Made by a program: the position numbers and the translations under genes. The notes beneath the pieces are model-generated. The model saw only the letters and a program-made list of their open reading frames with translations, was not told the DNA's origin and did not search any database. This document shows, in pieces, positions 1-64,000 of a stretch of 64,000 nucleotides of DNA (position 1 is its first letter; each line of letters starts with the position of its first letter). Source of the stretch: Leucosporidium creatinivorum (taxonomy: Eukaryota > Basidiomycota > Microbotryomycetes > Leucosporidiales > Leucosporidiaceae); NCBI GenBank assembly GCA_001600635.1, contig BCKL01000021.1, forward strand, positions 412,602-476,601, written 5' to 3'.

Positions 1-2881
1 CACTCCAGGAGTAACCACCTACGTCACCGCCTCCCTTAACACCGTGCTCAACTATTTCGTCGCCCCCAAATCCTACACCATCGACCTCTCGCGCTTCTTC
101 CTCGGCAGCGACGTCGCGCTCAAGACTCGGTCCATCGGCGTCGTCTTTGTCGCGCTGCATGGTGCGATCAGGCTCAAGGCAGCGGATTTGGATGGCAAGG
201 CGGATCCCTATGTGGAGATTAGTCTGGCGAATGTGGGGAGGGTCTTGTGAGTTCGTTTTTCCGCCCGCGATGCGGGGGTCGAGCGAGGAAGCTGATGCAT
301 GCTCGGGGCGGTGAGCAGATATACGAGCAAGATCAGACCGCATGAGCTGAACCCCGTTTGGGAGGAACTCGCTTGCTTTCGGATTGAAGTCGAATCGCTG
401 GATGAGCAGGACAAGTGAGCTTTCCTCCTTCTTCTCCTATTGCTCGAAGACATCGCTGAAGCTTGTGATTCTCTTGTAGGATCCGCCTCAATGTCCTCGA
501 CCACGACCGCTACTCTCGGAACGAGTGAGTTCGAGTCGAGTTGAGCTGCTCGGCGCAGCGTAGCGCCGCACAGCCCTTGTTCCTACTCGAGCTGGCGCTG
601 ACCTATACCTCTCGCAGCGCAATGGGATCGGTCCTCATCCCGCTTCAGCAGCTATCGTCGCGTGCAGGCGAGTGGGCGCATGAGACCTCGGAGTTGGAGA
701 CAGCAAGAGGGAGCAGCAATCCGAACGCGGGTCGATTGTCGTGGTCGGCAGGTAGGATGCTCGCTTCGCCCTTTCACTCTCAGTATCCTGCACGAGGCGC
801 TGACTTTTCTCCTCCACAACAGCTTTCTTCGGGCTCGCCTCCCTCGCCCCTCCACCGCCTGCGCCGAAGACCGACACCGCTCTAGGCGCTACCTCCAGTC
901 CCGTCAAGCCTACTCCCAAGGCATCAAAGCAGTCCTACATGGATCGCGCAAAACCCGAGGAGGATAGTCGAGCAGCCGAGTACGCTCAGCGGATGAGGGA
1001 GATGGTACGCCTCTGGCTAGCGCCGAGCTCAGAGGGGAGAGCCTCGCTGACTTTGTCTCGTGGTTTTGCAGCTCGACGGCCGCGCACCAGCTTCTTCGGA
1101 GCAGAAGACGGGGATCCTCGCTTTTCAGGTGCATCAGCTTGCGGACTTGGAGTGCAAGAGGACCTTCACCACGAGGAAGGCGCACGAGGATTTGCCGTCG
1201 AGCTATGTCGGCGTCTTCTTGAACGACGAGAAGATCTTCCAGACAAGAGTGAAGCCGGTGCGTCGTGCTGTCTGCTTGTACGAGAGGAGAGCTGACGTGC
1301 TCTGCCGAACAGCTCTCGGCCGCGCCCTACGTCAATGCCGCCAGCGAGATTTTCTGCAGGGATTGGACGACGGCGAGGTTCGACTTTGCTGTGATGGACT
1401 ACCGAGATCGAGGTGAGTTGTAGTGAGGACTCCGAGGATTCAGGCGCTGACCCCTCCTGCACGACAGATCACGACGTCCTCATCGGCTTTGTCTCTCTTT
1501 CCCTCGACGAGGTCCTCTCGCAGCGGTCGCAGGTCACAAAGTAAGGCGCCTCCTCACAATTGATCGATTACTCGGCTGACGCGTCCTCATCTGTGCAGAT
1601 GGGCGCCCATCCTCGGCGGTTCAGGTCATGGTCGGCTCCGCTTCTCGGTGCTCTTCAAGCCTCTGGACCTCGTTCTGCCTCGACGTGAGTCGCTCTACCC
1701 ACAGTCGACGTACCATAGCTGATGACCTCCCGACGTGTAGCGTTCCTCGAGTGGAACGTCGGCACGATCGAGATCCTCGCAGCTCGGATCACTGGCTTCG
1801 ACAGCGACCTCGGGGCTCGGCTGGCGTTCGAAGTCGAAAGCGGCGGCAAGGCTTCAGCTTCTAGCATCCTCGGTTTGAACCGCGATAGAGATGCTACAGG
1901 TACGCTGAACGAACGCTGAGCTCTCTCTGCCGCTGCTGACCTGGCTTCGCTCTCGCAGACGGCGCCTCAATCCGAGAGCTCCAATTCTCCATTGACGAGC
2001 CTCTTTCCATCCCGGTGCTCACTCGCAGCGCGCCGATGGTCATCAAGCTCAATTCGACTCACTCGCTCCTCCGCCGCACGGATGCTGGTTCGGCTGCGCT
2101 GTGGCTCAACACGATCGCCGGCGCCGAGGGAGAGGGAGGGGTCGAGTTTCAGCTACCGCTTGACTCGTCAGTGCTGGTGTTGGACAGTCTGTATTGACCT
2201 CGGCTGATCTTGATTTTACTCTTGCAGCAAACACACGCCCTCAGCGCCTACCCTGCCCATCCCAGCCGACATTCGGCGCAAGAAACGCAAGCCGCCCGTC
2301 GAGAAAGCCGAGGAAACCAGTCGACCTTCCTCTCCTCGAGCATCTTCCTCCTCCTCCTCATCTCTTACGCATCCAACACTCCACCTCACCCTCCGCTGGC
2401 GCCCCGGCATGAACCCCTCCTCCCACGGCGACATCATCCTCGACGCTCCCGCCGCTGCTCGGGCTACTTTCCAGCTTGCGATCCATCGACTTGAGTATGA
2501 GGCGAGGGAGGCCGGGGTGTTGGATGAGGAAGGGAGGGGTGATGGTAAGCTCGAGCAGTGGGTTGAGAATGAGGGGGGAGAGGCCAGGTTGAAGAGCGTG
2601 CAGCATGTCAAGGGCAAGGTGAAGCGGTTTAAGCAGCATGGGGGGACGATGAAGTGGTGAGTCGACTTTCTCCTAGCTGAAGATGCTCGTGCTGACTGCT
2701 TCACTTTTGCAGGATGGCTCATGGCGTGAAGGTGAGTCCTGCCGAGCGAGAGCCGAGCATACGCCGAAGCTGACCTTCTGCCCCTTCGTTTGCACAGCTG
2801 GCTTCGCGCAAAGTCAAAGGATCGAACAAGCACAACGTGAATGGTCCTGTACCGGAGACGGAGATTCAGAGTGTACTGTAG
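1..2881 (+). CDS. tricalbin/Mug190-like SMP-C2 domain protein, 5' partial
   Basis: Open at the left edge (codons from base 2) and ending in TAG at 2879-2881. The first residues end in the VAPKSYTIDL stretch typical of the junction between a lipid-binding SMP domain and the first C2 domain in tricalbin/Mug190-type ER-plasma membrane tethers. A first C2 domain follows (ADLDGKADPYV, LNPVWEE, then GSVLIPL near 625-650). A second, divergent C2-like domain lies at about 1070-1520 (ILAFQVHQLADLECK to VLIGFVSLSLDEVL). The C-terminal third is Ser/Pro-rich with a basic tail. About ten short introns interrupt it. Family membership is inferred from the SMP-C2 junction and C2 order; the N-terminal membrane anchor and most of the SMP domain lie outside the window. 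Expected role is lipid transfer at membrane contact sites. Mug190 versus tricalbin subfamily is uncertain. Confidence 0.72.
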
Positions 2882-3104
2882 GGAAGCGGGGAGGCAGAAA
2901 GGGGCTCGGCGCCAAGTTTAGAGTGTTGTATCGTTTTTGTAGACTAGCTGAGCCTGTCAAACACGAATCTTCGTATCATAGCGCCGTCTGTACGAAACCT
3001 CGACGCTTGACTAAGCTAGACTAAGCTCAGCATGTGCTCGCGTTCGGCCGACTTGCAATGCTCTCTCCCTCCTGTTCCTCTCGCCTCGTCTCGTCTTCAG
3101 CACT

Positions 3105-5009
3105 ATGGCATATCAGGACAGTCCCTGCAAGCTCTTCAGCTACCTGGAGACGGCCTCTTTCCCACCCTGCGCTGCTCCTCACCCGGCCCCACTGGAATCG
3201 TTTTGGACACGGCACTTCAACTCGCCTTTGACGAAGCGGAACAGCGAGGGCGCCATTCCCGAGGTTGCAGACGTAGTAGTCATCGGCTCTGGCATCACCG
3301 GTACCTGCGCAGCGACGAGGCTAGTCGAGCAGCTGCTGGCGGAGGACGACCGCGCGGCGAACGCTGAGCCGCTCGCTATCGTGATGCTGGAGGCGAGGGA
3401 CTTCTGCAGTGGAGCGACAGGTGAGCTTTCGCCATACTACTACTGCTCTCAGACCAGCTGTAGAGCTGCTACTCGCTGTTGCCGGCTAGCTCGGCGCCGC
3501 TCGCTGACCAATCTCGGTTGCAGGTCGAAACGGGGGGCATGTCACTTCGATCCCCAGGGTGGAGTTCGACACTATCACTTCGACGTACGGCGTCCAAGAG
3601 GCCAAGCGCGCAGTTGAGCTGGAAGACCGAGCGGTCGACTTCTTTCTGGAGACTTGCAAAGCCGAGGGATGGGAGAAGGAGGTCGATCTCGTACAGGGTG
3701 GGAATGTGTGTGGATAAAATCGCTATCAAACCGCGCCGTCATCAGCTGACTCTTCCCACCGCACAGATTCTCCTCTTCGACGACGAAGCGAGCGCCGAGG
3801 CTATCAAACTCGAGTTCAAAGCCGCCGAGAAGGCAGGGATCGACGTCTCCAAGATCCATTGGCTCTCAGCGGATGAGCTACTCAAGCGAGTAGGCGCCAA
3901 AGCTCACGCCGGAGTCGCCATCCCCAGCGCAAACATCTACCCCCTCCGCTTCGTTACCGCCCTCTTCCAACGAGCTCTTCGCCAGATCTCTTACGCAGGA
4001 GACAAGCCGCCAGTATCGCTCGACGTCTACACCCACACCGTCGTCTCCACCGTCGAGCCCTCCACCCACTCGCCCTACCGCTGGACGGTTCAAACCTCTC
4101 GAGGCCCAATTCTCGCTCGCTCCGTCATTCACGCTACCAACGGCTACGCTTCCTCCATCGTCCCCTCCCTTTCTTCTGGACCCTCTCGCATCGTCCCTAC
4201 TCGCGGTCAAGTCCTCGCCTACGCCCCTCAGCCAACCTCGAACCCTCGCTGGGCGACCGCCTTCTCGGGGCCTCAGGCCCGAGAGTACTTCTTCCAGAGG
4301 CCTGATGGCGGACCCGTGATCCTCGGTGGGGCACGAGCGGCTGCTGGGCCGCCGTTCGAGTTTGGCGTGTCGGATGACTCGCACGTGAATAAGCGAGTGG
4401 AGGCCGAGCTTCGAGAGTATTTGCCGAAGCAATTCCCTCGGTGGTTTGCGGATGGGAAGGAAGGACGAGTGGAGCAATCTTGGACTGGTATAATGGGCTA
4501 CAGGGTTGGAGGAGTGCCGCTGGTGGGTCGCAGCTCGGTCATCGCTCTCGCTCGTCGTCCCTGACCTCGTTCGATCCACAGGTCGGCCAGCTGTATGTCG
4601 ATGGCAAGGCGCTCGAAGGCCAGTTCATCTCGTGAGTTGCTCGATGTGCTTCGAGAGGTGATAACAAGCCAGGTGCACCGCTCGCTCTTAGCTGGTTCTC
4701 GAGCTTACTCGCCGCCTCGGCTTCGGCTTCGGTCCTTCGCAGTGCCGGCTACAGCGGTCACGGAGTAGTCCGAGCGCCAGTCTGGTGTGTTGTCCTCTCT
4801 CACGCCTCGCGCCGAACCGGATGCTGAAGCTTCTCACCCACAGCGGTCAAGCCGTCGCCGAGATGGCCCTCGCCGAGCTGCGTGGGGAGTTGATCAAGAT
4901 GCCCGACTGGTTGCCCGAGCACTTCCTCTCGACGCCTGATGGCTCAATGAACAAGGCGGCCGTACTGGAGGGACCTGAAGTGCAAGGTTCGAAGTGCTTG
5001 GTGGTTTGA
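3105..5009 (+). CDS. FAD-dependent oxidoreductase (DAO family)
   Basis: Starts at ATG 3105 and stops at TGA 5007-5009, with five or so short introns. Near the N terminus is a Rossmann dinucleotide motif (VVVIGSGITGTCAA). The sequence GRNGGHVT is formed by splicing after SGAT, and the C-terminal block ends in SAGYSGHGVVRAP, the usual FAD-contacting end of D-amino-acid/glycine oxidase-like (DAO, PF01266) proteins. YFFQRPDGGPVILGG and GIMGYRVGGVPLVG are further family hallmarks. Such fungal proteins are usually uncharacterised and oxidise small amines or amino acids with FAD; the substrate cannot be read from sequence. No signal peptide or membrane segment is visible. The first intron contains a CTCGGCG element just before its GCTGACC branch site. 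Confidence 0.85.
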
Positions 5010-5286
5010 GAGCGCCGAAGTGGGTCGGCAAGGGGACTTCGGCGATGTAGATAAGAAAGCGTTGCTAGAGTAGATCGCATTAGTCGTTCAGCCTTGTAAC
5101 CTTTTATTGTGCTGCACTCGCTCCGAGCTTACTGCTAGTCTTGCCCTCGAGCTCTGCGAGTTTTGCGAGCCTTAGCCGACCGATCCACCGCGCTCGTCTC
5201 TTGCGCTCCTACCTCGTCTGCGTCTTCTCGTCTCGGCTCCGACTCGCGGTGGCTCGGCTACAGCCACAAAGCAATACTCATTTAAG

Positions 5287-6817
5287 ATGACGTTCCCTAG
5301 TCGCCCTTGGTCCCCGCCCGAAGTCGACCACCTGCTTCAGGCCGTCCGTGACAAAGGCGCGAAGCCGGGAGGGGAAATGGGCCTCGAAAGGCCGGTTTGG
5401 GAGGACGTTGGAGAGAGCTTTGATCCTCCTCGCTCTGCTCAAAGCTGCAGAGTCAAGTACGGCCTGTGGAGGAAAGAGCAGCAGCGCACGGGAGCGAACG
5501 ACGGCTCGACAGCTCAGATCAAGACACCTCGCTCCACTCGTTCTACAGCTACTGTACGTCTAGCATGATATGCGATCTAGTTCACACGATGAAGCTGACC
5601 AGAGTTAAGGTCTAGGCCGACTTCGAAGCTCCCACCGCTACTTCGTCCCGATTCGGAGACGTCGAGCCGCCAGCATCGCGTCCCAAGTCGTCCGAAAGCG
5701 GGACTGAGCACGAAGAAGCATCGAAGGCTTCAGAGGGAGGTCGAGTGTGGCACCAGGAGCTGGATGGAGTGCTGAAAGCTGGTGAGCGGCTACCCCTTTC
5801 TCGGCGTCAGCTCGCCTCCCTTCTCCCGCGCACTAGCAGAGCTGATACTTACCTTCGTACCCATCTTAAAGCGCTCAAAGCGATCTCTAACATCGGACGT
5901 AGGAGTGCCGTCGTCGATGGCCGTGTCGTGGCGACCTGCCGACACCCGGTCATCTCGGAGTTGATCTTGCGCAGGACAGGCAAGATCAGAACCCGAACGC
6001 AGATTGCTTCTCGCATCCAGATCTTGAAGAATACCGCTCCTGTTGATCCAGAGTGTGAGTTCTCTCTTGCGCTTCTCTAGCGGGAGGGCGAAGACCGAGG
6101 ATCCGAATCCGAATCGCTAACTGACATCAGTTTTCTCGTCGCAGTCGTGAGGCTGGTCAACGAGCCCATCATCGACGGTACCGCTTTTGGAGCTCTCGAC
6201 TTTGCTACCATCCTCGGCCCTCCTTACCCTACGACTTTCTCCCCCAACGCCTCGGCTGGCTCATCGAGCGCCTTCCTCGGCCATCCTACCGAGACATACC
6301 CCAAGAACAGGGCTCATGTGGAGCACAACTTCCCTCCGAAGTCTGATGTGCCCCACGCACCCGACTCGATCGCCGCTGCTCGAGCGTTTGAGGTACAGGC
6401 GGAGCGGGCGCCGAGGTTGGCGATGGACCTCGATGAACCGGCGACCTCGACGCCGTCTTCAATAGTGGATACCGAAGCCTCGACGAATAGGAGCTCCTAC
6501 CTCGATGAGAGAACCTCACATGCTTCGACCCTCGTCTCGACCGACGAGCAGCCCTTCTCGCCCGACGACGACGAAGCCTTGCTCGAGCTTTACGCTGCTT
6601 ATGGACCCGCCTACAAGACCATTGCTCGAGCTATCACCCCTCAACGGCATAAAAGGGAAGTCAACGAGCGTCTGGACTACCTGTGAGTGTGGTTCCCTTC
6701 CTTCTGTTGGCGAGGAAACTAACGCCGAGCTAACTTATCTCAACGTGCAGGAGTCAGCCCTACGACTTTCAACCCTTCTTACCGCAAGCCTCGGACACTT
6801 CTATGCAGATTGACTGA
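5287..6817 (+). CDS. TEA/ATTS-domain protein with N- and C-terminal SANT/Myb modules
   Basis: Five exons (5287-5553, 5616-5781, 5872-6054, 6145-6682, 6751-6817) give an in-frame 406-residue protein ending DTSMQID. An N-terminal SANT-like module (RPWSPPEVDHLLQAV to CRVKYGLWRK) spans about residues 5-65. At about 132-200 lies a TEA DNA-binding domain: VWHQELDGVLKAALKAI, IGRRSAVVDGR, then RRTGKIRTRTQIASRIQILK as the recognition helix. The uninterrupted domain appears only if 5782-5871 is removed as an intron. That intron has a GTGAGC donor, GCTGATAC branch and AAAG acceptor, is 90 nt long and in frame, so an automatic model could retain it. A second SANT module (FSPDDDEALLEL) starts near residue 343. 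Likely a nuclear sequence-specific transcription factor. TEA identification is by eye and strong; targets are unknown. Confidence 0.82.
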
Positions 6818-7236
6818 CCCGCCAGAGGAGACGAGCGGAGTATGGTGCTTTGTGACGGATGGGGAGCGAGGGTGCCGAGCTTGAAGAGGAGCGCCGAACG
6901 GGCAGCAGACAGCGTCTGAGCTGCTGTGCTCGCTGTAAATACAGCCCAGCAACTCGTTACCACCGCAGCTCCGTACCGAGAGATCTAGGAGAGTGGTCTG
7001 CTCGCCTCGGACCTCGCAACTTCGGCGATGGCTGTTCAGCTGGCAGCTCTTCAGGCGGGAGAAAGAGCGACAGCAAGAGGAGACATTGCAAAGCTTTCGG
7101 TTCGTGGTGTAGCTTGTGTGTGAAAGCCAGATCTAAGTGAATGTACGCGCCCAAGTGCTCGAGCTCGAACCGCTCAGCCGCTCTTTCCTTTCTCCTCATC
7201 GCTCGTCTCGCTTCTTCGACTCGCCGCCTCGCTAGG
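6818..7236 (+). other. intergenic, promoter region of the multi-SANT gene
   Basis: No supported gene. The last 80 bases before ATG 7237 are pyrimidine-rich (CTTTCCTTTCTCCTC), as in other 5' leaders of this window. An upstream in-frame ATG at 7141 would add 32 residues and is considered less likely. Confidence 0.5.
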
Positions 7237-9716
7237 ATGGAAGAATTCGCCACGGTCGATCCCTCACTGCTCATGCACCCGGCCTACAACGCTGCCCCGG
7301 CGAACAGTGGAGCTCTGATAGCGCCAACGCAACCTCGACCCCGGAAGAACAGGCGCTGGCCGGACGACGAGTCGGAAGCCTTACGGGAGCTCGTTGGAAC
7401 ATGTAGGAACTCACTGGGTCAGACTGCGTGGGCGCCCGTGCTCGAGCAGCTCACTCAGCGCTATCCACCACCACCTACTTTCCCTCCCCGAACGAAGCGC
7501 CAGCTGCAAACTCACTGGACACAAATGAACATCAACGGTACGAGCTCTCACTTCCATGAGTGGACGCCCCCTGCTTCCCGCCGGCTCCGACGCTGACCTC
7601 AGACGTTGCAGGCGAACCTCGGAAGCGACGGCGCGATACTACGTCTACTCCAGCTGCTGCACCCAATGCTGTAGACGATAACCGACCTCCAAAAAAGACC
7701 CGAGTGTACTCTGAAGCCCCTTTCACGCCAACGGAGGACGAAGAGCTGCTCGGCTTGAACCGACTTTGGACGGGCCAGTACAAGCGCATCGGCCGAGCTA
7801 TGGAACCTCAACGTCGCAAGCAAGACGTTCGAGAACGATTGGATCAGCTGTATGTATATACTTGACGCCGGCTGATTTTGGAATCGAGCTGAACCCGCTC
7901 ATTCGCGCAGCCTTTCTCTTTCGCCGAGCTCGGCGCCTTCGACCTCGCCTGTTCTCGCTCAACCCCAACCTCATCAAGACGCACCAGTCGACGTCAAAAG
8001 CCTCTACAAGAATCTGCGCACTCAGTACGGGCGCCGTCGCTGCCCCAAAATCACCTTCGTGCTCGAGCTCTGCTCGGCTTCGCCGCTAAGCCGCCAGGAA
8101 GGCGAGCAAGCAGGGATCGTCAACCCAATCCGTGAGCCCCAGCTGTTATATGCCGATACGGCTCGTCACTGATGCACTCTACTCGATAGCCGCTACAAAC
8201 CGTCGAGCGATGCCTCCTCCCTCCACGCCTCCCTCCGAGTCAGGCGGTTCTCGGTCTCCTCGAGCCGCCGTAGCATTCACAAGTCCACCCCCAACGCCCT
8301 TTCCATCCCCTTCTCTCAACTCAGCTTCCCCCACGCCCCCTCCCCCTAGCCCTCGCCCTTCGCGCAACATCAAGCTTCGAGTCTTCTTCGACGAGGAGCA
8401 GCACAACTCGCAGCCACCGACGCGACCAGGATCTACAAAGTGGCTTCCGAGCCATACTTCCAACCTCTCTCGCGCGGTGGACGCCGCGTCAACCCTCGTA
8501 CAGAGCAGCTGTCTCTCCTCCGACGAATGGGACTCGCTGGGCCGCGAATTGGAACCGGCGCGAGCTGGTCCAGCCTGTCGTCGACAATGGTTCAAGATGC
8601 AGGCCGAGAGCAGCGGGCGAGACGGGTTTGCTGGGGAGGAAGACGAAGAGGAGGAGGACAGCGAGGAGGAGGAAGAAGATGGATTGTTCACGCCCGAGGA
8701 GGACGCCGAGCTACTTCGGCTCAACGACGCGGCACCATGGGGCCAATACCGTACCATCGCTGGCTCGCTGAGTCAACCTCGCGACTGGAGATACGTTCGG
8801 CGCCGTCTTGACCAGCTGTACGTCTTCGACCTGTCCCTCCCTGCCGCCCGTTCGCCGAATTTTCGCCATTGCAGCCTCTCGGTCCGCTCCAAGCTCGACT
8901 CAACCCCCCTTCGCATCCGTCTCAGCGCTCCTTCACCCTCCCTCAAGCGTCGCCTCTCTCAATCTGTGTCTCCCAGCCCTGCAGCGGTCGATCTCAACTC
9001 GTTCAAGCCTCGCAAGAGAAACGGCAACGGATGGCTCTGGATCCCCGAGGAGGATGCTGTACTTGAGCAAATGCAAGGTTTGCCCCCGTCTGAATGGCCT
9101 GGATGGGAGGAGGTCGCTCTCGCGCTGGCCGAGGAGGAGCCGATGCCGGATTATGCTTCGCCGAGGACGGCAGCGCATTGCATGGGTCGTTGGAGGTTTC
9201 TCGGTACGCTTCGATTTTTCTACTCTACGTGCGAGTAACTTCCGCGGACCATCCCTCCGCTTCGCTCCTCCAGAAACTCGACGCTTGGACGAAGCCCGAG
9301 CTACCTCGGTCCAGAAGTCGGTGCACGCATCGGCATCTCTAGCTTCGGTGAGCATGTCCCTGCAATTCGGTATCTTGCTCACAGCTGACCGTGGTGCATC
9401 CATGACCTCTCAGCCGCCTTCTCGAGCCCCATCGCCGCCGATCACCCCCGCCGCGAAGTTCACCTTCGGCTCCAACAGCCACCTCTCCCTTCCATCTCCT
9501 ACGCCCACTCCACTTCGCCAATATTCCGCCCACTCGCCGGCGCCGGCGCTCAGAACTCCAACTCAAGCATCCCTCATTCGTTCGCAAGTCGACTCCGCGC
9601 CGGCTCGCAACGTCGATGTCGTCAAGGGGCTTGCCTCTGGCGAGCGGGAGCGGAGAGGCACACTCGAGGAGGCGCTAGAAGGACTCGCAGCGTTCTTGGA
9701 GCCATGGGAAGACTGA
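7237..9716 (+). CDS. protein with about five SANT/Myb-like modules
   Basis: Seven exons (7237-7537, 7612-7849, 7911-8131, 8190-8817, 8875-9203, 9274-9347, 9414-9716) join in frame to 697 residues, ending FLEPWED. Module 1 (RRWPDDESEALRELV to LQTHWTQM), module 2 (FTPTEDEELLGL to RERLDQL), a degenerate module 3 (STKWLPSH to CRRQWFKM), module 4 (LFTPEEDAELLRL to RRRLDQL) and module 5 (WLWIPEEDAVLEQM to CMGRWRFL) follow in order. Modules 2 and 4 resemble each other and the C-terminal module of the upstream TEA gene. An acidic Asp/Glu stretch precedes module 4. Reading through 8132 without splicing would stop at 8172 and restart at ATG 8211, giving two genes; the 58-nt intron 8132-8189 keeps one frame. 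The intron at 8818-8874 is 57 nt, in frame and less certain. A nuclear DNA- or histone-binding role is inferred. Confidence 0.65.
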
Positions 9717-9927
9717 TGGGGAGGCTCAAGGGTTGTTGGAGGGCGTAAACCAGTGGCCGAGTTCTCAGACCGTCGTTGCGCAACGGGGCGAGAGCTGGTC
9801 ATCTCGCTTGCAGTACATCCGTGCAGGAATTTAGTAGTACATGTCATACGGTACTCTTGACAAGAGTCGGAGAAAATCTCGATCGCAGCCTCCCTCGAAT
9901 CGACTCGACTCGACTCGGCGCTCCGCC

Positions 9928-10804
9928 TTACCAACTCAAAGTCACCTTCTTGCCAACCCAACGCTCCCGTTTCTGCTCCTGCACCACCTCTTCATACAAC
10001 CACTCTCCCACATTCTCCCTTTTGATGCTGTAGCCAACCGCAGGCTTCCCACCCTCTCCCTCCCATCCAGCCCTCGTCGCCTTCCCTGTCGCCTCTCCAT
10101 CCACGAGCAAACTCGGCTTGAGGATGACCCAATCCCTCCCCGACTCGATAAGGACGTCCTCCTTTTTTTGCTTGTCTTCGTGAGGGACGGCGAGCATCCA
10201 GTGGTAGAGAGGGACGAGGACGAGGGGGACGTCGCGAATGGGTGAGCGAAGGCCGGTGGTGGAGATGCAGGCGATGGAAGGGCGTTGGTTGGTGTTGGAG
10301 AGGGCGGAGAGGATGGTGCACATTGCATTGCCGCAGATGTCGGGCTGGTCGAGGGTGAGGAAGAGGCGGAGAGGGTTAGAAGAGAAGGCAGGGGCTCCGC
10401 CTGAGCCGAGCGCCGAGAAACGGTCAGCGAGTGCTTGACGAGTGTCAGGAGGAAGCGAAGAGCACAAGAGCTCACCGATGCCAAAGATGACGAGGGAGAC
10501 GTTGACATTGAAGACCTGCCTGACAGCTTCGACGTCCAAAGCGTTGCCTTAGAGGACGACCAGATGCTTGTCGACCTTCGCCGAGCTGACTCCATGAGCG
10601 GCGAGAAGGTCCAGCAGCTTCTGAGGGGTACGAACGACTGTGGCAACGGAGAGAGAGAAGGGTGAGAAGTAGCTCATCAGAGAGGGAGGGACTCGACTCA
10701 CGAGCTCGGCTGTCGATGCCGGCCTTGAGGGTGCGAACGAGGCAGGCGAGAGCGCAGCCTCCAGTAGCGCCGAAGAAGGCGATGGGATCTTGGGTGGAAG
10801 GCAT
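9928..10804 (-). CDS. NmrA-like/atypical SDR NAD(P)-binding protein
   Basis: Starts at ATG 10804 (MPSTQDPIAFFGATGGCALA) and stops at TAA 9928-9930. The N-terminal FFGATGG is a Rossmann-fold glycine motif of the GxxGxxG atypical short-chain dehydrogenase type. Two introns are supported: one after GIDSRA, and one with donor GTGAGC after VIFGIG that contains a GCTGACC branch site. The central ACISTTGLRS and the later DWVILKPSLLVDGEATGK are typical of NmrA-like or SDR_a5 proteins. No catalytic YxxxK is obvious. It may act as a redox-sensing or NAD(P)H-dependent enzyme; the substrate is unknown. Confidence 0.7.
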
Positions 10805-11361
10805 AGTGGTGGTCCGGAGTAGGGTGTAGGCTTGAGAAAGCTGAGAAGAGGGAGCTGGGAGACTGAGAGGGCTGAGAAGGGAGAGGGCCGGGAGGAGGTG
10901 GGAGATGGGAGCGGAGAGAGGGAGAAGGGGAGAGCTCGACGAGGGTTCATATACCCTCTGCCCCCCCCCGAACAGCGATCCACGACCCCGAACAGCCTGC
11001 AGCGACCGCCCCGACTAGCAGAGCTCGGCGGAGCTTATTCGGGGAACTGCTCCTCGGTGTGACCTGAGCCGCCGTGAACGTCGCGAACACCGGCAGGTGT
11101 TCCCCGAATACCGGACAGCAGCTAGCGTAATTCGGCGAGTACCGACTGACGTCAACTGAGGTGCAAGCTTGCGCTGAGGCTGCCGAGCAGCGGCCGATCA
11201 AGATAGTGGGAGATGCGAGGTAGAGCGAATGCTCTGCTGTCGAGCTGCTCGCGTTAGACTCTGCCTGCGTTCGGAAGTATCTAGCGAATAGCACTGCTTT
11301 GATTGCGACCTTGTCAAACGCTTGCTACGTGATGGACCCTCAAAATTCAGCCTAAGTGCTC
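10805..11361. other. intergenic between NmrA-like gene and citrate synthase 3' end
   Basis: This holds the promoter of the minus-strand NmrA-like gene (poly-C near 10962-10971) and the 3' flank of citrate synthase. No convincing gene; the short open frames lack family features. Confidence 0.4.
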
Positions 11362-14185
11362 CTACTTGTCCATCTTGACGGGAGAGCCGATAAGTTTGTT
11401 GACTGCGAGCATCGAAAGACTCTTTGGGCGCTCGAGAGGGAGTCCGAGAGCCTACAGGTAGATTGGTAGAGGTCAGCGAACGGCGCCGAGGGGGACAGAC
11501 CAGGGCCGAGGGCCCGCGACGGCGACGAAGTCGGGCGACCTCGCAACAAGCTCTGGAGACTTACACGATCCCAGACGACCTGCGAGAGGGCTCCCATGGA
11601 GCGGGAGGTTCCGAAGGTGACGGTGTAGAAGTCCTGCGAGGGTCGGATCAGCGACAGCTCGTTTGAAAATCGAGTGAAGGACTTACGAAGTTCTTCAATC
11701 CCTGTAAGCTCGACCACACAGTTCTGATCAGCTAAAGCTCGTCTGCATACAGGCAAAAGACTGACGAAGTGGTAAAGAAGCGATCCCGAAGCGGCATCGA
11801 CGTTGGGGAAGGGGTTCTTGGTCTTGCCGTGCTCAGTAAGGACCTATAGAGTCGGAGTCAGCTACAGAACCACCAGAGCAATGTAGAGAGTCGATCGTAC
11901 AGCGGGAGCGGTCTTGTAGAGGGCATTGACGTAGGCGAAGACGGGGTCCTTGGCGACCTCGGGGCGCGACTCTCCGAACTGCTGGAGGGCCATGAAGCGG
12001 GGGTCGGGCTTGCGGAGGACGGCGTGTCCGTAACCGGGGATGACTGTCGAAATGCAGAGCGTGAGTTGATGAAGCTCAACAGACGTCACCGAAAGCGAGA
12101 AAGCTCACCCTGTCCCTTCTTGAGGGTCGACCAGATGAACTCGACGATCTTCTCGTTGGAAGCTCCCTCTCCGATCTCCTTGACCATGTCGAGGATGAAG
12201 CGAAGAACCTCCTGGTTGGCGAGACCGTGGAGGGGTCCAGCGAGTCCGGCGAGGGCGGCCGAGTAAGAAAGGAAGGGGTCCGAGAGGGCCGATCCGACCA
12301 AGTGGGCGGTGTGGGCCGAAACGTTTCCACCCTCGTGGTCGGTGTGAAGAGCGTTGTAGAGACGGATGAGGTCAACGAGGCCCTCGGAGTGACCGAAGCC
12401 GATCTGGTTGACAAAGTTGAACGAGAGATCCTTGTCCATCTGGAGGGCGGGCATGTCCTTGGCTCCTCCGAGGTAGGTGTTGCGGTAAATGCCTGTCCGG
12501 GTACGAGGATTAGGCTCGTCGAACCGGCGCCGAGAATTGCGAAAGCCGAGTCCCTGGCTCAAAACTCACGCGAGGCGATGGTGAAGGACTTGGCAACGCA
12601 GTCGAGGGAGTCCTCGAGGGTAGGGAGCCAGTAGTCGGACTTCTTCATGCCGGCCTTGTACTGAGCGGCGAACTGGGAGTCGTGGCTGCGAGTAGCGAGG
12701 GTCAGCGATTGTCCGCTCGGCGTTCGGCACGATGGCTGCTACTCACTTGAGGGCGGCAACACCGATGACGAACTGGGTCATGGGGTGGAGGGTCTTGGCT
12801 GTACGCAAGGGAAAGCAGGGAGGTCAGCTCGCGAACGTCGGGTTCGGCGCCGAGTCGACGAAAAGACTCACGGAGAGCATCGAGGGTCGACTCGATGTGG
12901 GAGGGGAGGACGGAGCGCTTGACGAGCTCGTTCTGGAACTGAACGGTCTCCTCGGCGGTAGGGACCTTTCCAGTGAGGAGGTACCAGAACATGGCCTCGG
13001 GGAGCATCTCCTTGCCGCCGGGGGCGGTGGGGAGGACAGCCTGGCACTCGGGAATGGTGCGGCCCCAGAAGCGGATGCCCTCCTCAGAGTCGAGGACTGA
13101 GGGCTCCCAGATCATGGCCTTGATGCCGCGCATTCCTCCGAAGACCTGCTCGACGGTAACCTCGCCGAGGACCTTGGAGCCGTGCTGGGTGCCTGTGTGG
13201 AGTTGGGTACAGGTTAGTGGCTTGTTGTCGAGTCGCGGGATGTAGCTAAGTAGGCCTCACGGAGCTCCTTGGCGATGGCCTGCCTCTCGGGGATGATCTC
13301 GGCCATGGTCTCCTGGATGGTCTGTGATAAACAAGTTGAACTAGAGTCAGCACATGTTGCATCGCCTTCTGATGTGTTGCTACAGCTCTGCAGAGCGTCG
13401 GCGACAGCAGGATAGCTCCACGAAGGCTCAGCGGAGTTCGAACGAACAGCTCCGCCGCAACGTCCCAGCCTTCAACAGCGATACCTCTCACTTGGAGAAT
13501 ACCCTCCTGTAGCTCTGCTCGGAGGTAATGCGTCGTCCTCGACCGCGAAAGGATTGCCGTCAACCGCGCGTGGTCCTGCTCCTCCCCAACGCGCGCAATA
13601 GGCGTCCTCCTGCAGCGATCCAGCGGGACCGGATCCACCGCCGAGAGTAGCACCGAGTAGACCTAAAGATATCAGGACGAGCAGCACCACCAATACCAGC
13701 GGTCGTCGCTGATATCTGGGGCTGCCACGAACCTTTATCCCTCGGTCTGCTCGTCGCCCGCATCGACCTGCCCTACTGCACCTCGATATCGCCGAGGGTA
13801 TATCCATCGTGACAGCGAAATGCCAATGCTTCTCGATCCGATGTCGACCGAAGTCGAACCACACAAAGGCAGCAACCCTGGAAGCCGTCGGATCCAATCC
13901 TCCCTTTCGAACAGCGCCGGTCGACCAGCCGAGCGGGAGTTGTGGTCATGCAAGGAGCGTAGATTTACCTTGGTAGACGCATGGCGGACACCGGCGAGCC
14001 TGACGGCCGAGGCGAAGTTGCGCTGTTGGATGAGCCGGACAAGATTGTTCGAGGAGGATGATGCATCGATGGACGGTTGGAGAGGGCGTGAGAGAATACA
14101 GAAGGTCAGCAAGCAGTTGCAGGAACATGCGCCGACTATGTAGCGGTTTACTCACAGCAACAGACGAGCGAGAGACGGAGAGCAT
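11362..14185 (-). CDS. CIT1: citrate synthase, mitochondrial
   Basis: Condenses acetyl-CoA and oxaloacetate to citrate in the matrix. Start ATG 14185 ([10 protein letters not shown]), stop TAG 11362-11364. A short first exon and a second one ending [11 protein letters not shown] supply an Arg/Ser-rich mitochondrial presequence. The catalytic core shows [12 protein letters not shown], the His region [28 protein letters not shown] and [16 protein letters not shown], and a C terminus [19 protein letters not shown]. All are hallmarks of eukaryotic type I citrate synthase. The C terminus is KMDK, so there is no peroxisomal SKL signal. About ten introns; the one between the presequence exon and the [14 protein letters not shown] exon is about 650 nt (13327-13975), ten times the local norm. 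Translation from the internal ATG of [10 protein letters not shown] would give a form without the presequence. Confidence 0.93.
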
Positions 14186-14911
14186 GACTAGCGAGGGATG
14201 TGGGAGAAGGGAGAGCTGAGCTGGCCAAGTTCGAAACGACCGGGATCCTGACCTCCGAGATTCTCCTCTGCTTCCTGCGCGCTGTACGATGGCAGTACTG
14301 TAATTTTTTTGCATCTGGCTATATCACAGAAACCCCCTCGGCCTGTTTCTGCACCTTGATAGGCGCTCGGTCCCCTTCTTTGCGAGCTCCGCTGCTCTTT
14401 CCGCGGTAGCTTCTCGCTGCTCTTCATCACGTCTTATGCTATCCAGCAGGCTCTCACTATCTCTATAACCCTACACTACCATCGGCGCTGCGACCCGCCC
14501 TCTCCCCGCTGCTCCAGCTCAACACCCCCGAGCTCTCCCGCCCCCGGCTTTCTCTCGCAAGTGGCCGGCAACCGAGAATACCGAGCAGTTCTCGAAGGAT
14601 TGCATCGCAAATTGTAGGCAGATCTTCGAAGTGTGCAGCCAGATTATATAAAGCGAGCGCCGCGCTCTGTCTCTCGAGACTTGCCTCTCGCCGAGCAGCT
14701 CTCGGTCGTCTCAGAAAGCTAAACGAAGCTATGAGAGAATTGCAAAGCATCTACTAGAAGCTAAAAAAGCGTGATTTGTTTATGTGGGGGGTCCAAAATC
14801 TATACAACAGAAGCGTCTTGTCTCAAGTCTCGAGAGGTAGGCAGCCCGGCCGAGCTCCTCCTCTCCTCTTCCTCTTCCTCCTTCTCCAACTCTCTACTCC
14901 GAGAATCCGTT
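14186..14911. other. intergenic: citrate synthase promoter and ELO gene 3' flank
   Basis: No supported gene. A TATA-like ATTATATAAAG occurs at about 14642-14652, some 460 bases upstream of the citrate synthase ATG. The remainder carries pyrimidine-rich tracts only. Confidence 0.4.
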
Positions 14912-16635
14912 CTACTGCGCCTTGACACTCTTGGCCTTGACTGCATCGGTGCGAGACTTTTGGTAGGACCTGATGAAGAAGCGGGCGAAGAGGAAGGCTG
15001 TGGGGGCGGAGAGTTGGATGTCAGCACCGAACCTAGCGTCTGAGCCCGTCCTGTCGCCGATTCGAGTGCAGAGGAAAAGCCCTCGGTGAAGGAACATGTA
15101 GTGAAGAATGGGCGGCGAAGAGAAGAGGGAAAGAAGGGATGAAGTGGAGCTGCGGCAAAAGGCAGAAACGATGCGTTGGACGATCTGGACTTACTCAGAG
15201 GAATGAGATACAGAACATTGGCCATGACCGCCGCTTTTTGCGCGCCCGTGACCAAGCATTGCGTTCCAGCCCTTGCGGTGGCAGCAGTGCTGGCGTATTG
15301 TCCACGAGCGGCAGCCTCGAGCTGAGCGGCGAAGGCTCGGGTTTCGAGTTGAGCGGTCGTGAGGGTCTCGTTGAGGTCGTCGGGGAGACGGATGAAGAGG
15401 TAGGAGGCGGCAAGGGATCCTGTAGGGAGGCGACGGGTCAGAGAGTGAACTGCAAGAGGTCTCGATCGAGCAACGAGCCGAAGCGGCGAGGAGGGAAAAT
15501 CGAAGCAAGGAGAGACGAAACGCACCACCAACGAGGAACTGAGTGATCTGCATGCGAGTGATGTTCTTCTTGAGGACTTGAGGGAAGGGGAGCTTGAGCG
15601 ACTTCATGGCGTAGTAGCCTGCGAGGAGAAGCCATGGTCAGTCGCGAGCTGGGAGGCCGAGGTGGACCGAGCTTCGACTCACAGTACATGATGCTGTGGA
15701 TGAACGAGTTGAACACGACGAAGAGCCAAATGGGCGTAGCCGAGGTACGGAGGCCGGCAAACATGGTGAGAATGGCGCCTGCCGAGGGGAGCCCAACGAA
15801 TCAGTCGCCGAGCGAAGAGGGCGGGTAGGGGGGAACTCACCAAAATGGTGATACTCTTGCAGGCTAGAGACCTTCTTGCCCTTGGCGAGGATGATGGCGG
15901 TATCGACGATCTCGTAGAACTGCTCCAGTGGACAGGTCAGCGCCGAGCGGAGACTTATTTGAAGCGCCAAAACTCACCTTGCTGAGGTAGAACCAGAAAA
16001 CCTGACGAGGGAAGTCGGTGTCGGTCCAAAGGTTGAACGATGAGTCGCAGAAGGCGTGGAGGACACCTGTAAGAGCAATCGGGGTCAGCTTCGGCGATAG
16101 CAGCGAGCTTGATTTCGAGCACTCACCGGACCACCCATCAGCTACAAAGCCGCGGTAGAACGCTCCAAACATGATGGGAGCGGTAGAGAGGAAGCTGTAC
16201 ATCAAGAAACATCCCCAAGATCAGTGGCGGTTCGGACCCAACGCGAAAGGCGCTGGTGGGGGCGAGCTCGGAGGAGAGTACTCACGCCCAAATCGAGTAC
16301 CCAGCAAGGAAGATGTTGTGTGCCAACACGGCCATATCCCAGCCCCATCCCTTGATGCGGTTCTTGCCATCCTGGCGCGAGGACAGGAAGAGCGAAAGCG
16401 CAAAGTAGCTGGCACCAAAGACGAGGGGAGTCCAGGGGTTCAAGAAGAAGGAGTCTGTAGTCCATTAAACGGTTAGCACGCTGCTCCGAAGCCCGTAGAG
16501 CTGTAGGAAGAGCTTACAGAGCTGAGGAAAAGGGACCGAGTCGGGGATGGGCGGCCGCGAGTGCCAATTGAAGAAGGTGTCGTGCTGCAGCTCTACGCGA
16601 GGGGAAGCAACAGGGCGAGTAGTCGTGGAGGCCAT
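14912..16635 (-). CDS. ELO-family fatty acid elongase
   Basis: Start ATG 16635 (MASTTTRPVASPRVELQHDT), stop TAG 14912-14914. Hydrophobic segments follow in the ELO order, with VFWFYLSKFYEIVDTAIILA, then the His box region SLQEYHHFGAIL, then FNSFIHSIMYCYYAMKSL, as in ER membrane 3-ketoacyl-CoA synthases that extend very long-chain fatty acids. The C terminus ends KSVKAQ and includes a Lys-rich ER-retention-like tail. The canonical HxxHH box reads QEYHH here: the first His is Gln. Exon joins (WSG/VLHAF, YLSK/FYEIV, HHFG/AIL, MYC/YYAMK) restore the family sequence. Chain-length specificity cannot be told. Confidence 0.88.
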
Positions 16636-17314
16636 AGCTGCTGCGAGGAGCGACTACAGAGAGGGTGGAAGGAAAGAAAAAGATGCGTTCGGGACGGAGG
16701 CAAGAAGAAGCGAGGTCGCCGCTTGGCCCACATGATTCTGGACTCGTTGGGGGAGCCAAGCTGTTGGGAAGGGAACGAGACGTGCAGGTGCTGCTATATG
16801 CGTTCCGACCGAGGATGTATGAGAGGCGACTGCCCGCTCCTCTCTGACCTCGCTCCACCTCCGCCGAGAATGAGAGGAAAGGGGCGCTCAGGCCATCTGC
16901 ATGCACTCAATGATTGAGCGATAGGCTTGCAGGTTGTCGGGCAGCAATCGTATGGAATCACGACAGCAGCAAGTCGTAGAAACGCAAGAGTCGAGCTGAG
17001 CTGCAGACGCGCCCGCCGAGAGAGTTCCGACCTCCCGAAGCTCCAAAAGCGAATGCCGAGCCGATTATCTTGCGCCATCGTGGGAGACTGCTGTCGAGCG
17101 GAAGAGAGGGTGCGTATAGATAGCAAGACGTGAGAGCTGACTTTGTCAATGAAGGACCAAGCGAGCTCGACCTGCCGCTCTGATGACCCTCGAGCCTCGC
17201 CGGGATGTGGCCTCGACAACCATCGCCGAGCAGCTGAGTTGGCGCCCTCGAACGCCTCGACCTCGCACCGTTTACTGGAACATCAGACGGTCCATAAAGC
17301 CTTCCACCGCTTTA
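16636..17314. other. intergenic: ELO promoter and pICln 3' flank
   Basis: No gene is supported. The open frames on either strand are low-complexity and lack family motifs. Confidence 0.4.
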
Positions 17315-18620
17315 CTACACTGTCGCCTCTTCCTCCTCCGCATCCTCGACAGCATCGGCAGCTCCGTTGGTCGGCGCATCCGAGAAGCGAATCATCGACT
17401 CCAGCCGAGCTTGTGTCGTCTTGCGGTGTGAAGGATTAATGTCGTGGCGCATTGTGCGAGGCGGAAGGCGATGATCGAGTGGGAGCGGTTGAGGAAGAAT
17501 GGAAGGGGAGGAAGGTCGGCCGGGGTGGGGAGGAGAGTAGATGAGGATGAGGGGAGAAGCCGAGGGTACATGTGTAGACGGCGCATTAATAAGGGGCCTT
17601 CCTGGTGTTGCCAACGAAATCGCTCCTCACCCTGCCGGCGCTGCTCGGCTCCTCGACGTCTCCATCCATTCCCGGCCCAACAAGGTTGCCATCGGCGTCG
17701 GCGTAGACCATGGAATCGGGATCGAGTCCACCGAACATGCCTGAGCCGGAAGTGGCTGGAGGAGGGTGCAGAGCGGCGCAGGCCGAGAGGGTTTCGAAGA
17801 TCTTGTCGACTGTGCGCCGAGGAGAGGGCAAAGGTCAGTGACGGGGCGTGGAAAGTGCGGCAAGCAAGAATGAGAACGTCAGGAGCTCAACTCACGAGCT
17901 TCAGGGTTGGAGGGGATGATGATGACCTCCCTCGTCTCGCCCTCCATTTCGTCGCTGTCCTCCAAAGCCTCGCTCTCGTCGACCTGGCAGTAGATGCAGG
18001 GTCCTCCATCGGCGGCTCCCGAGTCGGAGGAAGCGTTCAGAGGTGCACGAGAGATTGCGTGGAGGGTGAGATGAGGGAAGGGGATGGAGAGACCGGTCGA
18101 GGTCGAAGGGGAGTAGAACGAGACGGCGCTGTATGGTAAAAGGCTTGCGGTCAATATGGGAGCATTCGACAGGCATTTCTGTACATCAAGCGCGCGCTCG
18201 ACCCGCCAACACACCGGCAGCAGGCCGCCACAGCTTGCGAATCGCTTCCCTAGTCAACAAGCTCCGCGCAGAGTTCTGTAGCTGTGATAGGAGCTCGCCC
18301 TAAAACGCCTGCAGCTTCAAGATGCAACTCCCCCGGCCGCCAGAACTGCGAGGTAGGACATCCTCACCAGCTCACAGCTTCCCAGCGCCCGCTCTCTCTC
18401 CCGGTGCAGCCCATCAAACTCACCCTTCGGTAATCCAAAGCTCTCCCTTTCCACCAGTGAATCCTTCGAATGCTGGGTCGACCGTCACTTCGACTGGTTC
18501 CTCCTTGTGACGAAGCAGCGGTGCGATTCCTTCGAAAGTTGAAGGAGTGGCCGCTGAGATCTCGGCAAGCTCCTCCTTGGAGAGAGCGGGCGGTGTATTA
18601 GTGAGAAGAGTGATGGCCAT
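17315..18620 (-). CDS. pICln (methylosome subunit, Voldacs family)
   Basis: Start ATG 18620 (context ACTAAAATGGCC; MAITLLTNTPPALSKEEL). The PH-like fold is visible as GKGELWITEG, ALAFYSPSTS-like strand, GLSIPFPHLTLHAISRA, a conserved CIYCQVDE, an acidic loop, then REVIIIPSNPEA and VDKIFETLSACAALHPPP. An acidic linker (GGLDPDSMVYADADGN) follows, and a last exon gives TTQARLESMIRFSD and an EEEEATV end at 17315. Family members chaperone Sm proteins for PRMT5-dependent arginine methylation in snRNP assembly. The last intron is about 190 nt and its acceptor (CACACCGCAAG) is uncertain; reading through instead stops at 17586. The gene shares a 133-bp divergent promoter with the FAHD1-like gene. Confidence 0.83.
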
Positions 18621-18753
18621 TTTAGTGAGCTCAAGTTGCTGAAAACGAGACAAGACGAGCCAAGGTTGTGGGGGAAAGGCAATCCACCGGCCGGGTTGCA
18701 GCCTGCAGCTTGACCTCCTTCGCGCTACTCCTCGCTTCTCTCGACGTCACTAC
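18621..18753. promoter_or_regulatory. short bidirectional promoter, pICln / FAHD1-like
   Basis: Only 133 bases separate the two divergent start codons, so the two genes very likely share regulatory sequence. It carries an CCGGCCGGGT stretch and pyrimidine-rich DNA; no TATA box is visible. Confidence 0.5.
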
Positions 18754-19853
18754 ATGCTCCAGAGGCTGAATCGTGCCCTCCCGCTTCGCCGTACCATGTC
18801 AACCTACACCCGCCTCGTCCGCTTCCAGCCCAAAGCCAGCTCGACCCCACTAATCGGCCAACCGCGCGATTCTAAGCAGGATGTAGGACTCGCCTCGTAC
18901 GCTGGAGAGAAGATTGAGGTGGATGTGTTCTCGGGCGAGTCGATTCTGGCGCCCGGAGAGCCTACAGGGGAGACTGCCGTCGTCGACGCGCTGCTCAGCC
19001 CGCTCGCTGCTCACGAGGTCGGCACAATCCGCTGCATTGGACTCAACGTGAGTCTCAGAGTACAGCGACAGTAAGCTACCTGCTCACCGATGCCTTCACA
19101 GTACGTCCGCCACGCCGAGGAGGTCAAGATGGGCCTTCCCGACATCCCCGTCCTCTTCATGAAGCCTTCCACCGCTCTCGCCGACCCTTACCCAGCTCCC
19201 ACCATCCTCCCAAAAGCCTTCCTCAAGGACAACTCGGCCGACTACGAAGCCGAGCTCGCCCTCGTCATCGGCAAAGACTGCAAGAACGTCTCCGAAGCCG
19301 ACGCTCTCGACTACCTCCTCGGCTTCACGGCTTCCAATGATGTCTCGTCGAGGGTGCAGCAGTTTGCTCAGTCCCAGTGGGGCTTCTCCAAGTCTTTCGA
19401 TGGAGCATGCCCCATTGGACCAGCGTTCGTGCACAAGGATTCGGTCAAGAGCATCTCGGACCTCACCATTCGCGGCATCTACAACGACAAGACGGTGCAG
19501 GAGAGTGGTCTCGAGTGAGTCGAGCGACCTTTAGACTAGCTGAGTCGTACAGCATGCTGATCATCGCCTGTTCTCCTGCACAGCGACCTCATCTTCTCGC
19601 CGGCCAAGATCATCTCCTTCCTCTCAACCGGCACGACACTCCCCGCCGGAACCGTCATCCTCACGGGGTGATCTTGACAGTCTCTCCTCTCTCTCCGCTT
19701 TCTTGCTGATCTCCCTCCTCGCCGAACAGAACTCCCGCCGGCGTCGGATGGACCTCTGAGCCTCGCGTCACCCTCAAACAAGGCGACGAGTTCCGTGTGT
19801 TCATTTCGCATGGTGTAGGAACGCTCATCAACAAGATCGAGGAGGAAAAGTAA
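18754..19853 (+). CDS. fumarylacetoacetate hydrolase-family protein (FAHD1-like)
   Basis: Stop TAA 19851-19853. Conserved elements include CIGLNYVRHAEEVKMGLP (formed by splicing), PVLFMKPSTAL, DYEAELALVIGKDCKNV, GFTASNDVSSR, KSFDGACPIGPAFV, and TLPAGTVILTGTPAGVGW with the metal-binding acidic residues of FAH domains. FAHD1 proteins cleave acylpyruvates and decarboxylate oxaloacetate, usually in mitochondria. Two starts are plausible: ATG 18754 gives MLQRLNRALPLRRT, an Arg-rich amphipathic leader like a mitochondrial presequence, and ATG 18796 (MSTYTRLVRF) would give a cytosolic form. Three introns. Confidence 0.9.
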
Positions 19854-20043
19854 CAAACCGGAGAAGTACCCATGCCGTTTGCCTCTTTCGCGACAGAGCG
19901 TTCGCCGAGCGCCGAGAGCCGAGAGCCGGGAGCAGCTGTGTCCTTGCTTGCACTCTCATCGGTCGCGGCAGCTTCATGAGACAGCGAACGGATGTGATTG
20001 CGATGTACAAGTGTAAGCGTCTAGGACCACCCTTTAAGCGAGT

Positions 20044-22329
20044 CTAATCCTCCCTCCTCGAGTTCTTGGGAACGACCGACCAAACTCCTCCCGCGATCAC
20101 GCTGCAGACGATCTGCATGGTGGCAAGGTCAGCTTTATCGAGCCTCCGTCCCTTTGGAGTGGTCGACGGCTCACCAACACCGCCGGCAGCGAAGCGAGGT
20201 AGCCCTTTCCAGCTGCGATTCCGAAGAGCAGAGGCCCGACTGCTGAGCCGATGAGACCCAGGCCGATAGTCATGGACATGGTGGAGCCTTTCAGTGAAGG
20301 AGGAACACGAGCAGAGACGGTGGAGAGGACTTTGGGCGTGACGGGTCTGCTCGGCCGCGGCGAAGGGGTTAGCTCGGCTCGCTCTCGCGCGCGCGATGGA
20401 GAGGCGAGGGGGAAAGACAGACGCACCCGAGGAAGAAGCCGACGAGCACGAGAGCTACTGCGTCGACGATGTAATTGCGAACGGCCCAGACGATGCCGAG
20501 CAGTCCCGCCGTGCAAGATAGCATGAGGATCGAGAAGGACCGCTCTCCGAGTCGTTCGTCGAGGAAGTAGGCGAGGACTACTCGGCCGAGGGCGATTCCT
20601 GTTCAGCGTCACGGACCGGTCAGCGAAGCGGGCCGAGGGCACGGAGGGAGCCGAGAGACGATTCACCAGCCCAAAGCCCACTGAGGTTATACCTCGCGGC
20701 AGCATCCGGCATTCCCCTCTTCTCATTCTGGAAACTGACCATCCATCCACTCAGAACGTCCGTCATGCCGAAAGCGAGAATAATGAGGAGGAACCCGACC
20801 CAAACGAAGGGCATCTTGAGCGCTCGGATCATGCGAGTCTGGACGGACATGGTGGCGCGTTGGCCGTGCGTCGTGCGCGAGGGGACGGCGTGAAGGGAGG
20901 AAGGAGCGGCCGTGTGGGAAGGGATCGTGGAGAGCTCGAGCTCGTGCGGGTGGGAGTGCTCGTCGGAAGGGGGTTGGACTGCGATTCAGGAGGGTCAGCG
21001 ACAGCGTCGAGGGCAGACTGTAGTCAAGGAGCACACAATTGCGGAAAGCGTAATGAGAAACAAGGGCGAGCAGGACCGATATTCCGAGTGGGCAGTAGTA
21101 GTATTTCTGGGCCAGGAGAATCAAAGGGTCAGCTTCGGCGCCGAGCGGGAAGCTCGCAAGAGCGTCATGAAGGTGGGCTCACGTTCCAGGGGTAGCCCTT
21201 GTCGACGAAAGATCCAATGATGAGTGGCGAGAACGTGGCACCGACTGTTGAGCGAGCAGCAGGTCAGCTTCCCGTGCTCGACGCGAGTGCTCCGAGTCGG
21301 CGCGCCGTCATGCCCGGCGCTCCTCCCACGTTGGGCAGGGAAGGAGAAGGCTGAAACAGAAAGCTCGCCTCCAAAAAATGCATAGGTATAGGACATCAGA
21401 GCGCCGTCCTCCTCGTGGCTAATGATCGTCGTGATGGCCGCGTCGTAAAGTCCTCCGCCGAAGCCCATCAGCGCGACGGCGGCGATGAAAGCACCGAAGG
21501 GAGGCGCGAAGGAGAGGAGGAGGCAGCCGGAGGATAGGGAGAGAGCGGCGAGGTGCAAAGTGTAGCGAAGGCCGAGGTGGTGGGTGAGGAAGGAGGAGGA
21601 GAGGCAGGAGAGGAAGTAGCTGTGGACCGAGGGGGTTCAGCGCTGAGATGTAGGCGAGCGAGGAGACTCTAGGCGAGTTAGGCGATGCGACTCACCCGCC
21701 GACATTGGACAAGAATACGAGCGAGATGTAGTCGTAGCTGACCCCGTAGAACTCTTGCATCGAGGCGAGGTTCGCTCCGGTCGCCGAATCCTAGTTTCCA
21801 AGCACCGAGGTCAGCTCTCGGCTGTTCGGCTCAAGTGAAGAAAAACATCACTCACATTCATCCCAACGAGCCCAATCATCCCGAAACTGACGGCCAACTG
21901 CAGCTTCTCCTCACTGAGCTGCCAACGCTTCTTCGGCGCCTCAGCGGCAGCAGTGGGCCGAGCCCCACGCTCAACATGAGCAGCACTCGGCCTCCTTCCC
22001 CTCTCCTGCACACCCTGTCCCGCTCCCCCGCCGCCGCCGCCGCTCAACAACTCTTTCACTTTCTCCACCCATCCCGAGCTGGCTCCGACTCCTCCTCCTC
22101 GCCCAGCCCGTCCTTCGCGCTTGAACAAAGGGTCTTTGCTCCTCGAGCTGTTGCGAGTGGAGTAGGCTGATTCTTGACCTTGCTCTTGGTGTTGGTGGAA
22201 AGGGGAAGGCGCCGCAGAGGAGGAGCGGCTGGCGGAGATTGTGGGAGAAGGAGGACGCGAGACGACGGGGGAGGTGGTCGTTGAAGTTGCTGGGAGGTGG
22301 GCTGCTGAAGGAGGAGAGGGGAGCTCCAT
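20044..22329 (-). CDS. major facilitator superfamily transporter (FucP-like fungal group)
   Basis: Start ATG 22329 (MELPSPPSAAHLPATSTTTS), stop TAG 20044-20046. A roughly 170-residue Ser/Pro/Gly-rich cytosolic N tail leads into KLQLAVSFGMIGLVGMN, then about twelve hydrophobic segments, including NVGGYFLSCLSSSFL, ALMGFGGGLYDAAI, GATFSPLIIGSFV and GLIGSAVGPLLFGIAAG. A cytosolic loop divides the two halves before MSVQTRMIRALKMPFVW. Seven or so introns. The 'GFGGGLYDA' segment and overall layout resemble fungal FucP/BSC6-like MFS permeases of unknown substrate. A poly-C tract sits directly before the ATG in the leader. Confidence 0.82.
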
Positions 22330-22872
22330 TTTTGGGGGGGGGGTTGTAGCGTACTTATTCGAGCTTTTGCTGCTCCGGCGAGAGACGAGGATGAGGCGGG
22401 AGAAAGAGAGAGTCAAGAGCGAAAATGGGCGACCCAAGTCCGACGTCCGAAGCTGAAGATCAGCTGCTCTGAGTCGGCTGCCCGCCGGCCAAGGAGAGCA
22501 CGATTGGCTGGGGCGAGTTTGCATTATGGTAGGCTGCCATGATATTGCTCGCACAACGAGAGAGTGAACGATTGCTAGAAGTCGAGCAGGGAGCTGTAGA
22601 GCAGCTCGGCGGTACCTTCGCAGCTCGGCTTGATTCGACCAGCGCCGAACGTCGAAAGAAAGCACACAAATGAAGAGCCTTGATATTGTCCGAGAAGCGC
22701 AGAACACACTACACCTTCTTTCTCTCCGTTCCCCTCAAGTCCAAGTCCTAACTCCCACCCTGCAACCCTCCCTCCCGTCATCGCCGAATGCCCCCGCCCA
22801 ATCCTCCGACAGAGCCGAGTGGAGGTGAAGGTGGGAGAAGGCGGGAAAGGGGGTAGAGCGGGTGTGGGGGGC
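22330..22872. other. intergenic: MFS promoter and ARPC2 3' flank
   Basis: No supported gene. An ATTGG (CCAAT-type) sequence lies at 22483-22487 and an AGCTGTAG octamer at 22592-22599. Confidence 0.35.
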
Positions 22873-24465
22873 TTAAGAGCGAACGAAGGAACGACCGCTG
22901 TGGGTGGGCGAGCGAGCAAGGAAGCGCGAAGGGGGGAGGAAGGAGAGGTCAGCCAAGTTTCTCCGACACCCCTTCACTTGCGAGTTTCCAACTGCGCGCA
23001 GAGACGAAAGACGAAACGAAACTCACCTAGCAGTCTTCCTCTCCTTCTCTCGCGCCGGCTCGGGCTTGGCCCTATTGAGCACCTTCAAGAACTGAGCCAC
23101 CCGCTGCCTCATCCTCGAGTGCATGTACGCCTTGGAGCACTTGATGTGGTAGTGGAGGTAGTCGCGGAAGAGTTGGATTTGAGTGATGGTGCTGAATGCG
23201 AGCTCGGGGGAGGAAAAGTGGCGGGGGAAGAGGACTGCTCGGGTTGAACGGAACGAACGCTTCGGGGTCAGCACGCGAGGGAGGAGAGGCAGAAGGAGGG
23301 AGGGAGGGAGGGAGGGAGAGACCGGCCGCACCAAAAGTCACATATCCCACATTCTCCCCATCCGCCAACCCCCCGAGATGCCTAATCTCCAATGGCGGCT
23401 CTCGGTTCGAGTAGAGGACCTGAGGCGCCGTCTGGCAGGAAGGCCTTCGTCGCGCGTCGACAAATTCTTGGAGGAAGACGCGGCCGAAGATCCGGTCCGT
23501 CTCTTCTTTGAAGACGGTCGAGAAGATGATGGTCACTCGGTCGGGGGAGGGGAGGAGGTAGATGGCCTCTTCGGGGCTGGGGGCGGGGAGGGGAGGCGAT
23601 AGCGATAGCGCGCAGGGGAGGTAGTGACGGTGGTCGCAATGGGAGGGACGGAGACATGTGATAGTATGGAGAGAGAGAGCAGAGTACAGCAAGGTTAGCG
23701 TCCGTGTTCTTCGAAGTCGAGCACTCCGCTCGGGCGCCGAGCGCTTCTCTCCTCGTTCTACGCGCTTCGAAGATCATCCAGACCCCACTCACCGGTAGTG
23801 CACACTCATCAAATCCTCCTTCTCGACCAGATCGTTCTCCCCAGGCGGTCCCTTTGCTTCCAACTCCTTCTGGCGAGCGAAGGCCCTCTCGAAAGGCGCG
23901 GCGAGGGCGTTGCGCTTGAGGAGCGAGAAGGAGGTGATGAGGGCGGTGCGGGCCTCTGTTTGGATGACAGACGGTTTGATTGGAAGGAAGGGAGCACGGC
24001 GCGGCGCGAGGAAGGGGAGAGAGCGAGTCAGCGCAGTCGTCCAGCAAAGACCGAGCCGGGCTCCCTCCCAAGCGGTCAACTCACCTCCAACCTCGGGGAC
24101 CGTCTCGGTATCAATCAACAGACTGATGGCGTAATCCTGCTCAGTCTCGGTTACGAAAGCGCCGTACTCCCTGTTGATGACCTCCAAAGCACCATACTGG
24201 ACCAACTCGCCCCAGCAGGGAATGTCCATCGACAGCAGGAGTTGGGTCTTCTTGACGGGGGTGGAGAGGTGATAGCGGACGGAATCAAAGTCGACGAAAG
24301 CTTGGTCCAGGGAGGAGGGCCTGTAGTTGTTACAGAGGGAGTTGTTAGCGAGAGCGGAGCAGCTGGAGGTGGAGAGGGAGAGGGAGAGGGAGAGAGGACG
24401 GACTTTTGTAATTTCTCGGTGAGGAGATCGTTGATGATACGGTTGGCGGGCTCGAGGGCGAGCAT
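22873..24465 (-). CDS. ARPC2: Arp2/3 complex subunit 2 (p34-Arc)
   Basis: Start ATG 24465 ([20 protein letters not shown]). Family blocks: [20 protein letters not shown] then [48 protein letters not shown] then [30 protein letters not shown], and [20 protein letters not shown] followed by [16 protein letters not shown]. It forms the structural core of the actin-nucleating Arp2/3 complex. Reading through at 23026 stops as KTAR. Splicing the intron 22898-23026 (GTGAGT donor, GGCTGACC branch, CACAG acceptor) adds a 25-nt final exon ending SGRSFVRS, which matches the conserved C terminus of the family; hence end 22873. One intron carries a (GGGA)n tract at 23293-23320. Confidence 0.92.
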
Positions 24466-25144
24466 GATGGGCTACAGGCTGCTGCTGCTGCTGCTTGGGC
24501 GTGAGATGTGAGGAGAGAGGGAGGGTGACGCGCTACGTCGGGTTCAAGTTGAAAGGCTGTAGAGCGGTACCCGAAGAGAGAGAAAAGTCAGCTGACTGCA
24601 AGGAGCAAGCTGTAGCTCATCAAGACGTACAGGAGAAGGAGAAGCTGTAGGGCGGTAGGAAAGCGAGCGCAGAGTCGAGTGAGGTGGAGCGGGTGCGTGC
24701 TGGCAGTGTGGGAGAGAGTGAGCTGAGTTAACTACAGAATAGGCTGTAAGGGGATCAGCTCGGGAACGACTCACTCACTGCTAGATCGAATTTGTAGTCG
24801 ATCAGGTCGAAGCGAGATTTGGTAGGGAGCGTACAGCGATTGCGCTGAGCCGTCTCTTGGCTTCCTGCTCGATTCCTGTACCTCTTCACATCGCCGATTG
24901 GAGAGCTACAAGGCAAACAGCTTCCTCTCTTTCCTGTACGTGCTCTCTCTCTCTCTTCTGCACCCTTTACACCTACGCCGTTCGGCCTCATCTCCCGCCG
25001 TTCGCTCCGCTCGCCTGTCCAGCTACAGCACCTGCAGTCTCTCAACAGAGCAGCAGCTAACCTGCTCTCATCACAGCTACCTACCTACATCCTCCCTACA
25101 GCCTTTCAGCGTCTCCACAGCCCAGTTCAGCCACACACACGAGC
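24466..25144. promoter_or_regulatory. divergent promoter region, ARPC2 / SERINC
   Basis: 679 bases between two divergent start codons with no gene seen. It contains two AGCTGTAG octamers (24608, 24643) and CT-rich tracts in front of ATG 25145. Confidence 0.4.
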
Positions 25145-27477
25145 ATGGGCGCGCTCCTCTCGATCCCTTTGCTGGGAGCTATCCCCGGTCTCGCTACTTC
25201 AGCTGCCAGTGCCTGCGTCGGGGGACTCGCCTTCTTCTGCACTGGACAAGCTGTACGTCCTCTCTCATCCCCTCTGCGCTCCGCCTTCCCATCTCTCGAG
25301 CCGCCTCGCCTCGCCGCGCTGTACCCCTCGCTAAACCTCGCTCCCCAATGTGATCTTGACTCCATACAGGCCTCCGCCCTAACCCGCTCCTGCAACTGCA
25401 ACTCCTCCGTAGCCACTCGCGTCGGCTTCTCCCTCCTCTTCCTCCTCAACTCGCTTCTCGCATGGTTGATGCTCACCGATTGGGCCGTCAAAGCTATTGC
25501 CAAGTGGAGCTACGACTACATCAAGATGGACTGCGAGGAGGGGAGGTGCTACGGTGTCCTTGCGGTGAGTTGAAAGTGATGGCAGGCGCGATTCGAGGCG
25601 CTCGGCGATTGAAGCGGTCGCTGATTTTCGGCCCCCTCACTTTTGGAACCCCTCCCTCCCGCTCAATCTCCGCCTTCACAATTTGCTCGATCCGCCCTTC
25701 ACCGCACTATAGGTTCACCGCATTTGCTTCGCCCTCGCGCTGTTCCACGCCATCCTTGCCTGCCTCCTCATCGGCGTCAAGGATACTCGAACGAAGCGTG
25801 CGGCGATCCAGAATGGGTGCGCTCTTTCCTGTCCCCTTTGCTTTGGGAGAGCGGTGCTGGGAGAGCGGTGCTGATCAAGTGGCCGTTAACTTTACCTCGA
25901 ACAGATGGTGGGGCCCGAAAGTAGCCGCCTGCATGCTCCTCACCGTGGCGGCCTTCTTCATCCCGAACGGCTTCTTCATGTTCTACGGCAATTGTACGTA
26001 TCCAGTCTTGCATTCCTTCGCGACCTCGCTGACCCTCTCGCATCTCCCTTCGCTCGCTCACCTCCCGCTCGTCCATCATCACTCGCTTTCTCAAACCCCT
26101 CAGACATTTCCCTTCTCGGCGCCACCATCTTTATCCTAATCGGCCTCGTCCTCCTCATCGATTTTGCTCACACCTGGTCCGAAACCTGCCTCACAAATTG
26201 GGAGGAGACCGACTCGCCCCTCTGGAAATGGACCTTGATTGGCTCAACACTCGGGCTCTACATCCTCTCCATCGTCCTCATGGCGCTCCAGTACGCCTTC
26301 TTCTCGGGCAAGGGATGCGGATTGAACACCTTCTTCATCACCGCCAACCTCGTCCTCTCCGTAATCGTCTCGGGCCTCTCCATCGCCCCAGCAATCCAAG
26401 AAGCCAACCCCCGCTCCGGGTTGGCTCAGAGCGGTATGGTCGTAGCCTACACTTCTTACCTCGTCACCTCGGCAATCGCAAACCACGACGATCCGACCGG
26501 CCAATCCTCCTCCTGCAACCCCCTCCAAGCTCGAGCGGCCGGAGCAAGGACGGGAATGGTCGTCCTGGGAGCGGTCTTCACCTTTCTTGCGATCGCTTAT
26601 TCGACGAGTAGGGCGGCTACGCAGAGTAAGGCGCTGGTGGGTAAGGGGAGGAGGGCGAGTAATAAGGGAGTAGGAGAAGGATATGAGAGGCTGGATAGTC
26701 ATGCCGAGATGGGGGATGTGGGAGACGCCAGTGTGAGGGAACAGCCTAAGAGGAAGGAGACTTTGAGGTATCAGGCTTTGATGGCTGCTGTCGCTGAGGG
26801 GTGAGTTCGGCTTTGAGTTGCCCTTGCCTCGCTTTTCCCAACTCTCGTCTCTGTTCGCTCGCTCGCTCGTCGACTGACCCTCCTACCTCCCTCTTATCAC
26901 CAAACAGATCCCTCCCCGCCTCCGTCCTCGAAGAAGACGACTCGGACGACGAGGATGACCATTCCCCCTCCTCGGACGAGCACGACGATGAGCGGTCTGG
27001 CACGAGGTACAACTATAGCTGGTTCCACGTCATCTTCATCATGGCGACCATGTATGTTGCCATGCTGTTGACCAACTGGTGAGTCGATTTGCCCCCGTCG
27101 TCTTTTCGCCGCGCCGCGCCGCGCCGAGCTGGTCGAGCTCCCTCACCTAGCTGGCGCGTCGCGCGCTGAGCTTCCCCTCTCGCGCGGCGCGCGCACTTCC
27201 TCCTCCTCTGAGCGTTTCACTGACCCTCTCCCACCCACACGCACACAGGAACGTCGTCTCCCCCGACCCCTCTCCCTCGCCCTCTCCCTCCTCCTTCACC
27301 TCCACCCTCCTGCACAACCTCCTCGACTCGGCTTCCGACGCCGAAGCCACACCAGTCAAGATTGGCCGCTCCCACGTCGCCATGTGGATTCGGATCGTTA
27401 GCTCGTGGGTCTGTTTGGTGCTGTATGCGTGGAGTTTGGTCGCGCCGGTGGTGCTGCCGGAGAGATTTGGTGAATAG
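25145..27477 (+). CDS. TMS1: serine incorporator (SERINC/TMS1 family) membrane protein
   Basis: Start ATG 25145 ([20 protein letters not shown]), stop TAG 27475-27477. About ten membrane segments: FFCTGQA, then [46 protein letters not shown], the [20 protein letters not shown] segment, [35 protein letters not shown], and a C-terminal [20 protein letters not shown] followed by PVVLPERF. These are diagnostic for SERINC. The long hydrophilic loop holds an acidic DDSDDEDD run and a basic patch. Family members are integral membrane proteins of the endomembrane system implicated in lipid handling. Seven or eight introns, most of them in frame with hydrophobic exon ends. Convergent with the dioxygenase at 28076. 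Confidence 0.93.
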
Positions 27478-28075
27478 GTGGGAGCTGGGAGGAGGGCGGA
27501 GGAGGAGGAAGGGCGTGTAGGACTAGGAAGAGGGAAGGATATGCTATAGCGATTTTGTGTTGCCTCACGATTGGTCAGGAGGCGGAGAGCGAGAGACAGA
27601 GAGGGACTGCAGAAGCAGCCGTACGGCTTAAGGCTTCCAGAGTCTCAGCTTCGGCGCCCCTCCTTCCTCTTCCTCCTCGACGCCAACCTCGTTCGGCGGA
27701 TTCGGGATCAAGCAGGAGGAGAGCTTCGATGATGATGAAGAGGACTTCGAGGAGGAGGATGGAGAGGATGGAGAAAAGGAGTATGAAGATTGGGAGGGAG
27801 AAAGCCAAGGAGACGAGGAGGAAGTTGGGCTCGACACCGTCAATGAAGAGGATGAGGAGCAGTAAAGCATAGTACACTGCATAAGATAGCTCAGGAAAGC
27901 TCGCTTTTCACCCTGCCCCTCGCGAGCTGTAGCAGAGAGCGAAAGGGAGTAGCAGATGGGCCCAGCTCAGTTCGGCGATAGCGCTCGCTCGTCTTTCGCC
28001 ATATTGCGCCATCACGCCGGCTACTGAACTATAGAGCTTTGATATGCACATACAAAGCTACTCTTCCTGCTCCTC
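27478..28075. other. convergent intergenic region holding the nucleoporin fragment
   Basis: Apart from the duplicated fragment at 27629-27992 nothing is seen; it separates the 3' ends of SERINC and the TfdA-like gene. Confidence 0.5.
27629..27992 (+). pseudogene. duplicated 3' end of the FG-nucleoporin gene (coding end plus 3' flank)
   Basis: About 365 bases nearly identical to the reverse complement of 36938-37299. It carries the last ~75 codons of the nucleoporin (SFGGFGIKQEESFDDDEEDF to DTVNEEDEEQ and its TAA) and about 130 bases of its 3' flank, including AGCTGTAG. There is one small length difference in a Ser codon run and an Glu-to-Lys change. No start codon or promoter is attached, so it is a gene fragment. 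It sits between the convergent ends of the SERINC and dioxygenase genes and may supply termination signals there. Confidence 0.85.
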
Positions 28076-29608
28076 TTACTGCCCCGCATCAGCCAGTGCC
28101 TCTCGGCGACTCTTGCTAGCAGGATCGAGGTACGGCACTTCTCCAACCGAGGAAGCGCGGTTGCCAGTGCGACGCCCTCCCATAACGGTGAGATCTGGAG
28201 TAGCGGCGTGGTAGACAGATCGGTTGTCCCACTGCGCAGGATGAGGCAAGCAGGAAGGCGGTCAGCTCGGTTCGGCGCCGGCTGAGAAGGCCGAAATAAC
28301 CCACAAGAGCACAGTCGTTGTTGCCCCATTTGATCCTGCACTGCAAGTCGTGGTTCCGAGTCAGAATGCGGAGGATATAGTCCCTGATGATAGCGTCCTC
28401 GGTGCCCGAGACGTCGTTGATTCGCGAGACGTGAAGCCCGACGGCGAAGACGCTCTTCCATCCGGTCACCTGCAGCCAGGTCGGGTCAGTGGTTGAAGAG
28501 CAAATTAAACGAGTGATGTATGCGCACAGGGTTGGTCCTCACGACAGGATGCGAAGGAGCAAAGTCATCGCCGACGTTGAGCGGGGAGCCCCTCGGCTCG
28601 ACGACGGGGTATCCTCCAGCATCGGCGGTGGTCTTGAAGACGGGCTGAGCGCATGTAGCGGTGAGAGTCTCGAGGTAGCCGCGGAAGGAGGGCGAGATGC
28701 GATCGTAGACCTCGGCTGAGGAGGAAAAGAGTCAGTGCCGAAGTCGGCCGGCGATTGAGCAACACTTACTGGCAGAGGCGAACATGGTGTCTCCTCCCGA
28801 GGAGGGTGTCTCGTGCAGCTTTAGGAAGGAGTAGTCGGCTGGGCATCGTTCGAAGGTGCAGTCGGTCTGTAGGGAACGGTGGAGTCAGCTCGGCTTCGAT
28901 TTGCCATCGGGGCTGTTGAACTCGCATGCCACTGGTTGCTGCTGTCCTTCTCTTCCTGAGTTCTGTACTTCATGTGCTTGTAAAGCTTTGCTTGACTCTC
29001 ACTGCTGATGACATAGATCTCCTTGTCCGTGTTGCCTTGCGAGTCGATCGCCGAGTTGTCGGGCGAGTTGAAGAGCGGGTGAGGGTGAAGACCATGGCCA
29101 GCTGGTCGCCCCGAGAGTCGACCGAGGGCGTCACAAAGAGCCTTCTGGGGCCCGACCGAGAGCTGTTGCTTGCGGAAGAAGACGACGCCTCGCTGCGAGA
29201 TAATGATGGCGAGGTCTCGGATCATTGCTTCGCTGTTGGGGGCGTCTGGTCGGCAGTAGATGTGTAGGTCAGCGATCACTCAGATGTGCATGGGTCTATG
29301 AGTGGACTACAGCTGGCCCAAGCTGAGCTGAAGTCTATAGCCCTCGCCGCCAGCTCGGCGGAAGCAAGCACTCACCGATGATGTCCTGCAGCTGAGTCTC
29401 GGGGTACTCGCGACCGATGAGGGGTGTGACCTGTATATATCGAGTCAGCGAACAGATGATGTGTATCTCGAATGCGACCGCTCACCTCAAAGTAGGGCAA
29501 ATGGTCGAGCGTTCCGCTGTAGCGAAGCGGCTCCTTGATGAGCTTGCCAGGAGTTGGTGCTTGCACTTGAGTAGGCATGTGGATAGTGTCGGATGCAATA
29601 GGTGCCAT
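28076..29608 (-). CDS. TfdA/TauD-family Fe(II)/2-oxoglutarate dioxygenase
   Basis: Start ATG 29608 (MAPIASDTIHMPTQVQAPTP), stop TAA 28076-28078. The iron site is complete after splicing: WHTDC (HxD) and the distal VYHAATPD His, followed by RTGNRAS, the Arg that binds 2-oxoglutarate. Other conserved stretches are GVVFFRKQQLS, HPHPLFN, DKEIYVISSE, FLKLHETPSSGGDTMFAS and WDNRSVYH. The HxD motif is split by an intron (28867-28925) with a GC-AG donor (GCGAGT) and a GCTGACT branch site. Such enzymes in fungi act on sulfonates, aryloxyacetates or related substrates; which one is not evident. It is divergent from a DHA1-type transporter 349 bases away. Confidence 0.88.
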
Positions 29609-29957
29609 GGAGATGATGTGAAGGAAGAAGAGAGAGCAAGGAAGCGCTGGTGAAGAGCGAGGTTTGGCTCCACCGATACGCCCGTTTCCCCACACCTATC
29701 CTCGTCTCTTCTCCTGCGCAAACCCCGTCCCACCTCTTCGTGCTGTTGGGAAGAACTTCTGCTCCGAATTTGGGCTCCAAGTCAGTCAGCTCACTCGCCT
29801 ACAGGTGGGGGTGGAGGGAGCTCCTTCCGGGGCGCCGCGTGCACGGCCCCTTCGAATCCTTCTCTCCCTTCTTTCTCTTCTCCAATCATCTGCTCACCTT
29901 TCCACACCAGCTTCCCTCGCTCACCGTACTACAACTTATCTTCAGAGCGCTTCCAGC
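29609..29957. promoter_or_regulatory. divergent promoter, TfdA-like dioxygenase / MFS transporter
   Basis: 349 bases between the two start codons. Pyrimidine-rich toward the plus-strand ATG. Co-regulation of the pair is possible but no specific site is recognised. Confidence 0.45.
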
Positions 29958-32868
29958 ATGCCTCTCGGAGTTCTACAAGTCTGCTGCCTTCACACTCTCT
30001 CCTCGTTCACTCGCTGACTTTGGTTCGCAGGTTCAAGGTCACGTCCCCGGCACGGCCTTCCTCGACGACAGCAAGCAGTCTCATGTCGATGAGACTCTAG
30101 CAGCAGCTGGACAGCAGCTCAAGAAGGGTACAGGCCGGCACAAGGACACCGTCTTGGTGAGCCTCATCTCCTCGCCGCCGAGCCGAGCTTCGCGCTCACC
30201 CATCACCATCAACTTGACAGGTCCCTCAACCTTCAGATGATCCCAATGATCCTTTAAACTGGCCTCGTTGGAAGAAAGAGCTGTTCTTTGCCAACCTGGT
30301 CGCAGGTGGAGCGTTGACGGGTGCCATCGGTTGGTCGGCGCCGACCTCCGCCAGAGCATCGGGTGGCTGACTCAGCCTCGCTACAGGCCATCTCATCAAT
30401 GCAGGCTTCAAGGTCATCGCTGTGCAATGGGTGAGTCTCGCCGTATCTCAATAGTCCCCAGTCGAGCTGATCTCGGCGCTCGCAGGGTGTTTCCGTCGAC
30501 GCCGTCTCGTCTACCAACGCTTGGTGAGCTTGACCTAACGAGATCAGCGACAAGAAAGGCTAACCATAGCCTCTCTCCACTAGGCTCAACCTAGCCACAG
30601 CAATCTACACCATCGTACAAGGAGCCCTGGCCACCAAAATCGGTCGCCGCCCCATTTTCGTCTCAGCGTCTCTCATGCAGGTAGTAGCTACCATCTGGTC
30701 CGCTCGCTCCAACGGATACAACTCTTTCCTTGGTAGTCGGGTCATCTCGGGGTTGGGCATGGCTCCCTACCAGGGTCTAGCGTGGGTTCTGCCGACTGCT
30801 CGGCGCTCGCTCAGCTCGCTGATTCCCCTCTTTTTGACTGCGCAGTGGTGCCGCCATCGGCGACGTCTTCTTTGCCCATGAGCGTGGTCTTCGTGTTGCC
30901 ATCTGGTCGTTCGCCATCGGAGGAGCGATCAAGTGAGTTGACTTTCTTCAACCTCGACCGAAGCTGACCGTCTTCTCGCGCCCTACAGCATCACTCCCAT
31001 GATCAACGGGACCCGTAAGTGTCTTAAACCTTCTCTAATTTCTCCCATGGCGTGTCAAAAGGTGGATGGGCGCTCTAGAGCGGGCTCGGCGCTGACCAGG
31101 CCTTCGCCGTCTCTCTCGTTCAGTCCTCGACAAGCCCGACGGATGGCGTACTTGGTGAGCTACAGACGTTCACGAATGAGATGATCTCGAGCTGACCTGT
31201 TTTACACAGCTTCTACATCATCTTTGGCATCTTCTGTGTGCATTTCATCACCGTCCTCGTCTCCTTCCCCGAGTCCGCCGTAAGTCTAGCGCTCTCAAGA
31301 GCTTCCGTCCTCAGTTCTGCGCTCATTGCGCTTCTCTAATGTCACAGTATCACCGGGCCGCCATCTACGAGATCGACCAAGGCGCCTCGGCCACTCAACT
31401 CGCCGCCGCCCGTCTCGCCGAGAAGCTCGAGCGCGCCGAAGAGCCACTGGAGAAGGAGGAGAATGGCCACTTCGTTGAGCGCGCTTCGAGGGAGTCTCTG
31501 CCGCTTGGCGAGACGTCGAAGAGGAAGACCTGGGTCCAGGAGCTGTCCATCTGGACCTACACCGGCAAGGATTCGCTGGCTCAGTTGCTCGTGCGCCCGT
31601 TCCGGTGAGTTCAATTGGTCTTGCGCTGTATGAGCCACTCTGAAGTGACTCTCTTCTTACAGATCCCTGCTCAATCCAATCGTCTGGTATGCGATCTTTG
31701 CCTGTGAGTTACTTGCTTTACAGTCGGAGATGTCTCGGGGTGCTCGGCGAAGGGCCGACGTCGTTTGGGGACCCTGTGAACTGACCTCTCGCATACTGAG
31801 CAGACGGGTTCATCGTCACATTCCTGTATGTTCCCTTGCCCCGCTCCACAACCAGCAAAAGCTCATCTCCTACCACTCACAGGGTCGTCATCTCGGTCGT
31901 CAATGCCACCATCTTCTCCCTCAAGCCCTACAAGTTCAACGCTCGTCTCGTCGGCTTCACCTCGGCGGGACCGCTTGTCGGTGAGTGTACACACTTGCTT
32001 CCTCACGGGCCGAGAGCGCAGCATCCTCACGCTTCGCCGGTCAGAGCTCACCCGCCTCCCTCGGCGCACTTTCGCTCATCTCTTTCTCGACCCACAGGCT
32101 CCATCTTGGGCACGATCGTCGCGGGACCGCTAGTGGACTACCTTACTAAATGGTTCGCCCGTCGCAACGGAGGTATCTACGAGCCCGAGAGCCGTCTCAT
32201 CGCCAACATTTTCGCGCTCGTCTTCATGGCGGGAGGGTTGGGCGCCTGGGCTGGCTCGACACCCTACGACCCTCACTGGTCGGTTCCCGTGATTCTTTAT
32301 GGAGTCATCAACTTTGGACAATGCATCGCAGCCGCTGCCGTGGCGACCTACCTTCTCGACGCGACAAAGCACAACTCGGCTGAATCGTTTGCGGTGAGTT
32401 TTGAGTCCCGTAGCTTGATGACGGGGGTGAATCGGTCTCGGACACTGACAAAGTGTACTGTTGGACTCAGATGATCAATTTTGCCAAGGTGAGTAGTGCC
32501 CTACAGCTCTGTTTTCACGGAAAATGCTCGGCGTCGCTTTCATCTTTGATGAGCATTTGCGGGCGACCCCACTTCAGGACGGCTACGAAGGCTTATTCGT
32601 ATCTCCTCATTCAGGACATCATGTTGTGGGCAATGAGTCGCCGTTTTAATCTGTGGATCGTACAGCACGGCGTCCAAACCATGTTCGGAATTGTCAGTGG
32701 GATCTGTGCCTTCTGTATCTTACTCTCGGTCCCGTTGAGTCTTATCAAGTCATTTTTGAAGAGCACAAGCACGCCGCTGACCCCTCGCGCCCTCGTAGAA
32801 TGTACATCTTCGGCAAGAAGACCCGCTCTTGGATCGCCGAGCACCCCTTCCTTTTCAGGACGAACTAA
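29958..32868 (+). CDS. MFS transporter, DHA1 (HOL1-like) group
   Basis: Start ATG 29958 (MPLGVLQ joined to VQGHVPGTAFLDD); stop TAA 32866-32868. The N-tail motif VPQPSDDPNDPLNWPRWKKE is typical of fungal DHA1 drug:proton antiporter-type permeases. Then come about twelve hydrophobic segments, with LATKIGRRPIFVSAS (motif A region), GSRVISGLGMAPYQGLA, ERGLRVAIWSFAIGGAI, and GFTSAGPLVGSILGTIVAGP. A long acidic/basic central loop divides the halves. At least ten short introns; the first has a nonconsensus GTCTGC donor and is inferred from protein continuity. The 3' end (DIMLWAMSRRFNLWIVQHGV) is less well conserved, and exon limits near 32480-32620 are uncertain. Substrate unknown. Confidence 0.83.
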
Positions 32869-33721
32869 AGAGGGCTCCAAAGGGGTGTCAGCAAGTTGAC
32901 AAGGCACCTATGTGATGTATTGAGCCTTCGCAAGTGACCTGCAGTGTAATCAGTGCCGCATTGAGTGCTCGAGACGAGCTCGGCGAAGAAGGGCGACAAA
33001 GGGGGCCTGCTGTTGCGTGAGCAGCCGTGTATGCCATAACACTTAATGACCAGAGTGCATTCTCGCTGCGCTGTCTAAAGCTCTGCAGAGCTCATGCTTT
33101 GACAGCGAGCTTGAACCGGCTCATTTCCACGCTTCGGCGTTTCCCTCCTCCGCTTCCTGCCACCTCTCTCGTCTCACCTCGTCTCAACTTACAACAACTC
33201 GACAAAGCCCCACGTCCTTCGTCGTCGCCCGCAGCACCTGCACTCGCGCCCTGCGCACCTACCGCTCGCTCAGCTTAGGAAGCGCCTCATCTCAACTCGC
33301 CTTCTTTCAGGTGAGTAGAGAGAAGCAGGACGGGAGACTACTGAGCTATGCGGAGCTGCAGGGGAGCTGCCGAACGGCGGTACACGAGCTACAGCATCGG
33401 AAGGGGGGAGGAGCTGGCATCATGGTCGTTTGCGGCGCTGCTGAGCTGTGCAGCAGCTTTCTGAGAGCACTGGCTACAACCTGAGCGCTATCGCTGCAGC
33501 CTCCATTGCTTCGTCGTGACCTGTAGGCCTTGAGGGGGGAGACAGGGACGGCGACCCGGCTGAGCGCTGAGCTCCGGCTCCCGATGGGAGACGTCTGCAG
33601 GCCGTTCAGCTGCTTATAGAGCATCGACAGGTCCCCTTAATATCGACCCTGCTGTACCGAAGCATCAGCGGTTCTCGATCCATTAACAGCCGCTGACCCC
33701 TCACTTCCCCCTGCCGCAGAA
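32869..33721. other. intergenic, no gene seen
   Basis: 853 bases with short open frames only, no family motif. Toward the ATG at 33722 there is a GCTGACC...CCGCAG sequence at 33692-33720, so a 5'-leader intron ending just before the start codon is likely, with the leader donor (GGTGAGTAG) at about 33310. Confidence 0.45.
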
Positions 33722-34913
33722 ATGACCGAAGCACTCTCCCTTCACGTCGGAGGCATCCAAACGCAGATCTATGGACTACAGCACCTCACCGCCTCGACCG
33801 AAGGCCTCGCCGTTCTCTTTTTCTTACATGGTCGATTCGGCTCGGCGGCCGAGCGCAACATGGTCAAATGGTCCAACTCGTTTGTCTCACACGCGGCTGC
33901 TGAACGAGAGAAGGCTGGTGGAAAGGGAAAGCAGCTCGTAGTCGTCACGTTTGACCAGCGGAACCATGGCGAGCGAACGGTCGACTCGGAGAAGAACAAG
34001 GGCTGGCGCGAGGGCAAGACCGAGGCGGAGGGGCTTGACAATGAGGCGCATGCGGTCGACATGCTGGCTATCCAGAGTGAGTTCGACTTCCTTTCGCTGT
34101 CCGTAAGCTCAATGCTGACCCCATCCGTCGTTTCATAGCGGGCACTGCTCGGGATGTGTCCTTCCTCATCGACTTCCTCGAGCCTTCACTTTGGCCGAAC
34201 GGCGAGCAGACCGTCACTGATTGGTGGTGCACTGGCGTCTCCCTCGGCGGACACTCGACCTGGCTCGCTTTGGCTCATGGTGGGTTCGGCGATGTCGCTT
34301 CTGCTCCACCTCGCAACCTCACGCTTCCGAGCCGTCATTAGCGGTGCGGCTTGCTATCGAGCTACTGATGCTAACCTCCCTTCTTCAACGTCCTCTCCAT
34401 CTCCATCACTACAGAGCCACGCATCAGCCTCGGCATCCCCATCATCGGCTCTCCCTCAGTGCTCGACCTTCTCTCCCACCGCGCTGCCAACCTGCCAGCT
34501 CCCCACGGCCCGCTTCCAGTAGCAGCACCCTACTTTCCTGCATCCCTACTCCGTCTCATCAAGCGGGACGACCCCATCAACGTCCCTCGGGGGATCTGGA
34601 AGGGAAGGAAGATTCTCGTTCTGAGCGGAGGAGCGGACGACTTGGTCAGCTATGTGCATGGAGCAACGAATCGACTCGTTGACGTGCTCAAGGGCGACCA
34701 GGGTGTTGGCAAGGATGGCGTGGTCGACGTCTGGGTGCAGGAGGGAACGTGAGTCGCTCGTTTGGCTTCGGCGGAGCAGAACTTGGTCGCTAATCTCCTT
34801 TCCTTCATAGTGGACACAAGTTCTCGAACGAGATGGTCGACCGAGCCAACAGCTTCCTGTGGGAGCACGGGCTTCGATCGGCCGACTCGGCGAAGGCGGG
34901 CGCGAGGATGTAG
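33722..34913 (+). CDS. alpha/beta hydrolase
   Basis: Start ATG 33722 (MTEALSLHVGGIQTQIYGLQ), stop TAG 34911-34913. LFFLHGRFGSA is the oxyanion-hole strand, VVVTFDQRNHGER the following strand, GVSLGGHSTW the nucleophile elbow (GxSxG with Ser), GGADDLVSY carries the likely catalytic Asp, and GTGHKFSNEMVDRA supplies the catalytic His after splicing. The triad order and spacing fit a serine hydrolase/esterase of about 320 residues. No signal peptide. Three introns; one at about 34281 joins LALAH to EPRISLGIPI. Substrate not predictable. Confidence 0.86.
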
Positions 34914-35276
34914 GAATGGCTGACAGCTAGGCTGTATCGAACATTCTTTGCGATGGAGTTGCTCCGTATAGTGCTCGAGCGTGGGATTCAAGCGGTGCCG
35001 ATGCCTGACTCCACCATGAGGTGAACGGGTCGTCGGCCGAGTATGGCTTGCGAGCAGCTCGGCGCAAAGTTCTGACATTGAAGATGGCCTCTGTTCGCCC
35101 AGTGAGCACCGAATCAGCTCTCTCACAGCTTTCTGTCTAGCCTCGGTGCGCATGTGGTGTATCACACTTCTTGAGCCGACGACTTGGTCCCGCTCGACCC
35201 CCGGTCGCCTTTCTCCCTCCCACCATCACCTCGTCGCTCCACCTCGCCGACTCGTCGACTACGGGAGCAGCTAGCA
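34914..35276. other. intergenic; promoter of SANT protein A, duplicated upstream of SANT protein B
   Basis: The last 95 bases or so (from about 35180) are nearly identical to 53762-53858 upstream of the paralogue. No other feature. Confidence 0.6.
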
Positions 35277-36848
35277 ATGGAACCCAGCTACTTCTTGCAG
35301 CCCAACAACCAGCTCGAGGACTTTGCTCAGCATTGGAGCAGCAATCAGCAGCAGCAGCTTGAACCAGCTCAGCAGACGAGGAGGAACGAGCTCGAGGACG
35401 CGTCGGCGGATCAATGGGCCGATTTTGGCGGAGCAGACAGCTACCTTGGTGGACAGGGAAGAACCAGATCGAGCTTGGGTACAGAGAGTGAGTTTGCTCG
35501 TGCTCGCGGGCCCCGAGCGTGTGAGAAGCGCGAGCCTGAAGCGGACGGAGGGCTGAGGGCTGACGGCTGGCTTGCTACGCTGCAGACCCGTACGAGCTAC
35601 CTCCGGGGCAGATCGACCCTTCTCCCATGGTCCCTCGCATGGTCTTCAGCGGCCCTGCGCCCACGCTAGCTTCGCCGAGTCCCATTCCAGCTGAGTCGGC
35701 GCCTCAACGTCAGCAAGGCTCCCACGTTTCGCTTTCGAGAGCTCTGCTGACGCTCTTTCACACTATAAAGAAACCCCCCAACCCGTCAAAACTGGGGCTT
35801 GGGACGCCGAGGAAACGAGCCGCCTCCTGCACCATGCCAGCTTCACCGAGACGAACTGCTGGAACGACATTTACCCTCAACTGCAGACGAACCGCACTCT
35901 CGAGAGCGTGAAAGGACAGCACGCGAGATACAAGATCTGCTACTACCATCCTGAGGGTGAGCCGGTCGCCCTCTCTATCCGACTCGAGGCTGAGCCGTTC
36001 CCCGCCCACAGTCACTCGCTCGTTCGACTCCTCACCGGCGCCGAGGATCATCGGTGGGCTCCTCCTACGTTGACTCAACTCGTCTGGTCCCAACTGACAC
36101 ACTTCTCTGCCTTGCAGGCCCCGCTCCATCGCCCGATTGGAAGCCATGGCACCCGACCGAGCACGAAACGTTGGTCGCCATGCTCAAACCCACTGGAAAT
36201 CAGAACTGGAGCGCGATCCAGAAGGCTTTGGGGACAGGCAGGAGCGTTATGGAGCTTCAGCGTCACGTCGGGATGCGCAAGGGATCCCGCTCGGACGCTG
36301 CCAGTGAGTGGGCCCCGAGTTGAGGGTTTCGAGCTCTGAATGACCCTGTTCTCTCCTCAGAGACCTTGGCTACCACCGCTACGAGCGTTGGATGCGTCGA
36401 GTCCACCCCCAACCGACCTGCCTCCCTTCCAGCACCTCTCAACGCCAACGTCGCCGAAGGAGGCGGAGCGGCACCCTCTCCGAACTCGGTCTACCAGGGC
36501 TCTGCGACAGCCGCCGCTCCTCCTCCTCACCATAGCACCACCCTCCCTTACTTCCCTACGCCCCAAGCGATCGCCGCGCCCATTTCCGTCCCCGCCGCCC
36601 TCTACAACCTCCTCTCAGCCATCGCCGACATCCTCGCGCCGACCGAATCTTCCGCCTCCGAGCAGGCGCATCTGCCCCAGCTGTTGCTCTGCGGACGCTG
36701 CAGTAATCCGATTGTGGTGCTGGGAGAGAAACGTGGAAGTGAGCAGGAGGAAGGCGAGGGTGAGTCGACGAAAAGGAGGAAGGTCGGCGATCTAGGGAAG
36801 GAGGGAGCAGCGGGCGAGGATGGGCAAGATTTCGGGGGCTGGGCTTGA
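35277..36848 (+). CDS. two-module SANT/Myb-like protein A
   Basis: Start ATG 35277 (MEPSYFLQPNNQLEDFAQHW), stop TGA 36846-36848; five exons. The N-terminal exon is Gln-rich. After an intron with a GTCAGC donor and a GCTGACG branch (about 35709-35769) comes a SANT-like module, AWDAEETSRLLHHASF to HARYKICYYHPE. A second follows (WHPTEHETLVAML to LQRHVGMRKG). A Ser/Pro-rich linker leads to a C-terminal helix LYNLLSAIADIL, a CGRCSNPI (CxxC) knuckle, a KRRKV nuclear-localisation-like cluster, and a GGWA end. The same C-terminal plan recurs in paralogue B. DNA binding in the nucleus is inferred; no named family is recognised beyond SANT/Myb. Confidence 0.72.
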
Positions 36849-37063
36849 GTGGGATTGTGCTTGCTGCTGAGAAGGATAGATACTGCGTGCGTTGCTTGAA
36901 ATAAAGATTGGACTCGAAGGGACCTGTCGGCGCAACACGAGCGAGCGCTATCGCCGAGCTGAGCTCGGCCCATCTGCTACTCCCTTTCGCTCTCTGCTAC
37001 AGCTCGCGAGGGGCAGGGTGAAAAGCGAGCTTTCCTGAGCTATCTTATGCAGTGTACTATGCT

Positions 37064-40000
37064 TTACTGCTCCTCATCCTCTTCATTGACGGTGTCGAGC
37101 CCAACTTCCTCCTCGTCTCCTTGGCTTTCTCCCTCCCAATCTTCATACTCCTCTTCTCCATCCTCTCCATCCTCCTCCTCGAAGTCCTCTTCATCATCAT
37201 CGAAGCTCTCCTCCTGCTTGATCCCGAATCCGCCGAACGAGGTTGGCGTCGAGGAGGAAGTAGGAGGAGCGCCGAAGCTGAGTGTCTGGAAGCCTTGCAC
37301 CTGCTTCGGCGGTGGGATCGACGAGGTGGTGGTCGAGGTGGACCAGAACGAAGCTGGGTCGACAGCAGGCGCCGATGGGGATCCGCCACTCCTCAGCTGA
37401 ACGGCCGACGAATGAGCTCGAGATGAGCCGCTGCCTCGAGCTCGCGGGGCCGGAAGTGCTCCGGGGGTGGTGGGCGGCGAAGAGGTGGTGGTGGATGGAG
37501 CGAAGGAGAAGGAGATGGGAGCTTTGAAAGTGAGGGGAGGTGGGGTGCCCTCAGCTGGAGGGGGAGCGGCGGTGGGGAGGGTCCAGCTCGGCGTCGAAGC
37601 TTGAGGGGTCGTCGAAGGGAAGGCGGGGGAGCTGAAAGACAGCTGAGTCGGCTTGCTCGAGAAGGAAGTAGTAGGCTTGACGGGAGTTGGCGCGACGGCT
37701 GAAGGAGGAGGGGGAGGGCGACGAGGGCGAGGCAGGCGTCCGGCGGTGATGGCACCTTGAGCGAAGGCGAGGTTGAGGTCGACAATGTCGTTGGTCGTCC
37801 TGGCACTCGAGGTAGACTCCTCGGCGGCTTGGTTGAAGAGTGGCGCCTTCCTCACGCTCAGCAGGGAAGCCTTGAGACCGGCGAGGCGACGCTCAGCCTC
37901 AAGTGCCCGCTTGGCAATCTGGACAGCTTCCGGCTTGACGACGACCGACTTGGTCTTCGTGCTGGGCGAAGCTCGGAAGACGCTAGAGCTGAGCGAGTCC
38001 TCGGCGGTGGCGATGGAGGGCGAGCGGTGACGAGTCGAGAGAGCCACCGAAGAGGGCTGCAGGCGAAGAAGGTCGAGGCGGCCGGCGAGCGAGTCGAGCT
38101 CGAGTGCTTTCTCGTGAGCGGCAGCCGTGACGTTACGGATTGAGCGATTGATGGTGTCGAGCGAGGGAGCTCTGTGAAAAGAAGCGGTCAGCAAGGAGCA
38201 GAACAAGGAGGAACAATGCCGAGCGAACTTGAACGACGAGCGACCGTTTCGCTCCTCCATCATCTTGTCCTTAAGAGAGACAACGTGATCCTCGACTTGC
38301 TCGACTCGGGTACGAACCGCCTTCGCAGAGAGGGAGGGGACAGAGTTAGCTCTCGGCGGTGGTAACCAGGCGACGACGTGACTCACCTCCATGGCTAGAC
38401 GGATCTTCTTCTGGTTCTCAACCTGCTCGGGACCGAGTTGCCTCACGCGCACCATCTTGGCGAAGACGGGGTCCGACCTCGCGCGAATAAAGCGGGCGGC
38501 TTCCTCGCGCTTCGTCTCGGCTTCGAAACGAAATGCTGGTCAGCGTAAGAAACTTGGAAGCAGTAAAACGAGAGCTCACCCTTCAGAATCAAGCTCTGCA
38601 GCTCTGCCGCTTGCCTCTTCTGCTGCTGAGCCTTCTCGACCAACTCGCGCACGCTCGGCTCGATCTTCTTGGTCGCCTCCCTCAACTTACCCAAGTCGCC
38701 GAGGGACCAGTACTTGTCGTCGTAGTTGATGGGCTGGTCGTTCTCGGTGGGCTGGTACGCCTGTCCAATGTCCTTGACGAACGACTTGATGATGGTCGAG
38801 TTCTCGCGGAGCTGTTCAAGGAGAGGGCAGAGTCAGCGCTCGATCTCGACGTCGAAAGTAAGAGCAGAAGGCGACTCACAATCTCGAAGTCCTTCTCGAC
38901 CCTCAGGTAGGCCTTCAAGAACTCTCCTGCCATGCCCGTCTCCTGCACTTGAGGCTTCTCGGCCTTGACGAGCGCTGAGCCGAGCTTGGGGGTCGAAGCT
39001 GAAGCGAGCGAGGGGCCGGATCTCTGCGGTGTGGCAGGAGCCGCGGTGGGTGCGGGCTTCGGTGTGGCGGTAGGGGCGAGAGTTTGAGCTTGGGCGAAGG
39101 GTGAGGGTGAGGAAGAGGTAGTCGGAGTGGCGAAGGGAGAAAGGGAAGGCGTAGGGAAGGCCATGGCGGGAGCGGGCGACGGAGCGGATGCTGCAGGCCT
39201 GGAGACGCCCTGGAACCCACCGAACATGGACGAAATGGACGAAGGAGCAGGGCTCTGCGGCGCCGAAGGAGGGAGGGGAGTCTTGGTAGCTGCCGCCATC
39301 GGGGGAGCGAGAGCGAATGGCGAAGGCGTGGTTGAGGGCGCGGACGATGCGAAGCTGAGCGGCGACTTGATAGGAGGGACGGTGGTAGCTGAGGGGGCGA
39401 GGAAGCTGCTCGAAGGCCCCGCCGAAAGGGGCGAGGACGATTTAGGCGCGTTGCTCTTGAGGTTGAAGAACGAGGCTGGCGCGGGTGCTGAGGTGGGAGT
39501 GGTAGTGGAGGGGGTCGAGCTGGCAAATCCTCCAAAGCCGAACGATGTGGCTGGCTTAGCGGCAGGTTCCTCCTTCTTGCCCTCGGCGGTCGGCTCCTTT
39601 TTCTCGCTCGTAACCGCTGGCGTTCTAAAGCCTCCGAAGAGCGACTTGGGCGCCTCGTCTTTCTTCTCCTTGTCCTCTGCCTTGACCGCCACGGTGGGAG
39701 TACCACCGAACCCACTGAAAGCGGGCTTCGATACCTCCACAGCAGGAGCCGTCGACGCCGAAGCGAAGCTGAACGCTGGGGCCGAGACGGCGGGAGTGGT
39801 GGCCGGCGACGAGCTGGCGAATGCAGAGAAGCCGCCAAATGGCGACGAGGCGGGCTTGTCGATCGTCGAAGCTGGGGTGGTGGAGGTGCTCGGCGAAGGA
39901 GTCGGTGCGAACGAGAAGGGCGACTTGGCGGCTGGGGGAGCCGAGGTGGCGAAGGAGAAGGCGGGTGCAGTAGTGGAAGCTGGAACTGGTGCGGGAGATG

Positions 40001-43000
40001 GCGAAGGGGAAGGGGAAGGAGAGGGAGGAGCTGGAGAGAGGCGGGAGAGGAGGGAAGGCGCCGCCGCTGGCGTAGGAGTCGATTCCCCGTCGTCCTTGCT
40101 CTCGTCTTGCTCTTGGTCGTCCTGATCGTCTTCCGACTCGCCCTCGTAGTGCACCTCCTCCTCAGGGTCCTCCCCATCATACTGACCCTCGCCCTCCTCC
40201 TCATCATACTCCTCTCCATACTCTTCTCCATCCTCATCATCATACTCTCCTCCATCTTCCTCATCATACTGCTCCTCCCCCTCTTCATCTCCTCCTTCTT
40301 CTTGCTGCTCAGCCTGCTCAACTCTGCCCAACAAGCTGCCATGCTCGGCGGACGGGGTTTGAGGCGGCGAAGAAGCGAATCCGAAGAGGGACTTGGTCGT
40401 GCTGCTAGGAGTGGTGGTGGTGGTGGTGGTGGGGAGGGGGGCGGCAGTGGGAGTTGTAGGCTTGTCGGCGGGGGCAGGTGAGGAAGGAGGAGGGGTGGTC
40501 GATGGCTGCTGCGCAGAGAGGGAGTCAGCGAGCGACTCGAGCGTCACAGGAGTACGACGAGAGTGGAATCAGCGGACCTTGTCCTCCTGCTCGATCTCTT
40601 GCTTCTTCCCCCCCACCACCTCCTCATCCTTCTTCCCCTCCACCTTCGGCGCTGCGCTCCCAAACGAGAACCCCGCACTCGGCTTCAACGCCGAGCCAAA
40701 CGTGCCAAATCCACCCGCTGGAGGTGTCTTGACCATCGTAGGTGTCGCCGCGCCAAAGATGGAAGTGCCGAGGGGCTGAGACGTCGCGGGTGAGGCAGAG
40801 GGAGCGCCGAAGCCGAGTCCGCCGAGACCGAATGCCGAACTCGAGGGGGTGGTCATGGTCGAGACTGCTGTAGAGCATGGGGAGAGTCAACTCATCGCTA
40901 GAGGCACACGATACTAGGGTAGAACGAGAAACTCACCATCCCCCTTCCCCTCCTCCCTCTTCTCCAAGCTCCCCTTTGCCTCCCTCATGCTCTGCATCAA
41001 GTCCAACCCCTCCTTCGTCGGCTCCAGATCGGGCGGCTCGTCCGCTCGGACCTTCTTCTCATCATCCTCATCTTCTTCTTCTTCTTCTTCTTCATCGTCG
41101 TCCGAGTCGGCCGAGGGACGCGACGAGAAGGGCGAGGAAGACTTGGAGGGCGTACCAGCTGGAGAGGCAGCAGAGGAGACGCCTCCAGCTCCGAACGCAG
41201 ACCCCGAACCTCCGGAACCGAAAGCTGAGCCGCCGGTGCCGAACGCCGAGGGGCCGGTCGTAGTCTTCGGCGTGGTCGAGGATGCGCCGCCGAAGATGCT
41301 CTTGCCGCCTCGAGCCCCAGCTCCCGCGCTCGCGAAAGGACTCGCTCCCCCCGCAGCAGAAGCGAACGGACTACCCCCTCCTCCTCCCGTCGAAGCGAAC
41401 GGACTTGGCCCCGTCGGCGCAGAGGAGAAAGCAGTGGGCTTGGAGAAGGCGCCGAACCCGCCTCCGCCTGCGGTGGGGGAGGAGGAGGAGGAAGTAGCGG
41501 CGGCTACGGCTGCTGAGCCGAAGCCGGCGAAACCACCGCCTGAGGTGGTGCTGGAGGGAGTACCGAAGGGGGACGCGCCGAATGCTGGAGCTGAGGTGGC
41601 GGAGGGGGCGCCGAAGGGGGATTGGCCGAAGGCGGGCGTCGAGCTGGAGGGTTTGGACGTCGAGGGAGTGGCGCCGAAGGGGGAGGATCCAAACACCGGT
41701 GTAGAGGTCGTCGTCGTCGTTATCGTTGTCGAGGGCGCCGAGGAGAAAGCGGATGTCGCGGCGAAGGGAGAGGCGCCGAACGCCGGCGCCGGCGCTGTCG
41801 ACGTCGACGTCGAGCCGAACGTCGGTGCTGGTGCCGATGCCGAGGTCGCCGCTGTACTCGAGGTCGGAAGAGCACTAGAACCAAACGCCGACTGTCCAAA
41901 CGCCGGCGCCGCCGCCGCTCCAAACGCCGATCCTCCAAACGCGCTGCTGCTCGTCTTGCCCGCTCCTCCGAACGCCGATCCTCCTCCTCCTCCTCCTCCT
42001 CTCCCAAAAGCGCTGGTCGTGGGCGCAGCAGGCGTCGTCGCCGCCGCCGCAGCCCCAAACGCAGGGGACGCAGCGAACTTGGTCCCACTGCCAAAGATAC
42101 TGCCCCCTCCGCCTCCGCCTTCGGCTGGCTTGGGAGCAGCAGCGGCGGCGCCGAAGGGACTGGCACTCGCCCCTCCTCCTCCGCCGAAACCGGCGAACCC
42201 CCCTCCTCCTGCTCCGGCGGTGGGTGTAGCAGAGGGCGTAGCGCCGAAGGAGGCGAACCCCCCTCCGGCGGTCGAGGTGGTGGTGGTGGTGGAAGAGCCG
42301 CCGAAAGGGGAGCTACCGAACGCAGGCGTCGCGCTTGATGGTGCGCCGAAGGGTGAGGCTCCGAAAGTGGGTTTGGCCCCGAAGGCAGGTGCTCCGAAGC
42401 CGGTTGAGCTGGAGGAGGAGGAGGGGACGGCGAAAGGCGAGGCTGAGGGGGCGCCGAATGGATTGGAGGTGGAGGTGGAAGTGCTGAAGGGGTTGGCCTG
42501 AGCTGTAGGAGCGGGAGTGGGAGCGGGAGTGATGCTCATCGCTTCTGCGTCTCCCTGCTGTGACTGTGCGGCGACGGCGGGGGGAGCAGAGTCGGCCAGC
42601 TCCTCCTGACTCAACACGTCGAGCCAAGGGGCCCATCTCATCCCCTCGTACTTCTCCTCCCCGTTCCCTCCGCTCGGCATCTCATTCCCCACGCGCCAGG
42701 AGACGAGCACGCCCTCGGAGGTATAGACCCATACCTCTGGCTTTCCTTGCCCTGCTCCAGCCTCAGAGCTGAGGACCAACTCGAGCGCGAGGGGACAGAC
42801 GTCGGACCCTTCGTCGGTGAGGGGGAGGGAGGGGCGCGAGGTGTCGGGGAGGAGGAGGGAGGACCATGAGCTTCCGGATCCGGAGAGGGATTGGGATTGG
42901 GATTGGGATTGGGATTGGGATTGGGATTGCGAGAGGACGCCGACGTCGGTGGAGGGGGAGGAGGCGAGGAAGAGGAGGTGCGAGTAGGGGTTCCTATTGC

Positions 43001-44552
43001 CGTTCGCCCATGCCGCATCTGTGTCNGNGNGNGNGNGNGNGGGGGGGGGGGGGGGGCGGGCGAGAGAAGAGAGAGCGGAGAGAGAGAGAGAGCGGAGAGG
43101 CGAACGAGAAGGAGAGAGAGAAGAAACACTGGACGTACCAATTCCTGAACCGCCCAACCCACCTCCTCGGCCCTCTCTCCATCATCCCAAACGCCGGCGT
43201 CGGGTCCATAAACCTGGTATACTCGACTTCCCCTCCGACACTTTTACTAAGGACAAATACCTCCTCCTCGTGGTCCGGTTCGGCGCCTGCGCCCGGCTGC
43301 GAGGGCCGACCATAAATCACGAGCCAAACGGTATTCTCCAACCACTCGAGCGCTCGGACTTGCCACTGTCCTCCCATTTCGAGTAGCGAAGGTGGGAGAG
43401 GGAGTTGCGCGCTCTTCTGCTGGCCTTCGGGAGTCCATTGGCTGATCCCTCCCGATTGGGTGCCCAGCGTGACTTGCTTGCCCTTGACGGACCAGGCGAG
43501 CGCGGTGGGAGGGGAAGGGAGCGGAGGGAAGGGAGTGGTGAGGGCGAGGGTTGAGAGGTTGTAGAGGTGGAGGGTTTGGGAGGTGGAGAGACCGAGGAGG
43601 AGGGGGGAGGAGGGGGAGGGGCAGGGGAGGAGGTGGGTGAGGGGGGAGGGAAGCGAGGGTAAGAGGTGCGAGGGGGTGGGCTGGATTGTCGGTCGGAGGG
43701 AAGCGGGAGGGGGTTTAAGCGAACGCTCGTCGGCGCCGAGCTGGACAGCGACAAAACTCACGTTGCCTTCTACCAAACTTTTGAGCCTCCAGACGCCGAG
43801 GGTGCCGTCGCGGAGAGCAGCGACCACGGCTTTGTCACTCGTAGCGAACTTGAGGTGGTCTACTGGGGCTGTGGTGGGGATTTCGAGGGTGGGAGGGACG
43901 GTCGGAGTGGTGTGCGCGGGGGTGGTGCTGAAGGTGGAGAGGAGGAGGGAGAGGGGGAAGAGGGAGAAGCCTGTAGCATTGTATGGGGGGTCAAGGGAGT
44001 TAGCGGGTAGCTCGGTGTAGGGCGGTAGGTGAGGAGCGAGCAGCTGCCTCTGACGCGCGAAGGAGGCGGCCAGATCCGCCCGGGTGACTCCGTAGAGCAC
44101 TGTAGCGAGCTGCAAGATCTTTTGGATCGTCCCGACTTAGCTCGGCAACTGCCTCTGCTCCGCTACAGCTTCCCCCATCCACTTCTTTCCAGCTCAACGC
44201 GTCCACCTCGTCTGGGCGCCCCCAGCTCCCTCTGTAGCGCATGCAATTCACCTTGATTGGTCCCAGCGACACACCAGCCAAAGGTATTGCTAACGGCGAG
44301 TAACGCCGCTCCCTGATTGTTGGTCCCATTGCCATTGGCATTGGCAGGGCTGAGGATGAGAGGTTGAGGAGAGAGACGGAGCGTGACGCCTTGAGTTGGC
44401 GGGGTGAGGGTGAGGTACTGGAGAGGTACAGGGGAGTCAGCTGTGAGCTGGAGAGGTACAGAATGGGAGGAGAGAGGGGAAAGACTGACGGGAGCATCCT
44501 GTTCAACTGCTTCCACCTCGGTTGAAGAGGACGAGGTGAGTTGCACTTCCAT
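37064..44552 (-). CDS. NUP159: large FG-repeat nucleoporin, Nup159/Nup214-like
   Basis: Start ATG 44552 (MEVQLTSSSSTEVEAVEQDA), stop TAA 37064-37066; roughly 2,200 residues. The N-terminal ~480 residues form a WD-type beta-propeller (ALLAVSNTFGWCVAGTNQ, DHLKFATSDKAVVAALRDGT), as in cytoplasmic-face Nup159/Nup214 that docks the mRNA-export helicase Dbp5. A Gly/Ala/Ser-rich region with dozens of FG, PFG and SAFG repeats follows (about 40920-42540), then acidic blocks, further FG-like repeats, and a coiled-coil segment (38400-38900: AKMVRVRQLGPEQVENQKKI, VEDHVVSLKDKMMEE). It ends in a second FG/acidic tail. The hexanucleotide repeat at 42888-42935 codes alternating Ser-Gln. An intron near 43021-43140 holds ambiguous bases and poly-C as its pyrimidine tract. 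Nup159 versus Nup214 naming is a matter of orthology not settled here. Confidence 0.86.
42888..42935 (+). repeat. (GGGATT)n hexanucleotide repeat in nucleoporin coding sequence
   Basis: About seven tandem copies of GGGATT on the plus strand; on the coding (minus) strand they encode a Ser-Gln run. Length is a multiple of three, so copy-number change would keep frame. Confidence 0.9.
43026..43056 (+). repeat. unresolved (GN)n and poly-G run inside a nucleoporin intron
   Basis: Alternating G and N is followed by about 16 G. On the coding strand it lies immediately before an ACACAG acceptor, so it is the pyrimidine tract of the intron rather than coding sequence. Confidence 0.85.
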
Positions 44553-44856
44553 CTTGGGCTGTTGGGAGAGCTAGTAGCTGATCCTGTAGCCTTGTACCTC
44601 GCTGACCGAGTCGGATCAATTGCCGACGAGCGGGAACGGGCCAAAGGGAGAAAGACAAGCGAGCTCCTTCAACTTTCCAGCTTGACAATTGACAAGGCTC
44701 TGTACTCGACCAGATTTCTCTCTACTTTGCAAGCTGTCTTGCTACAGCTTATTTCGCTCGCCTATTTGCTACTATCGACCTACACCCCTCCTTCGCCTCC
44801 GCTTCTTCACCACTTCAGCTCCCCTCCTCCGTCGACATCGCTCCAAACGACGAATC
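44553..44856. promoter_or_regulatory. divergent promoter, nucleoporin / TRM1
   Basis: 304 bases between divergent start codons. It contains a CTACAGCT octamer at 44742-44749 and pyrimidine-rich DNA before ATG 44857. Confidence 0.45.
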
Positions 44857-47800
44857 ATGGCCTCCACTTCAACAACCGACCAGCACGTCTATGTAGCCGA
44901 TGAGGACATGGAGATGCAACAGCAACAGCAGAGTAGCCCTGCTCAGCCACAGGGGGCTGTAGGTGAGTACTCCCTGCTCAAGAGAGCTAGCTGCCTGGGG
45001 CGCGTTTTCTTGGAGATCAATCGAGGAGGAGCTGCACGAGATGAGGAGGACACAAAAAGCTCCAGGGAGATGAAGAAGAGTGTATTGGACCTGCTCTGGC
45101 GCACAAAGAGCCGCTGGGCTGCTTCGACTGCGCTGCGCTGAGATGGCCAGCTCGTTCGCAACGAACGAGCAGCGGGCTGGCGACTCTATCGTTGGACCCG
45201 AAGGATCCAGCAGCTTCTCTGTAGGGCAGGACGAGGGCGTATGAAGCTACAGCTGGGTTCGCTGCTTGCTCCCTCGCTGGCTAGCTCTTCGTCCGTCGGT
45301 CGGAGAGCTGGCGGCGATACCGTATGAGCGAGGTACAGCTGCAGTGGAAGCTGGGAGCCTCGCTCTTGTTTCCTTCTCGCGGCTACACGGCTACCTGCGC
45401 CCAGCTCTGACCGAGCGGACCTCCCCTCGCTTGCTCTCTCTCGGCTTCGGTCGAGGGGGGGCGGCGATGGGTGGCGAGGACCGCAGTCAGAAGTGGTTCG
45501 GTACATCTGCTGGGAGGTGCAGCAGAACCGAATGGCAGGGTGCTATACCTCGCTGGTATAATCGGCGGCGCGGGTCTGCACCCTGATCTTCGACTTGTTG
45601 GCCTCCGAGCTTATCGCCGAACCTTGTCCTCTCAGCTAGCTCCATCTTCTTGACATCTCCTCCCTCAAGCCAACACTAACCCCTCTCTTTCCACCAGACC
45701 CGACCCACCCTCCCCCACCCCCGGGCTTCATCACGCACCGCGAATCCAGCACCTCAATCCTCTTCGCCCTCCCCCCGCACCTCCTCACCTCCGGCGACTC
45801 CTACAGCACCACCACATCCTCCACCGCCGGCGCGGGAGCAGCCAACGTCTTCCTCAACCCCGTGCAGGAGTATAATCGGGATTTGAGTGTCGTGGCGATT
45901 AGGACTTGGAGTGAGAGGAGGCAGAGGGAGAAGGCGGAGAAGTGGGAGGAGGGGGCCAGGAGGAAGGTCGAGAGGAGGAGGGGGAAGGGGAAAGGAAAGA
46001 GATTGGCCGAAGAAGATGTGGAGGGAGACGCTGGCAAGAAGGTCAAGGGAGCGGATGGAGAGGCGGTAGTGGTGGAGGGGGGAGAGCCGGAGGTGAGGTT
46101 AACTCACTTCACTTGGCTTCAAACTCGCACGCTCATCATCGAGCTGACCCGGTTGTTTTCGTCGCATCGCATCGCATCGCATCGCATCGCAGACACCCGC
46201 CCTCCAGCAACAATCCGAGCAGAAGGAACCCGAAGCCGTCTTCACCGCGCCACAGTTCAAGTTCACTTTGCTCGAAGCCCTCTCGGCTACGGGTCTGCGA
46301 GCCATTCGCTATGCTAAGGAGATCCCACTGCTCCGGTACGCTACGCCATCCCCTCCTTCCTTACTCTCCCTCGCGACGCTGACCCCCCCACCCCCACCCC
46401 GCTCTCTCTCCCCCCTCCCCCCTTGCCTCGCGGCGGTCATTCGTTGACGAAACAGCTACGTAGTAGCCAACGACCTCTCCTCCTCCGCCGTTGAAGACAT
46501 CAAGCGGAATATCGAGTATAATGGCCTTGCGCCGAAGGGAATGCCGGCGGTCAGCGGCGAGGAGGGCGAGAAGGAGAAGAAAGTGGTCATGAGTAAGGCC
46601 GAATTGGACGAGTTGACGTTGGGCAAGGTGAGGGCCAATGAGGGGGACGCTTGGTGAGCTTTTCGGCCTCTTTCTTTCTGGCGCGGCGCTGGAGGAGGTG
46701 AGAGCTGACCCGAGCTGAGCGCTCGCTTTGTGTGGAAACAGCGTCAAGATGTACTCGCACCGCACCGAGGCGACTCGGTTCGACTGCATCGATTTGGATC
46801 CGTATGGCAGTGCTGTACCCTTCTTGGATGCGGCGATTGGGGCTGTTGCTGATGGCGGTGAGTCTGGGTCGCGTAGGAGCCAGAACAGTGGAGAGCTGAT
46901 GAGCTCTGCCTGCCTCGTCGCATCGCATCGTATAGGACTCATGTGCATCACTTGCACCGACATGGGCGTCCTCGCGGGCCATAATTACCCCGAGAAGTGG
47001 TGAGCCCCCGTCTCTCTCTGTGTCTCTCCTTCCTTCCTCCTCGCTGAGCTCGGCCCCTCATCGACCGACCGACCGACTCAACAGCTTCACCCACTACGGC
47101 GGCGTCTGCGTCAATGCGGAATACTCGCACGAAGTGGCCCTTCGCTTGGTCCTCAATTCCCTCGCTACCACTGCCGCCAAGTATGGCCGGCATATCGAGC
47201 CGCTGCTCAGTCTCTCCATCGACTTTTACGTCCGGCTCTTCATTCGCGTTAGTACGAGTCCCAAGGAGGTGAAACTGCTGCCGACGTGAGTTGGCTCTCT
47301 CTCTCACTCGTGTCTCGCTCGCCTTCCCCCTCGAGCGCGCGCCGAGCCGGAGGTCGCTGACTGCCCTCTCCCTTCCGACCAAACAGCAAAACCTCCCTCC
47401 TCTACTACTGTACCAACTGCCAATCGCCGCACATGCAACCTTTCGGCCGAGTGCAGGAGAAGGTCAGCGCAAAGAGTGGAGCGACAAACATGACTTATCA
47501 TATCCCTGCGGGACCGCCGCCGGGAGTTACGGGGGATCGATGTGGAGAATGTGGGGGGAAGCTGCATGTGAGTTGGACTGCCTGTCTTCCGACATTCGGA
47601 GCGTCTCGTCTTGCCGAGTTCGGCGAGGGAGGCTTCGATACGTGTTGGAGCGCGGGTCTGACTCGCTGTCGCTTCGACCTGCAGATCGGAGGACCCATGT
47701 GGAGCGCACCGATTCATAACAAGGAATTCGTCGGCGAGATGCTCGAGCATGTACAAGAGCACGCGAGCGAGTTCGGCACGAGCTCGAGGATTGAGGGCAT

Positions 47801-48459
47801 GCTCACCATCGCCAAGGAGGTGCGTTGCGTTGCGTCGACTGCTGCCCGGTCTTGACGAGAGCGAGCTACAGCTGATTTCGGTTCTGTTGGCTCGCCCGCA
47901 GGAACTCGAGGCGCCCCTCTACTTCTCCCCCACTCGCGTCGCCAGCTTCTTCCACTGCACTTCGCCGCCTTTGAACACGGTCGCGTGCGTTTCTCCCCGC
48001 TGTTCTCCCTCTTCGGCCGCGGCGCTGATCTCACTACTCAAACGAACAGCTCCGCCCTCCTCAACGGAGGCTTCCAAGTCTCCCGCTCGCACGCCTTCCC
48101 CGGCTCGCTCAAGACTACGGCGCCGAGGACGTTCGTGCACGACATTATGCGCGAGTGGATCAAAGTCAATCCTATCAAGATGGAGAATATCAAGGAGGGC
48201 AGTCCGGCGAGGAAGCTGTTGGGGATTGAGCAGAGGTGAGCTTGTTTCTCGGCCGTCTTCGAGGAGGGAGCTGATTCGCCGAACGAGCAGCCATGTCGTC
48301 GACCTCAAGCCTCATCCGGAGGTTGGGAAGGCGACGCTTTCGAATGTGAAGCTCGTTAGGTATCAAATCAATCCCCAGGCGAACTGGGGGCCCGCAAAAG
48401 CAGCCGTGAAGGGAGCCAAAGGCAAGAAGGGCTCAAGCGCCGGCGCCGAGGCGGAGTAG
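44857..48459 (+). CDS. TRM1: tRNA (guanine26-N2)-dimethyltransferase
   Basis: Start ATG 44857 ([20 protein letters not shown]), stop TAG 48457-48459. It makes N2,N2-dimethylguanosine at position 26 of tRNAs. Family blocks: [40 protein letters not shown] (SAM motif), [40 protein letters not shown] (catalytic DPYG), and [20 protein letters not shown] with GGV. A C4 zinc site (YYCTNC and [12 protein letters not shown]) and [14 protein letters not shown] follow. A charged insert ([18 protein letters not shown]) is probably a nuclear localisation element. The first intron is about 730 nt (44966-45700), far longer than its neighbours, separating a 36-residue N-terminal exon from the conserved body. 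The intron ending at 46190 has its 3' end made of a GCATC repeat. Confidence 0.94.
46163..46190 (+). repeat. (GCATC)n pentanucleotide repeat at a TRM1 3' splice site
   Basis: Five tandem CGCAT units run straight into the GCAG acceptor of a TRM1 intron. A shorter CGCATCGCATCG recurs in another TRM1 intron at about 46919-46930. Confidence 0.85.
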
Positions 48460-49609
48460 TTTCTAGGGTCATTTTTCGCGCTCTTTTCGATAGAATGATC
48501 ATCAGAAGGTGTTTGTGATACTCAGAGCTCAATATGAGGAGCAAGGAGAGATCGCCAAACGCCCGGAAACGAGGCGACTCTCCCCTGACCCGGCGCCGAG
48601 CAGTCTGCTTCGGCCTTCAGTTGCGCTCAAGTCTCGCGGCGTGGTGCTGAATAGGAGGAAGCAGTCAGATGAAGCTCGCGTAGTGTTCGAGGCTGTATTG
48701 GAAAGATCAACGTCGAGGAAGGCAAGCTGGAGAAGGCAAAGAAGCGATCTGACAGTTGAGGCCAACGCCGAGCGCCGAAGGTCGAGCTCACGGACTACAG
48801 AACGTCCAGATCAGCTTGGAACTAGCAAAAACTCGGTAGCCTGCAGCTGTGGGCCATACTCTACTGCAACAGCTCCTCTCTTCTGAATCGCTCAACTTCC
48901 CCGGCTCGCCCCTTCCCTTCCTCCTCATCTTGCTTCCTCGTCTTCTCGCTTCCGCATTCGACGAATCATTCGACTACAGCACACATCACCTTCCCGGCCC
49001 ATTCTCTCTAGCGCTCCCTCGACTCGCAACTCGAAGCATCAACAGCAAGGTGGGTCGAGCGATCGCTGGCGGCTGGCTGGACATTTGGGGAGGCGCGAGG
49101 GAGCACGTATGGGATGCTCGGATTGCTCTGAGCTTGCTGCTGAGGTATAGAAGCTGCAGCGAGCGTGGGACACACGGGAGGAGCTCGCCTTGCTGACTGA
49201 AGCTCGCCTGGGCGGCGGGGAGCTGCCTGGGTTCGATCAGTACCAGCAGTGGGACAAGCTTCCTCAGTGACGATCAAGTACCCCGTCGCCGACTCTGTAC
49301 GAGCTCAGCGCATGCAACGACCGCGGGCTGCTCTCGCTCGCTCGCTCGGGCTGCTCTGGAGTCGGCAGAAGCTGGCTACGGGCCGCTCGTGAATGGCTTT
49401 GAGTGGGCGCAGCACGACATTCGTTCGCTGAACAGACCTATCCACTCGCTGAGTGCTAGAAGCACCCGCATTGCGCCAAGGGAGCTGGTCGGCTGGAGGC
49501 TGCGATGCTCGTCGACGACTCATGATTAAGACATCTTGGCCGGCGCTGGATCTGTATCACATTGCTCCTGCACCCACAGCGCATTGCTGACCTACCTACA
49601 CTCCTGCAG
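48460..49609. other. gene-free 1.15-kb region upstream of the PBP2-like gene
   Basis: No open frame here shows a recognisable family. The 3' end (GCTGACC...CTCCTGCAG directly abutting ATG 49610) looks like the end of an intron in the 5' leader, so part of the region is probably a transcribed, spliced leader of the PBP2-like gene. No tRNA or other RNA gene could be supported. Confidence 0.45.
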
Positions 49610-51041
49610 ATGGCTACCAAGCTTCGCATCGGATACGGTGAGCTAGCTCCGCCTTCCATGTAGCATCAGCTTGCTCACGCTTCACCATACAGTACCCGAG
49701 CACTTCAGCTCGCCTTTGTTGCAACTCGCAGCCAAGGATTCGTCGATTGAGCTCGTCAGCTGCCCTAGTGAGTCTCGCCGAAGGCGACCGAGCTCTGTCC
49801 CACCGCTGACCTTCACCTCTACACCTCTCCCTTGCTTCTTGCACTCTCCACCTACTACTCGTACTTTTGATCTCGTCCAGGCGGCACTGGTCAGATCATG
49901 TCCGCTCTCAAGGCCGGCGAGATTGACCTCTCCATCGCTTTGACCGAGGCTCTCATCGCCGGTATCGTCAAGAAGACGGCCGACTACAAGATCGTCGGAA
50001 CTTACGTTACATCGTAAGCGCCTTCGTGGGCAGTGAGAACTCGTTGGAAGAGAGCTTACTCCGCCTTTCCCGCCCGCAGACCTCTCAACTGGGCCGTCAG
50101 CGTCGGCAAGGAGTCCAAGTACCAGACGCTTGCTGATCTCAAGGGAGAGAAGATTGGTATCTCGCGCATCGGAAGGTGAGCTGGGCGGCTTCAGTCCCTC
50201 AATCTCGCTCGAGTTGAAGCTGATCTCCTCTGCCTCAACTGTTCGCAGCGGAAGTCAGGTCATGGCTTCGTACATGGCTCTGACGCAAGGATGGGTCGAT
50301 GCTGCTGGAAAGGTGGAGCCTATTCAGTTTGAGGGTGAGTCGCTTCTTGTCGGTCGTTTGGTTCGGCGCTGACTTTCTTCGTCTCGCAGTCCTCGACACC
50401 TTCAAGGTCGGCTCGCGAGCTGCCTGCGGGATCGAGTAGCTGGAAAATAACCTTGCCTCTCCTGCAGAACCTCCGCGACGGTGTCAATGATGGCCGAGCA
50501 GCCGCTTTCGTTCGTCTGTCCATCTCGACCACCTCTCACTCTTCGCTGAACTGCTCTTCCGCAGATGTGGGAGCACTTCACCACCAAGCCCTTCCTCTCC
50601 GAGCTCCGCTTCATCGGCCACGTTCCAACTCCCTGGGCCTCATGGATGATCATCGCCTCCCCTTCCCTCGTCTCCTCGCGCGCCGAGCAGCTCACAAAGT
50701 TCCTCGCCGACCTCTCCGAGTCGATCCACGCGTTCGATAGTGCCGAGGCTCGCAAGTCCAGCTCCAAGGAGTTCATCAAGGGTCACTTTGGCTATCCCGA
50801 GGAGGACGTGCAGGCCTGGCTTGATCAGGTCACGTATCCCAAGGTCGGCGTTGAGGTCGTCGAGAGGAGCACGATCGAGGAGACCCTGAAGTGAGCGTGT
50901 CGTTGCTTTGCCATCCGAGCATTTTGCTGACCCCTCTTGACGCTCTGCAGGACTCTCGAGGCTGCTGGAGTACTGCAAGCCCCCGCCAATGGATGGACAA
51001 TCGACGACTTTGTCGAGACGAGCGTAGCCACTCTCGCCTGA
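49610..51041 (+). CDS. periplasmic-binding-protein-like (PBP2, Ca3427-like) protein
   Basis: Start ATG 49610 (MATKLRIGY joined to VPEHFSSPLLQLAA), stop TGA 51039-51041. It has the bacterial type II substrate-binding fold of NMT1/sulfonate-binding proteins: SGGTGQIMSALKAGEIDLSI, ALTEALIAGIVKKTADYKIV, TSPLNWAVSVGKESKYQTLA then DLKGEKIGISRIGSGSQVMA, a second lobe ending MWEHFTTKPFLSELRFIG, and SWMIIASPSLV. Unlike bacterial relatives it has no signal peptide or lipobox, so it is predicted cytosolic. It matches the fungal Ca3427-like group, for which no function is established here. Seven introns. It lies just upstream of and co-directional with a TfdA-like dioxygenase. Confidence 0.85.
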
Positions 51042-51229
51042 TCTAATACTCAAGCTATCCTCAATATCTGTTGCGCCGTCGCTGCCCCCACAGGCGCACA
51101 CGGAACGCCTCCAGCGAACCCCGAGCTCGATAATCCAGCTCGGCCGTCTCTCGCCCGAGTCGTCGGGTGGGGCAGATTGGAACGCCTCTTCCTCTCCTGC
51201 TTCCTTCGTCTGCTCGACACATCCCCCAT

Positions 51230-53298
51230 ATGCCTATCCCATCTTCCACCATCAAGTACTGGACTACTGAGCCTCTTTCAGACTCTCACTCGTTTGGTGT
51301 CAAGGCTCATGGGCCGGATTTGAACGAGATGACGGAGGAGCAGTTCAAGGAGCTGGAGGAGTTGATCTACACGCACAAGGTGAGTGAATGTGTTGTGTCA
51401 CGTCATTGGCTCCGTTGCTAATGCGCTATGCGCCTGCAGGTCCTCGTCGTGAAGGATCAGAAGGGGTTCAAGCCCGAGATGCAGCAGGTGCGCTCTGGCC
51501 TCTTGCCTCAGTCAAGCATATCACTGACCTCCATGCGTTGTCTCCAGATGCTCGGTATCAAGTTTGACCCTAAGACACCCGCTGAACTCGGCCGTGAGTT
51601 CCCTCAAGCTCGAGAGGGATGGCCGAGCTCGCCGAGACTGATAAGCTTTTGAGCGCAGACATGGAGGACGTGAGGGGCAAGGACACCGTCCTCAGCAAGG
51701 CTAAGACTGAACGTGTGTACTCACTTACTCAGGCGACTTTCCGAGTGATTTCCTGACTCTCGCCCTACCTTTCGTAGCCAAGCTTTGTATGACCGGCGGT
51801 GAGGCTGCATTTGCGTACAGCTCTAAGCTACGATACGCATGCTGACGCGTCTGTACCAATCTGTAGCCCACCTTGTCAACATCAACGGCTCGGGAAGCTT
51901 CAAAGCGGGTCACTACGGCGTCGACCGAGACTTTGAGCTCAAGGCGCTCACTCACAAGGGCTTCCACCGCGACGACGTGCCTGACGAGGAGGTGAGTGAG
52001 AGATACAGCAGCCTTCAACTCTTTTGCCCTATACCTCGATCTGCCAGGGATTTGAGCGGCGGGCTTCATTCCCCTTTCCGCTTCGCCGAACTGCTCGCTG
52101 ACTTCGGCTCTACCGCTCCCTGCAGACCGAAGCCGGCTTCACTCGCTTCCAGAGGTGGCATATCGACAACCCCTTCTACAAGAACTGGCCTGCGCGAGTC
52201 ACGACCATCTGGGCGCATACGGTGAGCTTAGCCGAACTCGGTCGATCTGCGCTCGTCTTATGATGGGAGGCTGATCCACGACCCTCGGTGTCTTTCCTTA
52301 TCACGTAGCTTCCTAAGGGCGATCCAGTGACCGTCAGGTGGAGTGATGGCAGTGACCTCGAGGCCAAGTCGCCGCCAGGTGCGTGCCGAGCGCAACAGAA
52401 GCGCCGAAGCCTGCGCTGACCAGCTCTCCTCCTCCCAGGAGCTACCGCCTTCATTGACTGTGTCGCGTTGTACAACTCTCTCTCGGCCGAAACCAAAACA
52501 TGGGTCGACAATTCGCTTGTCGCCTACCCTGCTCAGCCTTGTGAGCTGGCAGTCTCGGCGCTCTGAGTAACTGGGCAGCTGACACCTTTTTGGCCCCTTC
52601 CCAGACCAGTGGCTTTACGGCGCCAAATGTGACGGTCTCGGTCTCCGCATGCACGACGAGGGCAAGGAGCACCACCCCGAAGACGCCGACCCTGCCTTCG
52701 CTCAGACCATCCCTCTCGTATGTCTGCCCTCACTTCTCCAGCTACTCGAGCTCTTCAGGCCAGCTATCATGTAGCTGATCCGTCTCGATCCCTCGCGCAG
52801 GTCTGGTTGAACCCCGTCACGGGCGAGAAAGCCTTACAAGTGCACGCCATCATCGTTCACCGAATCCACTACCGCGAGAGCCCTACCGACGAGTACAAGA
52901 TCATTGACGACCTCAAGACGGTGCGCCAAATGCTTGACGATATTCAGCGCCCCTTCATCACGCCCGAGAACGTCCTATTCGCTCCTACTGAGGAGGGAGG
53001 TGAGTTGGGCCCTGCTCGGCGATGAGTCGAGCTTGCCGTCTGACGTTCCTTCTGCATGTTCACAGATCTGCTCTGCTTCTACAACCGTGGAGTACGCCAT
53101 TCGGCAGTCGGTTTCCCCGAGAATCGTGGTCCGCGCCTCCTTCATCAAGTAAGCCACGCCCCTCGCTTTCCTGCCCTCTGCTCGGCGATGTTGCTGATGC
53201 TTCCTCGGTCTCAACAGCTCCAACTTGTGGCCTCCGACCCTCCCTTTGACCCTGCACCTATTGAGGGACTCCCCTACCGTGTGGTAGCCGCTGTGTAG
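51230..53298 (+). CDS. TfdA-family 2-oxoglutarate dioxygenase (XanA-like)
   Basis: Start ATG 51230 (MPIPSSTIKYWTTEPLSDSH), stop TAG 53296-53298; about ten introns. The Fe(II) site HxD is in RWHIDNPFYKNWPARVTTIW, and the distal His is in FYNRGVRHSAVGFPENRGPR, with the following Arg for 2-oxoglutarate. VLVVKDQKGF near the N terminus, PGATAFIDCVALYNSLSAET and VWLNPVTGEKALQVHAIIVH also fit. The insertions relative to TauD (for example LPKGDPVTVRWSDGSD) resemble fungal xanthine dioxygenase-like members, but substrate assignment is tentative. The last exon joins RLLHQ to LQLVASDPPF and ends VVAAV. It is 188 bases downstream of the PBP2-like gene. Confidence 0.85.
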
Positions 53299-53858
53299 TG
53301 CTGCTGGTGGACCTTGCGAAGGAGGGAGGGGTTCGGGCTCGGCCGTTTAGTTTGTCAGTTCTGTAACATGCTTCTCACCGGCCACGATTGTCAAAACAGC
53401 GTTTGTGCCCTTTGCAGCATCTGTAGCTGTGTACACGAGATCTGCGAGCAAGCGCGACCAGAGGAACGTCGAGTAATCGCCGAGCACCGAGGGTAGTCTC
53501 CGAAAGAGGCTGGGCTGGTCTGAGAGGTCGTCGGCATCCAGCATTGCTCTTGGAGGAGGTACTGGCGGGAACTATGTCTCTTCAGGTCTTGTCCCGCCTC
53601 AGTCACGACGCTGTGAACCAACATCCCGGCGCTCGACGAGGCTCGGCGAAGAGTTTGGTCGTCCAAGGTGCCTCCGCTTTGAAGAAGAACTCGTACGGAG
53701 ATCGTCCACGAAATCAACATCTGAACTCGATGCTCGTGTAGCTGCATAGACGTCTCGAGCGGACGACTTGGCCCCGCTCGACCCCGTTCGCCTTTTTCCC
53801 TCCCGCCATCACCTCGTCGCTTCATCTCGCCGACTCGTCGACTACGGGACAGCTAGCA
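53299..53858. other. intergenic; duplicated promoter segment of SANT protein B at its right end
   Basis: Nothing supported from 53299 to about 53760; the last ~97 bases are nearly identical to the segment upstream of SANT protein A. Confidence 0.5.
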
Positions 53859-55417
53859 ATGGATCCCAGCTACTTCTTACAGCCCAACAACCAGCTCGAG
53901 GACTTTGCTCAGCATTGGAGCAGCAATCAGCAGCAGCAGCTTGAACCAGCTCAGCAGACGAGGAGGAACGAGCTCGAGGACGCGTCGGCGGATCAGTGGG
54001 CCGATTTTGGCGGAGCAGACAGCTACTTTGGTGGACAGGGAAGAACCAGATCGAGCTTGGGCGCAGAGAGTGAGTTTGCTCGTGCTCGCGGGCCCCGAGC
54101 GTGTGAGAAGCGAGAGCCTGAAGCGGACGGAGGGCTAACGGCTGGCTTACTACGCTGCAGACCCGTACGAGCTACCTCCGAGGCAGATCCACCCATCTCC
54201 CATGGTCCCTCGCATGGTCTTCAGCGGTCCCGCGCCAGCAATTCCTGGCCCGAGCGCGACAGCGTGTGAAGCTCGAGATCTTTCTCCTGCTCCGGCGTGT
54301 GAGTCCCTTCCGCTAACTCGAGCGTAGAGCTCTGCTGACCAGCTGCCTACAGCGTCCGCGAACACCAAGACGAAGTGGTCGAGCGAAGAAACGAGCCGAC
54401 TTCTTCAGCTCTCTAGCTTCACCGAACCAAATCGCTGGGAGGTCATCTACCCTCAGCTGCAAACGACCCGCACGCGTTCCTCAGTCCAGGTGCAGTATCG
54501 AAACTACAGACTGATCTACTACCATCCTGCTCGTAAGCTGCTTCACTCGCACAGCAAGAAGCATCGAAGCTGACCGACGTCGCCGCCAACAGCAACTCGC
54601 TCGTTCGGAACGGCTCCTGCGCCCCTCATCATCGGTGAGCGTCTAAGCGGCCAGTCAACCGTTCCCTCATAGGCTGACTCGTCTCTGCTACCCTTCAGGA
54701 CCTGCTCTTTCGCCAGATCTCGCGCCCTGGAGCGACGCCGAGCACAGCGAACTGCTCTCGTTGCTCAAGCCGGAGGGTCAGCAAGAGTGGGGAGGTATTC
54801 ACAAGAAGCTTGGTACGGGAAGAAGCATCAAAGGTATCCAAAAGCATGTGGGTATGCACCAACGAGGATTCTCGGGGGCGAGTGAGTCGTCGTTTCCGAA
54901 TCCTGACCTCGGGCCTCGCTGATGAATCATTTCTCTAGACATCCCGTCTACTACGACTAGCGCGATTGATTCGGTTCCAGCATCCACCCGAGCCTCCTCC
55001 TCTCCTGCGCCGTCTCTGAGCTCGCCACACGCCAAAGGCTTCGGACCTCCTCCCGCGCCAAAGACCAAGCGCCGCCGCTCTGCGACTCCTGCTGCGCCAC
55101 CCCAGTCTCAGCAGACCAGCACTGCAGCTTCTACCGCATCGCAAGAGCTCATGCGACCTTGCTCATCCACCACCGCCCTCTTCGACCTTCTTTCGACCAT
55201 CGCCGACGTTCTCTCCACTGGCGAGTCGGAGCGCAGCCCCGTCTTGGAGCCCAAGATCTGTCGCTGCTGCAGCAAGCCCATCGCGAGCAAAAGCGGTGGG
55301 AGCAAGCGTGGATGCGAGGGTGAGCGGGAGGGACACTGTGTCGCCAAACGAATGAGGGGCGATGAGTCGAACGCCGAGGTTGAGGATGGAGGCGACGGAT
55401 ACGGCGGCTGGGTGTAG
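53859..55417 (+). CDS. two-module SANT/Myb-like protein B (paralogue of A)
   Basis: Start ATG 53859 (MDPSYFLQPNNQLEDFAQHW), stop TAG 55415-55417. Exon 1 differs from that of paralogue A at only a few codons. The first SANT module is KWSSEETSRLLQLSSF to YRNYRLIYYHPA; the second is WSDAEHSELLSLL to IQKHVGMHQRG. The C terminus repeats the plan of A: LFDLLSTIADVL, then CRCCSKPI (CxxC), a basic cluster KRMRGD, and GGWV. Downstream of exon 2 the pair has diverged strongly, and an extra small exon (TRSFGTAPAPLII) precedes the second module. A nuclear DNA-binding role is inferred. Confidence 0.72.
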
Positions 55418-55630
55418 AGGTCGCGCTGTCAGGGCTTTGAGCTGCAACAACTGGCACTTGACTGGCGCTGAGACGAGGAGTTGACGAACCAAGCCGGCAG
55501 CAGCATGCGAGAGGCGAAGCGAGCAGGGCGTCGGTCTCGGCTCAAGAGGTCAATTTTCTGACTCGAGACAAGATGACAAGCGAACCGATATAATAACGAG
55601 CGCTCCAATCCATCCATATCCTACAGCGCT

Positions 55631-57183
55631 CTACTTCCAATAATCCTCTTCGCTCTTGATGAAACCCGGCGCCCGTCGCTCCCACACGCCCTCAATGCCC
55701 ATGTCGAGTTTCCCATCATCTCTCCACTTGAGCATCGGCTCGCCGTCGAACGTTTCGAGCGGCCTCGAGGGGTCAGTCGATGGTGGGTTGCGAAAGATGA
55801 CGGATTCGATCACGCCGAGGGTGAGGTGGATGGCGGCGGGGTCGGGGTGGTAGGTCTGCGAGAGGGTGAGGGTCAGTGCAGGGGCTCCCGATGCTTAAGA
55901 TCTCTGGACTCGCCTCGAAGGAAGAAGAGGGAGTGCCAGAGAGTAGAGCGGCGATATTGCGAGCGACAACGCCCGCCTGAACGGCTCCTGGGCGGGCGGC
56001 TTTCGGTGCACCTGCGAGCAGAGGAAGGTCAGCTCGAGTCGAACTGAAGAGGAACACCCAGCATACCCGAATCGGCGATGTCCCCTACAGCGAAGATCCG
56101 TTTTGTAGCCTCCTGCTCGTTCTCGGCGATGGGAGCGACCTCGAAAGTAGGTTTGACGCGAATGAAGCCACTGGGGGTGATGGCGCCGAGGGACAGAGAT
56201 CTCAGAGGCGCAGAGTTGGGAATTTGACCAGTTGATTGGATCTGTGCGAGACGGTGTTCAGCTTCCGAATCAACGCCGAGGGTCAAAGTGAGCGTCACTC
56301 ACGACAAAGTCGGCCTCAACAGTCCTTCCGTCCTCCAGCTTAACCTCCTTAACACCAGCGAATCCACCGTCCGGTACAACAGCGCGAGAGCCGAGCACCG
56401 TCTTGATCTTGAGGTCCTCGAATCGCTTCATGCAAGTCTCGTGGAGTAGAGGGTGGAAGCGAGGCATGAGGGTGCGAGATTGCACGACAGTGACATCCTT
56501 CTCTCCCTTGTATACGACGGCGAGGTCTGTGGCCATTTCTGCGAGGAGCAACGAGGAGACGTCAGCTCGGCGTTCGTTCGACACCCCGAGGATCGGCGAG
56601 ACGCTCGACGTACGAACTCCCACAGCTCCACCGCCGAGTATGACAATCTTCTGAGCTCTCTTGATGTCCTCCTGGATGCCACGAAGGTACTCAACCCCCT
56701 CCTTTTTGCTCTCCCCAGGCATCGTTCCCGGGGGAGTGAGCTTCGTCCCGGTAGCTACTACTAAAGCATCAAACTCGATGCTCTGGACTGTCTGCCCATC
56801 CAGCTCGACAGGCCGGTCGAGCGAAACCGAAGTGGGAGAGATAGACTCGGCCGCGGCTCGAATCGTAAGGTGGGGGGAAGGGAGAGTTGTAGGGATGAAG
56901 GCTTTGTGCTCGTGGCCGTCGACAATGGCGAAGCGCTGTAGATGGGTAGACAGGTCAGCTGAGAGTCCTGTACCGTAGCAGACCTTCCTGCTTCGCCGAA
57001 AAGACGCACCGGCAGGGCGAAGAGGTGGGTGAAGCGCTCCTGCTTCTCAATGAGGATGACTCGGTGCGTTGGAGGAAGAGTGTCGATGAGCTCTTTAGCC
57101 GTTGCTGCTCCCACGTAAGATGCGCCGAGAACGGCGACGTTTCGGAGAGCTGCCGCTGGCGGGGTGGAGGTGGTCGTCGACAT
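55631..57183 (-). CDS. AIF/FSP1-like FAD-NAD(P)H oxidoreductase
   Basis: Start ATG 57183 (MSTTTSTPPAAALRNVAVLG), stop TAG 55631-55633. The FAD-binding NVAVLGASYVGAATAKELID, the NAD(P)-binding KIVILGGGAVGVQMATDLA, FDALVVATGTKLTPPG and the C-terminal FAD motif RIFAVGDIADSG are all present. Order and length (about 400 residues) fit pyridine nucleotide-disulfide oxidoreductases of the AIFM2/FSP1/AMID group. No mitochondrial presequence is seen. Such enzymes reduce quinones with NAD(P)H; the acceptor here is inferred only. Five introns, several with a CTCGGCG element. The 3' neighbour on the same strand upstream is the bZIP gene. Confidence 0.88.
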
Positions 57184-57729
57184 GGCGCGTTGAACTGCAG
57201 CGAGACGAGGAAGGGCGAGGGAGGCCAGCGCGACAAGAACAGTGGCGATAAGAGCCGTGGAGAAGAAGGAAGCGCGAATGGTGCAGAAGCAAGAGTAGCG
57301 AAGGGAAGAGGGAGAGAGCGGCGGAAGCGGTGGGAGTGGATTGCTGCGCGTCGAGGTAGAGTCAGCAACCGCGAATACAGCTCTTGCTTAAAGTCGCCTT
57401 ACCACGCCTCTAAAGAGCTATTCGAGACCGATCACCCTCTCGAAGTTGACAATACGCCGCTCCGCCGAGGCGTGCGAAGTCCTTCGGTTTTGATGTGGAA
57501 GAGCTGGGAGCGGTTGGCGAAGAGTGCGAGTAGTTTATCGAAGGGTATTTGGTCGCTGGGCAGTTCGACGGAAAGGCTCACTGCTTGCGAGGGCGAGATT
57601 GGGGCACAACAAACTGATTGCAGTAGAACGAGGGGTGTAGGGTATCTGCAGGGCAGGCGGTCAACTGTGTTCTCTCTGAGAGCCTTCCGAGCTCACATGT
57701 AGTGTCCTTGGTAGCAAAGAGAGACCTGC
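57184..57729. other. intergenic: AIF-like promoter and bZIP 3' region
   Basis: No independent gene supported. On the minus strand an open frame in another phase continues the bZIP mRNA from 57755 to a stop at 57578-57580 (RRRITSFDGALSRSLFATKD onward), and may be an alternative C terminus of the bZIP protein. Confidence 0.4.
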
Positions 57730-58449
57730 TCAGTGCGCCGTCGAAGCTTGTGATCCGCCTGCGAAGCCGAGTTCGGTGGTCAGCTTCGGCGCTTGAGCTG
57801 GACCGGAAGCAGCTCACCAGTCATCTCCGAATCTCCATCATCATCCTGCACGGGCGACGCAGCTCTTGGTGATCCGCTCTGTAGGTTTTCGGCGTGGTCA
57901 GCTCGGCCCCACAAGACGCGAGCATGGGGCACGTACGCTGAGGAGAGCAGTGAGGCCTGCTACAGCGCTTTGGAAGCCTGCGCCAGAGGAGCGGCGACGC
58001 TCGAGTGGTGGTGCGAATCCGTTGACCGGTTCACTCGGCGCAGGCGGGACAGGATCCTCGAGCTTCGGGCCCATGTCCTCGTCGCTGGACGATTCGGCGA
58101 GCTCCGAGTCTGCCTGCTCCTCATCGTGGCGCGTGTAGGACTCCTGGTTGCTACTCTTGGTATCGGCTTCTGATCCTTCTGCTCCGCCTTGACCCAGCTG
58201 CTCCTCCAAATCTGCGACTCGGCGCCTCAGTTGGTCCACCTCGTCTCGCAGCGTCTGATTGTCGGCTTCCAGCTGTTGCAAGAGCTCCTTCTTGCGGTCG
58301 CGTGATGCTTGAGCTGCTGCTTTATTCCTGAGCTTCCTTGCTTGTCGTCGGGCTTCCTGCTCTGTGAGAGCTTGCGTTGGAGGGGCTGCACTCGTGGAGG
58401 CGTCGGTTCGCTTGCTGATGGCGCGTTTCGGCGTCGAGGAGCTTCCCAT
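57730..58449 (-). CDS. bZIP transcription factor, HAC1/XBP1-like
   Basis: Start ATG 58449 (MGSSSTPKRAISKRTDASTS). The basic region RKLRNKAAAQASRDRKKELL has the NxxAAQxSRDRKK signature of the XBP1/HAC1/HXL1 unfolded-protein-response group rather than the GCN4, AP-1 or YAP types. A leucine zipper follows (LEADNQTLRDEVDQLRRRVA). The acidic C-terminal part (SSSDEDMGPKLEDPVPPAP) precedes an intron with GTACGT donor at about 57898 and a small exon ending DDGDSEMT. Conventional splicing of the last intron (57751-57809 region) stops soon after (GGSQASTAH, 57730). A one-base phase change would instead open a 60-residue C-terminal extension. Ire1-type mRNA splicing, known for this family, is therefore worth testing. 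Confidence 0.72.
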
Positions 58450-58902
58450 GGCGAGCTGGGGTGGAATGTAGCGTGTTGAAGTGGCTGCTCGAGCTGCTAG
58501 CCCCGATGATGCCAAGTAGAGACGAGACGAAGCGATTTGGTGGAAGCCAAGCCGCGAAGCCCGTTCGACTTGAAAAGACCCTCTCTTGAGACGCCTTCGA
58601 GACGCTGCAGAAACGACTTGAGCGCTCAAAGATGTGGCGCTCCGGGTGCATGCCCGCTATCACGCTACAGCTCTGTGAGTCAGCCCTTGCTGACACGTTC
58701 GCTCTCCGGGGCCCCCTTCTCATCCCCTGAAGGAATGTAGTCGACTACAGAAAGCTGTCCAGCCGCTCCTTCAAGACGTGATGTAAGATGTCGAATCCTA
58801 GCGCCGAGACGAGCCAGCTGACTCTCGCTTTCGCGAAAAAAGTCGACCTCGGCGATGTCTCTCCGCGAGCTTCCGGCTCAGAAGAGATACACTGCAGCTG
58901 TC
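58450..58902. other. intergenic: bZIP promoter and leader
   Basis: No gene supported. It contains a CTACAGCT octamer at 58665-58672. An upstream in-frame ATG (58629) would extend the bZIP by 60 residues and is judged less likely because those residues lack conservation features. Confidence 0.4.
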
Positions 58903-60617
58903 CTAGGTCGCATCTGAGTACGCCTTACCTAAGGGCAATAGTACGCCGTCGGCGGTGACAAAGTTGGCAATAGGATTGTCGGCGAAGTCGCCTGTGCAAG
59001 CGGACGAAGGTCAGCGCCGAGCAGGGCAAAGACGAGGAAATAGCTCACCGAAAGCGGCATATCGCTGGATGTAATCTTGCTGCTCCAACCAGGGTACTAC
59101 CGCTTGAATAAAAGCTTTCTGCTCGTCGGCAGTCCCCGTGCCCATGAACTGAGGGCAGGAATCAGCTCGGCGCTGAGAGCTTGACCGCGAATAGACGAAC
59201 CTCGGTGATCCAGATTGGCTTCTGCAGAGTCTTGTACGATGCCTCGAAGTATGATTTGAAGTAGTCGGTGTTGCTGGCTTTGTCGTACCAATGCAGCTGC
59301 GACGAACCGAGTCAGCGAAGGAACGTGAGACCGCCGAGAATCGGACTCACCGCCACTGCGTCGATCTGACAGCCTGCGCAGAGCTTGAGGAACTGCTGAA
59401 GCCATGGAACGCCCATCGGGTCACTGTCGGTCCCAACACCATTCGACACCGCCGGAGAAACGAGCTTTGCCGATTTGCCCAGCGACTGCATTTGCGCGTT
59501 CCAAAGCTTGACCGCGGCGGACGGGGAGAGGTTGGCCTGCTCGTGTATATCAGGCTCGTTGAATCTGGGAGGAGCGGGTTCAGCAAACCGGCAGATCGCC
59601 AGAGGAGAGCCGACTTACCCAAGTACGTAGCTCGCCCCCGCCGAGATGGCTGCTGCTGAATTGGTCGACCAGCCGTCGACCTGCTTCTCACCCCAGAGCA
59701 TCGGAATGTACTCAACTCCGGCCTTGAGAGCGTCGGATTGGGAGTTCCAGTTGTCTGAAGGATTAGAGGTCAGCTCGGCGTTCGAGTCCTCTGCTCACCG
59801 CCTCAATAGACTCACAGGCCCAGGTGATGGCAAGGTCTTTCGTGTACGAGGCTTTATTGTAGCCGACTCCCTTCTTTTTTATCGACTTGCCGACGTTGTC
59901 ATCCCCGCTCGAGGGCTGCGAAATGGGAGACGAATGAGCAGCTCGGCGCGGAATGTGAGCGGCGAAGGGCTTACCGTCGAGACTGCCGGTGCACTCGTGG
60001 TGCTGGAACCATTGGTTGGAGGTACATTCGTCTTGGGAGGTCCTCCGCCTTGCTGGCCGCCTGCAGTTGCGCCTCCGCTAGGGTCAGGCTTGCTTGCGCT
60101 CGTCGTCGTCGAAGCCTTGGTCTGCGAAGCAACTCAGCTCGGTTATAATCTTCGATCAGCAGCAGCTCGACTCACGCTTCCGCCTGCTCCTCCCGCACCT
60201 CCACCTCCCCCTCCTCCACCGGCTGTGCTCGCTTTCGTTGCAGTCGCCGCCGAAGTCCCGTCGGCCAAAGCGCTATCGCTCGTGCTCTCGGCATCCCATA
60301 TGCTCCCATACACTTTGTAGCCTGCAAATCCAAGCAGCAGCGCCACGAGGAGTCCAATGGTGACGATGAGGATGGTGCGGTTGCTGTTCGGCTCCGGAGG
60401 AGTTGGGCGTCGGCGATGGCGGTGAGGGGTCTGCGAGCGTTCGCAAAGGTCAGCATCACCTGTTCTACTACATTCAAAGACTCACCTGCTTCTCCTCGTC
60501 GCTCGAATCTTCGCTGCTTCCTCGGTCGCTCTTTCTTGAGTCCGTGGAGGTGTCCGAGCCCGACGAGGGCGAAGATAGCAGCTCTTCCTCATCCTCGCTA
60601 CGCAGTCGATGGAGCAT
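58903..60617 (-). CDS. membrane-anchored GH128-type glycosidase (Asl1-like)
   Basis: Start ATG 60617 (MLHRLRSEDEEELLSSPSSG), stop TAG 58903-58905. A Ser/Asp/Glu-rich cytosolic tail precedes a single membrane segment, TILIVTIGLLVALLLGFAGY, so it is a type II protein. A Ser/Gly/Pro/Thr-rich extracellular linker (about 120 residues) follows, then the catalytic domain: GVGYNKASYTKDLAITWAYN then W, GASYVLGFNEPDIHEQANLS (catalytic Glu), DAVAVHWYDKASNTDYFKSY, and TLQKPIWITEF (second Glu). This matches the Glyco_hydro_cc/GH128 family, which cleaves cell-wall beta-1,3-glucan. Five or six introns, several carrying CTCGGCG at the branch site. It begins 132 bases after the UBA4 stop on the same strand. 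Confidence 0.85.
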
Positions 60618-60749
60618 GCGAAGGCCAGCTTGGGCGTTTCAAGGTTGAAGACGAAGCGAGCAGGATGAGGCGGGAGGACAACAAGCGAACGACTCGAAGC
60701 TGCAAAGTCCGGCGACCTCCTAGGAAATGCGGGGTGCATGCACGCAGCT

Positions 60750-62640
60750 TCAATACAGAGGAAAGCTGGCGTCTACATCTTGACTCCATGCCGTCAGACC
60801 TCCCATTACATCTATGAGCTCGACTTGAGGCGCCTCAGGCTGCGAAGCGAGATGCCGGGAAAGCGCTCGGGCCGCGAGCAGCGAGTCGTTGCCTCGACGG
60901 CATACGAGGTAGATGGGCGATGGAGGTGGGGAGGCCGAGTTCAGTGAAGATGTGGATGAGGAGAGGAGGTCGAGGGCGGAAGCGGGGTCCTTGAGGAGGA
61001 GAGAGAAGGGGATGTCTGCCAAAGCCGAGAAGCGAGGTCAGCGATAGGTCGGCGAGCTTGGTGCATCAGAAGCTCACTGATGCTCCCATCGAGATGGCAG
61101 ATCCCAAAGTCCGCCTTGCTCCTCACGTCCAAGATCCTGGCTCCCGACTCGAGCTCGGCGGCCAGCTCCGTCGCTCGAACTCGTCGTTCTCCCTCCCGCC
61201 TCCGACTCGACGCTTCNACACCCGGCATCTCGCACAGAGGATCTTCCCATCCTTCCCAGTGGCCCTNCGGGTGAGTGAGGAAGTCGGCCCATCGCGATGA
61301 AGGGGTAGAGATGGCGGAAGCGTCGACCGAGGAAGGGAAGCTGCCGCAAGCTGGGCAAGTCGGCTTCTGTGCTCGCACTTTAATAGTGCGAAGCGGCGAT
61401 GGTGATAGGGGAGAGAGAAGGTGGAGGGTGGGCTTGNCTGTNANAGGAGCAGAGTGGTNAGCTAAACACCTCCCCGANTGGNCAAGCTCGACTCACCAAC
61501 GCCGAGCAGCACNCGCATGGCCTCTGCACCCATCTGCACGCCNACCTGACCGCACAANATNCCCNCNACNCCCTCATCCGAGCAAGCGCCGGTCCCTTGC
61601 AGGGCAAGCTTCTCGGCGCGAACATCCTCCCGCAGTAATTGCTCGGCTGGCGAGAGGTTGGTTGAGAGCTCAGATGGCGAGGGTGGGCTCGGCGGGAAGA
61701 TGCAGGCGTAGCATGGTCCGTGAGCTGGTGGAGGGGCTGACTCGGGAGTGGAGGGTGCTGATGCGGTCGACAGAGGCGAGGGAAGGGGAAGTCCGAATAC
61801 GCCGACCGTCCCTTCGGTTCGGACAGCTCCTCCGCTGACGAGGGGGATGCCATAGGCGACGGCGTAAGCATTGAGGAAGTGTCTGGTCGCAGGATTGTCG
61901 GTGCAGTCGAGGATAAGGGAAAAGGAAGGCTCGAGGATGGAGGAAAGAGTCGTCGCCGAGTGAAAGAGCGAAGGCGTAAATGGAAGGGCGTGGGCGTTGA
62001 TCTTGACGTCCGAGTTGAGCCTGTCGTTTCATATAAGTCAGCTAGAGGCCAAGCCCGAATCTGCAGCACGCCAACTCACTTCTCCAGGCCAAGCTTCGCA
62101 CTCTGAGCCTTGTTCATGCCGAGCCGCTCCTCCGAGTGCAGGACTTGTCGGTGCAAGTTCGAGAGCTCTACAGAGTCGTGGTCGAGGATGGTGATCTCGC
62201 CTGTAGGTCATCGCCGTGAGCCCGCTGATCTCTGCTCCTCGTTGAATCTCAGCGCTCACCAACTCCAGCAGCAGCGAGGTACAGCAGCGCAGGGCAGCCG
62301 AGTCCGCCAGCTCCGATCACGAGAATATGCGCTTGTTTCAGCTTGAGCTGGCCTGTAGGAGATGAGAGATCAGCTTCACTCGCTTTCGAGCTGCAAGAGA
62401 CGCACCTTCAAGGCCAACAGAGGGCAGGATCATCTGCCTGCCATATCGCCTGTACTCGCGCAAGCTCAAAGGGTGCTCATGTTGAGCTACAGAAGCTGCT
62501 GGCGGAGGTTGAGGCGATGGCGAATGATCGAGAGCAGGTGGGAGAGAAGCGAGCTCCTTCTCGAGAGCTTGTAGTCGAGCACGAGTGTTCTGTAGGTCTG
62601 CTAGCACCTCTGAGCGCGGTCTTGGTGGAGCTGATGTCAT
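60750..62640 (-). CDS. UBA4: UBA4/MOCS3 adenylyltransferase-sulfurtransferase
   Basis: Start ATG 62640 ([20 protein letters not shown]), stop TGA 60750-60752. It activates Urm1 for tRNA wobble-uridine thiolation. A coiled N terminus leads into the E1-like domain: [40 protein letters not shown] then [20 protein letters not shown] and [19 protein letters not shown] and the later PTCPACGSF form the zinc-binding CxxC pairs. A C-terminal rhodanese domain has [20 protein letters not shown] and the persulfide-carrying loop VCRRGNDS. Ambiguous bases at 61217-61570 blur the linker between the domains; frame there cannot be verified, and the E1 catalytic Cys region (TGACSDEGVGGIL) is partly masked. Confidence 0.9.
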
Positions 62641-63071
62641 GCGAAGCGAGACGAGGACACGATGGCGAGAGGGAGAACCGCGAAAGGCGAGCCCCGAGCG
62701 AAGTCACAGCTTTCGGCAAGGGCAGGAGGGTGTACTGGATCAGCTGGAAGAGGGGGCGAGAAGATGAGCAGAGCTCTTCTTGCTCTGACTGCAGCCCAAT
62801 CAGCCTTCAGAGCGGTCCCGAGAAGCCCGCTTCGCCGAGCTCTCGTCGAGGTCGCCTCTCGCTTTCAGACTACGGCCAGCTCATCGGCAGCAGAGCACAG
62901 ATTGCAGAGCACACATTTCGCCCACCCTCGACCCTCCCGACCGCAGCAGCCTTCCCCTAGCCCTACTCAATCGTCGCTTTCCGTCTGCGAGAGGGTGGAA
63001 GTCAGCACTATGTCGAGGACGAGGATCGCGGAGAGAGCGGCCCAAGTCAACCAAGAGCTCAAGACTACTCA
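62641..63071. other. intergenic: UBA4 promoter and SANT gene 3' flank
   Basis: A plus-strand open frame from ATG 62764 looks like a mitochondrial leader (MSRALLALTAAQSAFRAV) but runs antisense into the neighbouring SANT gene and shows no domain, so it is not called. Confidence 0.4.
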
Positions 63072-64000
63072 CTACGGCGCGAGCACCGCGAGAGCCGCCA
63101 AAGCCTGCTCAAGTCCGACCGGCGCCGAGAAATCGTCGTCGTCGTCTCGCCCTGAAAGCACGTCCAGCGACTCGCTGAGGTTGTTCATTCGAGTGGAGTG
63201 GGAGGTAGAGGAAGAGCAGTCGGCGTAAGGGAAGGGCGTAGAGGCGAAGAAGGCGGCAAAGTCGAAGCGACGAGGAATGCAGAGCTCGGCGGCAACGGAG
63301 GGGGTGGGAACGAGGTGGATTGATCCGTCTGTAGATATAAACGGTGAGCTCTCAGTGTATATGTATCGTAAGTGTGCATATCTCACTCACCTCCAGAGGT
63401 AGCGGCACCGAGCTCACAGAGACGTTCAGACAGGCGAGAGCGAAACCGTCCCGAGCCGAGATCGACCTGGAGCGACTTGAGCTTCTTGCGAGTGCTCAGG
63501 TCAGGCTGCTCGGATAAGTGCTGCCATATCCTCAGGAGCTCGGCGTCCTCCGCTACAACGAAGGGGACCGAGTCGGGCGATGGCTTTGGGCCTGCAAAAA
63601 GAGAGTAAGAATGAGCAAAGCCGACCCACCACTCATGACATGACCACTGAGCCAAAGCGCACCAATGTAGTCGTCATCCCCAATGGTAGGGTTGAAGCTT
63701 GAAGTGACTGCGGATACGAGAGATCAGCTTCAGCTCGGCATCATAGACGCTCGGCCGAGAGAGACTAAGATCTCACCGGGCGGAAAGTGGTGGTGGTGAG
63801 CCGCCGTGTGAAGGCGAGTTTGAATGTTGTTCTGCTTGCGTCTATGGTGCAGCGAGCTTCGGATCTTCTTGTCTATCCTTCTCACCACCGCCATGGCGGT
63901 TCCAGCTGGCTCGCCGTTGACGAGGTGCTGGAAGAGGATCGAGTTCTCTTCGTCCGACCACTGCTGACCGGTCACGAGCGGCAGAGGGGGAGGGCTGGGC
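63072..64000 (-). CDS. SANT/Myb-like protein, 5' partial at right edge
   Basis: Read from the right edge: TGQQWSDEENSILFQHLVNG then a basic segment (RRIDKKIRSSLHHRRKQN) forms a SANT-like module. A second, weaker helical segment is VAEDAELLRIWQHLSEQ to RSRLSERLCELG. The last exon (DGSIHLVPTPSVAAELCIPR) ends in an acidic DDDDD run and LAVLAP at 63072. Exons are joined by introns with TATATA-rich sequence (about 63318-63385). The start codon lies beyond the window; the codon before TGQQW is GTG. It adds a fifth SANT-type gene to the window. Function unknown. Confidence 0.55.

Follow-up and report, generated by a model that had tools for sequence, protein, structure and literature searches.

We describe a gene of the basidiomycete Leucosporidium creatinivorum which, judged by its sequence, is a single-gene fusion of two known families within a local gene cluster, i.e. 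of the TEA factors and of a family of genes encoding a pair of SANT modules. The gene lies in a stretch of 64,000 nucleotides (the window; positions 412,602 to 476,601 of contig BCKL01000021.1, here C21) and encodes a protein in which a TEA domain is flanked by one SANT module on each side. The best explanation for the whole, which we regard as probable, is that a TEA segment was copied into a SANT-pair gene and that the product acts as a transcription regulator of composite sites. To our knowledge, SANT modules are normally absent from TEA factors, and none of the open-licence papers listed in literature searches described a TEA-SANT protein, as judged from titles and the beginnings of abstracts. 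What appears to be new is the combination of the TEA and SANT-pair families, and its local origin is the more interesting part.

Architecture of the fusion gene

Spliced together, the five exons (Table 1) give an uninterrupted reading frame of 406 codons followed by a stop, and all four introns show GT..AG borders, so that the 406-residue spliced product proposed in a preliminary description of this DNA stands. Two of the three domains, TEA and SANT-C, are certain by Pfam, and the third, SANT-N, is backed by its paralogues and a model of middling quality. In tblastn searches with the spliced protein against the C21 and C1 stretches analysed, the N-module matches begin at residues 4-8 and end at 64-112, the match to a TEA gene located further downstream on the contig (C21:482934) spans residues 93-330, and the C-module matches reach residue 382-402, the strongest of them beginning at 307-334.

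Exon 2 contains no in-frame ATG, and a stop lies ahead of it in the same frame; translation of the TEA part must therefore start in an exon further upstream, a role that exon 1 can fill. Exon 4 is a single open frame containing both the tail resembling that of a TEA gene and the SANT-C module. Two genes, one for SANT modules and one for a TEA factor, that overlap or are mispredicted as one could mimic a fusion, as the join of exons 1 and 2 is read from splice signals only and intron 1 is in phase 0, compared to a phase-1 donor after the N-module in several paralogues (read by eye). Against this speak the TEA tail and SANT-C sharing one exon and one frame, the lack of a start codon in exon 2 and the pairing of N- and C-modules being a rule of the family, and we regard the existence of two separate genes in place of a fusion as very improbable.

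Table 1. Features of the fusion gene and its downstream neighbourhood (positions in the window)
Feature	Position	Strand	Evidence
Fusion gene, five exons, 406 aa: SANT-N, TEA, TEA tail, SANT-C	5287..6817	+	splice reading, Pfam
SANT-N module, within exon 1 (5287-5553)	5308..5460	+	paralogues, profile, Pfam match below cut-off, model
Intron 1, 62 nt, phase 0	5554..5615	+	splice reading
TEA, first part (helix 1), within exon 2 (5616-5781)	5742..5781	+	Pfam, splice reading
Intron 2, 90 nt, phase 1, open in frame; position common to the two other TEA genes found	5782..5871	+	
TEA, second part (L1 loop, helices 2-3), within exon 3 (5872-6054)	5872..6035	+	Pfam
Intron 3, 90 nt, phase 1, in-frame stop; position common to the other TEA genes	6055..6144	+	
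Post-TEA tail, resembling the tail of the C21:482934 TEA gene; right edge approximate	6145..6460	+	tblastn
SANT-C module, end of exon 4 (6145-6682)	6543..6682	+	Pfam, genome and profile searches
Intron 4, GT from third base of final leucine codon	6683..6750	+	common to 18/18 C-modules
Exon 5, C-terminal tail	6751..6817	+	splice reading
Neighbour gene(s) from this SANT-pair family, with two further N-C pairs plus one SANT-like stretch (read by eye)	7237..9716	+	Pfam, profile

The TEA domain and its DNA-contacting parts

The Pfam TEA profile (PF01285) matches residues 132-199 of the spliced protein with an E-value of 8e-14 and 52.1 bits (cut-off 25.1), covering profile positions 3-68 of 68, which confirms the TEA domain first recognised from the bare sequence. 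At E 0.001, the genome contains three TEA matches, i.e. C1:1504509 (83.4 bits), C21:482934 (53.3 bits) and exon 3 of the fusion gene taken alone (44.4 bits). The TEA domain of the fusion gene shows 52% identity (35/67) to that of the C21:482934 gene, 36% (24/66) to that of the C1 gene and 33% (22/66) to human TEF-1, compared to 61% (39/64) for the C1 gene, which is the canonical TEA gene of this genome, to TEF-1. Four solved chains of TEF-1 and TEF-3 match it at E-values of 3.4e-5 to 8.8e-5. With a TEA domain above the Pfam cut-off the protein resembles the TEA/ATTS factors TEAD/TEF-1, Scalloped, Tec1 and AbaA, from which it differs by the SANT modules flanking this domain and by changes in its L1 loop and helix 3.

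The helix-3 sequence of the C1 gene is RTRKQVSSHIQVL and that of the fusion gene is RTRTQIASRIQIL, the latter retaining the R-R-Q-S-IQ-L positions with several others substituted, and the altered L1 loop exceeds that of both other TEA genes in this genome by two residues. According to a study on TEAD, these are the DNA-contacting parts, the L1 loop contacting the minor and helix 3 the major groove (PMC5876656). As both depart from the canonical sequence, DNA binding by the TEA domain is not assured, and the target motif is probably non-classical or TEA binding reduced. These changes would also fit a TEA domain that does not bind DNA at all and serves as a protein-interaction module, targeting being left to the SANT pair. 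However, the L1 region aligns without gaps and at equal length to human TEF-1, its length thus not being abnormal, the TEA profile is covered from position 3 to its end, and the comparison with the downstream TEA gene (pN 0.29 versus pS 0.78 over the TEA part) suggests continued constraint. We therefore consider a complete loss of DNA binding unlikely and favour a TEA domain that would still take part in reading DNA.

Intron positions shared by the TEA genes

In all three TEA genes found, one and the same alanine codon of helix 1 is split by an intron in phase 1, and a second intron, again in phase 1, lies in the ninth codon after the LK ending the domain; for the tail of the C21:482934 gene the comparison is based on tblastn and reading-frame translations. 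The first of these corresponds to the 90-nt intron of the fusion gene that is open in frame, and reading through it leads to a stop in both other TEA genes (C1 and C21:482934). The shared position and these stops suggest that it is most likely an inherited TEA intron which is open here by chance, in line with the preliminary description, which had it excised.

Retention of this intron in some or all transcripts would result in a 436-residue form with 30 extra residues inside the TEA domain. This form still matches the TEA profile (1.4e-10, 41.8 bits, cut-off 25.1, profile 14-68), at a score 10 bits lower than that of the spliced form. A codon score trained on 987 codons leaves retention undecided: in frame, the intron has a per-codon value of -0.25, lower than in either of its other two frames, exons 1-4 score 0.02 to 0.26, and the surely non-coding, stop-bearing intron 3 reaches 0.28 in frame, for which reason the score does not discriminate here. 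Position and phase common to both other TEA genes, in which retention leads to a stop, and the gain of 10 bits upon removal leave retention only a slim chance, and we continue with the spliced 406-residue form. The earlier concern that a retained intron could hide the TEA domain was not supported, as the retained form stays above the cut-off and exon 3 alone is still found at 44.4 bits.

The two SANT modules

SANT-C is recognised by the Pfam model Myb_DNA-bind_6 (8.4e-10, 39.1 bits, cut-off 22.9, best stretch 343-394), and SANT-N stays below the cut-off, its best match being Myb_DNA-binding with 0.0032 and 18 bits versus 24.4. The description of one SANT module on each side of the TEA domain is thereby supported by Pfam on the C-terminal side, and on the N-terminal side it is backed by paralogues and a three-helix model.

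Myb/SANT domains typically contain three regularly spaced tryptophans. SANT-C deviates from this pattern, the tryptophan positions being occupied by F, Y and L (read by eye), and two invariant W are common to the 12 aligned N-modules. Searched against solved structures, the profile of the C-module finds chains of CEF1 and Myb, its ten best matches having E-values of 1e-4 to 1.3e-3. The protein thus shares two Myb-like modules with the two-repeat Myb/SANT proteins (R2R3-like; Trichomonas MYB21, CEF1, c-Myb) and differs from these in the TEA cassette separating the modules and in the F, Y and L of SANT-C. The closest paralogue of SANT-C is C21:254561 with 78% identity, followed by C21:241593 with 70%; SANT-C looks constrained, as suggested by a dN of 0.19 and a dS of 0.86 over 46 codons against C21:254561.

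SANT-N is matched by two paralogues at 4e-8 and 3e-7. Its AlphaFold model, built from three sequences, has a mean pLDDT of 65.5 with 45 of 89 residues at 70-90 and shows helices at residues 10-23, 35-43 and 51-68. Foldseek returned a Myb protein as top match of this model with a probability of 0.98 but an E-value of 0.38, and none of its 40 matches reached E 0.001. The profile of 12 N-modules found no clear relative in the PDB (the best E-value, 0.048, was that of an engineered protein; Myb chains and SNAPC4 reached 0.3-0.4), and the profile-profile comparison with the C-module is weak (P 2.3e-4, probability only 44%). Taken together, the N-terminal module is likely, although not proven, to be a SANT module.

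SANT-N shows 45-47% identity to C21:376602 and 396797 and only 24-27% to C21:254148 and 242002, which are paired with the C-modules closest to SANT-C. With the nearest paralogues differing between the two halves, these may derive from different family members, i.e. may have been shuffled, or else the N-module may evolve fast.

A SANT-pair family detected in one contig region

Searching the 27.7-Mb genome with SANT-C yielded at least 18 matches at E up to 1, 18/18 on C21 between 183 and 421 kb, and a composed majority C-module query returned the same 18; all counts from genome searches, which covered C21 except for withheld bases, are lower bounds. The C-modules span 238 kb (C21:183587-421419, in part within the window at 5308-8818), and none was detected elsewhere in the genome. 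The N-module search gave at least eight matches at E up to 1, again all on C21, compared to at least 66 matches at E up to 1 for the general Myb family, which are distributed over many contigs with 27 of them on C21.

Profile searches detected 18 C-modules and 14 N-module matches in stretches of C21 and one stretch of C1; on C21 these comprised 170-380, 394-402, 412.6-476.6 and 481.4-492 kb, and 2,040 bases of 394-402 kb are N. A borderline nineteenth C-module (C21:484879, E 0.1) was left out, and the N-module matches at C21:215897 and 215964, which overlap in different frames, were counted as one. This copy (C21:215897-216077) may be broken or hide an unrecognised splice. For the remaining five C-modules the N-module, missed by the profile in all five cases, was read by eye from the frames; two of these, C21:370793 and 399043, are also recognised by the Pfam Myb model, one matches Myb_DNA-bind_4 below the cut-off and two are visual readings alone.

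Including these five, the N-module is located upstream of the C-module on the same strand in 18/18 cases, and in every C-module the last leucine codon has a GT starting at its third base. The fusion gene shows these same family features, with both modules on one strand and the GT at the end of its C-module. The distance between the modules is 87-443 nt in 17 pairs versus 1,082 nt in the fusion gene, because here the TEA cassette sits between the halves. The 17 other genes share N-module, C-module and GT with the fusion gene and differ from it in that none is among the three TEA matches obtained genome-wide at E 0.001; the neighbour gene(s) directly downstream (Table 1) likewise gave no TEA match. 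The two SANT modules of the fusion gene are hence the standard halves of an N-C pair recurring 17 more times on C21, a point not made in the preliminary description, and the TEA cassette is the intruder.

Three blocks of the cluster (C21:184552-188810, 212287-216468 and 236488-241754) match one another along 3.2-4.3 kb with 80.6-88.5% identity; of the three pairings, two are in inverted orientation. The blocks carry SANT genes, the first one additionally a 308-codon frame without significant Pfam match, and 745 bp around one gene are repeated in inverted orientation at 92%. These repeats suggest that the cluster grows by local duplication. Mobile dispersal of the family is unlikely, given all 18 C-modules in one contig region and the local duplication of blocks of 3.2-4.3 kb.

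Genomic surroundings

A mating-type locus was considered and rejected, as 0/8 homeodomain and 0/5 STE3 matches of the genome are located on C21; a STE3-type receptor match of the genome reaches 1.1e-30, as fits a fungus. The C21:482934 TEA gene is directly followed, on its own strand, by a Myb/SANT-bearing stretch (C21:484854-487534). A read-through fusion of this TEA gene with its Myb/SANT stretch (C21:485357) was considered but not adopted, the C-module profile matching at E 0.1 only. In viral contigs 10 stretches matched a pattern, none of which was confirmed as a relative.

Within the window, a gene for a FAD-dependent oxidoreductase (DAO, 2.7e-22) is located at 3464-4561 upstream of the fusion gene and a Serinc gene (3.2e-69) at 25890-26801. 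A 521-bp repeat of 92% identity occurs at 35142-35661 and 53726-54236; no more than about 0.5 kb after each copy lies a match to the Myb family (36144-36260 and 54367-54510), and these may represent a further small SANT family. Elsewhere on C21, the segments 272351-277321, harbouring a DUF2828/DUF7788 gene, and 312990-318611 are duplicated at 80-93% identity with one part inverted.

Proposed origin and function of the fusion

The TEA cassette, comprising two introns and the tail, is most like the TEA gene located 64 kb downstream on the same contig. The simplest history would be that a TEA gene segment, i.e. the helix-1 exon, the TEA exon and the tail exon together with their introns, was copied as genomic DNA and placed between the halves of a SANT-pair gene. 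The TEA introns residing in the same codons and in the same phase in all three TEA genes argue for copying at the DNA level. We infer the copying step and its direction from these similarities; with the TEA part saturated at its silent sites, the copying is undated and its direction unproven.

The protein most likely acts in the nucleus as a sequence-specific regulator of transcription, and its TEA domain would read a composite site jointly with the Myb-like SANT pair. More tentatively, the 240-kb region might be a transcription-factor nursery, in which two-SANT regulators are multiplied and their halves shuffled by segmental duplication, both local and inverted, and in which a neighbouring TEA gene was captured, resulting in a protein with three DNA-binding modules and a new composite specificity kept by selection; we regard this wider scenario as possible rather than probable.

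If the gene is expressed, it would represent a traceable birth of a transcription-factor architecture, with the fusion gene, the family that received the cassette and a donor-like TEA gene all on one 500-kb contig and with introns recording how the cassette moved. It would then allow testing whether joined DNA-binding folds alter target choice and whether clustered regulator families feed new combinations.
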